Positions 1 through 40,550 of a stretch of DNA of 40,550 nucleotides are shown here, piece after piece; the stretch's first letter is position 1, and each line of letters starts with the position of its first letter. Source of the DNA: Gammaproteobacteria bacterium HGW-Gammaproteobacteria-3 (GTDB lineage Bacteria > Pseudomonadota > Gammaproteobacteria > Methylococcales > Methylomonadaceae); contig PGZD01000020.1 in assembly GCA_002843155.1 (NCBI GenBank), positions 1 through 40,550 on the forward strand. The letters run 5' to 3'. A program made the position numbers and the translations under genes. A model generated the notes under the pieces. It was given only the letters and a program-made list of their open reading frames with translations. It had not been told where the DNA came from and searched no databases.

Positions 1-198
1 GAACACATAATGCAGCGCCACGGTCAATTCCACGGTGCCCAGCCCCGCCGAAAAATGACCGCCGGAAATGCTCACCGTGTGCGTTAAAAATTCGCGTAGT
101 TCAGAGGCCAGGGGCTTGAGCAAGGTCTTGGGCAGTTGTCTTAAATCGGCAGGTGAGTCGATAGTCGAGAGCAGCGGAAATTTGTCTGAAGTGGTCAT
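1..198 (-). CDS. dxs: 1-deoxy-D-xylulose-5-phosphate synthase, N-terminal 66 residues (runs off window)
   Basis: Reading the minus strand from the ATG at 198 gives 66 residues that match the start of Dxs: an [15 protein letters not shown] opening, then [22 protein letters not shown] at residues 45-66, the conserved thiamine-diphosphate-enzyme stretch with the GGH motif. Dxs condenses pyruvate and glyceraldehyde 3-phosphate to DXP, the first step of the MEP isoprenoid pathway. The start codon lies one base after the copD stop (TAA-T-ATG), with no strong Shine-Dalgarno sequence, so translational coupling to copD is likely. Its place at the end of the hopanoid gene string suggests it feeds precursor to squalene synthesis. 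The rest of the gene is outside the window. Confidence 0.93.
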
Positions 199-199
199 A

Positions 200-1834
200 T
201 TAATAGAGAGGTTCACGATAGAACATCAGGATGAGCCCTATCTGAAAAAGTGCAAACACTGCAATAAATCCCGCTATGTTTTTGCCGGGACTGTCGAGTT
301 TGAGTTCCAGCCAACGCCCGCAAGCCAGAATCAGCGAAAATACGCCCATTAAGGTATGTCCGACCTGAATTAAAAAAGTGGTTTTGGGTTGGAAACCGAC
401 ATGGGAATGGGCCAGTAACATGAGTCCGCCAAATGCCGCGAGTATCGGAAATACAAAAGGAAGCGTGCCGGTTGTTGAGTTTTCCATGCGCGTTTTGACT
501 TCCATTATGCCCAACATGAACACCAGCAGCGTGGCCAGTCGGTGTTGCAAAATTTCGCCGTTATTGAAAGTGCTTTCCCAGAAACCGATAGGGCCTAAAG
601 GCCAGGATTCGGCATCACTACGGAAAAACAAAAATATACCCAGCAAGACAAAGCCGACCGGCCAGAATTTTGCCCAGTTATGTACGCGCGCCGAATACGA
701 CAGCATGGCAAAAAAGCTCATCACAGTCAGAAAAATGCCGGAAATATTGTGGTTGTAATCCGACCATTCGGTCGCTGCGGGCGAGGGTATTTGCCCGACG
801 ATGGCCACGCGTCCGGCTTCCCCCGCCAACAAGGCTTCATGGCTGGGTGAGGTATAGCGCGGCATGCGGGGGGCAAAAGTATTCAGCACCTCTTGCAGGC
901 TGGCTGTTAAATGCGGAATATCGACGGCTGGCGGTTGTGACGCGAGGCTTGCGGCGGTGAACAACACGGCTATCAGGATCAGGGTTTCGACTTCGATGTA
1001 ATAGGGCACCCGGTACATGAGCGCATGACCGTTGCGCGTGACAAAATAGTCTCGCGCGGTTTTGCGGTTCAGCCAGGCGAAGCCCAGGGCAAGCGTTAAA
1101 GTCAGTATTTTGACCAGCAGTAAATTACCGTAACCGGAACCGATGAAACCGTGCCAGGTGTCGATATAATAAAAGGCGACGGGGAGTCCGGTTGCCACTA
1201 AAAGCGCGACTGCGGCCATGCCGAGTTTGGAAAATTTGCGCAATAATTCAGGCCACAAATCAGCGGCTATTTGCTTGCGTTTGGTTAAGCCCCATAGCGC
1301 CAGTAATTGAAAAATGCCGCCTACCCAGACTGCGGCGCCCAGTTGATGGAATACGCTGAGCGTCATCAACAGCCTGCGGTCTTCGAGACGGCTGGCGCCA
1401 TGCACCAGCCAGGCGCTGGAAATGACCAGTGGTGCGGCGATTGCGGCGGCAATCAACCAATGTTTTTGCGAATATTTATGCGTTTTTAACGAGTAGCGAA
1501 TAAATACGGTCAAGCCTAAAGCGAACACGGCGCGCACCAGGCCTGCCTGAAATTGCATGGTTTCGGCAAAAGCCGGGAAAGGCCAGCGCTCTAACGTCGC
1601 CGTCATCAGCCATATTTTCAGTACGATTTTCAGTACCTGTGAAATGATCAGGGCGTAGGCGCCAAAGTAAGTCAAATTGATGCTTTTGTCGATTAACGCG
1701 TCAGTGTAGACCCTAAGCTTTTGCCAGGGCCGCAGCAGCAGCAAAGTCCAGAGCAAGCCGCCGATGGCCATCGAATAAAAAGCCAGATCGACGCCGCCAA
1801 TCAGTGAGTCAAGATAGTCAGCAATACCTTCCAT
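200..1834 (-). CDS. copD: CopD-family copper transport membrane protein with extended C-terminus
   Basis: The 544-residue protein has about twelve hydrophobic segments and belongs to the CopD family of inner-membrane proteins linked to copper import. Residues about 130-300 resemble the core CopD domain, including [13 protein letters not shown] at 161-173 with His163. After a loop (about 300-360) come roughly five more membrane segments (363-540) with histidines inside or next to them (H431, H476, H478, H493), possible copper ligands. This second half makes it longer than a minimal CopD of about 300 residues. It follows copC by six bases and precedes dxs by one base, so it is part of the same transcript as the hopanoid genes. 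The copper role is inferred from the family and the adjacent CopC. Confidence 0.85.
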
Positions 1835-1840
1835 AAAAAA

Positions 1841-2212
1841 TTACTCGGGTTGGGTAACAAAAAAACGCAGCAAGTCTTCGCTTAAATGGCCGTCGGCCGC
1901 GAAGATTTTTAATTTAATGGCGTATTCGCCCGGCTTTAAAGCCGGCAGTTCAAGCAAGACCTGGCCGGGCTGGGCGCCTTTTTTTGCCTGAATAGTCTGC
2001 ATGGCATCGCCTGCGCTGACCAGAAAAACCTGGGATAAATCCAGTTCGACCTGGCTGTTGAAGCTAAGCTGTACCTGGCTGGCCCGGTTGACCGGAACCG
2101 GACTCAACTGCAATGAAGAATGGGTGACAACAGCATGGGCCCAAGCTGGATGGGAGCCGATCAAGGCTAAAGTCAGGACGGCAAGTAAAGTAAAGAAGTT
2201 AAATTTTTTCAT
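1841..2212 (-). CDS. copC: CopC-family periplasmic copper-binding protein
   Basis: This 123-residue protein has a signal peptide of 25 residues ending AWA, which leaves His26 as the first residue of the mature protein. The first histidine with a later Asp-x-His is the known Cu(II) site of CopC proteins; here the Asp-x-His is DGH at about residues 106-108. The remainder fits the single CopC beta-barrel domain (LSPVPVNRASQVQLSF, ELPALKPGEYAIKLK). The methionine-rich Cu(I) site of classical plasmid CopC is not evident, so this looks like the Cu(II)-only type. An AAGGA ribosome-binding site overlaps the hpnO stop codon 11 bases upstream, and copD follows after six bases. It probably delivers copper to CopD. 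Confidence 0.9.
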   Translation of the reverse strand: MKKFNFFTLLAVLTLALIGSHPAWAHAVVTHSSLQLSPVPVNRASQVQLSFNSQVELDLSQVFLVSAGDAMQTIQAKKGAQPGQVLLELPALKPGEYAIKLKIFAADGHLSEDLLRFFVTQPE

Positions 2213-2223
2213 GGGCTTGTTCC

Positions 2224-3609
2224 TTATTTGCGGTTTTTTAAGGCATGGCCGGCGAGATTCTTGCCCAAGTCCCAGATCGAGCCGGGGATTTGGTGCGTGT
2301 CGGCAATGGTTTTGTCGAAAGCGTTGACGATGTGGTCGCGATCTTCTTGCGTCAGCGTCAACGGCGGCAACAGTTTGACCACGTTCATGCCGTGTCCTGC
2401 CACCTGCGTTAAAATCCTGTGTTCTTTGAATAAGGGAATTGTGATCATCTGGCAGAACAGGCCTTTATTGGCCGCTTCCAGCATGGCCCAGGCCGCTTTC
2501 AGCGACAGGCTTTTAGGGGATTTGAATTCGATGGCGATCATCGAACCTTTGCCGCGCGCTTCTTTCAGAAATTCGTATTTCGAGGCCATGGCATTCAGGC
2601 TGCCGATAATGTCCTCACCCACTTTGGCGCTGTTTTCGACCAGATTTTCCGTTTTGATGACTTCCAGCGTGGCCAGTCCCGCCGCCATGGCCAGGTTGTT
2701 TTTGGAGAACGTGGAGCCATGTACGATAGCCCTATCCATCCGGTTGAATACACTGTCCATGATGTGATGCGTCATCGCGACCGCGCCGACCGGAACAAAG
2801 CCGCCCGATAGCGCCTTGGCCATGCAAATCATGTCGGGTTTGACGTTCCAGTGTTCGATGGCCCAGAACTTACCGGTACGGCCGATGCCGGTCTGAACTT
2901 CATCGGCTACCAACAGGGTGCCGTATTTTTTGCATAAACGCTCTACTTCCGGCAGATAGTGGTCATCCGGCAGATTGACGCCTTTGCCTTGAATGGGTTC
3001 GACGATAAAGGCGGCCACGTCCTTGTTGCTCAGGGCTTGTTCCAGCGCGGCGAGGTCATTGAACGGCACGGCGCTGCAATCGGGCAGCAGAGGACCGAAA
3101 CCTTCGCGGAAAATTTCCTCGCCGTTCAAAGACAGCGCGCCCATCGTCAAACCGTGATAGCCGTGTTCGCAATAAACAATTTTCGAGCGCTTAGTGGTGT
3201 AGCGGGCAAATTTAATCGCGGCTTCCACGGCTTCGGTGCCGGAATTGCAGAAAAATATTTTGTCCAGATTATCCGGCAGGGTCGTCAACAGTTCTTTGCC
3301 GAGCAGGCCGCTGAGTATCGACACGTCAAGCTGCACCAGATTCGGCAGCTCCAGTGTCAAAGCTTCCTGTAAGGCGTTGATGACGGTCGGATGGTTACGG
3401 CCGATGGCAAATACGCCGAAGCCGCTGAGCAGGTCCAGATATTGCTGGCCGTTTTCGTCATAAAGATATTGTCCGGTGGCGCGTTGATAGTTGCGGTCGT
3501 AGCCGATTGTTTTCAAGACTCTGACCATTTGATTATTGAGATGCTGTGCATGCAGCTCAAATTTATCACGGCTGTGTTGGGATAAAAGTTCTTTTATGCT
3601 AAAAGACAT
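2224..3609 (-). CDS. hpnO: Hopanoid C-35 aminotransferase HpnO
   Basis: A 461-residue class III PLP-dependent aminotransferase. CNSGTEAVEAA at 121-131 is the phosphate-binding stretch, ADEVQTGIGRTG at 235-246 carries the PLP-ring aspartate (D236), and K265 in MAKALSGG is the Schiff-base lysine. Class III enzymes include ornithine and acetylornithine transaminases, but the neighbours make the hopanoid enzyme by far the best call. HpnO converts ribosylhopane to aminobacteriohopanetriol, the parent of the aminopolyols typical of methanotrophs. The start has a good AGAGG ribosome-binding site and lies inside the last codons of hpnN (11-base overlap). copC follows 11 bases after the stop. Confidence 0.88.
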   Translation of the reverse strand: MSFSIKELLSQHSRDKFELHAQHLNNQMVRVLKTIGYDRNYQRATGQYLYDENGQQYLDLLSGFGVFAIGRNHPTVINALQEALTLELPNLVQLDVSILSGLLGKELLTTLPDNLDKIFFCNSGTEAVEAAIKFARYTTKRSKIVYCEHGYHGLTMGALSLNGEEIFREGFGPLLPDCSAVPFNDLAALEQALSNKDVAAFIVEPIQGKGVNLPDDHYLPEVERLCKKYGTLLVADEVQTGIGRTGKFWAIEHWNVKPDMICMAKALSGGFVPVGAVAMTHHIMDSVFNRMDRAIVHGSTFSKNNLAMAAGLATLEVIKTENLVENSAKVGEDIIGSLNAMASKYEFLKEARGKGSMIAIEFKSPKSLSLKAAWAMLEAANKGLFCQMITIPLFKEHRILTQVAGHGMNVVKLLPPLTLTQEDRDHIVNAFDKTIADTHQIPGSIWDLGKNLAGHALKNRK

Positions 3610-6238
3610 TGTTGACCTCTGGTTTATGTTTTTTTCCGCTGAACGCAGGCAGCACGACCAATGTGCAAATTAAAGTGAATGAAATGCCGATTGCCAATAA
3701 CAGACCCATGCTGGCCGTGCCCCGATGTGAGGTAAAGGCAAGGCTGGAAAAGCTGCACAAGGTGGTCAATGAACTGAAAAAAACGCCTCTGGCGGTGCTG
3801 CTTTTCAATAAGTCGGCGGCTTCAGACCAGTGTCCGTGCAGGCGATGAGTGATATGGATGCTGCTGTCTATACCCAGGCCCATCAATAGCGGCAGGGCGA
3901 TGATATTGGCAAAGTTGAAGGGATTATTCAACAATACATTGGCCGCTCCAGTCAGCATGGACGCCAGTAACAAAGGGCCGATAATCAGCAGGGTTTGTTT
4001 CAGACTTCTCAAAAGCACGAGCAATAACAAGATGATAGCGACCAGAGCGCCGCCGAAGGCTTCGATAAACGCTTTGACCACTGCATCACCCGAAGCTTGG
4101 TCGGCAACCGGAAGTCCGGACAGGGTATTGTCCACGGCTGTGGTTTCAGCAACAAACCGTTTCAGGTTTTTTGGGTTGTTTTGGTTTTTTGCGGGCGTGA
4201 TCAGAACTTTATAAAGTCCTGATGCGCTGATCCAGTGCTGTGTGATGTCAGGCGGTAAATCATCGAGACCATAGGCTTTGGCGGTCAGGCTGGTGTTTAA
4301 CCGGTGCATGGTATAGGGCAGCAGGCCGAGGATGTTCCTTTCCAGTTGGCTATATTCAAACGCGGGGTCGGCTTTGGCGTCGGCAAACGCCAGATAAGCT
4401 TGAATATGCGCGAGTAAAGTTTCCGGAATTGTCGGCGCTAAGGCAGCATGAGGCGCTGCAATGGCTTTTTGCAAGGTGTCGGCAAAGCGAATCAACGCTT
4501 CTTTCTGATTGTTTGGGGTCAAGGGTTGGTTAAAGCGCTCAAGTTGGGCACCGAGAATCAAGCCCAGTTCTTCGATGACATCCAGTTTCATGTCCTGGTT
4601 ATCCGCGACGAAACTGGCCAGGGTAAACGTTTCATGAACGGAAGGTAATTTTTTAAATTCTGCCGCCAGGGTTTCGGCCTGCCCAAGATTACTGGTGAGG
4701 GCTGTCAGGGCGAAAGGCGATTCGGTATTGGATTTTAGCAGTTCCTTGATGGTGATAACCGATTCGCTGGCAGGATCTCTTAAATTGATCGGATTCGAAT
4801 CAAAGTCGAGTTGGGTCAGGGCAAAACCCGAGGCAAGCGCCAATACAATCGACACGATGCGTATGCCTTTGGCGTAGCGGAAAGGTACGCTGGTGAAGTA
4901 TTCGGCTATTTTTGATGAGGCAATGGGTTTACTGTGTTCAACCGGCATCAAGGCCAGCAAGGCAGGGACGAGGCTTATTGACAGCCCGAGGCCGATAAAC
5001 ATGCCGCCGCTGGAAATGATGCCGAGCTCCGAGACACCGGCATAATCGGTCGGGATGAAAGCCAGAAAACCGATGGCAGTGGTAAAGGCGCATAAAAACA
5101 GCGAGAACCCGATGTTGTTGACGCTGTCTTTGATAGCGTCATTGTTGTTCATTCCTTCGGTTTTGCACTCCCGGTAGCGCAAGTTGATATGGGTTGCGTA
5201 ATCAACACCCAAACCGATATATAAAACGGCAAAGGCCACTGAAATGATATTTAAATGGCCGACCGTCAAGGTAGCGAAACCCGCCGTTAAAATCAGTCCC
5301 ATGATCAGCGCGATAAAGGTGACAAGCAATAGCTTGAATGATCTGAAACCCAGCCATAAAGAGACGCAGACCAGTGTCAGGGAAAGCAGGCCGGACCAAA
5401 GCGCGCCTTTGCTGACGCTTTCGAGTTCTTCGTGTTCCAGCGCTGTTTCGCCGGTGATGCGGATGCGCACGGCGGGGTTTTCGGCCATGATGGCGTTGCT
5501 GGTCTCGTGCGTTGCCCGGTAAGCGTCATCGGCGGACAAAATGTCGCTGAAATCGAATTTGGGTCTGGCAATAACCAGGGTTCTTTTCGAATCGGTGTTC
5601 AGTTTGTTTTCAGCCAGTAGACTTTGCCAGGATAAATGCCGGGACTGTCCGTCGAGTCTGTACGAAATGCTAGCGTCAATGGCTGTCAATAAAGGGTTCA
5701 GGGTTGCCGGCGAAACCTGTTCTTTTTGTTCGAATGCCAGGCGAATGATTTCGAACAGACCGTTGAGGTTATAATTCTGCGCCAGATGCCCGATAAAAGG
5801 TTGGGCATCTGTGAGTTTTTTCGCCAACGCATCAAGTTCATCGAGATCCAGAAACAGCAAGGCCTGTTGCCTGAAAAAAGCATTGTCGGTCGGAATATAG
5901 ACCGATTCAAAAATAGTGCTTTGTTGTTTAAGCTGCGTGGCCAGTTTTTCGGCGGCTTGAGAAGTTTGTTCCGGCGTTTTTCCATCCACGACCATGATAA
6001 AGGTGGAGGCATCTTGAGGAAAGGCTTGTTCGATGCGATGGCGGTTTTTTTGGAACGGCAAATCGGGCGACAGCATGGCCGCAGTGTTGGTGTTAAAGCC
6101 CAGATTATTGACCGTGTAATGCAGGCTGAGTCCGCATAAGAGAGTAATTATCAGCAACAGCGACCAGGGAAAACGCACGACCTGGCGCTCCCACCATAAT
6201 AAAAAACCATGAATTGCAGTGTCAGTTCGTTGAGTCAT
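3599..6238 (-). CDS. hpnN: Hopanoid transporter HpnN (RND/MMPL family)
   Basis: About 879 residues with the RND/MMPL layout: one N-terminal membrane segment, a large periplasmic domain, a bundle of membrane segments (about 260-430) containing GLGVDYATHINLRYRE, a second periplasmic domain, and a second bundle (about 720-870) containing GLGIDSSIHITHRLHG. The paired G-x-G-x-D motifs are the proton-relay positions of the family. HpnN moves hopanoids from the inner toward the outer membrane (established in Rhodopseudomonas). I place the start at the ATG at 6238, one base after the hpnG stop (TAA-C-ATG); a TTG at 6259 would add seven residues and overlap hpnG, but has no better ribosome-binding site. 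The 3' end overlaps hpnO by 11 bases. Confidence 0.88.
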   Translation of the reverse strand: MTQRTDTAIHGFLLWWERQVVRFPWSLLLIITLLCGLSLHYTVNNLGFNTNTAAMLSPDLPFQKNRHRIEQAFPQDASTFIMVVDGKTPEQTSQAAEKLATQLKQQSTIFESVYIPTDNAFFRQQALLFLDLDELDALAKKLTDAQPFIGHLAQNYNLNGLFEIIRLAFEQKEQVSPATLNPLLTAIDASISYRLDGQSRHLSWQSLLAENKLNTDSKRTLVIARPKFDFSDILSADDAYRATHETSNAIMAENPAVRIRITGETALEHEELESVSKGALWSGLLSLTLVCVSLWLGFRSFKLLLVTFIALIMGLILTAGFATLTVGHLNIISVAFAVLYIGLGVDYATHINLRYRECKTEGMNNNDAIKDSVNNIGFSLFLCAFTTAIGFLAFIPTDYAGVSELGIISSGGMFIGLGLSISLVPALLALMPVEHSKPIASSKIAEYFTSVPFRYAKGIRIVSIVLALASGFALTQLDFDSNPINLRDPASESVITIKELLKSNTESPFALTALTSNLGQAETLAAEFKKLPSVHETFTLASFVADNQDMKLDVIEELGLILGAQLERFNQPLTPNNQKEALIRFADTLQKAIAAPHAALAPTIPETLLAHIQAYLAFADAKADPAFEYSQLERNILGLLPYTMHRLNTSLTAKAYGLDDLPPDITQHWISASGLYKVLITPAKNQNNPKNLKRFVAETTAVDNTLSGLPVADQASGDAVVKAFIEAFGGALVAIILLLLVLLRSLKQTLLIIGPLLLASMLTGAANVLLNNPFNFANIIALPLLMGLGIDSSIHITHRLHGHWSEAADLLKSSTARGVFFSSLTTLCSFSSLAFTSHRGTASMGLLLAIGISFTLICTLVVLPAFSGKKHKPEVNNVF

Positions 6239-6239
6239 G

Positions 6240-6941
6240 TTAGCGAGTGAATGCGTCAAGATACCGTGCTGCCAATTTTAAGGTTTTTTGGGCGGCGTTA
6301 AAATGCCGTCCCAGTTTAACGAGCCGTGTCAGTTCGCTGGGGTGTCGGGCCAGATAGCTCAATAACCGCGATAAAACCACGTCGCCTTCGCTGTTTAAAG
6401 CCTGAATAACAGTTTGCGGAAGGCTCATGTCCACAGGGTCGGCAATGGCCCTGATGGCAAGAAAAGGTACATTATGCTGGCGTGCGATTTGAGCGATGGC
6501 GATGCTTTCCATGTCCAGAACGCAGGCTTGTGTTTGTCTTCGTAGTTTTTTTTTGTCCTCGGTCAAAGACACGATGGTTTTGCTTTCTGCCAGACAACCC
6601 GAAATATGGGGCTTTAGTCCGCTTAAAATACGTCGAGTTTCGCTCAGCCAAGGCGATTGAATATCGATGGTTTCCATCTGCCCTGAAACTAAAGTAGCCA
6701 CAAGAGTCAGGTCGCCGGGTTTTAGCGTCTCGTTCAAGGCTCCGGCACAGCCCCAGCTAATGAGACGCTTAGCGCCTCTATCCACTAAGCGTTCGGCGGC
6801 CACTTTGGCGTTGTTTGGGCCTGCGCCGGAGCGGGCTAACACAATACCGGGAGCAATAAACGTACAGCACCCTCTGCCGATCTTTTGGCGGGTGAGGGTG
6901 CTGATTTCTTCAGGTAAAGCCGCGACGATGCCGGTTATCAC
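6240..6941 (-). CDS. hpnG: Hopanoid-associated nucleoside phosphorylase HpnG
   Basis: A 233-residue member of the purine-nucleoside phosphorylase / MTA-SAH nucleosidase fold: AALPEEI near the N-terminus, SGAGPNNA at 38-45, SWGCAGAL at 62-69, the LDMES base/ribose motif at 142-146, and AIRAIADP at 162-169 with the catalytic-type Asp168. In the hopanoid pathway HpnG removes adenine from adenosylhopane to give (phospho)ribosylhopane. The start is a GTG that overlaps the shc stop (GTGA), which implies translational coupling; there is no clear ribosome-binding site. A general MTA/SAH nucleosidase is the alternative, made unlikely by its position between shc and hpnN. Confidence 0.87.
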   Translation of the reverse strand: MITGIVAALPEEISTLTRQKIGRGCCTFIAPGIVLARSGAGPNNAKVAAERLVDRGAKRLISWGCAGALNETLKPGDLTLVATLVSGQMETIDIQSPWLSETRRILSGLKPHISGCLAESKTIVSLTEDKKKLRRQTQACVLDMESIAIAQIARQHNVPFLAIRAIADPVDMSLPQTVIQALNSEGDVVLSRLLSYLARHPSELTRLVKLGRHFNAAQKTLKLAARYLDAFTR

Positions 6942-8893
6942 TGAGAATTGATCGCGTTACGGTATTTGGCCAGTGCCCAGAGCGGGAAAAATTTATCGTA
7001 GCCATGATATTTCAAATAGAAAACCCTCGGAAAGCCGGGTGCGGTAAAACATTTGTCATTCCAGCTACCGTCAGTCAATTGGTTTTTCAGAATAAAATCG
7101 ATACCGGCCTTGACTTCAGGGCAATGGGCTTCACCGGCCGCGATCAGGCCGATAACGGCCCAGGCCGTCTGGAATGCGGTGCTGAAACGGTATTGTCCGC
7201 GAACGCTGTCGTCATGATAAGTAAAATTATCTTCACCCCAGCCGCCGTCGGCGCGCTGCACACTTTTAAGCCAGCGTACCGCCCGGGTGTACAGAGGGTC
7301 GTTTTTAGGGACGGAGGTTTGCTCCAGACCCCATAATACCGACCAGGTGCCGTAGATATAATTGGTGCCCCAGCGGCCGAACCAGGACCCGTCCGTTTCC
7401 TGTTCGCTGCGGATATAGTTCAGGGTACGTTCAAGCGCCGGTAAATATTCATCATGATCTTGAGCGACTTTGGCCATCAGCATGGCGCAGCGCGCAGTGA
7501 CATCGACGGTAGGAGGGTCGAGCAGCGCGCCATGGTCGGCAAATGGAATTTCATTGAGATAATAATAAGTATTATCGACATCGAAAGCACCATAACCGCC
7601 GTTTTCAGATTGCATTCCGACTATCCAGCGCGTGGCCCGATGAATGGATTCATCGAGATCCGGCAGGCCCGAGTCGGCCATGGCAAAAGCGACCAGGCCG
7701 GTGTCGTCGACATCAGGGTAGTGCGGGTTGGCGAATTGGAAGGCCCAGCCGCCACCTTCAAGCTGGGGTTTGGTTATGCGCCAGTCACCGGGCTCGTCTT
7801 GCAGTTGTTTGCTTTTCAGCCAGGCATAAGCGCGGGTCAGGGCGGCGCTGTTACCGACTTTATCGGTTTCCTGCAAAGCCAGGGCGGCCAAACCGGTGTC
7901 CCAGACCGGCGACAGGCAGGGTTGGCAATAAGCATCGTGCTCATTGATGACCAGCAGTTTGTCGATGGCTTTGCGGGCGGTGACGACCTGTTCATGATCG
8001 GCGGGCATACCGAGCAGCAGCATGGCTTCATAAGCGTTGACCATGGCGGGGAAAATGCCGCCCAGGCCGTCTTCGCCATTCAGGCGTTCGATAAACCAGT
8101 CCCTGGCTTTGGCAAAGGCTTTTTCGGTCAGACTTTTTGGGATCAGCGGACGAGTGGCTCGACCTAACCGATCCAGTCCCAGAAAAATCTTGTTGAGTGG
8201 AGTTCTTTCCGGAAAGTAATGTTTTTCCTGGTCGGGGTGCACGAGAAAAAGCTCGAGAATAGACACCTTTTTGGGGTTTTTTGCAGTGGCCTTCAATGTG
8301 CATAACACAAACAGCGGCACCATGACGGCTCTGGACCAGTAAGACACTTTATCCAGATGAAACGGGAACCATTTGGGTAGCAGCATGATTTCCACGGGAA
8401 TGTAAGGCACGCCGCGCCAGGGCAGTTGTTCGAATATGGCCAGGGCGATACGGGTAAACACGTTGGCTTTGGCGGCGCCGCCCTGGCTGAGGATATAGCG
8501 TCTCAGTTTGACCATGTGCGGGGCATCGATGGCGTCCCCCGTCATTTTTAGCGCATAGTACACCTTGATGCTGCAGCTGATGTCGCCAGGGCCGCCGCTA
8601 AATAGAGGGTAGCTGCCGTCTTCAGATTGCCGGGGCCTTAAGTAGTTGGCTATTTTGGCCTGTAACGGCGCGTCGATTTCACCGAGATAATGCATCATCA
8701 TGATGTATTCAGCCGGTATCGTACAATCCGCTTCCAATTCAAACAGCCAATAGCCTTGGGCGTTTTGCAGTTTGAGCAGGTAATCCCGGGCTTTTTCGAT
8801 GGCTTTGTTCAAGTCGGTCGGGTGGCCGGTGATAGCGGTCGATGAACCCTGTAAATCGCGCGTATGGCTATGGGGAATGGCGTCGGTAAACAT
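6938..8893 (-). CDS. shc: Squalene-hopene cyclase
   Basis: The 651-residue length is usual for squalene-hopene cyclase, a monotopic inner-membrane enzyme that folds squalene into hopene or hopanol. The acid catalyst motif is DVDDT at 394-398. QW-type repeats are visible at residues 43-50 (NAQGYWLF), 90-95, 380-386, 425-434 and in the C-terminal part (TDGSWFGRWG, GGWGEDN, TDGSWND). The C-terminal YLKYHGYDKFFPLWALAKY is characteristic of bacterial SHC. One small oddity is glycine after the DVDDT motif, where many homologues have alanine. The ATG has a strong AAAGGAAG site just upstream. It follows squalene synthase by 23 bases and overlaps hpnG by four, fitting a single transcript. Confidence 0.96.
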   Translation of the reverse strand: MFTDAIPHSHTRDLQGSSTAITGHPTDLNKAIEKARDYLLKLQNAQGYWLFELEADCTIPAEYIMMMHYLGEIDAPLQAKIANYLRPRQSEDGSYPLFSGGPGDISCSIKVYYALKMTGDAIDAPHMVKLRRYILSQGGAAKANVFTRIALAIFEQLPWRGVPYIPVEIMLLPKWFPFHLDKVSYWSRAVMVPLFVLCTLKATAKNPKKVSILELFLVHPDQEKHYFPERTPLNKIFLGLDRLGRATRPLIPKSLTEKAFAKARDWFIERLNGEDGLGGIFPAMVNAYEAMLLLGMPADHEQVVTARKAIDKLLVINEHDAYCQPCLSPVWDTGLAALALQETDKVGNSAALTRAYAWLKSKQLQDEPGDWRITKPQLEGGGWAFQFANPHYPDVDDTGLVAFAMADSGLPDLDESIHRATRWIVGMQSENGGYGAFDVDNTYYYLNEIPFADHGALLDPPTVDVTARCAMLMAKVAQDHDEYLPALERTLNYIRSEQETDGSWFGRWGTNYIYGTWSVLWGLEQTSVPKNDPLYTRAVRWLKSVQRADGGWGEDNFTYHDDSVRGQYRFSTAFQTAWAVIGLIAAGEAHCPEVKAGIDFILKNQLTDGSWNDKCFTAPGFPRVFYLKYHGYDKFFPLWALAKYRNAINSQ

Positions 8894-8916
8894 GATGCTT
8901 CCTTTAAAGTGCTGAT

Positions 8917-10005
8917 TTAAGCTTTCAAAGATGGGGGTGAATAAGTCCAGCCGGGCGTCTTGAGGTTGCGGCTGGCCTGATTGAACAACCAGGACAGTAA
9001 CAGATTGCTGCGTCCGGCCAAACGTGTCGCGGCAATGGTCGCCTTGACACTGTCACGGCTGATCTTGACCTGATTGGAGTTTTTAAAATCAAGATTCATT
9101 TTGATTTTCCGCAAAGTCAATACCGACATGCCAAGAGCCCACAGGCAGAAATTGCGGATGCCGGTTTCATGCGCGGGAATGAGTTGCGTATAAGTCAGAG
9201 CATTTTGTAAATGACCTTGGGCAATACTGATCAAGTGCACCAGGCCGGTGCGAAAATTCTCATCGTCGGTTGCAGGCGTCAGTGTGGCCAAATCAAAGCC
9301 GGTTTCGGTGAAGATGTCTTGCGGCAACCAGCAGACGCCCCGTTGCGCATCATCCCAGATGTCTTTCAGGATATTGGTCATCTGCAGTCCTTGGCCGAAA
9401 GAAACCGACAAGTCCAGTAGTTTTTCCTTATGAGCGGCAATTTCGGGGGAATAATGGCAAAAAAGCTTGGCAAGCATTTCGCCGACGCAGCCGGCCACAT
9501 AATAGCAATAGCTGTCCATGTCGGCCAGTGTCGGCAGGCCTTCGCTCAAATCCGAAGCCTGGAACACCGGCATGCCCTCGGCCATGGTCTTGACGCAAGT
9601 CGCCAGCGCGTCAATTTGCACCGGATCGAATCGATGGGTGATATGGATTACGCGCGGGGTGACTTGTATCAGTTCGTGTTCGGCCGGAAGCGTTTGTTTT
9701 GACAGCAGCGGCGCCAAATCGTCGCTGAATGCTTCAGCACCCTGCCCCGTCTGTGTGATTTCGATAAAGCGGCTGCAAAAGGTTTTTTTCTGATAGACGT
9801 CGAGCGAGACTTCGTCTTCGATGGTATCGACGATGCGGCACAATAAATAGGCATTGGCGACCGGCTCGTATAAATTGGCCGGCAACTGCGGTATGGTCAG
9901 CGCAAAAGTCCGTGAGACGCCTTCGAGCAGTGATGCTTGAAAAGCATTGTCGGAAGTGCTGACGGGTGAGTTGAATTCTGCCATTACTGTTTGTGATCCG
10001 TTCAT
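8917..10005 (-). CDS. sqs: Squalene synthase (single-enzyme type)
   Basis: A 362-residue trans-isoprenyl diphosphate synthase of the squalene/phytoene synthase fold. The two Mg-diphosphate-binding aspartate motifs are DTIED at 60-64 and DIWDD at 215-219, with SRTFALTIPQLP at 31-42 and the YYVAGCVGEML helix at 168-178. The spacing and the long C-terminal part resemble the eukaryote-like squalene synthase found in methanotrophs rather than the shorter HpnC or HpnD. No hpnC, hpnD or hpnE is present, so one enzyme probably makes squalene from two farnesyl diphosphates and NADPH. It is the first gene of the minus-strand string. The start at 10005 has only a weak ribosome-binding site; an in-frame ATG seven codons later is possible. 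Confidence 0.88.
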   Translation of the reverse strand: MNGSQTVMAEFNSPVSTSDNAFQASLLEGVSRTFALTIPQLPANLYEPVANAYLLCRIVDTIEDEVSLDVYQKKTFCSRFIEITQTGQGAEAFSDDLAPLLSKQTLPAEHELIQVTPRVIHITHRFDPVQIDALATCVKTMAEGMPVFQASDLSEGLPTLADMDSYCYYVAGCVGEMLAKLFCHYSPEIAAHKEKLLDLSVSFGQGLQMTNILKDIWDDAQRGVCWLPQDIFTETGFDLATLTPATDDENFRTGLVHLISIAQGHLQNALTYTQLIPAHETGIRNFCLWALGMSVLTLRKIKMNLDFKNSNQVKISRDSVKATIAATRLAGRSNLLLSWLFNQASRNLKTPGWTYSPPSLKA

Positions 10006-10486
10006 AATTTGGCGGCCTTGATCCTGACATGGTGATAAAAAACAGGCTCATTAGGCGGCAATGATAGACTGTTTGTTGGTATTTTGCAAAGTATTGTTGT
10101 TTTCTGGCCAAGACCTGTGGGCGACCTCGGCTGATATATCCTATAAGCAGATAAAACAAGTATTTAGAAGGGTTTGTTGTATTTTTGCAAATAGCCTACG
10201 CTGCCTTTTGTCGGGCGTGATTGAACGACAATTTTTGTTAAAACTGGAGTCGTTTTAAAAAAAATAGTATTCTACTGGGGAATTGATAAATACTTGTATT
10301 GTATAAAATGGTTTAGATTTTTATGAGCTTTTTTGCAGTTTTTCATTATTTGTAGTGAATAAAAACCAATTTTTTGCTGTGTGGTTTTTAGCCAACATGC
10401 AGGTTATTTGTTTTTTGATTTCATTAAAATGAAGCCTGGGTGACGCCGGGTTTTATATTTTTTACGATTTATGTAAGGAGATGCTT
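10006..10486. promoter_or_regulatory. AT-rich divergent spacer between the two hopanoid arms
   Basis: This 481-base spacer separates the divergently transcribed squalene synthase and hpnH genes, so it must hold promoters for both arms. It becomes strongly AT-rich after about 10190, with many T and A runs, unlike the flanking genes. I could not assign a convincing -35/-10 pair: TATAAA at 10302-10307 is the best -10 candidate for the hpnH side, but the TTGATA at 10283-10288 is too close. A 65-codon frame at 10061-10258 has no homology I recognise and is probably not a gene. The long leader before hpnH (up to about 180 bases) could hold post-transcriptional control, but no specific structure is evident. 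Confidence 0.45.
10475..10480 (+). promoter_or_regulatory. Ribosome-binding site that sets the hpnH start
   Basis: AAGGAG directly abuts an ATG at 10481, which is too close to serve that codon. It lies six bases before an in-frame GTG at 10487, the normal distance. The GTG start also gives the N-terminus MGVPLRQQ, which fits HpnH proteins as I know them. Confidence 0.8.
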
Positions 10487-11599
10487 GTGGGTGTTCCATT
10501 ACGTCAGCAGTTGGCTGTGGGTAGTTATCTGATTAAGCAAAAATTGAAAAGGGTAGAGCGCTATCCTTTGGTGTTAATGCTGGAGCCGTTGTTCCGGTGT
10601 AATCTTGCCTGCGCCGGGTGCGGAAAAATAGATTATCCCGATGAGATCCTCAATAAACGTTTATCCGTCGATGAATGCTTGCAAGCGGTTGACGAATGCG
10701 GCGCCCCGATGGTTTCGATACCCGGAGGCGAGCCTTTGATTCATAAGGACATGCCGAAAATTGTCGAAGGTATAATTGCACGCAAAAAATATGTTTACTT
10801 ATGCACCAATGCCTTATTGTTAAAAAAACGCATAGATGATTACCAGCCGTCACCTTATCTGACATTCTCGATTCACCTGGACGGTAATCGCGAACGCCAT
10901 GACGCTTCGGTTTGTGAAGAGGGCGTTTTCGATCGGGCGGTGGAAGCCATCAAGCTGGCTTTGGATAAGGGTTTTAGGGTCACTATCAACTGTACTTTAT
11001 TTCAGGGCGAAAAAGCGCAAGAGGTCGCGGACTTTTTGGATTATGCGATGGAATTGGGTGTTGAAGGTATAACCATCGCGCCGGGTTTCAGTTATGAACA
11101 CGCCCCGCAACAAGACGTATTCATCAAAGGTCGGGATGTCAAGGATTTGTTTCGCGGTATTTTTAGCCTCGGTAAAAACCGGCGCTGGAAATTGAATCAT
11201 TCTTCGCTGTATCTGGATTTTCTGGCCGGCAATCAAAGCTATGATTGTACGCCCTGGGGCAATCCAACCCGCAATGTGTTCGGCTGGCAGAAACCCTGCT
11301 ATCTTTTGTCCGATGAAGGTTACGTTGATACTTTTCAGGAATTGCTGGACACCACGCCCTGGGATAAATACGGTAACGCCAGTAATGCCAAATGTTCCAA
11401 TTGTATGGCGCATTGCGGATTTGAGGCCACAGCGGTTGAGGATATGTTGAAAAATCCTGTCAAGGCGCTATTGACTTCAATCAGAGGGCCGCGTACCGAA
11501 GGTGATATGGTGCCGGAACCGGTACCGGTCTATGCAACGGAAAAGTTCAATGACAGTCTTGCGAAAATACCGGTCAAGATTGAAATCCTGGAATCGTAA
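10487..11599 (+). CDS. hpnH: Radical SAM adenosylhopane synthase HpnH
   Basis: About 370 residues. The radical SAM cluster motif Cx3CxxC is at C38, C42 and C45 in FRCNLACAGCGKIDYP, followed by a conserved SIPGGEPL stretch typical of the radical SAM barrel. A C-terminal group of cysteines (CSNCMAHCG) could bind a second cluster or be structural. HpnH couples the 5'-deoxyadenosyl radical from SAM to diploptene, making adenosylhopane, the first step of hopanoid side-chain growth. The GTG start at 10487 is preferred to the upstream ATG because of ribosome-binding-site spacing. The stop codon overlaps the ATG of hpnB (TAATG), so it leads a tight four-gene operon. Confidence 0.95.
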   Translation: MGVPLRQQLAVGSYLIKQKLKRVERYPLVLMLEPLFRCNLACAGCGKIDYPDEILNKRLSVDECLQAVDECGAPMVSIPGGEPLIHKDMPKIVEGIIARKKYVYLCTNALLLKKRIDDYQPSPYLTFSIHLDGNRERHDASVCEEGVFDRAVEAIKLALDKGFRVTINCTLFQGEKAQEVADFLDYAMELGVEGITIAPGFSYEHAPQQDVFIKGRDVKDLFRGIFSLGKNRRWKLNHSSLYLDFLAGNQSYDCTPWGNPTRNVFGWQKPCYLLSDEGYVDTFQELLDTTPWDKYGNASNAKCSNCMAHCGFEATAVEDMLKNPVKALLTSIRGPRTEGDMVPEPVPVYATEKFNDSLAKIPVKIEILES

Positions 11600-12732
11600 T
11601 GGCGGATTGGATCTTGTTTTTGTGCGGATTGTCCGCGCTGTTCTGGTTGTTTATCTTACTGATGCCCTGGCAGGCATGGCGCATAAACGAAGTGCTGGAG
11701 GCCGATGCGGATGCTGTCGATCATTTGGATTTAAGCGCTTTGACCGTGGTCATTCCAGCGCGCAATGAAGCGGAGGTGATTGGCGAAACACTTTTGGCAT
11801 TGACCCGCCAGGGGAAAAATCTGCGTGTCATTCTGGTGGATGACCATTCCACCGATGGCACGGCGGAGATCGCGCGCCAGCTTGGACTGGAGCATTTGAC
11901 TATCATTCAGGGTCGGCCTTTACCCAGAGCCTGGAGCGGTAAGCTTTGGGCTCAGGAGCAAGGCCTGGCGGCGGTGCAGACACCTTTAACCTTGTTGCTC
12001 GATGCCGATATCAAGCTGGCGCCCGGCTTGATAAAAAGCCTTGTGGTCAAGCAGGAATCCAAAGGTTTGCATTTTGTGTCATTAATGGCCGCATTACGTT
12101 TCGAAGCTTTCTGGGAAAAATTGCTGATGCCGGCATTTATTTATTTCTTTAAACTGCTTTATCCTTTTGCCTTGTCCAATAGGCCCGATAGCCGTATAGC
12201 TGCGGCGGCGGGCGGCTGTATTTTGGTCAACACCGAGGCATTGAAACAGATAGGCGGCATGGCGACGATTAAAGATGCGGTTATCGATGATTGTACTTTG
12301 GCGGCTGAAGTCAAAGCGGCTGGCTACAAAACCTGGATAGGCCTGACTCATGGCGCGCAGAGCATTCGTCCGTATACCACGCTGGGCGAAATTTGCCAAA
12401 TGGTGGCGCGCACGGCCTATAGCCAGTTGAATTATTCAGTGCTATGGCTGTTGACATGTACAGCTATCATGTTGGTCATGTACTCGCTGCCGGTCTTGGG
12501 TTTGTTGGTTTTTTCCAAAGATTCGGCGTTATTGGATTTTGCTGTGGTCGTCATCATGGCGGTGACTTATTTACCGGTCTTGCAATTTTATCAGCTTAAC
12601 CCGTTTTGGGTTGTCGGTCTGCCGCTTATTGCAGGGCTTTATTTGCTGATGACCTGGCTGTCCGCGTTGAGATACTGGCGCGGTGAGCGCTCCCGCTGGA
12701 AAGGGCGCAGTTACCAGGTTGTCGATCATTGA
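11599..12732 (+). CDS. hpnB: Hopene-associated glycosyltransferase HpnB
   Basis: A 377-residue membrane-bound family 2 glycosyltransferase. One N-terminal membrane segment (residues 5-23) precedes a GT-A domain with VVIPARNEAEVI at 50-61, VDDHSTDGT at 80-88 and the metal-binding DAD at 135-137; AVIDDCTLAAEVKAAG carries the acceptor-side acidic pair. Three or so membrane segments close the protein (about 280-355). The gene overlaps hpnH by one base and is followed 36 bases later by hpnM. HpnB is found in many hopanoid clusters, but its sugar donor and product are not settled; a role in glycosylating a hopanoid or related lipid is inferred from context. Confidence 0.87.
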   Translation: MADWILFLCGLSALFWLFILLMPWQAWRINEVLEADADAVDHLDLSALTVVIPARNEAEVIGETLLALTRQGKNLRVILVDDHSTDGTAEIARQLGLEHLTIIQGRPLPRAWSGKLWAQEQGLAAVQTPLTLLLDADIKLAPGLIKSLVVKQESKGLHFVSLMAALRFEAFWEKLLMPAFIYFFKLLYPFALSNRPDSRIAAAAGGCILVNTEALKQIGGMATIKDAVIDDCTLAAEVKAAGYKTWIGLTHGAQSIRPYTTLGEICQMVARTAYSQLNYSVLWLLTCTAIMLVMYSLPVLGLLVFSKDSALLDFAVVVIMAVTYLPVLQFYQLNPFWVVGLPLIAGLYLLMTWLSALRYWRGERSRWKGRSYQVVDH

Positions 12733-12768
12733 CTTTTGGCTGAAATGGATTTTAATTTTGGAGTTTTT

Positions 12769-13389
12769 ATGTACCGAATCTTTAAAAGTACCCGTCTGCC
12801 TGCTTTGATTGTGCTGTTTCTGGTTTGCGTGGGGCAAGCCTATGCGGAACAAGACAATGTCGGCGCCAGGGAAGTTGTGGAAAGCTTCCAGTCCGAGTTG
12901 ATAGCGGTCATGAAAAAAGGCAAGGAGCTGGGTTATGAAGGCCGGTTCGACCGGCTTTTCGGCCCTGTCACCCAGAGTCATGATTTGATCAAGATTGTCA
13001 GAATAGTGGTGGGGCGGGAGTGGGACCGCTTGAGCGCTGAACAGCAAAATCAATTGGTTGATGTTTTCACCCGTTTGAGTGTGGCTTCCTATGCGCACAA
13101 TTTCAAGGAATTCACCGGCGAAGCTTTCAAGTTTGACGCAGAAGAGGAAATGGCGCGGGGTGGCGCTATCGTTCATAGTCATATGATTATTCCGGGCGAT
13201 AAGGACGTTAAGTTTGATTATATGTTGAAGAAAAAAGCAAATAGCTGGAAAATAATCAATATTATCGCTAACGGTGTCAGCGACTTGGCCCTGAAAAGGT
13301 CGGAATATACCGCAATCTTGAAGCGCGAAGGCTTTTCCACGCTCATCGCGAAAATCAACGAAAAAATAAACAATTATTCACAAAAATAG
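12769..13389 (+). CDS. hpnM: HpnM, MlaC/Ttg2D-like periplasmic lipid-binding protein
   Basis: About 206 residues with a signal peptide of 23 residues ending in AYA before EQDNVGAREVV. The body (LFGPVTQSHDLIKIVRIVVGREWDRLS, DVFTRLSVASYAHNF, WKIINIIANGVSDLALKRSEYTAIL) is that of the MlaC/toluene-tolerance Ttg2D family, whose members carry phospholipids across the periplasm; HpnM is the hopanoid-cluster version. The ATG at 12769 has a GGAG site six bases upstream, whereas the longer TTG frame from 12736 would place residues before the signal peptide. It lies between hpnB and mlaA. With HpnN and MlaA it plausibly forms a path for hopanoids toward the outer membrane; this is inference. Confidence 0.88.
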   Translation: MYRIFKSTRLPALIVLFLVCVGQAYAEQDNVGAREVVESFQSELIAVMKKGKELGYEGRFDRLFGPVTQSHDLIKIVRIVVGREWDRLSAEQQNQLVDVFTRLSVASYAHNFKEFTGEAFKFDAEEEMARGGAIVHSHMIIPGDKDVKFDYMLKKKANSWKIINIIANGVSDLALKRSEYTAILKREGFSTLIAKINEKINNYSQK

Positions 13390-13398
13390 GTTAAATTC

Positions 13399-14328
13399 AT
13401 GGGCAAAAATTATTACCGCTATCAAAATGCTGGGAGCCAACCTGCACGGGGGGTTTTCCTGATACTGGTTATTTTTGTTCTAGGCGGCTGTGCCGCAACC
13501 ACTAAAATCGATGAGGATGGCAATGAAGTCGTGCTGGTCGATCCGTACGAAAATGTAAACAGAAAAATTTATCATTTCAATGGCAAGGTCGATGAATATG
13601 TCGCGGCGCCGGTGTCGAGCGCCTATCGTTATATCACACCGCAATTTGTGCAAACCGGCGTAGCCAATTTTTTCGGAAACCTGAAAACGATCAATACCGT
13701 ATTGAACGACATGATGCAGGCCAAGTTTCAGCAAGGCGCCGAAGATACCGGCCGGTTTCTGGTCAATTCAACGGTGGGTTTGCTGGGATTGTTCGATGTC
13801 GCTTCCGAAATTGGACTTGAGCAGCATGAAGAAGACTTTGACCAGACCTTGTCGGTTTGGGGGGTGCCCTCCGGTTCTTATTTAGTGCTGCCGTTTATTG
13901 GGCCATCAACGACGCGCGGCGTTCCGGGCGCGATCTTCGATACGGCTGCAAATCCCGCCAGTTATGTCGGTGTCCCCGTGCAATTGGTGCAGATGCTCAA
14001 TACCCGGGCCAATGCCGAAGGCGCGTTGAAATTTGTCGATGAAGCGGCGCTCGACCCTTATGTTTTCACCCGGGAGGCATTTTTGCAGTGGCGTCATTTC
14101 ATGGCTAAAGACGGCGCAGTCGAGCTTGAGGGCGATGACTTGATGGATTTTGAAGACGAGTTAATGGATGACGCCGACGATACCCAAGCGGAAACTGCGG
14201 CTCCGGGCGGCGATACCAAAGCGGTAGAGGATGAAAAAGCCAAAGGCTATAAATTGAAGCTGAGTCCCGAATTGCCGACGCCAGCCAATACGGACACGAA
14301 AGCCAAAATCGCTCCCCAAGTTCAGTAA
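13399..14328 (+). CDS. mlaA: MlaA/VacJ outer-membrane lipoprotein with acidic tail
   Basis: A 309-residue MlaA (VacJ) family lipoprotein. A long basic N-region leads to the lipobox LGGC with Cys31 as the lipidated residue. The core shows DPYENVNRKIYHFN, FFGNLKTINTVLNDMMQ, GRFLVNSTVGLLGLFDVA and FDQTLSVWGVPSGSYLVLPFIGPST, all hallmarks of MlaA, which removes phospholipids from the outer leaflet. After residue 240 there is an acidic tail (DDLMDFEDELMDDADD) and a lysine/proline-rich end not needed for the core fold. It follows hpnM by nine bases and ends the plus-strand hopanoid operon, converging on apt. A role in hopanoid exchange is likely from context but not shown by the sequence. Confidence 0.92.
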   Translation: MGKNYYRYQNAGSQPARGVFLILVIFVLGGCAATTKIDEDGNEVVLVDPYENVNRKIYHFNGKVDEYVAAPVSSAYRYITPQFVQTGVANFFGNLKTINTVLNDMMQAKFQQGAEDTGRFLVNSTVGLLGLFDVASEIGLEQHEEDFDQTLSVWGVPSGSYLVLPFIGPSTTRGVPGAIFDTAANPASYVGVPVQLVQMLNTRANAEGALKFVDEAALDPYVFTREAFLQWRHFMAKDGAVELEGDDLMDFEDELMDDADDTQAETAAPGGDTKAVEDEKAKGYKLKLSPELPTPANTDTKAKIAPQVQ

Positions 14329-14354
14329 AAACCACGCGACAAGGACGTTAAGCC

Positions 14355-14870
14355 TTAAAAATTAAGCAGCGAATGCACTTCATAAGCATTTAGTTTTGCC
14401 CTTCCTTCAAGAAAGTCCAGCTCCACAACAAAGGCGCAGGCGACAACTTTTGCGCCCAGTTTTTCCACGAGTTCGCAACTGGCTTTCGCGGTGCCCCCGG
14501 TAGCCAGCAAATCATCGATCAATAAAACCCTGTCGTTAGCGTCAAAGGCGTCGATATGGGCTTCCAATGAAGCACTGCCGTATTCCAGATCGTAAGCAAC
14601 GCTTTGTACGTCGTAGGGCAGTTTGCCCGGTTTGCGCAGCGGTACAAAACCCACGCCCAGTTCCCAGGCCGCTAACGAGCCGAAAATAAAGCCGCGTGCT
14701 TCCATGCCGGCCACGGCGGTAATGTCCCGTCCCGAAAAAGGAGCTATCAATTGATGGACGGCTATACGCAAAGACGCAGGGTCTTTAACCAGGGGGGTAA
14801 TGTCTTTGAAGGTTATACCGGGTTTGGGGAAGTCGGGGATGTCCCGTATTTTGGTTTTAAGTTGATCCAT
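14355..14870 (-). CDS. apt: Adenine phosphoribosyltransferase
   Basis: A 171-residue type I phosphoribosyltransferase of the usual Apt length. The opening IRDIPDFPKPGITFKDITPL and the GMEARGFIFG motif (55-64) are diagnostic, and VLLIDDLLATGGTA at 115-128 is the PRPP-binding loop. The enzyme converts adenine and PRPP to AMP. It converges on mlaA with 26 bases between the stops. A TATAAT on the minus strand (14920-14925) about 50 bases upstream is a likely -10 element, with a poor -35. Its closeness to the adenosylhopane pathway is notable because HpnG releases adenine, which Apt would recycle; that link is inference. Confidence 0.96.
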   Translation of the reverse strand: MDQLKTKIRDIPDFPKPGITFKDITPLVKDPASLRIAVHQLIAPFSGRDITAVAGMEARGFIFGSLAAWELGVGFVPLRKPGKLPYDVQSVAYDLEYGSASLEAHIDAFDANDRVLLIDDLLATGGTAKASCELVEKLGAKVVACAFVVELDFLEGRAKLNAYEVHSLLNF

Positions 14871-14919
14871 GGGTTTGTCTTGAAACTTATCAGATGATTA
14901 TGGGCCGGAAAAAGCCGTT

Positions 14920-14925
14920 ATTATA
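14920..14925 (-). promoter_or_regulatory. Probable -10 element for apt
   Basis: The minus strand reads TATAAT here, about 50 bases before the apt ATG. The hexamer 17 bases upstream (TACCGG) is a poor -35, so the call rests on the perfect -10 and its position. Confidence 0.4.
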
Positions 14926-14991
14926 CGTATGCGCCAGCGCAGCCGGTATTCAAAATAAATTTTAACGTGCGGACAGGCAATCGGGAACTGT

Positions 14992-14997
14992 TATAAT
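14992..14997 (+). promoter_or_regulatory. Probable -10 element for the downstream membrane protein gene
   Basis: TATAAT lies about 68 bases before the ATG at 15065 in the spacer shared with apt. No good -35 is found at the normal distance. The leader between contains a short imperfect hairpin (CGCGCCAG / CTGGTGCG, about 15011-15038). Confidence 0.4.
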
Positions 14998-15064
14998 TCT
15001 CGACTCCCTGCGCGCCAGATACGCTGTTCCTGGTGCGTTAAATTATACCAATAACCCGATAATA

Positions 15065-17308
15065 ATGAACAAGCACCCAGTTTCCAGGCCCGACCGCAGT
15101 GTGTCGCTGATATTTTTATTCGCGGCAACCTTGTTTATCAGCGCAACCTTAATGTTTTCGCTACAGCCTTTGTTCGGCAAGCTGCTGTTGCCATTGCTAG
15201 GCGGTTCGCCCGCAGTCTGGAATACCTGCATGGTGTTTTACCAGAGTATTTTATTTTTCGGCTATCTGTACGCGCATTTGCTGAGTACGCGCCGGAACAC
15301 GCACCGGCAAATTCAGATTCATGTCGTCGTTATTCTGATCAGTCTGGTGGCGTTGCCTCTAGCCTTGCCGGAAAACCTCGTGCCGCCGACCGGGAGCAAT
15401 CCGACTTTCTGGCTGCTATGGACTTTGTTTCTCGCGATTGGCCTGCCTTTTTTTGTGGTGTCCACAACCGCGCCGTTGTTACAGAAGTGGTTTTCCGGTG
15501 TCGGCCATCATACCAGCCATGACCCTTATTATCTGTATGCGGCCAGTAATGCCGGAAGCTTGATCGCTTTATTGAGCTATCCTTTTGTGCTGGAGCCCAA
15601 TATCGGCCTGGCCAGTCAGAAGATTTACTGGAGCGTAGGTTATGGTCTGCTCGGTCTGTTGTTATGCGCTTGTGCCGTGACGCTCTGGCAAAACAAAAAA
15701 ACTGACAGGCTTGATTCCAAAGCGGCCGAGCCGGAGACCGCACTCAGTTTAAACACCAAGCTCCATTGGCTGGCCCTGGCCTTTGTGCCGTCCAGTTTAT
15801 TGTTGGGATTGACTAACTTCATCAGTACCGATATTGCCTCGGTTCCGTTGTTGTGGATTATTCCTCTGACTTTATATTTATTGTCTTTTATTATCGTATT
15901 TTCAAAATGGGGCGGGGCGGTTCATCCGTATATGGTGATGCTGCAACCGATTCTGCTGCTGCCGTTTCTTGCGTATTCCTTTATCAATCCGGCGGTTCTG
16001 CCTTACTGGCTGGATTTGATCCTGCATCTGACGGCGTTTTTTCTGGCCGTCATGGTGTGCCACGGTGAACTGGCCAAACAAAGGCCTCACACGCGCCATT
16101 TGACTGATTTTTATCTCATCATGTCTTTTGCCGGAATGCTCGGCGGCCTGTTCAACACCTTTGTCGCCCCTTTTGTTTTTAACGCGGTTTATGAATACCC
16201 CATTATGATTATCGCGGCGCTGTTGCTGCGGCCCAATCTTGAATCGTCAACCGCCAGCCATAAAAACCAGTGGGCGAAACAGGCTTTGCCGCCGTTGTTT
16301 GTTCTTGCTGCAGGACTTGCCGTGTATGGGCTTACCGATAATCTGCCGCAGTATCTCGATGCGCTGGGCGTCGGCCTGATTTTACTGGCTGGCTTGACTT
16401 ATGCGTTCAGGGCCAAGGCCCTGGCATTGGCGCTATTGACCGGCACGGTCATTTTTTTTACGCAGGGTTTGCACAGTGTGTTATCGAATACTTTGCTTCA
16501 GGAACGTACTTTTTTTGGCGTGCTGTCCGTGCGCGAAAGCGTCTTGCTGGACGAAAACGGCCATTCCGAAAAATATCACGAGATTTTTCATGGCACCACC
16601 AAACACGGCGCGCAGCGGCTTGCCGCTGATTTGGAACAAATTCCTCTGACGTATTACAGTCGTCAAGGCCCGATGGGGCAGTTGTTCAAAACTTTTGATG
16701 CGCAGGATAGCGCCTGGCATATCGGTGTCGTCGGGCTCGGCGCCGGCGCTTTGGTGTGCTATGCCAAGCCGGGACAAAACTGGACGCTGTATGAAATCGA
16801 CCCGTTAATGGTGGAAATAGCTAAAAACCCTGAATATTTTACTTACCTTCAACGCTGCGGCCAACATGCGGTCGTCCGTATCGGCGACGCCCGCCTGTCA
16901 TTGCAACAGGAATCCGGGCAAACCTTCGATCTGCTGATGATGGATGCTTTCAGTTCGGATTCGGTACCGACACATCTGCTCACTCAGGAAGCGATACAGC
17001 TTTATTTCAATAAACTCAAGCCGGACGGGATTCTGGCATTCCATATCACCAACCGGCATCTGGCTTTGAAAAAAGTATTGGCTGATCACGCCAAACAATT
17101 AAAACTCGTGGCGCTGATTCAGGAGTTTAAACCCCAAAAGGAACTGCCGCTGGTGGTTGCCACAGACTGGGTGGTCATGGCAAAAAATCCGGAAACTTTG
17201 GCGCCGTTATTGAAAAGCCGACTGGGCAACTGGCAAAAAATGCCGTTGTATTTCGATATGAAACCCTGGACCGATGATTTCACTAATATCATCGGCATCT
17301 GGAAATAG
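15065..17308 (+). CDS. Multi-pass membrane protein with C-terminal spermidine-synthase-like domain
   Basis: A 747-residue protein in two parts. The first (about residues 15-480) has many hydrophobic segments arranged as in the membrane-fused spermidine synthase-like proteins. The second (about 490-740) is a class I methyltransferase-like fold: VVGLGAGALVCYAKPG near 553-568 matches the nucleotide-binding loop, YEIDPLMVEIA follows, and LMMDAFSSDSVPTHLLTQEA near 622-641 matches the spermidine synthase aspartate and gate region. Soluble SpeE is about 280 residues, so this is a fusion type. The substrate is unknown; a polyamine or other aminopropyl reaction is suggested but unproven. It is flanked by apt (divergent) and a small unknown gene. 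Confidence 0.75.
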   Translation: MNKHPVSRPDRSVSLIFLFAATLFISATLMFSLQPLFGKLLLPLLGGSPAVWNTCMVFYQSILFFGYLYAHLLSTRRNTHRQIQIHVVVILISLVALPLALPENLVPPTGSNPTFWLLWTLFLAIGLPFFVVSTTAPLLQKWFSGVGHHTSHDPYYLYAASNAGSLIALLSYPFVLEPNIGLASQKIYWSVGYGLLGLLLCACAVTLWQNKKTDRLDSKAAEPETALSLNTKLHWLALAFVPSSLLLGLTNFISTDIASVPLLWIIPLTLYLLSFIIVFSKWGGAVHPYMVMLQPILLLPFLAYSFINPAVLPYWLDLILHLTAFFLAVMVCHGELAKQRPHTRHLTDFYLIMSFAGMLGGLFNTFVAPFVFNAVYEYPIMIIAALLLRPNLESSTASHKNQWAKQALPPLFVLAAGLAVYGLTDNLPQYLDALGVGLILLAGLTYAFRAKALALALLTGTVIFFTQGLHSVLSNTLLQERTFFGVLSVRESVLLDENGHSEKYHEIFHGTTKHGAQRLAADLEQIPLTYYSRQGPMGQLFKTFDAQDSAWHIGVVGLGAGALVCYAKPGQNWTLYEIDPLMVEIAKNPEYFTYLQRCGQHAVVRIGDARLSLQQESGQTFDLLMMDAFSSDSVPTHLLTQEAIQLYFNKLKPDGILAFHITNRHLALKKVLADHAKQLKLVALIQEFKPQKELPLVVATDWVVMAKNPETLAPLLKSRLGNWQKMPLYFDMKPWTDDFTNIIGIWK

Positions 17309-17335
17309 CCGGATTGGGGCAAAGAATTTTTGCTG

Positions 17336-17364
17336 TTGACATTTCGGTCGTCTGTGCTAATTAT
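17336..17364 (+). promoter_or_regulatory. Probable sigma-70 promoter for the 175-aa gene
   Basis: A perfect -35 TTGACA at 17336-17341 is followed, after 16 or 17 bases, by TAATTA/AATTAT at 17358-17364. It lies about 45 bases before the ATG at 17407, just after the preceding gene ends, so the small gene probably has its own transcript. Confidence 0.6.
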
Positions 17365-17406
17365 AGCTTTAGCATCATTTGTATCGACTTAAGTGAGGTG
17401 TGTGCC

Positions 17407-17934
17407 ATGACCCGGAACAAAAGTTATTTGAATAGGCGGTTTGAGCAGACCGCTGCCGATATTGTTGAAAGCATCGATCGTGACGTAGAGCGGGGGGAGG
17501 ATATTCTCATGCTGGGATTCGGTTCGGTTATGATGTCCACTTTTTTTGCAGTGGTGGTGCCGCCCTCTATTCTGTTGCCCATCGTCGCACTCATTTTTGC
17601 TGTTTCCGCCAGTCTGGCACGAATCAACTACTTCAACATGGAGCGAAAGCTCAAAACCGTCATGGCGCCGCTCGGCGGCACCGAGCTGGCCATTTTGCGG
17701 CCCATCGCCGTGGTTTTTGCCGAGCAGCCCATGCCGTCCCTGACGCACTCGTTCAATCCTTTGAAGAACTTGCCGCGAGCAGGCAAAAGCCTGTTGGGCG
17801 GGCTTTTGATCAATCCGCTGTGGATGCCCATTTTTTACACGATGGGCTTGCAGATCCATGAAGAAAAAAATCTGGTCAGCTTGAATAAGGCCGTCATGGG
17901 TGTCGAACAGAACTTGCTGTTGCGTGCGCTGTGA
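17407..17934 (+). CDS. Small membrane protein of unknown function
   Basis: A 175-residue protein I do not recognise. Residues 1-31 are charged and helical (NRRFEQTAADIVESIDRDVERGED). Two hydrophobic segments follow, at about 33-51 and 53-73, then a soluble half with an odd proline and glycine pattern (MAPLGGTELAILRPIAVVFAEQ) and a third weakly hydrophobic stretch near 128-148. The ATG at 17407 is preferred because it follows a GAGGTG ribosome-binding site and a promoter at 17336; the open frame could be extended upstream without an ATG. A large palindromic repeat begins two bases after the stop. No operon partner is evident. Confidence 0.6.
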   Translation: MTRNKSYLNRRFEQTAADIVESIDRDVERGEDILMLGFGSVMMSTFFAVVVPPSILLPIVALIFAVSASLARINYFNMERKLKTVMAPLGGTELAILRPIAVVFAEQPMPSLTHSFNPLKNLPRAGKSLLGGLLINPLWMPIFYTMGLQIHEEKNLVSLNKAVMGVEQNLLLRAL

Positions 17935-17935
17935 G

Positions 17936-18100
17936 CTAAGGAACATGCATTTTATAACTTGTGCAACTGGCTTGTCTTTTTGTCCGTCTTCTGCGTTGTG
18001 CAAACAGTTACATAGCTCACTATAGCTAAGTTTGCACGCCTTGAATACGAACAAAAATCCTGGCGCCAGTTGCCCAAGCTATTTCATGCCCGTCCCTAAG
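17936..18100. repeat. 165-base imperfect palindrome (MITE-like or long REP-like element)
   Basis: The left arm (17936-18005) is nearly the reverse complement of the right arm (18030-18100). Matching blocks include GCAACTGGC with GCCAGTTGC, TTTTTGT with ACAAAAA, and GTGCAAAC with GTTTGCAC; the outer ends CTAAGGAAC and GTCCCTAAG also match. The centre contains TAGCT-CACTAT-AGCTA, which extends the stem. Transcribed, it would form a hairpin of about 70 base pairs with bulges. It starts two bases after the stop of the 175-aa gene and could also end or stabilise that transcript. No coding sequence lies inside it. Confidence 0.8.
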
Positions 18101-18286
18101 CAAACTTTGTTCGAAGCGGAAAATTGCGCGAAGTATAATGTCATCTTTTGCAGGTTGAGTTAACGATAAAGCGGTTAACCCAGCCATTATTTTTGTCTAA
18201 ATACTTATTTGAGACCCATCATTAGGTATAATCCCCGACAGAGGCGGGATTTCTCGACCTCGGTCAATAATAATCGGGAGGACAGT
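18101..18286 (+). promoter_or_regulatory. Leader and promoter region of the cytochrome c peroxidase gene
   Basis: After the palindrome, this spacer leads to the peroxidase gene. TATAAT at 18227-18232 is a good -10 candidate, though the hexamer 17 bases upstream (CTTATT) is a weak -35. A strong GGGAGGA ribosome-binding site lies just before the ATG at 18287. The A+T-rich block 18160-18220 has no gene. Confidence 0.5.
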
Positions 18287-19291
18287 ATGTTTAAAATTCG
18301 TTTGCTAATTTCCATGTTAACGCTGGCAGGTGCTGTATCCACAGTTTCCGCCGCCGAAGCTTTGCCGACAACAGCGCCCGCTCCAGCCGACAATCCTACC
18401 ACGGCCGAGAAAGTGGCGTTGGGACAAATGCTTTATCACGATCCGCGCTTGTCTTCGACCGGGACGGTTTCCTGCGCGTCTTGCCATAACACCATGCTGG
18501 GCGGGGAAGATAACCGGCCCAATTCGGTGGGTGTCAATGGCCAGACCGGTGGACGCAGTGCCCCGACGGTCTGGAACGCCGCGTTCAATCAAGTCCAGTT
18601 TTGGGATGGTCGTGCCGCCAGTTTGGAAGATCAGGCGCTAGGCCCTGTAACCAATCCTATCGAAATGGGCATGAAAAGCTGGGATGACGTGGTCGCGCGC
18701 CTGGAAACGATTGCCGGGTATCGGGCGGCTTTTACCAAAGCTTTCGGCAAGGATTCCATCTCCAAAGAAAATACCGCCAAAGCGATCGCAGCTTATGAAA
18801 GAACCTTGATTACGCCCAACAGTGCTTACGACCGCTATGTCAAAGGCGACGAATCGGCTTTGAACGAACAACAAGTTCGGGGCATGACCAAAGCAGTTGA
18901 GCTGGGTTGCACCGGTTGCCACAGTGGCCCCGCTTTTAACGGCCCGGGCGTGTTCCAGAAATTTCCGGTAAACAGCAATGGCTATTTTGAAGCCAAATAC
19001 CACTTCAAGAAAGACAAAGGCTTGGCGGAAGTCACTAAAAAAGCCGAAGATGAAAACCTGTGGAAAGTACCAACACTGCGTAATGTCGCGTTAACCGCGC
19101 CTTATTTCCACAATGGTTCGGTAAAAACCCTGGATGAAGCGGTTAAGCTGATGGGGAAACTGCAATTGAACCAGGATCTGACGGATGCGGAAGTGGCCGA
19201 TATCGTAGCTTTCCTGAACGCTTTGACCGGCGAATTTCCACAACAATCCATGCCGACCTTGCCGCCGACACCCGGACGCACCTTCAATTAG
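18287..19291 (+). CDS. Di-heme cytochrome c peroxidase
   Basis: A 334-residue secreted protein of the bacterial cytochrome c peroxidase/MauG family. The signal peptide ends near residue 22 (TVSA before AEALP). Two covalent heme sites are visible: CASCH at C63-C66-H67 and CTGCH at C208-C211-H212. APYFHNGSVKTLDEAVKLM at 271-289 is the conserved C-terminal heme region, where a methionine is the usual distal ligand of the electron-transferring heme. These enzymes reduce periplasmic hydrogen peroxide with electrons from small cytochromes; MauG relatives modify proteins instead, but no partner gene is present. The start is set by the GGGAGGA ribosome-binding site at about 18276-18282. It appears to be transcribed alone. 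Confidence 0.92.
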   Translation: MFKIRLLISMLTLAGAVSTVSAAEALPTTAPAPADNPTTAEKVALGQMLYHDPRLSSTGTVSCASCHNTMLGGEDNRPNSVGVNGQTGGRSAPTVWNAAFNQVQFWDGRAASLEDQALGPVTNPIEMGMKSWDDVVARLETIAGYRAAFTKAFGKDSISKENTAKAIAAYERTLITPNSAYDRYVKGDESALNEQQVRGMTKAVELGCTGCHSGPAFNGPGVFQKFPVNSNGYFEAKYHFKKDKGLAEVTKKAEDENLWKVPTLRNVALTAPYFHNGSVKTLDEAVKLMGKLQLNQDLTDAEVADIVAFLNALTGEFPQQSMPTLPPTPGRTFN

Positions 19292-19329
19292 TGGCGCGGT
19301 TTTTAATCCTGATACCGCTAGATGTTTGT

Positions 19330-19368
19330 TCCGCAGGGTGGATACGCACGGCTTATCCACCCTGCGGA
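19330..19368. repeat. GGGTGGAT hairpin repeat, copy 1
   Basis: TCCGCAGGGTGGATA and its exact reverse complement flank a nine-base loop, giving a perfect 15-bp stem. It lies 38 bases after the peroxidase stop and may help end that transcript, although no T-run follows. A related copy is at 25641-25682. Confidence 0.8.
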
Positions 19369-19568
19369 GCGCTCCCTGTCCAGTCAGGCTGAATATACTT
19401 GTCGCACTTCAGATTTCGGCACAAGCTCATGGTGTTCCGAGGCCGAAACTGAGATAAAAAGTTACCTGATTACCCATAATCCTCAGTCATCTTCAGCAGC
19501 CACACGAGTATAGGTGGAGTTATGACCACAACGTAACAGAGGCGGGGCAACCCATCCTGTCGGTTCGT

Positions 19569-19600
19569 TGTAGGAGCCCGATTTATCGGGCGATGAGCAA
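19569..19600 (-). repeat. GC-rich REP-like repeat, copy 1 (minus orientation)
   Basis: The core GCCCGAT-TT-ATCGGGC is a perfect 7-bp hairpin, flanked by GTAGGA and CGATGAGC. Its reverse complement aligns with the copies at 19678-19713 and 29748-29784 over about 28 bases. Confidence 0.65.
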
Positions 19601-19677
19601 AGACCAAACATCCGGTCATAGCCTGCGAACCAAACAACCGCTCCGCGTCAAGGCTTGGGCGCAACGAAAATTTCCGT

Positions 19678-19713
19678 CACGCCCGTCGCCCGGAAATCCG
19701 GGCTCTACGAGGG
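19678..19713 (+). repeat. GC-rich REP-like repeat, copy 2
   Basis: GCCCGTCGCCCGG is followed by AAAT and CCGGGCTCTACG. The GCCCGG and CCGGGC parts pair as a hairpin. The first 13 bases are identical to the copy at 29751. Confidence 0.7.
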
Positions 19714-19741
19714 AAAACCGCTCCTTTATCGCCAGGTTTAC

Positions 19742-19747
19742 TATAAT
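19742..19747 (+). promoter_or_regulatory. Probable -10 element of the MoxR-DUF58-TgpA operon
   Basis: TATAAT lies 41 bases before the ATG at 19789. No good -35 stands 16-18 bases upstream, where the sequence runs into the end of the GC-rich repeat. Confidence 0.4.
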
Positions 19748-19788
19748 GATGTGCATGATCCTGACTTACGACACAACGGCAACGCATT

Positions 19789-20694
19789 ATGCACACATCG
19801 ATCGATAGGCTGCTGGATTCGGCCAATCAAATTATTCTCGGCAAGCCACGACAAATCCGGTTGGCGCTTTGTTGTTTGCTGGCGCGCGGGCATTTGCTTA
19901 TCGAAGACATTCCGGGCGTCGGTAAAACCACGCTGTCTCATACTCTGGCCAAACTGCTGGGGCTTGATTATCAGCGTATTCAGTTTACCAGCGATCTATT
20001 GCCCGCCGATATTATCGGCGCTTCCATTTTTGATCCGGACAAGCGTCAATTCAGCTTTCATCCTGGCCCGATTTTCAATCAAATGATTTTGGCCGATGAA
20101 ATCAACCGTTCCACGCCCAAAGCGCAAAGCGCTTTACTGGAGGCAATGGAAGAGAGGCAAGTGACGGTTGAAGGGACGACTTACCCTTTGCCGGCGCCTT
20201 TTTTTGTCATTGCCACGCAAAATCCTGCGCATCAAATCGGCACTTTTCCGTTACCCGAATCGCAACTGGACCGGTTTTTGATGCGTATCGAGCTGGGTTA
20301 TCCGGACTTTACCGCCGAACGTGAATTGCTGAGCGGAAAGGCGCGGCATACGCTGATTGAAACCCTGCCGACGCTATTGCCGCAGGTACAAATGGAGGCT
20401 ATTCAGCACGCCGTCACCCAGGTGCATGTTGCCGGTAGTCTGCTCGATTATTTACAAGCGATTATTGTCTTTACCCGAACCTCAACCGATTATCCCAGCG
20501 GGCTGTCTCCGCGCGCAGGCTTGGCCTTGCTCAATGCGGCAAAAGCCTGGGCCTTTATGGACCGGCGCGATGCGGTGCTGCCTGAAGATGTGCAAGCGGT
20601 ACTGGCGGCCGTGGCGGGGCACAGGCTGCGTTCCGGCAGTCATGATTCGGAGGCTATCGTCGCGCCTGTTCTGGAAAAAGTGGCGATACCTTGA
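19789..20694 (+). CDS. MoxR-family AAA+ ATPase
   Basis: A 301-residue AAA+ protein of the MoxR group. Walker A is GVGKTT at 43-48, Walker B is LADEIN at 101-106, and SALLEAMEERQVTVEG (115-130) and IATQNP are the MoxR-type sensor and helix-2 insert motifs; PLPESQLDRFLMRIELGYP is the usual arginine-finger region. MoxR ATPases act as chaperone-like assembly factors, usually for proteins encoded beside them. Here the partners are the DUF58 protein, which overlaps it by four bases, and the transglutaminase that follows. No VWA-domain gene is present in the set. The ribosome-binding site is weak. Confidence 0.92.
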   Translation: MHTSIDRLLDSANQIILGKPRQIRLALCCLLARGHLLIEDIPGVGKTTLSHTLAKLLGLDYQRIQFTSDLLPADIIGASIFDPDKRQFSFHPGPIFNQMILADEINRSTPKAQSALLEAMEERQVTVEGTTYPLPAPFFVIATQNPAHQIGTFPLPESQLDRFLMRIELGYPDFTAERELLSGKARHTLIETLPTLLPQVQMEAIQHAVTQVHVAGSLLDYLQAIIVFTRTSTDYPSGLSPRAGLALLNAAKAWAFMDRRDAVLPEDVQAVLAAVAGHRLRSGSHDSEAIVAPVLEKVAIP

Positions 20695-21635
20695 AAACCT
20701 TGACGCTTGTGCAGCGTTTTCAGTGGAGCCGTTTTTTCAGTGGCGAAGACCTTGGCGACGAACCGGCCTTACTCAATCATCGGCGCATTTTTATTTTACC
20801 GTCCCGGCGCGGCCTGGGGTTTATGGTCTTGCTGCTGCTGCTGTTGCTGATAGCCTTTGTCTACAATAACAACCTGACCTATATGCTGACTTTTTTACTG
20901 GCCAGTGTTTTTTTTATCACCATTCTGCACAGTTTTAAAGCTTTGGCGGGGCTGATAGTGCGCCCTGGGCAAAGCCCTTCGGTGTTTGCGGGGGAAGCTG
21001 CCGCGTTTGAAATTTATCTGGAAAATCCGGGCGACAGACCGCGCTTCAATCTGCATTTGACTTTAAGTGACACGGCAGTTATGAATCTGGCCGCAAACAG
21101 CAAAGCCGGTATCCGGCTCACTTCGAAGACTACGCACAGAGGCTGGCATCACTGCGGCACGGTGACTCTTTCCAGCACTTTTCCGCTGGGTTTGTTTCGC
21201 GTCTGGTCGCCCCTGCGCTTTAATTTGAAAACCCTGGTTTATCCCAAGCCGTCGGTGCAGGAGCTGCCTTTTCCGATGAGTCCCGACGATGCTTCGACGC
21301 AAGGCGCGACACGGCAAGGGGTGGATGATTTTTACGGCTTGCAGGAATATCAGAAAGGTGATTCCATCAAGCATATTCATTGGCAGGCTTACGCCAAGGG
21401 TCAGGGCTTGATCAGCCGGCGCTACAGTGGCGAACAAGGCGCCGCGCTCTGGCTGACGTATGATGCCACCCACGCCCAAAGTCTTGAGGAACGTCTCAGT
21501 CAATTATGCCGCTGGGTGCTCGACGCTGAAAAAGCCGGTGTGCATTACGGCTTGGTTTTGCCCGGATTTAAGGCTTCGCCGGGTCTGGGTCTGGCGCATC
21601 GCAACAAGTGCCTTAAAGCACTGGCCTTGTTTTGA
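20691..21635 (+). CDS. DUF58 domain protein, membrane-anchored
   Basis: A 314-residue protein with two membrane segments near residues 41-60 and 62-82, followed by a soluble domain. The DUF58 signature GVDDFYGLQEYQKGD (about 207-221) followed by IHWQAYAKGQGLISRRYSGE is clear. DUF58 proteins commonly pair with MoxR ATPases; many have a degenerate VWA-like fold, and their activity is not defined. The start is a TTG that overlaps the moxR stop (TTGA), and no ATG occurs before the membrane segment, so translational coupling with moxR is likely. The stop is 12 bases before the transglutaminase ATG. Confidence 0.85.
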   Translation: MKTLTLVQRFQWSRFFSGEDLGDEPALLNHRRIFILPSRRGLGFMVLLLLLLLIAFVYNNNLTYMLTFLLASVFFITILHSFKALAGLIVRPGQSPSVFAGEAAAFEIYLENPGDRPRFNLHLTLSDTAVMNLAANSKAGIRLTSKTTHRGWHHCGTVTLSSTFPLGLFRVWSPLRFNLKTLVYPKPSVQELPFPMSPDDASTQGATRQGVDDFYGLQEYQKGDSIKHIHWQAYAKGQGLISRRYSGEQGAALWLTYDATHAQSLEERLSQLCRWVLDAEKAGVHYGLVLPGFKASPGLGLAHRNKCLKALALF

Positions 21636-21647
21636 GGATTGCCCGCC

Positions 21648-23597
21648 ATGGTTACCGAAATCAGTAAAAACAATTTAATTTTTCTGCTGAGCGCTATCGG
21701 TCTGATCGCGCTTCCGCATGTCAAACATATTGCGCCGACTGTTTTCGCTTTTTTCTGTCTGATGTTGACCTGGCGTTTTGCGGGTGTCTGGCGACCACGC
21801 TGGCTGCCCAATAAAGCCTTGCTTTTTGTATTGACGCTGGCCGGTATTTTTTTACTGTATAGCCAGCATCAAGGCATCCTCGGGCGCGATGCCGGTACCC
21901 GTCTGTTCATGACCGCGCTGGCGCTTAAATTACTGGAAATAAAGCAGCAGCGCGACCTTTATTTGATTGTTTATCTGACTTTTATTGTCGCCGCCTCGCA
22001 GTTTTTATACGAACAAAACATCTTCATGGCCGTTTATATTCTGTTGACCTGCGGCGTATTGCTGGCGACCCTGATAAGCCTCAACAATACAAAGCAGGAC
22101 AATGTTCTGGCTCTGAAAACAGCCGGTGTCATTATTGTACAGGCGCTGCCGATAGCTATCGCTCTGTTTATGTTGTTTCCCCGTGTCGAAGCGCCGCGCT
22201 GGATGGTTTTTAAAGATCCGCACCAAGCCCGAAGCGGTCTGGGCGACAGTATGGAACCCGGGTCTATCAGTCGTCTCGGTTTGTCGGACGAGCGCGTGTT
22301 CCGGGTCAAATTTGCCGGCGCCCTGCCGCCGAAGAATCAGCGCTACTGGCGCGGTCCTGTGTTGGCCTATACCGACGGCAAACACTGGAAACAAACGCAA
22401 AGCAGGTTTGCCGACGCCAGACGAGATAAAATCAAGGCTCAAGGCCGAGCTTATCAGTATACGATCATGCTGGAGCCGCAGGATAAAAACTGGGTGTTTG
22501 CTTTGGATATGCCCACGCATTTTGCCGATGACTTGTCGATGAACGCCAACTATCAGCTCACGACCCATAAAGACCCGAACCGGCGAACCGAATACCGGAT
22601 GACTTCCCGCCTGGACTATAACACCGGCGAGATCACGCCGGATGAATACCGGGAAAATTTGCAACTGCCCAAGGCGCCGATCGATAAAATCATCGCACTG
22701 GTGCAGCGTCTTAAAGGTTTTGATACCGCTCCTGAAACTTTCATCCAGGCGCTCATGCAGCATTTCAGACAGGAAGACTTTCACTACACACTGATGCCGC
22801 CGCTGATGGAAGATAAGCCGATCGAAACTTTTCTGTTTGAGAAACGGTTAGGATTCTGCGGCCATTATGCCTCGGCATTTGTCTATCTGATGCGTGTCGC
22901 CCATATTCCGGCGCGCGTGGTCACGGGCTACCAGGGCGGGGAATTCAATCAAGTCGGAAAATTTCTCGAAATCCGCCAGGCCCATGCCCATGCCTGGGCC
23001 GAAGTCTGGCTTCAAAACCGGGGTTGGGTGCGTATCGACCCGACCACCGCGATTGCGCCGGAACGGGTCGAGCAAAATGTCGATATAGAACAGCAAATCG
23101 CCAGCGGCGCGGTGAGCTTTATCGAGAGCGACGCCGCACAGGCGCTAAGTTGGTTGGGCGATGTTCGGCAATTATGGGGCAGTCTGGATTACAGTTGGCA
23201 GCGCTGGGTCATTAATTATAATTCAGCCAATCAAGCCCGATTCCTGTCGTCGTTCGGCATCGAAACGCTCAGACAAATGCTGTATTGGCTGATGGCCATT
23301 GTCGCTTTTATCACGGCGCTGCTCAGTTGGCTGTTATTGCGTGGCAAAAATAACAACACCGACAAGGTGTTGATCGTTTATCAGCGTTTTTGCCGCAAAC
23401 TGGGCAAGATCGGGCTGCGCAGAAAGCCCGGCGAAGGCGCTGTCGATTTTGCCTGCCGGATCAAACGGGCCTGTCCCGAACACGCGCCAGCCGTGGACGT
23501 TATTACCGGCTTGTTCGTTAAACTGCGCTACGGCAGACATCCGACACAGAATGATTGGCTCAAGTTGAAGAAACAGGTGGCCCTGTTCAAGCCATGA
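21648..23597 (+). CDS. tgpA: TgpA-like membrane transglutaminase
   Basis: About 649 residues. Five or six membrane segments fill residues 10-180, a long periplasmic transglutaminase-like domain follows, and a last membrane segment lies near 550-575. The papain-like triad is visible: Cys404 in GFCGHYASAF, His448 in HAHAWAEVW and Asp464 in RIDPTTA. This is the layout of TgpA, an inner-membrane protein with a periplasmic transglutaminase domain described in Pseudomonas. The ATG at 21648 is preferred because GAGGA lies nine bases upstream; an in-frame TTG three codons earlier is less likely. The operon MoxR-DUF58-TgpA is widespread in proteobacteria and is thought to act on the cell envelope; its substrate is unknown. 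Confidence 0.88.
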   Translation: MVTEISKNNLIFLLSAIGLIALPHVKHIAPTVFAFFCLMLTWRFAGVWRPRWLPNKALLFVLTLAGIFLLYSQHQGILGRDAGTRLFMTALALKLLEIKQQRDLYLIVYLTFIVAASQFLYEQNIFMAVYILLTCGVLLATLISLNNTKQDNVLALKTAGVIIVQALPIAIALFMLFPRVEAPRWMVFKDPHQARSGLGDSMEPGSISRLGLSDERVFRVKFAGALPPKNQRYWRGPVLAYTDGKHWKQTQSRFADARRDKIKAQGRAYQYTIMLEPQDKNWVFALDMPTHFADDLSMNANYQLTTHKDPNRRTEYRMTSRLDYNTGEITPDEYRENLQLPKAPIDKIIALVQRLKGFDTAPETFIQALMQHFRQEDFHYTLMPPLMEDKPIETFLFEKRLGFCGHYASAFVYLMRVAHIPARVVTGYQGGEFNQVGKFLEIRQAHAHAWAEVWLQNRGWVRIDPTTAIAPERVEQNVDIEQQIASGAVSFIESDAAQALSWLGDVRQLWGSLDYSWQRWVINYNSANQARFLSSFGIETLRQMLYWLMAIVAFITALLSWLLLRGKNNNTDKVLIVYQRFCRKLGKIGLRRKPGEGAVDFACRIKRACPEHAPAVDVITGLFVKLRYGRHPTQNDWLKLKKQVALFKP

Positions 23598-23642
23598 GCT
23601 TCGGGTGTTTTTGTTATACCTTTCGCGCTTCAAATTTTGGCC

Positions 23643-23664
23643 CCTCACCTAACGCTAGGTGAGG
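23643..23664. terminator. 9-bp hairpin after tgpA, possible terminator
   Basis: CCTCACCTA and TAGGTGAGG flank a four-base loop, 46 bases after the tgpA stop. The stem is perfect but is followed by AGTCGAATTTTG rather than a T-run, so intrinsic termination is only possible. A TATAAT at 23689-23694 just downstream may serve the next gene. Confidence 0.4.
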
Positions 23665-23749
23665 AGTCGAATTTTGATCTACGAAGAGTATAATATCGGT
23701 CTATACTTGTTGAATTTCCGCTACTCTACCTTCAAATAAGGACCACTTC

Positions 23750-24229
23750 ATGCTCGAATGGCTGAACGCTCATATTGCTTACTGGCACTGGATTGTACTG
23801 GGCTTGATTCTGGCCACCGGCGAAATGCTGCTGCCGAGTTTCGTGATGTTGTGGTTTGGCATAAGTGCGATTGTCGTGGGCCTGTTGGTAGCCTTGTTGC
23901 CGCTTTCTTTTACCCTGCAACTGCTTATCTGGGTGATTTTGTCGTTGTTTGTGGTTTTTGGCTGGTTTAAATGGATTTCACCACGTATGAAAAACCGAAC
24001 ATTATCGGGCATGGCCAAAGAAGCCATACTGGGTCAGATCGGTACCGTGATCGAATATAATTCGGTGCAGGCGGGCCGTGGCACTTTACGCTTTCCCGCG
24101 CCTGTCCTGGGCGATGATGAATGGCAATTTATTTGTGATCAAACCGTTGAAATAGGCAGCCGGGTGGTGGTTCGGGACATTTCCGGCAATACTCTCATCG
24201 TTTATCAAGCTCATTCCAAATCCACTTAG
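23750..24229 (+). CDS. NfeD-like membrane protein (short form)
   Basis: A 159-residue protein with two or three membrane segments in residues 12-70 and a C-terminal OB-fold domain (about 85-155), seen in ILGQIGTVIEYNSVQAGRGTLRF and GSRVVVRDISGNTLIVY. This is the short NfeD form that normally pairs with an SPFH protein, as in the E. coli ybbJ-qmcA pair, and it is indeed followed by such a gene. The pair is thought to organise membrane microdomains. Its stop codon TAG falls within the first bases of the 130-base repeat at 24225, so the repeat lies exactly at the gene end and between the two partners. Confidence 0.88.
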   Translation: MLEWLNAHIAYWHWIVLGLILATGEMLLPSFVMLWFGISAIVVGLLVALLPLSFTLQLLIWVILSLFVVFGWFKWISPRMKNRTLSGMAKEAILGQIGTVIEYNSVQAGRGTLRFPAPVLGDDEWQFICDQTVEIGSRVVVRDISGNTLIVYQAHSKST

Positions 24230-24354
24230 GAATGTGCAGAAAAAACTTGAGCAGGTTTTATTTTTAAACCATGAAGGACATGAAAGGCATGAAGGATTTA
24301 AGTCTTCATGTCCTTCATGCTCTTCATGGTAATTGCGTGAATTAATTTATGCCT
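24225..24354 (+). repeat. 130-base dispersed repeat, copy 1
   Basis: This block begins CTTAGGAA and ends TTAATTTATGCC, and is about 90% identical to the reverse complement of 39112-39241. Its middle forms a hairpin: a 26-base arm starting CCATGAAG (24279) pairs with an arm ending CTTCATGG (24328), with 22 of 26 positions matching. Each arm holds three ATGAA-type units about nine bases apart. It fills most of the space between nfeD and the SPFH gene. A 21-base fragment also occurs at 30493-30513. Confidence 0.85.
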
Positions 24355-24387
24355 GATCCTTAAATCATCATAACGCGGAGTCTTAAC

Positions 24388-25239
24388 ATGCAAGGTTTAT
24401 ATATTGTCGGCGCTTTTGTCATTCTGGTTATCTATACTATCATCAAAGGCGTCAGGGTCGTTCCCCAGGGCTATAAACACATCGTGCAACGGCTGGGAAA
24501 ATACCACGCCACGCTGACGCCCGGTTTGAACTTCATCATTCCTTATGTCGATTCGGTCACGCACCAGCTCACCACCAAAGACATCGTCATGGATATTCCT
24601 GAACAGGAAGTGATTACCCAGGACAACGCCGTCATCGTTGCCAATGCCATTGCCTATATCAATATCGTCTCGCCGGAAAAAGCGGTTTACGGTGTCGAAG
24701 ACTACAATCTCGCCATCCAGAAACTGATTCAAACCGGATTGCGGGCCATTATCGGTGAAATGGCCCTGGATGCGGCGTTGTCTTCCCGGGACCTGATCAA
24801 GGAAAAATTGAAAGCCGGCATATCTGATGATATTGCCGATTGGGGTATCACGCTTAAAACCGTCGAAATACAGGACATCAACCCATCACCAACCATGCAG
24901 GCGTCGATGGAAGAGCAAAGTGCAGCCGAAAGGCAACGGCGCGCGGCGGTGACCCGGGCCGAAGGCGCCAAGCAAGCAGCTATCCTTGAAGCGGAAGGGC
25001 GCTTTGAAGCTTCGCGGCGCGATGCCCAGGCCAAAATCGTGCTGGCCGACGCCAGCGGCAAGGCGATCGAAAGCGTCACCGCCGCCATCAAGGACAATGA
25101 ATTGCCCGCCACCTTTTTACTGGGTGAAAAATATATCGAGGCAATGCGCCATCTCGCCGAATCCGACAACGCAAAAACCGTGGTGTTGCCTGCGGATTTA
25201 TTGCAAGCGGTAAAAGGCCTGATCGATAAAGGCCGTTAA
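24388..25239 (+). CDS. qmcA: SPFH (stomatin-like, QmcA-type) membrane protein
   Basis: A 283-residue SPFH protein. One N-terminal membrane segment (2-20) is followed by the SPFH/band-7 domain (VVPQGYKHIVQRLGKYHATL, PGLNFIIPYVDSV, VYGVEDYNLAIQKLIQTGLR), then a helical region about 170-235 rich in Ala, Glu and Arg with AAERQRRAAVTRAEGAKQA, a stretch typical of stomatin/QmcA. Such proteins form large membrane rings or scaffolds and protect membrane proteins. The NfeD gene upstream is its usual partner, separated by 158 bases that are mostly the 130-base repeat. QmcA is preferred to HflC/HflK because of the NfeD neighbour and the short C-terminus. Confidence 0.88.
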   Translation: MQGLYIVGAFVILVIYTIIKGVRVVPQGYKHIVQRLGKYHATLTPGLNFIIPYVDSVTHQLTTKDIVMDIPEQEVITQDNAVIVANAIAYINIVSPEKAVYGVEDYNLAIQKLIQTGLRAIIGEMALDAALSSRDLIKEKLKAGISDDIADWGITLKTVEIQDINPSPTMQASMEEQSAAERQRRAAVTRAEGAKQAAILEAEGRFEASRRDAQAKIVLADASGKAIESVTAAIKDNELPATFLLGEKYIEAMRHLAESDNAKTVVLPADLLQAVKGLIDKGR

Positions 25240-25317
25240 GCTTTCTGCGACATCTTGCAAAACGGGTCGATAATTACAATAATGTGATTTTTCAATTCAC
25301 TAGTAACGGTTCGTATC

Positions 25318-25605
25318 ATGGTCACAGCAGCTATAAATCTGGGCGTTTTTACGCTTGTTTTCTTTATTTTTGGCATGATCAAGCCGAAATGGCCGCTATT
25401 CTTTTTGAATAAGCCGGATCGGTTCATTATTATTGTAATAACCACGATCATGATCATGGTCGTGGCCACCCTTTTCGGTGAAGGGCACAGGCAACACCTG
25501 CTGGAGCAGCAAAGCCGATCTCCGGTCAGTGATAGGGTGCCGGTGCCGACACCCGCTCCGGTACCCGTGCCAACGCCCGCGCCGGTGCCAACGCCCGGTC
25601 AATGA
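25318..25605 (+). CDS. Small membrane protein with proline-rich tail, unknown function
   Basis: A 95-residue protein. Two hydrophobic segments (about 3-21 and 36-53) are separated by a short basic loop (KPKWPLFFLNKPDR). After a charged stretch (GEGHRQHLLEQQSRS) the last 25 residues are a PVPTPAP-type tail built from imperfect 18- to 24-base direct repeats. Such tails usually cross or enter the periplasm or the cytoplasm as flexible spacers. The ribosome-binding site is weak. It follows the SPFH gene by 78 bases on the same strand and may belong with it, but I know no family for it. Confidence 0.5.
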   Translation: MVTAAINLGVFTLVFFIFGMIKPKWPLFFLNKPDRFIIIVITTIMIMVVATLFGEGHRQHLLEQQSRSPVSDRVPVPTPAPVPVPTPAPVPTPGQ

Positions 25606-25640
25606 AATAAGTCATAGCGCTTTATTGTCGGATTTGGAGA

Positions 25641-25682
25641 GCGAAGGGTGGACCAAGAGCTTTTTGCTAATCCACCTTTCGC
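25641..25682. repeat. GGGTGGA hairpin repeat, copy 2
   Basis: GCGAAGGGTGGA at 25641-25652 and TCCACCTTTCGC at 25671-25682 pair at 11 of 12 positions around an 18-base loop. It lies between two convergent genes and shares the GGGTGGA/TCCACC arms with the hairpin at 19330. Confidence 0.7.
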
Positions 25683-25697
25683 CTGAGCAATGACGTT

Positions 25698-26618
25698 TTA
25701 AGGCTTATCGTTGTTATCGATTTTGCGTTTGATCAGCAACCATAAAGGTTGCACGATTTTTTTGTTGACCAGACAGATCAAGCGCTTGCTGACAAAAACG
25801 ATGATTTGACTGAACGGAGTCTCCTCATCAAGACCCAACGCGCGCGCCGAAGTGCGTCTCAAGCGGTGATACTGAATAGCCAGACCTTCGACAAAAACAT
25901 ATTTATAGGCCCACATTTCGGCAATGGCGGTAAACCACATGAACATGAAAGACACACCCATCCCCATACCGGCAAGAATCACCAGCCAGGCGAACATCGG
26001 ATCAATTTTGGTCAACCACCACGACAGAATATCGGTCACCAGAAACGCATAAGGCATCCCGATGGCGATGCATTTGATATTATTCGACGTAGTCTGGGCA
26101 AAACTGAAAATAATGCCGACAAACATGAATATAAAACTGATGCCGAACAGATGGATATGCGACACCCGGGTCAGCGATGAAAACGTCGCGCCTTCATCTT
26201 GCGTGGTGACGGCTTTTAGCTGTGCAAAATCGAGATAATTCGGGATTCCCGAAGCCTCGGCGTTATGGCACATCACGCAGTTCGTCTCGATGATTTTTTT
26301 GGTTCCGCTGGCTTCATAACCGTCAAGCTCAGCGCCGTCCCGAGCCCATTGCATGATGGTGAAACGCTCCTGTTCGGAGGCATACGGTTTCATCGAGCCG
26401 TTGAGCTTGGTTTCAATCACGGTTCCCGAGCGGTTGCCATAGTAACTGTAGACAATGTCGTCAATCGAAAGGCCGAATTTTCCGTCGGCCATGCCGTGGG
26501 TAAATAAAATTTGTACCAACGCAAAAAAATAGCCGATACCGACGGTTATCAAATAACCGGTAAACAAGACTTTAATCGGCGTATCCAGATCTTTAAGATT
26601 TAATTTAAAAGGATTCAT
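25698..26618 (-). CDS. Membrane-anchored mono-heme c-type cytochrome-like protein
   Basis: A 306-residue membrane protein. The first membrane segment is at about 18-39, followed by a periplasmic loop with one heme-binding motif, CVMCH at C114-C117-H118. Three more membrane segments lie at about 156-174, 182-201 and 208-234, then a basic cytoplasmic tail (QYHRLRRTSARALG, KRKIDNNDK). His-Ile-His near 154-156 (RVSHIHLFG) sits at the membrane edge, and could be ligands. I do not recognise a characterised family; homologues have carried uninformative names. It could pass electrons in the membrane, for example as a quinol- or cytochrome-linked subunit. It stands alone, convergent with the proline-tailed gene and divergent from the lipocalin. 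Confidence 0.7.
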   Translation of the reverse strand: MNPFKLNLKDLDTPIKVLFTGYLITVGIGYFFALVQILFTHGMADGKFGLSIDDIVYSYYGNRSGTVIETKLNGSMKPYASEQERFTIMQWARDGAELDGYEASGTKKIIETNCVMCHNAEASGIPNYLDFAQLKAVTTQDEGATFSSLTRVSHIHLFGISFIFMFVGIIFSFAQTTSNNIKCIAIGMPYAFLVTDILSWWLTKIDPMFAWLVILAGMGMGVSFMFMWFTAIAEMWAYKYVFVEGLAIQYHRLRRTSARALGLDEETPFSQIIVFVSKRLICLVNKKIVQPLWLLIKRKIDNNDKP

Positions 26619-26815
26619 GCAAAGCTCACAGTAAATAAGGCGTTAAAAGGGTAGATGAAGTAGCGCCGGTTTATAGTATATTGAATCGACTCCTTGTGTT
26701 ATTGGGAAGAGCGTGTTGCCTTTAAGGCTTCGTTTGGCAGGTTGGTGCATTGACGGCAATATTATAGAGGTTTCTACTGGCTGTTCCAGTTTGAAGAGTA
26801 ACAATAAGGTACTAC

Positions 26816-27331
26816 ATGAAAAAATTAATACTGGCTGTGGCTTTGCTTTTTAGCGGTTGTACCGGGATTCCTGAAGGCGTTACGGCAATTGAGGGTTTTG
26901 AAGTCAATCGCTATTTGGGTAAATGGTACGAAATCGCGCGCCTCGATCATCGTTTTGAACGCGGCTTAAACCGGATAACCGCCGACTACCGATTAAGGGA
27001 CGACGGTGGACTTGATATCATAAACAGTGGCTACAATATAAAAACCGGCGAACGTGAGCAAGCCGAAGGCCGTGCGTATTTCACCGGAGCAGCCAATGTT
27101 GGCCGACTTAAAGTGTCTTTTTGGGGCCCGTTTTACGGTGGTTACAATATTATCGAACTGGATAAACAGAATTATTCATACGCCCTGGTTACAGGGCCTG
27201 ATCGAGATTATTTATGGATACTCTCCAGAATACCGGTTCTTGATTCGACAATACTCAAAAAATTAATCGACAAAGCGCGCGCTTTGGGTTTTGCCACCGA
27301 GCAGCTGATTTTTACCGATCAAGAAGGTTGA
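26816..27331 (+). CDS. blc: Outer-membrane lipocalin (Blc-like lipoprotein)
   Basis: A 171-residue lipoprotein. The lipobox FSGC places the lipidated cysteine at residue 15. GKWYEIAR at 35-42 is the first lipocalin signature (G-x-W); SFWGPFYGGYNIIELD and YALVTGPDRDYLWILSRIP cover the middle of the barrel and the second and third conserved regions. Bacterial Blc proteins are anchored to the inner face of the outer membrane, bind fatty acids or lysophospholipids, and are linked to envelope stress. Its length matches E. coli Blc (177). A TAAGG site lies a few bases before the ATG. It is followed on the same strand by DUF1499 and YbgA-like genes. Confidence 0.92.
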   Translation: MKKLILAVALLFSGCTGIPEGVTAIEGFEVNRYLGKWYEIARLDHRFERGLNRITADYRLRDDGGLDIINSGYNIKTGEREQAEGRAYFTGAANVGRLKVSFWGPFYGGYNIIELDKQNYSYALVTGPDRDYLWILSRIPVLDSTILKKLIDKARALGFATEQLIFTDQEG

Positions 27332-27425
27332 CTTGGGCTTACAGTTTTCGGGTTACTTACGCGCAAGCCGCATAATCGGTAAAAACAGTGTTGTTTAGCC
27401 CGTCCAAACTAAAAAAGAGGTTAAA

Positions 27426-27884
27426 TTGTTTAAATTATTATTGCTAAGTGTCGCTATCGCTGTGTTTTTTATAATTTCCGCACTGGCCTTGGCCAAAGCA
27501 TCGCAGGCGGCAGAAGCGTTGACTCAAGCCGACGCGTTGCCGGAGTGCCCGAGCTCGCCCAATTGCATCAGCAGCGAAAACAACGCCATTGCCCCCATTG
27601 CCATCGGCAATAACCAGTCCGAACATCTCTGGCGCTTGCTGCAACAGGCCATAAGCCAGCAAGGCGGGCAGTTAGTGGAAGTTCGTCCGGATTATTTAGC
27701 GGCTACTTTTAAAACGTCGGTGTTCGGTTTTGTTGATGATGTAACCGCTCGAATGGATTTAACCCGAAATGTCATTCATCTGCGCTCGGCTTCCCGCGTC
27801 GGATATTATGACTTTGGCGTCAACCGTAAACGCCTACTCAAGCTCAAGCTAAGATTGCAGAATTTGGGTAATGATCATGAATAA
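27426..27884 (+). CDS. DUF1499 family protein
   Basis: A 152-residue protein. A hydrophobic N-terminus (residues 2-22) could be a signal peptide or anchor. The DUF1499 signature CPSSPNCISSENN runs from Cys41 to about 53, and TARMDLTRNVIHLRSASRVGYYDFGVNRKR near the C-terminus is typical of the family. Its function is not known. The start is a TTG; it has an AGAGG site six bases upstream and no ATG lies before the hydrophobic segment. The last 14 bases overlap the following YbgA-like gene, so the two are probably translated together. Confidence 0.8.
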   Translation: MFKLLLLSVAIAVFFIISALALAKASQAAEALTQADALPECPSSPNCISSENNAIAPIAIGNNQSEHLWRLLQQAISQQGGQLVEVRPDYLAATFKTSVFGFVDDVTARMDLTRNVIHLRSASRVGYYDFGVNRKRLLKLKLRLQNLGNDHE

Positions 27885-28830
27885 AAGTCTTCATAAAATC
27901 CCGGTCGGTATCAGCGCTTGCTTGTTGGGACACGAAGTGCGCTACGATGGCGGCCATAAAAGCAATGACTATATCCGCAAAACCCTGGGCGAGTATTTTG
28001 ACTTCATTCCGTTCTGCCCGGAAGCCGAAAGCGGCATGGGCGTACCGCGTCCGTCGGTGCAGCTTCGACGCACTGACAAGGGCGTGCGCTGTGTCGGCGT
28101 CAAGGATCATGATATCGATGTCACCGAACAGTTAAATGACTGGTCGGGACAACAAGCCCACAGGCTGCATGGCCTGTCCGGCTATATTCTAAAAAAAGAC
28201 TCTCCCAGTTGCGGTATGGAACGAGTCAGGATTTACCATAACGACAGGGCTGAGCGGGTCGGCGTGGGCCTGTTCGCACACTATCTCAAAGACAATTTTC
28301 CGCTGCTGCCGCTGGAAGAAGAAGGGCGGCTGGGCGATCCGCGCTTGCGCGAAAACTTTATTCAGCGCGTTTACGTTTTGCAGCGTTGGCAGCGATTAAT
28401 GGGCGATACGCTGACACCGAGCCGCCTGACACAATTTCACAGCCGGCATAAATTGATTCTGATGAGCCGTGACCAAAATCAGGCGCGAGAACTGGGTCGT
28501 CTGGCGGCCAGTGCCGATAAAGCCACGATGATACCAGTAACGGAACGCTATGGCCTGGCCCTGATGCAAACGTTAAAAAAAATCGCGACGCGCGGTAATC
28601 ATGTCAATGTGCTGCAACATATCCAGGGTTATCTCAAAAAAAATCTCGATGCCGATGACAAGGCCGAACTGACCGAAACCCTGGAACGCTATCGTTTGGG
28701 TTTGATACCGCTGATTGTGCCGATTACCTTGTTGAAACATCATTTTCGCAAACAGCCGGACCCGTTTATCGAGCAATCATTCTATCTCTCCCCTTATCCT
28801 GAAGAATTGACGGTCTTGAATGAAATTTGA
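27871..28830 (+). CDS. DUF523-DUF1722 (YbgA-like) protein
   Basis: A 319-residue soluble protein in two domains. The DUF523 half (about 10-155) shows SACLLG at 15-20, RYDGGHK at 24-30, PFCPEAESGMGVPRP at 47-61 and SPSCG at 111-115, whose cysteines may bind a metal or cluster. The DUF1722 half (about 185-310), the part present in E. coli YbgA, shows HKLILMSRDQNQARELGRLA and VLQHIQGYLKKNLDADDK. YbgA genes are often near photolyase genes, but none is seen here. An ATG at 27877 is a possible alternative start. The function is not established. Confidence 0.82.
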   Translation: MIMNKSLHKIPVGISACLLGHEVRYDGGHKSNDYIRKTLGEYFDFIPFCPEAESGMGVPRPSVQLRRTDKGVRCVGVKDHDIDVTEQLNDWSGQQAHRLHGLSGYILKKDSPSCGMERVRIYHNDRAERVGVGLFAHYLKDNFPLLPLEEEGRLGDPRLRENFIQRVYVLQRWQRLMGDTLTPSRLTQFHSRHKLILMSRDQNQARELGRLAASADKATMIPVTERYGLALMQTLKKIATRGNHVNVLQHIQGYLKKNLDADDKAELTETLERYRLGLIPLIVPITLLKHHFRKQPDPFIEQSFYLSPYPEELTVLNEI

Positions 28831-28842
28831 GCTAGGGCACCG

Positions 28843-29766
28843 GTGAGACCCTTAAATAGGCGGGTAATAGCGGCATTTTTAGGCGTCATTGTTATCTGGT
28901 CCACCACGCCCCTGGCCATCAAATGGAGCGGCCAGGGTCTGGGCTATCTGTTTGGCGCGGCCAGCCGCATGGTGATCGGCTTATTTTGTATGTTGGCAGT
29001 GGGTTTGGTTCTGAGACAAAAAATCCCTCTGTCACGGCCGGCCTGCCTGACCTATGGCGTCATCGCCGTGCAGATTTACGGCGCCATGCTCGCCGTGTAT
29101 TGGGGCGCGCAATTCATTCCGTCCGGCTGGGTTTCGGTGATTTTTGGTTTGACGCCGATGCTGACCGCCGTCATGGCCGCTCTCTGGCTGCATGAAGCGA
29201 GCCTCAGCCCGCTCAAACTGCTGTCTTACGTTTGCGGTTTCACCGGCTTGCTGGTTATGTTCGGATCGGCCTTAGAATTTGGCCGCGACGCCGCTTTGGG
29301 CATGGCCGCAGTGGTGCTGGCCGCTTTTATTCAAGCGGCCAGCGCGGTATTGATCAAACGCATCGATGCGGGTCTTGCGGCCGGCAGTCAGGTGACCGGC
29401 GGTTTGATGCTGGCGGTGCCGATGTATCTGGCGACCTGGTTCGGGCAGGGCGGGCAATGGCCGGTGAGTTTTCCCGTTACAAGCGTGCTGTCGATTGCCT
29501 ATCTCGGCGTTATCGCGACCACGGTGGGCTTTATGCTGTACTTTTATGTACTGACTCACCTGCCCGCCACCCGCGTGGCGCTCATCACTTTAATCACGCC
29601 GGTATTGTCGTTATTGCTGGGAAATAGCGTCAACCACGAAGCCTTGACGGGAAACATAGTCCTGGGCGCGGCCTTGATTATCGGCGCTTTATTATTGCAG
29701 CAATTGGGCGGCAACGCCCCTAAATTTAGGCGCGGCAACCGCCATCGCCCGCCCGTCGCCCGGTAA
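28843..29766 (+). CDS. EamA-family (DMT superfamily) exporter
   Basis: A 307-residue membrane protein with ten hydrophobic segments in two repeats of the EamA domain (about 10-140 and 150-290). STTPLAIKWSGQGLGYLFGAASRM near the start and VALITLITPVLSLLLGNSVNHE near the end are characteristic. EamA proteins export amino acids or other small metabolites; the substrate cannot be read from the sequence. The GTG start follows an AGGG site, and the gene begins 12 bases after the YbgA-like gene. The stop codon lies inside a GC-rich REP-like repeat, which encodes the last residues (RHRPPVAR), so the natural C-terminus may have been extended or replaced. Confidence 0.85.
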   Translation: MRPLNRRVIAAFLGVIVIWSTTPLAIKWSGQGLGYLFGAASRMVIGLFCMLAVGLVLRQKIPLSRPACLTYGVIAVQIYGAMLAVYWGAQFIPSGWVSVIFGLTPMLTAVMAALWLHEASLSPLKLLSYVCGFTGLLVMFGSALEFGRDAALGMAAVVLAAFIQAASAVLIKRIDAGLAAGSQVTGGLMLAVPMYLATWFGQGGQWPVSFPVTSVLSIAYLGVIATTVGFMLYFYVLTHLPATRVALITLITPVLSLLLGNSVNHEALTGNIVLGAALIIGALLLQQLGGNAPKFRRGNRHRPPVAR

Positions 29767-29784
29767 ACCGGACTTCTACGGGGG
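29748..29784 (+). repeat. GC-rich REP-like repeat, copy 3, at the end of the EamA gene
   Basis: GCCCGTCGCCCGG at 29751-29763 is identical to the copy at 19681; TAAACCGGACTTCTACGG follows. The TAA inside the loop of the hairpin is the EamA stop codon. Confidence 0.7.
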
Positions 29785-29793
29785 GCTTATGGT

Positions 29794-30372
29794 TTAATTC
29801 TGATGTGTTACCGTCACACACAGATGCGCCGGTTTTTTGTTGGCATCCAGAACCGGTTTTAAGGTAAAAGAGACAACGGACTCGACACCGGCATCGCCGA
29901 GATCGGCGACCGGCACATTTTTGACACTGATTTCATTACCTTTTGCTTGCCATTTGTAATCGGCATCGAATGCTTTGTTTTTCCCTGAATTTTCCAGATC
30001 GACTTCAAAATTGGCGCCCGCGCAGGCGGCGCCGGGTTCTGTCAAATCGAGCACATGGGCATGAAAACCATTAACCGGGTTTTCATAAGAGCTGTCGTCG
30101 ATTGGTAAATGCGTCACCAACACCAGCAGATTATTGCCGCCGTCGGATAACGCTGCGTAACCGAAAGCACCGGATTTGCCATCGAGCGGAATCGGCGCTG
30201 CGGTCTTGATTTCCAGATCCAGCGTTTTAGAACCGGCTGTGCTTTTCACTTCGATTTCTGTAGATTTGATCGTTAAAAACCCTTGTGTTTGTGCCGCATA
30301 AGTGTTTGTGGCGACAATACAAATACCAAAAGCCACGGCCAGGGGTGTTATTTTTATTGTTTTCAGAATCAT
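29794..30372 (-). CDS. Secreted protein of unknown function
   Basis: A protein of 192 residues with a signal peptide ending near TNTYA (before AQTQGF). The mature part is rich in beta-type sequence and acidic residues, with FGYAALSDGGNNLLVLVTHLPIDDS, NGFHAHVLDL, a CAGANFEVDL stretch, and a C-terminal AHLCVTVTHQN. The two cysteines could form a disulphide bond. I do not recognise a family. The ATG at 30372 has a perfect GAGGAGG site six bases upstream; a second ATG three bases earlier and a longer frame are less likely. A strong dyad (30401-30429) lies upstream. It is divergent from the VCBS-repeat protein gene. Confidence 0.65.
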   Translation of the reverse strand: MILKTIKITPLAVAFGICIVATNTYAAQTQGFLTIKSTEIEVKSTAGSKTLDLEIKTAAPIPLDGKSGAFGYAALSDGGNNLLVLVTHLPIDDSSYENPVNGFHAHVLDLTEPGAACAGANFEVDLENSGKNKAFDADYKWQAKGNEISVKNVPVADLGDAGVESVVSFTLKPVLDANKKPAHLCVTVTHQN

Positions 30373-30400
30373 CATTTTCCTCCTCATAAAAACAAACAAG

Positions 30401-30429
30401 TATCGAATCGATAAAGTATCGATTCGATA
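30401..30429. promoter_or_regulatory. Perfect 13-bp dyad upstream of the secreted-protein gene (operator or leader hairpin)
   Basis: TATCGAATCGATA at 30401-30413 and TATCGATTCGATA at 30417-30429 are exact reverse complements around AAG. Each arm is itself a near-palindrome (ATCGA-N-TCGAT), so the site can be read as one hairpin or as two operators with centres 16 bases apart. It lies 29 bases upstream of the ATG at 30372. Confidence 0.65.
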
Positions 30430-30492
30430 TAATAATACTCAGGATTCTGCTGTGCTGCAAATTTTTATGTTTCTGCTTGAATATTCTTTTTT

Positions 30493-30513
30493 CCTTCAAG
30501 TTCTTCATGGTAA
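30493..30513 (+). repeat. Fragment of the 130-base repeat
   Basis: CTTCAAGTTCTTCATGGTAAT matches the right part of the 130-base element at 20 of 21 positions compared with the copy at 39112-39241 (reverse complement). Confidence 0.45.
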
Positions 30514-30699
30514 TAAAAGGCTCGCAGAATGAACAGCGTTTGTCTGGCGTGGTAAATTTGTCGAAAAGTCGGCATTTTCATTTATTGTTTTGCTCTACAC
30601 TTGCATAACAGAGCGCTTGGACTATTCTTTGCAGATAGGCCGGGTAGCCATAATGAGTCAGGCCACAGGCATTCATGAAGCAATTTTGGAGAGATTACT

Positions 30700-32460
30700 A
30701 TGAACCAGTCGATTTTAACCGGCACACTGTTGGCTCTGGTGCTGGCTGCCAGCAGCGCGCAAGCCGAGTTGGTGGTTTTTCCACCCACGCAATCGGGTAC
30801 GAATACAGGTACCGGCACCGGCACAGGTGTCACTTCCGAAGGGGCGATCGATGTCAGTGCGCTGGTTATAAAAAACCAGAAGCCTACTGTCTCAGGCACT
30901 GTTGCAACGGGGGATTCAGGAAATTTTAAATTACTGTCTTCACCGCTGGGCACTTTCGGCTTCATCGATTTTATCGCCGATGGCAGCTTCACTTACCAGT
31001 TGAATAATAATCAGGCTGTCCAGAACTTGACCGAGACGGACGTGGTCAGCGATGTGTTCACCTTTCAGAAAACCGCCAGTGTTGATGGCGGGATAAGCCA
31101 GGCCACGATCACCATTACCGTGCTGACACCCAGCGAGCAAGCGCAACGGGTGCGCGAGCTGGTGGCGACCGTAATCAAAAACGAAAAAACCGAAATTACC
31201 GGTAACCTCGCCGGGGGTCTCGGCTTGTCGGCGGCTTTTGTCAGCCTTGATGCGGCGCCTATCGGCTCGTACGGTTTCTTGGATTTCAGCAGCGACGGCA
31301 GTTACATCTACACGCTGCGCAATGACTGGCCTCAGGTGCAGGCACTAGGTCCCACCGATGCCGCGCAAGATGTGTTCGCCTATCAGGTGACCGGCACCGA
31401 CGGCGCGGTCACGGCGGCTAAATTGATTATCAATGTGCTCGGCAATCCGTCGGTTTCCTTCGATAATGTCGAAATTGAAACCAATAACCGCACCAATGAA
31501 GCCACCCCGCTCAACTCGGCGCAATTCATGCGCGGGCAATTAACCATATCCAGCGATAAAGACTTTTTTGTCATCGAGAGCTCAGGTAATGAGATCATTC
31601 ATCTGGAATTGTGCCCCGAAGGTTCCCAGTGCTTTGATAAAGGCGCCTGGGTGCTGTATGTGTTCGATAAGGATTTGGCGGCGGCGCAGAATATCGATGG
31701 CGCCTCGTTCCCGCTGACGCAATTTCGGGATGATACGTTAGCTGTACTCAACACAAACATATCACAGCACCTGTATTTATTACACAGAACAGGACGCATT
31801 CAAGACAGTTTGATCGGCATTATCGACCCTTGTTTTGGCGACACGCGCACAGTCGATATTGGTGTCGGTGCGGGCGCTAAAGAATATCTGGTCGCCATAT
31901 CGACGCCTTTGCTCGGCGATGGTGCGACCGATACCTGCGGTGTCGGCGACGTGGTGTTGGAAAGGCCGGGTCGGAGTTTTGACGAAACAACACCCGATCC
32001 GAATGATCCGGCTAAACAGATAACAAAAACCATAACCACTACCGAGGAATTTATTACCGCGTTTCCTTTCATCGATGACCAGTACACGCTCAAAGTGACC
32101 CGCACCGGCCAGAATCCGTTAGCGCTGATGACGCCTGACAGCACTACCTTCGATGCCGTGGGAAGACGAGTTAACATTCCCACCGTCCGCGTGCTCGATC
32201 AGTTGTTCAGCGCACAATTGGAGCAGTCGGTCGCGCCCAAAAGCGTGGGCGCCCCGATCAGCTTTGACATTGTAGCGCTCGACGCCCTGCCCGAACCCTT
32301 GTCGGCCAGCGCGGCGCAGGCGGCTTTTAACCCGGCCAACAATAAAGTCATCATCCCGCAAGTCATCGACCTGCAAACGGGGCAAGCTTATAGTGTTGAA
32401 TTATTGTTCAAGCCTGAAGACTCAACGCTGGAGCTGCTTAAAGTGACGCCGATTCAATAA
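30700..32460 (+). CDS. Secreted protein with two VCBS-like repeats and a PPC-like region
   Basis: A 586-residue protein with a signal peptide ending SAQA at residue 22. A Gly-Thr linker (about 31-43) leads to two VCBS/cadherin-like beta repeats, about 50-150 and 155-246; each has the pattern G-x-(Y/F)-G-F-(I/L)-D-F followed by DGS-(F/Y)-x-Y-x-L. Residues about 255-420 begin NNRTNEATPL and contain SDKDFFVIE, resembling a pre-peptidase C-terminal (PPC) domain, with cysteine pairs in LCPEGSQC and DPCFGDTRT. VCBS repeats are common in surface adhesins, but here there are only two and no catalytic domain or sorting signal is evident. The ribosome-binding site GGAGAG is well placed. Confidence 0.72.
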   Translation: MNQSILTGTLLALVLAASSAQAELVVFPPTQSGTNTGTGTGTGVTSEGAIDVSALVIKNQKPTVSGTVATGDSGNFKLLSSPLGTFGFIDFIADGSFTYQLNNNQAVQNLTETDVVSDVFTFQKTASVDGGISQATITITVLTPSEQAQRVRELVATVIKNEKTEITGNLAGGLGLSAAFVSLDAAPIGSYGFLDFSSDGSYIYTLRNDWPQVQALGPTDAAQDVFAYQVTGTDGAVTAAKLIINVLGNPSVSFDNVEIETNNRTNEATPLNSAQFMRGQLTISSDKDFFVIESSGNEIIHLELCPEGSQCFDKGAWVLYVFDKDLAAAQNIDGASFPLTQFRDDTLAVLNTNISQHLYLLHRTGRIQDSLIGIIDPCFGDTRTVDIGVGAGAKEYLVAISTPLLGDGATDTCGVGDVVLERPGRSFDETTPDPNDPAKQITKTITTTEEFITAFPFIDDQYTLKVTRTGQNPLALMTPDSTTFDAVGRRVNIPTVRVLDQLFSAQLEQSVAPKSVGAPISFDIVALDALPEPLSASAAQAAFNPANNKVIIPQVIDLQTGQAYSVELLFKPEDSTLELLKVTPIQ

Positions 32461-32463
32461 AAC

Positions 32464-32497
32464 ATCCGTAGGAACCCGGTAAACCTTAAGCGATGGG
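32464..32497 (-). repeat. GC-rich REP-like repeat, degenerate copy 4
   Basis: The minus strand reads ATCGCTTAAGGTTTACC then GGGTTCCTACGG, aligning with copies at 19678 and 29748 at both ends but with a diverged middle. It lies between convergent genes. Confidence 0.45.
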
Positions 32498-32517
32498 GTG
32501 TGAACGGATTGTGTCGC

Positions 32518-35500
32518 CTATGGTACTTTCGTATTGGAAGCTGTCGCCTCGGTCGGCTCTCCGGTTTCCCGGCGCTGAAACAGGCCGCGCAGGTCATTGA
32601 CTACGAGATACAGGGCCGGAATCAGGATTAGGGTAATCAAGGTGGCGAACAGAATGCCGAAGCCGATGGAAATGGCCATCGGAATCAGCATTCGGGCTTG
32701 CCGCGAGGTTTCCAGAATCATCGGCATCAAGCCGAAAAAAGTGGTCAGTGTGGTCAGCAAAATGGGCCTGAAGCGCTGGATGCTGGCGCTCTTTATCACC
32801 TGAAACGGCGATTTGCCGCTGTTTGACTGTAATTCGTTGGCATGGCTAATCAACACCAGCGAGTCGTTGACGACAATCCCCGATAACGCGACGATGCCGA
32901 GCATACTGAGAATGCTCAAGTCAAAGCCCATCAATAAATGGCCAAAAATGGCGCCGATGATACCAAAAGGAATGCTGACAATGACGATAAAAGGCAGCGC
33001 ATAGCTTTTGAATGGAATGGCCAGCATCGCGTAAATCCCCAGAATGGCGAACACAAAACTTATTTTAAGACTGCCCAGACTCTCCGCCATATCCGCCTGA
33101 CGCCCCTGAAAACTGTAACGCAAGCCAGGAAATTCGGCCATCAGCCGGGGCAGTTCGGTGGCCTTTAAATCATTTAAAATTTCGCCCGCTTTACTGCGCG
33201 GCGTTACCCCGGCTTTAACCTGGACATTGCGGCGGCCGTTGCGGCGGTCAATTTCGGTATAGGCGCGGCCCCTTTCGATATGAACGGCTTCGCGTAACGG
33301 AATTTCCGTGCCGGTAGGCGTCCACAGCATCAGGTCTTCGACGTTTTGCTCAGAAAGACGCTCGTTTTCCGGTAGCCTGACCATGACCTTGAGTTCATTG
33401 CGGCCGCGTTGCTGACGTAATACTTCGGCGCCGTAAAAAGCATCGCGCACCTGGCGCGCGACATTCTGCGCCGTCAGCCCGAGGCTCCGGCCTTCCGGCG
33501 TTAAACTGAAATCCAGTTGTTGCTTACCGGCGCTGAAACCGTCATCAATATCGTTGACCAGTGGATAGGCGTGTAAGGCGTTCGCCAGCTGTTTGCTGGC
33601 CAGTTCCAGTGTTTCGATGCTGCGATGATTCAATTCGATGGTGAGCGCCGAACCCGAGCCGGGCCCGCCTGCGTCCGATTCAAATACCATCGAATCAAGC
33701 CCGGCTATTTCCCCGGTCGCTTTGCGCCACAGGTTGGTGAATTGATCGGTGCTGATGATTTTTTCGCGCACTTCGGGCGGCGCCAGATAGGCGCGGACTG
33801 AGGCGAGATGGCTGCCGACGGTTTGCTGATGGTCGGTGGTGCCGAGTTCGGCAAAAACACCTTTCAGCAGTTTGTCGCCTTGCGGCAGGCTATTGGCCAC
33901 CTGGCGCGCGCTTTTCATGAGCTGTTGCACCACGGCTTCGGTTTTTTCGACCGGCGTGCCGAAGGGCAGCACCAGCGAGACTTGTGCGTAATCGGACTCG
34001 GTTTTGGGAAACAGCGTCATGCCCATGCGCCCGCTCAGCGCATAAGACAGCGTGGCTATCAAAAGCGCGAAGGCCGCGACCACGGTCAGATAGCGGTGTT
34101 TCAGCACCCATTCCAGAAACGGCCCGTAACGTTGCCCCACCCAGCGTTTGAAGCCGTGGCTGAAATGTTGTTGATGGTGATGCAGCCAGGCTTGAAAGCC
34201 GTGGCGTTTGAGCGGCTTTAAGTGGCCAAGATGATTGGGCAGGACCAACAGGCTTTCTGCCAGCGACAATAAAAATACCGTGATGACCACCAGCGGAATC
34301 ATGAAAAATATTTTGCCGATCAGGCCCGGAATGAACAGCAGCGGCATGAAAGTAGCGATATTGGTGAGAATGCTGAAAGTGACCGGTATCGCCATTTCGC
34401 GCGCGCCTCTAATCGAAGCTTCAATCGGCGACAAGCCTTCCTGGCGGTAATGATAAATATTTTCGCCGATGACAATGGCGTCATCGACGACAATGCCGAG
34501 TGCGATAATAAAAGCGAACAGGGAAATCATGTTGAGACTGACGCCGAGGCTCGGCAAAATCAGAAACGAGCCGAGAAACGCAATCGGAATACCCATCATG
34601 ACCCAAAAAGCCAGGCGCAGTTCCAGAAACAGCGCCAACGCGATAAATACCAGAACCAGGCCAAAAGCGCTGTTGCGCAGCAGCAGGCCGATGCGCTGAG
34701 CGTATTCTTCGGACGTGTCCCGGCGGATTTCGATATTGATGCCTTCGGGTAATTCGGCCCGGGCTTGTGCGATATAGCGTTTGACGGTCTCGGAAATAGC
34801 TATCGGCGTTTGTTTACCGACACTGTAAACATCCACCATGATCGCGGGTTTGCCGTTGTAGACCGCATAATAGTCGCTTTCGTCATAGCCGTCATCAATG
34901 CGGGCGATGTCGCCCAGCAGCACCCGGCTGCCGTCTTCCGTGGTGATAATGGGCAAGTTGGCGAATTCGCGTCCGTAGTCCCGGCGCTCCTTCATGCGGA
35001 TCATGATTTCGCCGCTGCCGGTTTTAACGCTGCCGCCGGGCAGGTCGATGCTGGCAGCATTAATGCGCTGGGCTATTTGGCCTAAGGAAAGCTGATAACG
35101 GCGTAAATTTTCCTGAGGAATTTGGATACTGATTTCCAGCGGCTTGACGCCGGATAATTCGACCTGGGTAATGCCGGGGTCTTGCAAAAGCCGGTCACGG
35201 AATTGTTCGGTCAACTCATGCAGCACCTGTTCCTGGGCATCGCCGTAAAGCACTATCGAAAGCACCTGACGTTTTTGCGACAGGATGGTCACTTGCGGTT
35301 TTTCGGCGTCTTCAGGAAACGTGGTAATGCGATCCACTTCGCTTTGCACGTCCTGGGCAAGACGCTGCATATCGGCTCCGACCAGGGCTTCGATGGTGAC
35401 TGTGCCGACGCCTTCCTTGGCCGAGGCGTTGACTTCATCGACCCCTTCAAGACCCGAAACCGCATCTTCAATGGCCAGAATAATGCCGCTTTCGACTTCC

Positions 35501-35697
35501 GAAGGACTGGCGCCGGGGTAGGCGACGCTGACGTTGACCGCATCGATTTCAAATTCCGGAAAAACTTCCTGGCGGATATGGTTCAAAAATAACAAACCGC
35601 CGACTAACGCCAGCAGCATGATCAGATTGGCGGCGACCGAGTGCTCCGCCATCCAGGCGATGGGGCCTTTTGCGGAAAGGTTTTGAGGATGTTCCAT
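32518..35697 (-). CDS. RND efflux pump inner-membrane transporter
   Basis: A 1059-residue hydrophobe/amphiphile-type RND transporter. The first membrane segment (about 22-40) leads to the HIRQEVFPEFEIDAVNV and YPGASPSEVE motifs of the family; two large periplasmic domains lie between segments 1-2 and 7-8. The proton-relay aspartates are D405 and D406 in GIVVDDAIVIGENIYHYRQ, and the C-terminal bundle holds GIVVNDSLVLISHANEL. It is last in the operon tetR-OMF-adaptor-RND, five bases after the adaptor gene. It is not of the CusA heavy-metal type as judged by the proton-relay and the N-terminal motif, but the substrate is not predictable. Confidence 0.93.
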   Translation of the reverse strand: MEHPQNLSAKGPIAWMAEHSVAANLIMLLALVGGLLFLNHIRQEVFPEFEIDAVNVSVAYPGASPSEVESGIILAIEDAVSGLEGVDEVNASAKEGVGTVTIEALVGADMQRLAQDVQSEVDRITTFPEDAEKPQVTILSQKRQVLSIVLYGDAQEQVLHELTEQFRDRLLQDPGITQVELSGVKPLEISIQIPQENLRRYQLSLGQIAQRINAASIDLPGGSVKTGSGEIMIRMKERRDYGREFANLPIITTEDGSRVLLGDIARIDDGYDESDYYAVYNGKPAIMVDVYSVGKQTPIAISETVKRYIAQARAELPEGINIEIRRDTSEEYAQRIGLLLRNSAFGLVLVFIALALFLELRLAFWVMMGIPIAFLGSFLILPSLGVSLNMISLFAFIIALGIVVDDAIVIGENIYHYRQEGLSPIEASIRGAREMAIPVTFSILTNIATFMPLLFIPGLIGKIFFMIPLVVITVFLLSLAESLLVLPNHLGHLKPLKRHGFQAWLHHHQQHFSHGFKRWVGQRYGPFLEWVLKHRYLTVVAAFALLIATLSYALSGRMGMTLFPKTESDYAQVSLVLPFGTPVEKTEAVVQQLMKSARQVANSLPQGDKLLKGVFAELGTTDHQQTVGSHLASVRAYLAPPEVREKIISTDQFTNLWRKATGEIAGLDSMVFESDAGGPGSGSALTIELNHRSIETLELASKQLANALHAYPLVNDIDDGFSAGKQQLDFSLTPEGRSLGLTAQNVARQVRDAFYGAEVLRQQRGRNELKVMVRLPENERLSEQNVEDLMLWTPTGTEIPLREAVHIERGRAYTEIDRRNGRRNVQVKAGVTPRSKAGEILNDLKATELPRLMAEFPGLRYSFQGRQADMAESLGSLKISFVFAILGIYAMLAIPFKSYALPFIVIVSIPFGIIGAIFGHLLMGFDLSILSMLGIVALSGIVVNDSLVLISHANELQSNSGKSPFQVIKSASIQRFRPILLTTLTTFFGLMPMILETSRQARMLIPMAISIGFGILFATLITLILIPALYLVVNDLRGLFQRRETGEPTEATASNTKVP

Positions 35698-35702
35698 AAG
35701 GG

Positions 35703-36914
35703 CTACCTGTCAGTCACGATGGCGAGTTTTTGTTCTTGAAGACGCAGGGACATGCCTTCTACCGGCGTCGCCAGATCGCTGTTGATGATGCGAGCGTTGT
35801 CGGGAAGCTGGTCGGCGCCGATAAAGACTTGTCGGTGTTCCGACCAGAGCGGTGTGACTGTGACAATGTCGAGGGTATTGTTTTCGGTCAACAGCCGGAG
35901 CGTGTTACCGTCATGCAGGACGCCCGCAGGCAGGGCGATGACATCATTTAGTATCTTGCCGCCGATTTCAGCCCGTACCAGGGTTCCGAGCATCAATGGC
36001 GGCGCGTGTTTGTTGGCGGTTTCCTGGCTGAGCGGGTCTTTGACCTCGACAATCAGTTTGGCCATGCGCCCTTGTGTCTCGACTTCCGCTTTCAGCCGTT
36101 TAACCACGCCTGTTCTGTAAACGCCAGGGCCCCAGGCTTGCTCGTAGAATATTTTGACCGGCGCGCCTTGCTTCGCGTTGATGCCGGGAATGGCGAGCCA
36201 GCGGATTTTGTCCACCGGCAGCGACACATCGATCCAGTAGGTATCGGTGGCCACCAGCTTGACCACCGGCGTGCCGGTGGAGAAAGTTGAAATCCAGGAG
36301 CCGATATTGGCGTTGCGCGCGGTTACAATGCCATTGAAGGGCGCATACAGGGTGGTGCGGCTTAAATCCAGTTTGGCCTGTTCAAGTGCGGCTTTGGCGG
36401 CGTCCAGTGCGGCCCGGGTAGAGCTTAAATGAGGCTTGCGTAAAACCAGTTCCCGGGCCTGCTCGCCCAGGCCTTTGCCGAGCATTTCAAATTCGCGTTG
36501 GGCAATGGTTTGCTGACCCATTTCCAGTTTTAAATTGAATTCGGCGCGGGCGAGATCGCTTTTTTTTTGCCGAACCGCCAGTTGAAAATCGGTCGGGTCG
36601 ATCTGGACGATTTTTTCGTCTTTTTTGAGCAGGCCGCCTTCGATAAAGTTGTCGCTGACAGCGATGACCATGCCGCTGACGCGGGAATTAAGGTTGACGC
36701 TTTGTGACGCGATGACATTGCCCAGGGCCGGTATCGTGGTCGGGTGGTTGATTATTTTCGGTTTGATAATTTCAACCAGGGGCGCGACTGCCTGCTCGGG
36801 TTTGCGGTTGGCGCGAGGTTTGTTGCTCAGCCAGTAATACGACAGGCCACCGGCGATAACGATAATTATCAGGGGCGCAAGAAAAGGGCGCAGTTTTCTG
36901 ATGATGTCAGCCAT
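35703..36914 (-). CDS. RND efflux periplasmic adaptor (membrane fusion protein)
   Basis: A 403-residue adaptor. A membrane anchor lies at about 11-30, then the lipoyl/barrel-sandwich halves (SQSVNLNSRVSGMVIAVSDNF and RTTLYAPFNGIVTARNANIGSW) flank a helical hairpin (about 115-185), and a beta-barrel domain follows (VDVSLPVDKIRWLAIPG in related form). It links the inner RND pump to the outer-membrane channel. It overlaps the outer-membrane gene by eight bases at its 5' end and precedes the pump gene by five, so the three components are co-translated. There is no lipobox, so it is anchored by the N-terminal helix. Confidence 0.93.
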   Translation of the reverse strand: MADIIRKLRPFLAPLIIIVIAGGLSYYWLSNKPRANRKPEQAVAPLVEIIKPKIINHPTTIPALGNVIASQSVNLNSRVSGMVIAVSDNFIEGGLLKKDEKIVQIDPTDFQLAVRQKKSDLARAEFNLKLEMGQQTIAQREFEMLGKGLGEQARELVLRKPHLSSTRAALDAAKAALEQAKLDLSRTTLYAPFNGIVTARNANIGSWISTFSTGTPVVKLVATDTYWIDVSLPVDKIRWLAIPGINAKQGAPVKIFYEQAWGPGVYRTGVVKRLKAEVETQGRMAKLIVEVKDPLSQETANKHAPPLMLGTLVRAEIGGKILNDVIALPAGVLHDGNTLRLLTENNTLDIVTVTPLWSEHRQVFIGADQLPDNARIINSDLATPVEGMSLRLQEQKLAIVTDR

Positions 36915-38304
36915 GGTTTTGGGTCTCGTGATGACCGGGCGGCAAAAGCGGAAAGCCGCCCGCTAATGACCGGTATAGATTGATTCTGAAATCGAACAGT
37001 TCCCGTTCGGCCTGAATGACCGACCGCTGCATGCTTTGCTGGCTGATTTGCGAAGTCAGCACGCGCAAAAAATCGATTGCGCCGAAGATATAGCGCATTC
37101 TGATCTGATTATTGGCGCCGTCCAGATAACGCAACTGTTGCTCCAGGCTGCGCAGGCGCCGGTGTTGCTGTTTTTCCTGAATCAGGGCGTTTTCCACTTC
37201 TTGCAGTGAGATCAATATTTGTTGGCCGTAATTGTTCAGCGCTTCTGAGGTGAGCGCTTTATTGCGATCGACTTCGGCGATGCGGCGGCCGCCGTCAATC
37301 AAGGGTATCACCAGATTGCCCGCCAAAGTCGCCAGCCAGTTGTTGAAAAAATCCTGCAAATCCGGAGCCGTGGTACTGATGCTGGTGGACAGGCTGATTT
37401 TGGGGAAACGGTCGGCGATTGCCGAGGCAATACGCAAATCGGCGGCCTGCAGCCGATTGTAAGCGCTGAGGATGTCGGGGCGGCGTTGAATCAATTCCGT
37501 GCTCAGGCCGGTCGCGGGTAATGGCGGCAGCGCCGGAAAACGGGCCGAGTCGCTCAAGGTCAAAGTTCCCGGCGACTGCCCGGTCAGCACCGCCAACTGA
37601 TTTTCCAATATCCTGATGGTGGCGATGACGGTAAATTTATCGCCTTTGGTTGCTTCCAAAACCTGGCTTTGCTGGAATACGTCGGCGACCGTGGCCTGGC
37701 CGCCCTGAAACCTTGCCAGCACTATCTCGACGTTCTGGGTGTTGGTGGCTATTTGTTCATCCAACACCGCCAATTGCTGGCGTTGCTCGATCAGTCGATA
37801 CCAGGCGCTGGCGATATTCGCACTCAAAGTAATGGCCGCCGTGTGCACATCCAGAGCCGAGGCTTGCGCATTCCGTTCGGCGGCCTGGGTACCGGCGCGG
37901 ATACGGCCCCATAAGTCCAGTTCATAGCTGGCGGCCAAACCCAGGGTAAACGTATCGATGGTGGTGGAGTCGCCGTCCGCCGGATTATTGATGACGCGGG
38001 TGATGCCGGTGTTGCCGTTGAGCGCTGGAATCAATTCGGAACCGGTTATTCTGGCGACGGCTTTGGCTTGCTCCAGACGGTCTAAAGTCGCGGCAAGATC
38101 GAGATTTTGTTGCAAGGCGATTTCAATCAGCCGGTTGAGTGCGGGATCGTTGAAACTCTGCCACCAGCGCTCGGTTAATGAGGCCTCGCCGCTGGCGGAA
38201 AATGCCGCCGGCAAAGCCACGGGCGGTGTGAAGGCTTTGGGGGCGATGCTGCACGCGCTGTTGAGACTCAGTATGAGGCATAGCCAGCGGTTAGTATTTA
38301 ACAT
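36907..38304 (-). CDS. Outer-membrane efflux channel (NodT/OprM family)
   Basis: A 465-residue TolC-superfamily protein with two repeats of the outer-membrane efflux domain. FSASGEASLTERWWQSFNDPALNRLIEIALQQNLDL begins the mature part, typical of the NodT group, and QRRPDILSAYNRLQAADLRIASAIADRFPKISL marks the second repeat. The N-terminus ends in LNSAC (Cys18), an imperfect lipobox with Asn at the -3 position; lipidation is likely but not certain. Its start overlaps the tetR stop by seven bases, and its stop overlaps the adaptor gene. It completes the tripartite pump. Confidence 0.92.
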   Translation of the reverse strand: MLNTNRWLCLILSLNSACSIAPKAFTPPVALPAAFSASGEASLTERWWQSFNDPALNRLIEIALQQNLDLAATLDRLEQAKAVARITGSELIPALNGNTGITRVINNPADGDSTTIDTFTLGLAASYELDLWGRIRAGTQAAERNAQASALDVHTAAITLSANIASAWYRLIEQRQQLAVLDEQIATNTQNVEIVLARFQGGQATVADVFQQSQVLEATKGDKFTVIATIRILENQLAVLTGQSPGTLTLSDSARFPALPPLPATGLSTELIQRRPDILSAYNRLQAADLRIASAIADRFPKISLSTSISTTAPDLQDFFNNWLATLAGNLVIPLIDGGRRIAEVDRNKALTSEALNNYGQQILISLQEVENALIQEKQQHRRLRSLEQQLRYLDGANNQIRMRYIFGAIDFLRVLTSQISQQSMQRSVIQAERELFDFRINLYRSLAGGFPLLPPGHHETQNHG

Positions 38305-38954
38305 GGCGGGCCTTTATCGATTTGAACCCGAAGCGCCTGAATGCCGGCCAGGGAAAATGCGATGACATGCTCGGCGAAAGCGTCCGGGTCGGTGTGTTTT
38401 GATTGCTTGAAGGCGCAGGGGATGTGGTTTTGCAGATGTGTCATTTGCAGCAAATGAAAGCATTGGCCGATGATGCTGGCATGACAGAAGCGCAATTGTC
38501 GCTCGGATGCGCCAGATCCTAGGCATTCGCCGATCAAAGCCAGCATTTGCCTGCGTTGCGGCTCGATTTCCTGTGCCAGAATTTCGCTTAAAAGCCGTGT
38601 CGGTTGCGCCATTTCCTTGTGAATAATGGCAAAGGAATAGGATTTGTCGTCGGCGATGCGAGCCAGCAAGGAGCGGATGCGACCGGCCAGACGAAGCTCT
38701 GCCGAAGCCTCGGCGCTAACGCCGCCATCCGCCGGATGCGTTTTCAGTTCATTATGGAAAGCGTGGCGCCAGGCTTCCAGATACAGGCTTTCCTTGTCCC
38801 GGAAGTGATAGTTGACGGAAGCGATATTGGTTTTGGCCTGTTCGCAGATTTCAGCGATGGTCGTTTCCTGAAAGCCTTTTTCAGCAAAAATACGGCTGGC
38901 GGCAAGCAACAGGCGCATTCGGGTTTTGGGTGGTACCGGGTTTGGGGTGGGCAC
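38298..38954 (-). CDS. TetR/AcrR-family regulator of the efflux operon
   Basis: A 218-residue regulator when started at the GTG at 38954. The N-terminal helix-turn-helix is TTIAEICEQAKTNIASVNYHFRDKESLYLEAW, as in TetR/AcrR proteins; the C-terminal part resembles the CerR-type ligand domain (FAIIHKEMAQPTRLLSEILAQEI). The longer frame begins with a TTG at 38981, but that codon lies only about five bases after the expected transcription start, whereas GGAAA stands eight bases before the GTG. It is the first gene of the operon it likely represses and overlaps the next by seven bases. The 24-bp operator in front of it suggests autorepression. Confidence 0.88.
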   Translation of the reverse strand: MPTPNPVPPKTRMRLLLAASRIFAEKGFQETTIAEICEQAKTNIASVNYHFRDKESLYLEAWRHAFHNELKTHPADGGVSAEASAELRLAGRIRSLLARIADDKSYSFAIIHKEMAQPTRLLSEILAQEIEPQRRQMLALIGECLGSGASERQLRFCHASIIGQCFHLLQMTHLQNHIPCAFKQSKHTDPDAFAEHVIAFSLAGIQALRVQIDKGPPC

Positions 38955-38986
38955 GAAACTGATTTCCAATATGTATTTCAAATAAC

Positions 38987-39010
38987 AAATTCAAGTATAC
39001 ATTTGAATTT
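38987..39010. promoter_or_regulatory. 24-bp operator dyad for the TetR regulator
   Basis: AAATTCAA at 38987-38994 and TTGAATTT at 39003-39010 are exact inverted copies around an 8-base centre (GTATACAT). It lies over the promoter of the tetR-efflux operon, as expected for TetR autorepression. Confidence 0.75.
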
Positions 39011-39022
39011 TGCCCGAAGCAA
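38994..39022 (-). promoter_or_regulatory. Sigma-70 promoter of the tetR-efflux operon
   Basis: On the minus strand, TTGCTT (39022-39017) and TATACT (38999-38994) are separated by exactly 17 bases. The -10 box lies inside the 24-bp dyad, so regulator binding would block RNA polymerase. It lies about 40 bases before the preferred GTG start. Confidence 0.7.
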
Positions 39023-39111
39023 ATTAGCTTGTTCGCCCTGTCGCTCAAGCCTGTGCAGGCCGATGATATGGACTTTTGCTTTCTTACGGTGTCGAAATTG
39101 GGCTGGGAACC

Positions 39112-39241
39112 GGCATAAATTAATTTACGCAATTACCATGAAGAACATGAAGAACATGAAGACTTCAATCCTTTATGCCTTTCATGCTCTTCATGGCTTA
39201 AAAATAAAACCTGCTCAAGTTTTTTTCTGCGCGTTCCTAAG
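39112..39241 (-). repeat. 130-base dispersed repeat, copy 2 (inverted)
   Basis: The reverse complement of this block matches 24225-24354 at about 90% of positions, including both ends and the central CCATGAAG...CTTCATGG hairpin. It adjoins the stop codon of the symporter gene with no base between. The rest of the spacer up to the tetR promoter (39023-39111) shows nothing I can name. Confidence 0.85.
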
Positions 39242-40468
39242 TTAATATCGGACTTTTTTAAATAATGCGGCGCCGTAAAATATCGTCAAGCCGACCATCA
39301 TGCCGGGCATACCTTCGTAGATGACAGCGTGCCAGCCTGAATAACGCCACAGTAGCGCAGTGAATAAACCGGCACAAACTCCCAGCAACGTGGTTTTTTG
39401 TCCGGGTTTTCCGCCCAGGCTGAGCACTATCAGCAAAGGCCCGAAGGCACTGGCCAGACCTGACCAGGCCATGATAACCAGGTTGAAAACGCTTTGATCG
39501 TTAACGAAAGCCCACAGTAAAGCGGCCAAAGCAATCAGCGTTGTCGTCGATTTCAGCAACAGCATGTTTTCACTCTTGTGCGGTAACAGGTCGTGAGTCA
39601 GCGCGGCCGAGCAGCTCAGGATTAATGAATCAGCGGTGCTCATCGTGGCGGCGAAAATGCCGGCCAGGGTCAGGCCGACCCATACCGGCGGCAGCAGATG
39701 CTGAGCCATAGTCGGCAGAGCCAATTCCGCATCGAACGACCCCATGTCACCGAGCTGGACGCGAGACAACATGCCGACACCGGTTGTCATGCAGTAGAAA
39801 ATAATAAACCAAAGATAATACCAGGCTCTTGCCTGCCGTATATTGCCGATATCATCCAGAGTCATGAAGCGCACCATGATATGCGGTTGACCGATCACCG
39901 ACAGACCGGCAAACATCCAGCCGATAATAAACACAATGCCGCCGGCCAGCCCCGGAATGGCGCTGTCTTTGGGAAACCAGTCCATAAAGCCCGGCACCTG
40001 ATCCATTTGCCGGATTGCTGCGTCAACGCCGCCCATCGAGTCTGTCGCCATCACCAGCAACACGGCCATCACCAGTATCATGACGACGGATTGGGCGGCG
40101 TCGGTCCAGATCGAGGCGCGTATCCCCCCGGCAAAACAATAAAGTATGACCAACACCGTGCCCATGACTGCGCCGACCCATTCAGGCCAGCCGAACAACA
40201 CATGTAAGGCTTTGCTGCCGGCCACCAGTTGGGCGCCGGCATAAGCCAGCAGGAAAATCAGGGAAACAACTGCGATCAGTCGTTGTAAATGGCCGAAATG
40301 CTCTTCATGCCAATGACTCAGAACCCCGGCATAACTGACCTCGCCGGAAGCGCGCGTCGCTTTCAGCAAACGGGAATGAACGAAAGTGGAACCGAGAAAA
40401 TCACCTAATATCCAGCCGCTCATTAGCCAGACAGAGGCCAGTCCGGTCACATAGCCTAACTTCGTCAC
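39242..40468 (-). CDS. Sodium/solute symporter (PutP-like), N-terminally short
   Basis: About 408 residues of a sodium:solute symporter (SSS) family protein. GYVTGLASVWLMSGWILGDFL matches the second membrane segment of PutP, FAGGIRASIWTDAAQSVVMI and GQPHIMVRFMTLDD are well-conserved family motifs, and MSTADSLILSCSAALTHDLL matches the segment with sodium-site residues. PutP and its relatives are about 480-500 residues, and about 65 N-terminal residues, covering segment 1 and the start of segment 2, are absent. The GTG at 40468 has a good AGAGGGG site five bases upstream; a TGA lies in frame just before. It is either a truncated, perhaps inactive gene or one broken by a frameshift beyond the visible part. 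Confidence 0.72.
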   Translation of the reverse strand: MTKLGYVTGLASVWLMSGWILGDFLGSTFVHSRLLKATRASGEVSYAGVLSHWHEEHFGHLQRLIAVVSLIFLLAYAGAQLVAGSKALHVLFGWPEWVGAVMGTVLVILYCFAGGIRASIWTDAAQSVVMILVMAVLLVMATDSMGGVDAAIRQMDQVPGFMDWFPKDSAIPGLAGGIVFIIGWMFAGLSVIGQPHIMVRFMTLDDIGNIRQARAWYYLWFIIFYCMTTGVGMLSRVQLGDMGSFDAELALPTMAQHLLPPVWVGLTLAGIFAATMSTADSLILSCSAALTHDLLPHKSENMLLLKSTTTLIALAALLWAFVNDQSVFNLVIMAWSGLASAFGPLLIVLSLGGKPGQKTTLLGVCAGLFTALLWRYSGWHAVIYEGMPGMMVGLTIFYGAALFKKVRY

Positions 40469-40550
40469 CAAAACCCCTCTAAGTCATTGATATTCAGTTT
40501 TTTGGTGATATTTCGCAAAAAAAGATGTTTAAAATCAATGGCTCTTTTTT

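Follow-up and report, generated by a model that had tools for sequence, protein, structure and literature searches.

Copper-protein genes copC and copD are conserved within the hopanoid locus of Methylococcales

The stretch of DNA analysed here (the window; 40,550 nt) opens with eight minus-strand genes arranged head to tail in the order sqs-shc-hpnG-hpnN-hpnO-copC-copD-dxs, followed by three hopanoid genes on the opposite strand. The genes are listed with the model matches on which their assignment is based.

8917..10005, minus strand: sqs, squalene/phytoene synthase family, at the head of the block (PF00494, 184 bits; cut-off 26)
6938..8893, minus strand: shc, squalene-hopene cyclase (TIGR01507, 902 bits; cut-off 431)
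6240..6941, minus strand: hpnG, hopanoid-associated phosphorylase (TIGR03468, 192 bits; cut-off 187)
3599..6259, minus strand: hpnN, RND transporter for hopanoids (TIGR03480, 930 bits; cut-off 752)
2224..3609, minus strand: hpnO-like class-III aminotransferase (PF00202, 341 bits)
1841..2212, minus strand: copC, periplasmic copper-binding domain (PF04234, 44.5 bits; cut-off 23.3)
200..1834, minus strand: copD, 544-aa long form (PF05425, 64.4 bits at residues 196-297; cut-off 32.1)
1..198, minus strand: dxs, first 66 codons (from the sequence; TIGR00204, 53 bits, positions 1-57)
10481..11599, plus strand: hpnH, adenosyl-hopene transferase (TIGR03470, 562 bits; cut-off 225)
11599..12732, plus strand: hpnB, hopene-associated glycosyltransferase (TIGR03469, 409 bits; cut-off 379)
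12736..13389, plus strand: hpnM, MlaC-like (TIGR03481, 209 bits; cut-off 160)

An earlier note on this DNA had described the minus-strand genes as closely packed, and the coordinates bear this out: no gap exceeds 23 bases (sqs-shc 23, hpnO-copC 11, copC-copD 6, copD-dxs 1), and three pairs overlap (shc-hpnG by 4 bases, hpnN-hpnO by 11 and, with the listed TTG start of hpnN, hpnG-hpnN by 20). A later start for hpnN is also possible. The block is probably a single transcript. A scan for promoter-like sites gave 9 against 9.4 expected from shuffled sequence, and the same scan gave 19 terminator-like sites against 15.4, near-equal counts that do not discriminate. Only 66 codons of dxs are present because window base 1 is the first base of contig C79, whose end truncates the gene; the rest of dxs lies on contig C65, which the same 99 bases also join to C131, where a second dxs start is found. 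The sqs product scores 113 bits against TIGR01559, under the cut-off of 287. As the protein encoded at 2224..3609 passes only as a class-III aminotransferase, with no HpnO model among the 25 NCBIfam matches listed for the window, the name HpnO is a putative one based on context. The hallmark set of a hopanoid gene cluster, shc together with hpnG, hpnH and hpnN, is found in the window with all members above their curated cut-offs. Given that hpnH-hpnB-hpnM lie divergently at 10481-13389, the minus-strand block makes up half of a hopanoid island.

Beyond its family match, CopC scores 40 bits against the equivalog NF033814 (CopC of copper-resistance operons), short of the cut-off of 95, and its sole match among PDB sequences is the CopC 5icu, presumably that of Methylosinus. 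We take the Cu(II) site of CopC to consist of the mature N-terminal His and the Asp/His of a DxH motif. The motifs HA[VI][VI] and DGH are kept in 112 of 112 CopC homologues of the order, and the ligand motif was also recognized by eye in 10 copies from outside it. A mature N-terminal His is predicted for the window's protein, the cleavage site being our own placement and not that of a prediction tool. Judged from its sequence, CopC of the window would be expected to bind Cu(II).

CopD consists of an N-terminal CopD part and, at about residues 352-544, a C-terminal membrane part that is conserved. It reaches 68.4 bits against the equivalog NF033808 (CopD of copper-resistance operons), for which the cut-off is 195 bits over about 295 positions, and has no match among PDB sequences. 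The AF2 model of the protein (pLDDT 85, pTM 0.88) gave no Foldseek match at E < 0.001 as a whole. VIA aligned residues 1-302 of the model with cytochrome bd subunit I (best Z 19.7, 284 residues, 4.1 Å); subunits of polysulfide reductase and of alternative complex III follow at Z 14.7-17.3, and later entries score at most 11.7. A fold missing from the VIA lists is not thereby argued against. Across 16 CopD sequences from more than one class, seven histidines (H145, H163, H362, H431, H476, H478 and H493) do not vary. Both the alignments and the histidines would suit a haem- or quinone-using redox membrane protein that has CopC as its partner and acts on hopanoids or the quinone pool instead of importing copper. 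However, identity to those chains is 7-12%, helical proteins score high in such comparisons, and Foldseek by itself gave nothing at E < 0.001; we regard a redox role of this kind as highly improbable. For the C-terminal domain alone (approximately 358-544), the first-ranked Foldseek match is TMEM45A (probability 1.00, E 0.039), with a VIA Z of 12.4 that is below that of a designed helical barrel (13.2) and near the level of helical bundles generally. The TMEM45A literature offered nothing usable for this part of CopD.

To judge the position of the pair, we surveyed gene order across Methylococcales, counting genes as directly behind one another when the match starts were no more than 900 bases apart on the same strand. 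The 112 pairs omit G046, G077, G109 and G111 (4 of the 116 genomes with copD; partial matches) and three second copD copies without copC (in G143, G092 and G139); the locus of G103, which has shc and no copD, was left out of the reading. In 96 of the 112 pairs copC-copD lies directly behind hpnO, in accord with the earlier note's assignment of copCD to the hopanoid locus, and in 3 it lies behind hpnN. The earlier note had named absence from close relatives as the finding that would count against this assignment; instead, hpnO-copCD occurs in 61 of 66 pairs of the window's own family (f1), and the survey found it likewise in 25 of 34 pairs of f4 and 9 of 9 of f6, the hpnO-copC adjacency spanning four families. 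A scan of relatives' contigs provided a second collection, limited to the best 80 among 190 relatives; every member with a name at order rank or lower belongs to Methylococcales. In this collection 77 of 80 loci agree with the hpnO-copC-copD arrangement. This collection and the order-wide conservation together rule out a chance insertion of copCD. An assembly artefact is ruled out as well, since genomes assembled into one or two contigs (L117, L118 and L096 among them) show the same gene order, as does the second collection.

The far side of copD is less constant. The earlier note had counted dxs in the same block, and this stands for the window's family, where dxs adjoins copD in 59 of 66 pairs and 5 more end at a contig edge. 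Outside that family it does not stand, as far as the loci can be seen: dxs is beside copD in 0 of 43 pairs of f4 and f6, an opposite-strand hpnM-like gene lies beyond copD in 14 of 34 f4 pairs and 8 of 9 f6 pairs, and two of the single loci from f2, f3 and f5 run off the contig past copD. Being beside copD in f1 only, dxs is ruled out as part of the conserved block. Because the far-side neighbour varies in this way while hpnO-copC remains constant, we place copCD inside the hopanoid island.

Twelve of the 112 pairs are directly behind neither hpnO nor hpnN, and in two of these (G029 and G067) copCD lies 0.9-1.5 kb downstream of hpnO. In a CopD tree built by a quick method, the copies of f1, f4 and f6 form separate groups. 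Copies that have moved, those of genus g34 and of G096/G137, fall within hpnO-linked ones, for which reason the hpnO site looks ancestral. Two genomes retain copCD remnants at the hpnO site, a loss in progress. Gene order can be inherited passively, and copCD has moved in at least 10 of the 112 pairs and been lost from several genera that keep their hopanoid genes. These observations are what would be expected if copCD had joined the operon early and was kept for general copper homeostasis, with an order that is rarely broken and no hopanoid function. Against such passive retention, dxs-copD is confined to f1 whereas hpnO-copC is found in four families, and outside the order copCD occurs beside hpnN in several arrangements. 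We therefore consider a passenger role unlikely.

These carriers outside the order number ten. All ten possess shc, and in five copCD adjoins hpnN, an adjacency that reaches other families and one other class. The tandem hpnN-copC-copD is present in G362, G462 and G241; G521 has copC-copD-hpnN within a hopanoid cluster (its HpnN identified by BLAST only), and in G178 hpnA-hpnN is divergent from copC-copD. In the other five copCD is not beside hpnN: an HpnA-like epimerase-family protein adjoins it in G323, and the surroundings of copCD in G283, G395, G685 and G841 showed nothing matching the hopanoid genes of the window. In the class sample, long CopD was found in 10 of 369 genomes, all among the 43 with HpnN (hypergeometric p 1.7e-10, ignoring relatedness; family-level p 4e-5, a rough value from family totals counted by hand), and such co-occurrence counts are inflated by shared descent. 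The remaining 33 of the 43 HpnN genomes lack long CopD in searches that, after a first look, scored at most three CopD or two HpnN candidates per genome, and so may include misses.

The earlier note had sought the reason for the linkage in methanotrophy: CopCD would import copper for pMMO, and the operon would couple this import to the provision of hopanoids for intracytoplasmic membranes. Some observations agree with this proposal. A pmoA/AMO match is present in 93 of the 116 copD genomes of the order, a count that pmoA genes missed in drafts could raise; copCD genes lie within the pmo/amo operons of Methylosinus trichosporium and of β-proteobacterial ammonia oxidisers (described in PMC6189053); and intracytoplasmic membranes need high copper (as stated in PMC517821). 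The pairs in those operons resemble that of the window in placing a periplasmic one-domain CopC beside a membrane CopD, but the window's pair sits in hopanoid loci, and no pmoA/AMO match was found at the place of copCD in genomes of the order. Moreover, shc is present in 116 of 116 order genomes with long CopD, and copD is absent from 14 of the 130 with shc. Thirteen order genomes have shc and a pmoA/AMO match without copD, and 15 (12 from one family) have a pmoA/AMO match with neither shc nor copD. Among seven outside carriers tested, which do not include the three phylum-level carriers, AMO/pMMO was found in three and no PF02461 match in four, G241 and G462 among them; two of the five carriers with copCD beside hpnN have no detectable AMO/pMMO gene. 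In the copper microarray study of Methylococcus, the copper-responsive copC that is named belongs to MCA2168-2179, and the main text carries no MCA080x/081x tag (PMC4831470). Because copCD follows squalene-hopene cyclase more closely than pMMO, the pMMO proposal is unsupported, and we judge it improbable. The presence of copCD in a methanotroph need not mean pMMO supply.

Hopanoids are sterol-like lipids of bacteria and major biomarkers of ancient bacteria, and to our knowledge parts of their tailoring and transport have no assigned genes. Among the gammaproteobacterial methanotrophs sampled, most pair copCD with hopanoid genes, and so do some further hopanoid producers in which no methane enzyme was detected; for this reason the pairing looks like an overlooked link between lipids and copper and not a chance insertion. 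On balance we favour, as reasonably probable, the interpretation that copCD belongs ancestrally to the Methylococcales hopanoid set, with a version of the pair linked to HpnN elsewhere in the phylum, and that it serves a copper-dependent step of hopanoid processing or export, not copper supply to pMMO. CopC would bind periplasmic Cu(II) with the N-terminal His and the DGH Asp and His as ligands, and CopD would be an inner-membrane protein with a cytochrome bd subunit I-like part and a second conserved part. Together they may serve this processing or export at the periplasmic face of the inner membrane, acting in concert with HpnO and HpnN. Their conservation within the locus makes copC and copD named knock-out candidates for a lipid phenotype.

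The hpn islands of other hopanoid producers likewise group shc, hpnG, hpnH, hpnN, hpnM and dxs, but copC-copD is an extra member here. The literature searched held no report of a link between hopanoids and copCD. In the main text of a 2025 survey of alphaproteobacterial hopanoids copC occurs 0 times, and for unknown genes near the clusters the survey gives ‘no obvious candidate’ (PMC12583986). The BstA/B/C sterol transport set of Methylococcus, as described in PMC10942540, similarly joins a lipid transporter of the MMPL/RND type to partner proteins; in contrast to CopC, which belongs to a copper-binding family, the Bst proteins were shown there to bind sterols.

A more specific reading is that CopC/CopD is, or metallates, the oxidase that acts immediately after HpnO and adds extra side-chain hydroxyls, converting aminotriol to aminotetrol or aminopentol. 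We think this very unlikely; if true, CopCD would be the missing step that gives methanotroph hopanoids their extra hydroxyls. The survey cited above (PMC12583986) describes the genes for penta- and hexol hopanoids as unknown. Aminopentol is listed in PMC5100885 for Methylomonas, Methylobacter, Methylococcus, Methylocaldum, Methylomarinum and Methylomarinovum, as undetected in Methylomicrobium alcaliphilum, M. album and Bathymodiolus symbionts, and as 1% of a 3-methyl form in M. kenyense. Of these aminopentol genera, the two identified by name among our genomes, Methylomonas and Methylobacter, carry hpnO-copC-copD. Genus g4, which we take to be Methyloprofundus-like and to include the Bathymodiolus symbionts, has hpnO followed by dxs with no copCD between them in 5 of 5 genomes, and a copD match is absent from 3 of the 5. 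In genus g2, presumably Methylotuvimicrobium, copCD lies behind hpnN and away from hpnO in 3 of 3 genomes, the hpnO locus having been read in one. At the level of genera, then, the reported aminopentol pattern leans towards the oxidase. Other observations count against the oxidase: aminotetrol is present in M. alcaliphilum and in mussel gill tissue (PMC5100885), M. alcaliphilum would itself carry copCD, and Methylovulum, which is low in aminopentol, has hpnO-copC-copD.

The first 10 kb of the window carry, on the minus strand, eight genes in the order sqs-shc-hpnG-hpnN-hpnO-copC-copD-dxs. The close packing described in the earlier note, with spacings of 23 bases or less and several overlaps, is borne out: neighbouring genes are 23, 11, 6 or 1 bases apart or overlap by 4, 20 or 11 bases. 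Curated models confirmed shc, hpnG and hpnN as well as the divergent hpnH, hpnB and hpnM; HpnO was assigned at family level only, as a class-III aminotransferase, and dxs is cut after 66 codons because the window begins at base 1 of its contig (C79). CopC and CopD score over their Pfam cut-offs and below those of the NCBIfam equivalogs for copper-homeostasis CopC and CopD.

To survey gene order in the Methylococcales, 151 genomes were searched with the window CopD, and 116 carry a protein of this type. Up to 20 kb around CopD was fetched from 112 genomes, including that of the window, and all open frames were compared with the window proteins. A pair was counted as directly behind hpnO (or hpnN) when the copC match began at most 900 bases from that match on the same strand. 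By this measure 96 of 112 copC-copD pairs lie directly behind hpnO, 3 directly behind hpnN and 12 behind neither, while 1 is at a contig edge; in two genomes among the 12 (G029 and G067) copCD is still 0.9-1.5 kb downstream of hpnO.

Pairs directly behind hpnO, by family (f1, the window's own family; f2-f6, other families of the order)
f1: 61 of 66
f4: 25 of 34
f6: 9 of 9
f5: 1 of 1
f2: 0 of 1
f3: 0 of 1

Between hpnO and copC, the gap is estimated at a median of about 11 bases for f1 (61 values, -4 to 440); the estimates run from 20 to 168 bases for f4 (24 values) and from 16 to 202 for f6 (9 values). In a second collection, 77 of the best 80 of 190 loci have hpnO-copC-copD, the named members including Methylomonas, Methylobacter, Methylovulum, Crenothrix, Methyloglobulus and a Gigantopelta symbiont; two of the three exceptions are truncated where their contig ends, and the third, a Methyloprofundus, shows no hpnO within 1 kb upstream of copC. 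Such recurrence argues against a chance insertion of copCD, which had been offered as the alternative to a functional link. In genus g2, which we take to be Methylotuvimicrobium, hpnN-copC-copD-dxs stands in one place in 3 of 3 genomes, and the one genome inspected further (G008) has sqs-shc-hpnG-hpnN-hpnO without copCD at a second place (loci for both: L064, L066, L068 and L169). In genome G140 the interval from shc to hpnO, often the place of hpnN, holds four unassigned frames (196-440 aa) around hpnG (L161, 8371-12249).

The place of dxs in the block is narrower in distribution. It is next after copD in 59 of 66 pairs of f1, where 5 further pairs run off the contig, and in 0 of 43 pairs of f4 and f6, where an opposite-strand hpnM-like gene can adjoin copD instead (14 of 34 and 8 of 9, respectively). 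Since the hpnO-copC adjacency is common to f1, f4, f5 and f6, dxs beside copD is a family-level addition. In a CopD tree built by a quick method, the f1, f4 and f6 copies form separate groups, and moved copies (f4 genus g34; G096 and G137) are nested among hpnO-linked CopD, a pattern that we read as vertical inheritance of an hpnO-copC-copD order already present in the ancestor. In G143, G092 and G139 (L112, L114 and L115) a second copD, one that has no copC match, forms its own clade.

Among the 130 genomes of the order with shc, the squalene-hopene cyclase marker of hopanoid synthesis, 14 have no copD. In the thirteen of these whose loci were retrieved, the gene after hpnO is dxs in eight and an hpnM-like gene in two (f2), other genes come next in one, and the contig ends before hpnO in the remaining two. 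Between hpnO and dxs, G044 retains a CopD tail (L155, 9060-9360); at the same place in G138 an internal deletion has joined the beginning of CopD to its end, and copC is gone (L160, 1-640). These remnants are decaying copies of the pair and show loss of copCD from within the operon. All eight hpnO-dxs genomes lacking copD keep a pmoA/AMO match.

The earlier note had tied copCD to copper import for pMMO, together with membrane lipid supply. Within the order, none of the 116 copD genomes is without shc.

Genomes of the order by marker
copD, shc and pmoA: 93
copD and shc, without a pmoA match: 23
shc and pmoA: 13
shc alone: 1
pmoA-type alone: 15
none: 6

Such co-occurrence is weak ground for choosing between hopanoids and pMMO, because assembly gaps may account for a missing pmoA and a single family supplies 12 of the 15 pmoA-type-alone genomes. 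Genomes outside the order give a cleaner test. A profile of long CopD (A1) found 10 carriers in 369 genomes of the class (3 of the order, 7 others) and, in 388 of the phylum, 3 further carriers besides the window's genome. HpnN is present in 43 of the 369 class genomes, including all 10 carriers. All 10 carriers outside the order have shc, whereas PF02461, the AMO/pMMO marker, was matched in 3 of the 7 class carriers outside the order and gave no match in the other 4. In five of the 10, copCD adjoins hpnN (HpnN and HpnA confirmed with curated models in class genomes; G521 by BLAST only).

Arrangement of copCD and hpnN outside the order
G178: divergent copC-copD beside hpnN, with hpnA
G362, G462, G241: tandem hpnN-copC-copD
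G521: copC-copD-hpnN; dxs, hpnH, hpnG, shc and a weak match to hpnM also lie within 10 kb

A PF02461 match accompanies the tandem in G362 but is absent from G241 and G462, which have the tandem as well. Gene content and order thus do not support a tie to pMMO or methanotrophy; it is the hopanoid system that accompanies copCD throughout.

The His predicted to begin mature CopC and its DGH are kept in 112 of 112 copies of the order, and H[AS] and DGH were seen by eye in the 10 copies outside it; the only PDB sequence match of the window CopC is 5icu, a CopC. CopD is the long form, with 66 columns conserved in at least 15 of 16 sequences drawn from at least two classes, including H145, H163, H362, H431, H476, H478 and H493, and many of these columns lie in the C-terminal part, beyond Pfam coverage. 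In an AlphaFold2 model (pLDDT 85, pTM 0.88), residues 1-302 could be aligned with cytochrome bd subunit I (VIA Z 19.7) and, at Z 14.7-17.3, with alternative complex III and polysulfide reductase subunits. Folded alone (pLDDT 81), the C-terminal part has TMEM45A as first Foldseek match (prob 1.00, E 0.039) and as second in VIA (Z 12.4), behind a designed helical barrel at 13.2. We treat the cytochrome bd-like and TMEM45A-like likenesses of the predicted model as fold hints only.

Because copCD keeps company with HpnO, presumably responsible for side-chain amination, and with HpnN (export), we infer that the pair may serve a copper-dependent step acting on hopanoids on the periplasmic side. CopC would carry Cu(II) in the periplasm, and CopD, rich in invariant His, would take, reduce or use the copper. 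The boldest candidate for this step is the extra hydroxylation of the hopanoid side chain, the genes for which are called unknown in PMC12583986. Aminopentol producers and non-producers reported by genus in PMC5100885 lean to the sides expected from copCD. A simple form of this idea is opposed by the aminotetrol of mussel gills and of M. alcaliphilum, as well as by Methylovulum, which has hpnO-copC-copD yet is reported with little aminopentol. Following PMC8788690, we take G113 to be Methyloprofundus sp. INp10 and Methyloprofundus to be the genus of bathymodiolin symbionts.

Among the papers listed on hopanoids with copC, copD, copper or HpnN, none was seen to link copCD with hopanoids. Both gene sets are named in PMC9449456 and PMC6119699, with no link drawn between them in the passages covered; the latter paper concerns Methylobacter KS41, in which copCD lies behind hpnO (L246). 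PMC4688376 describes a cop operon of a Methylothermaceae genome, and hopanoids do not appear in its main text. In Methylomonas DH-1, methanol brings a joint rise of sqs and two dxs genes; copC does not come up in the passages covered (PMC6373157).

Two dxs copies in direct orientation flank the hopanoid island in 13 of the best 80 of 190 loci (L183-L262; for example L187, L246 and L256), and in 8 comparable loci the flanking copies share 97-100% identity along 153-573 bases. In the window's genome, two different dxs 5' ends (window 1-198 and the end of contig C131) enter one contig (start of C65; L132-L134) through a shared 99-base overlap. We read this as recent conversion or duplication, which is probably the reason for the contig break at base 1 of the window.
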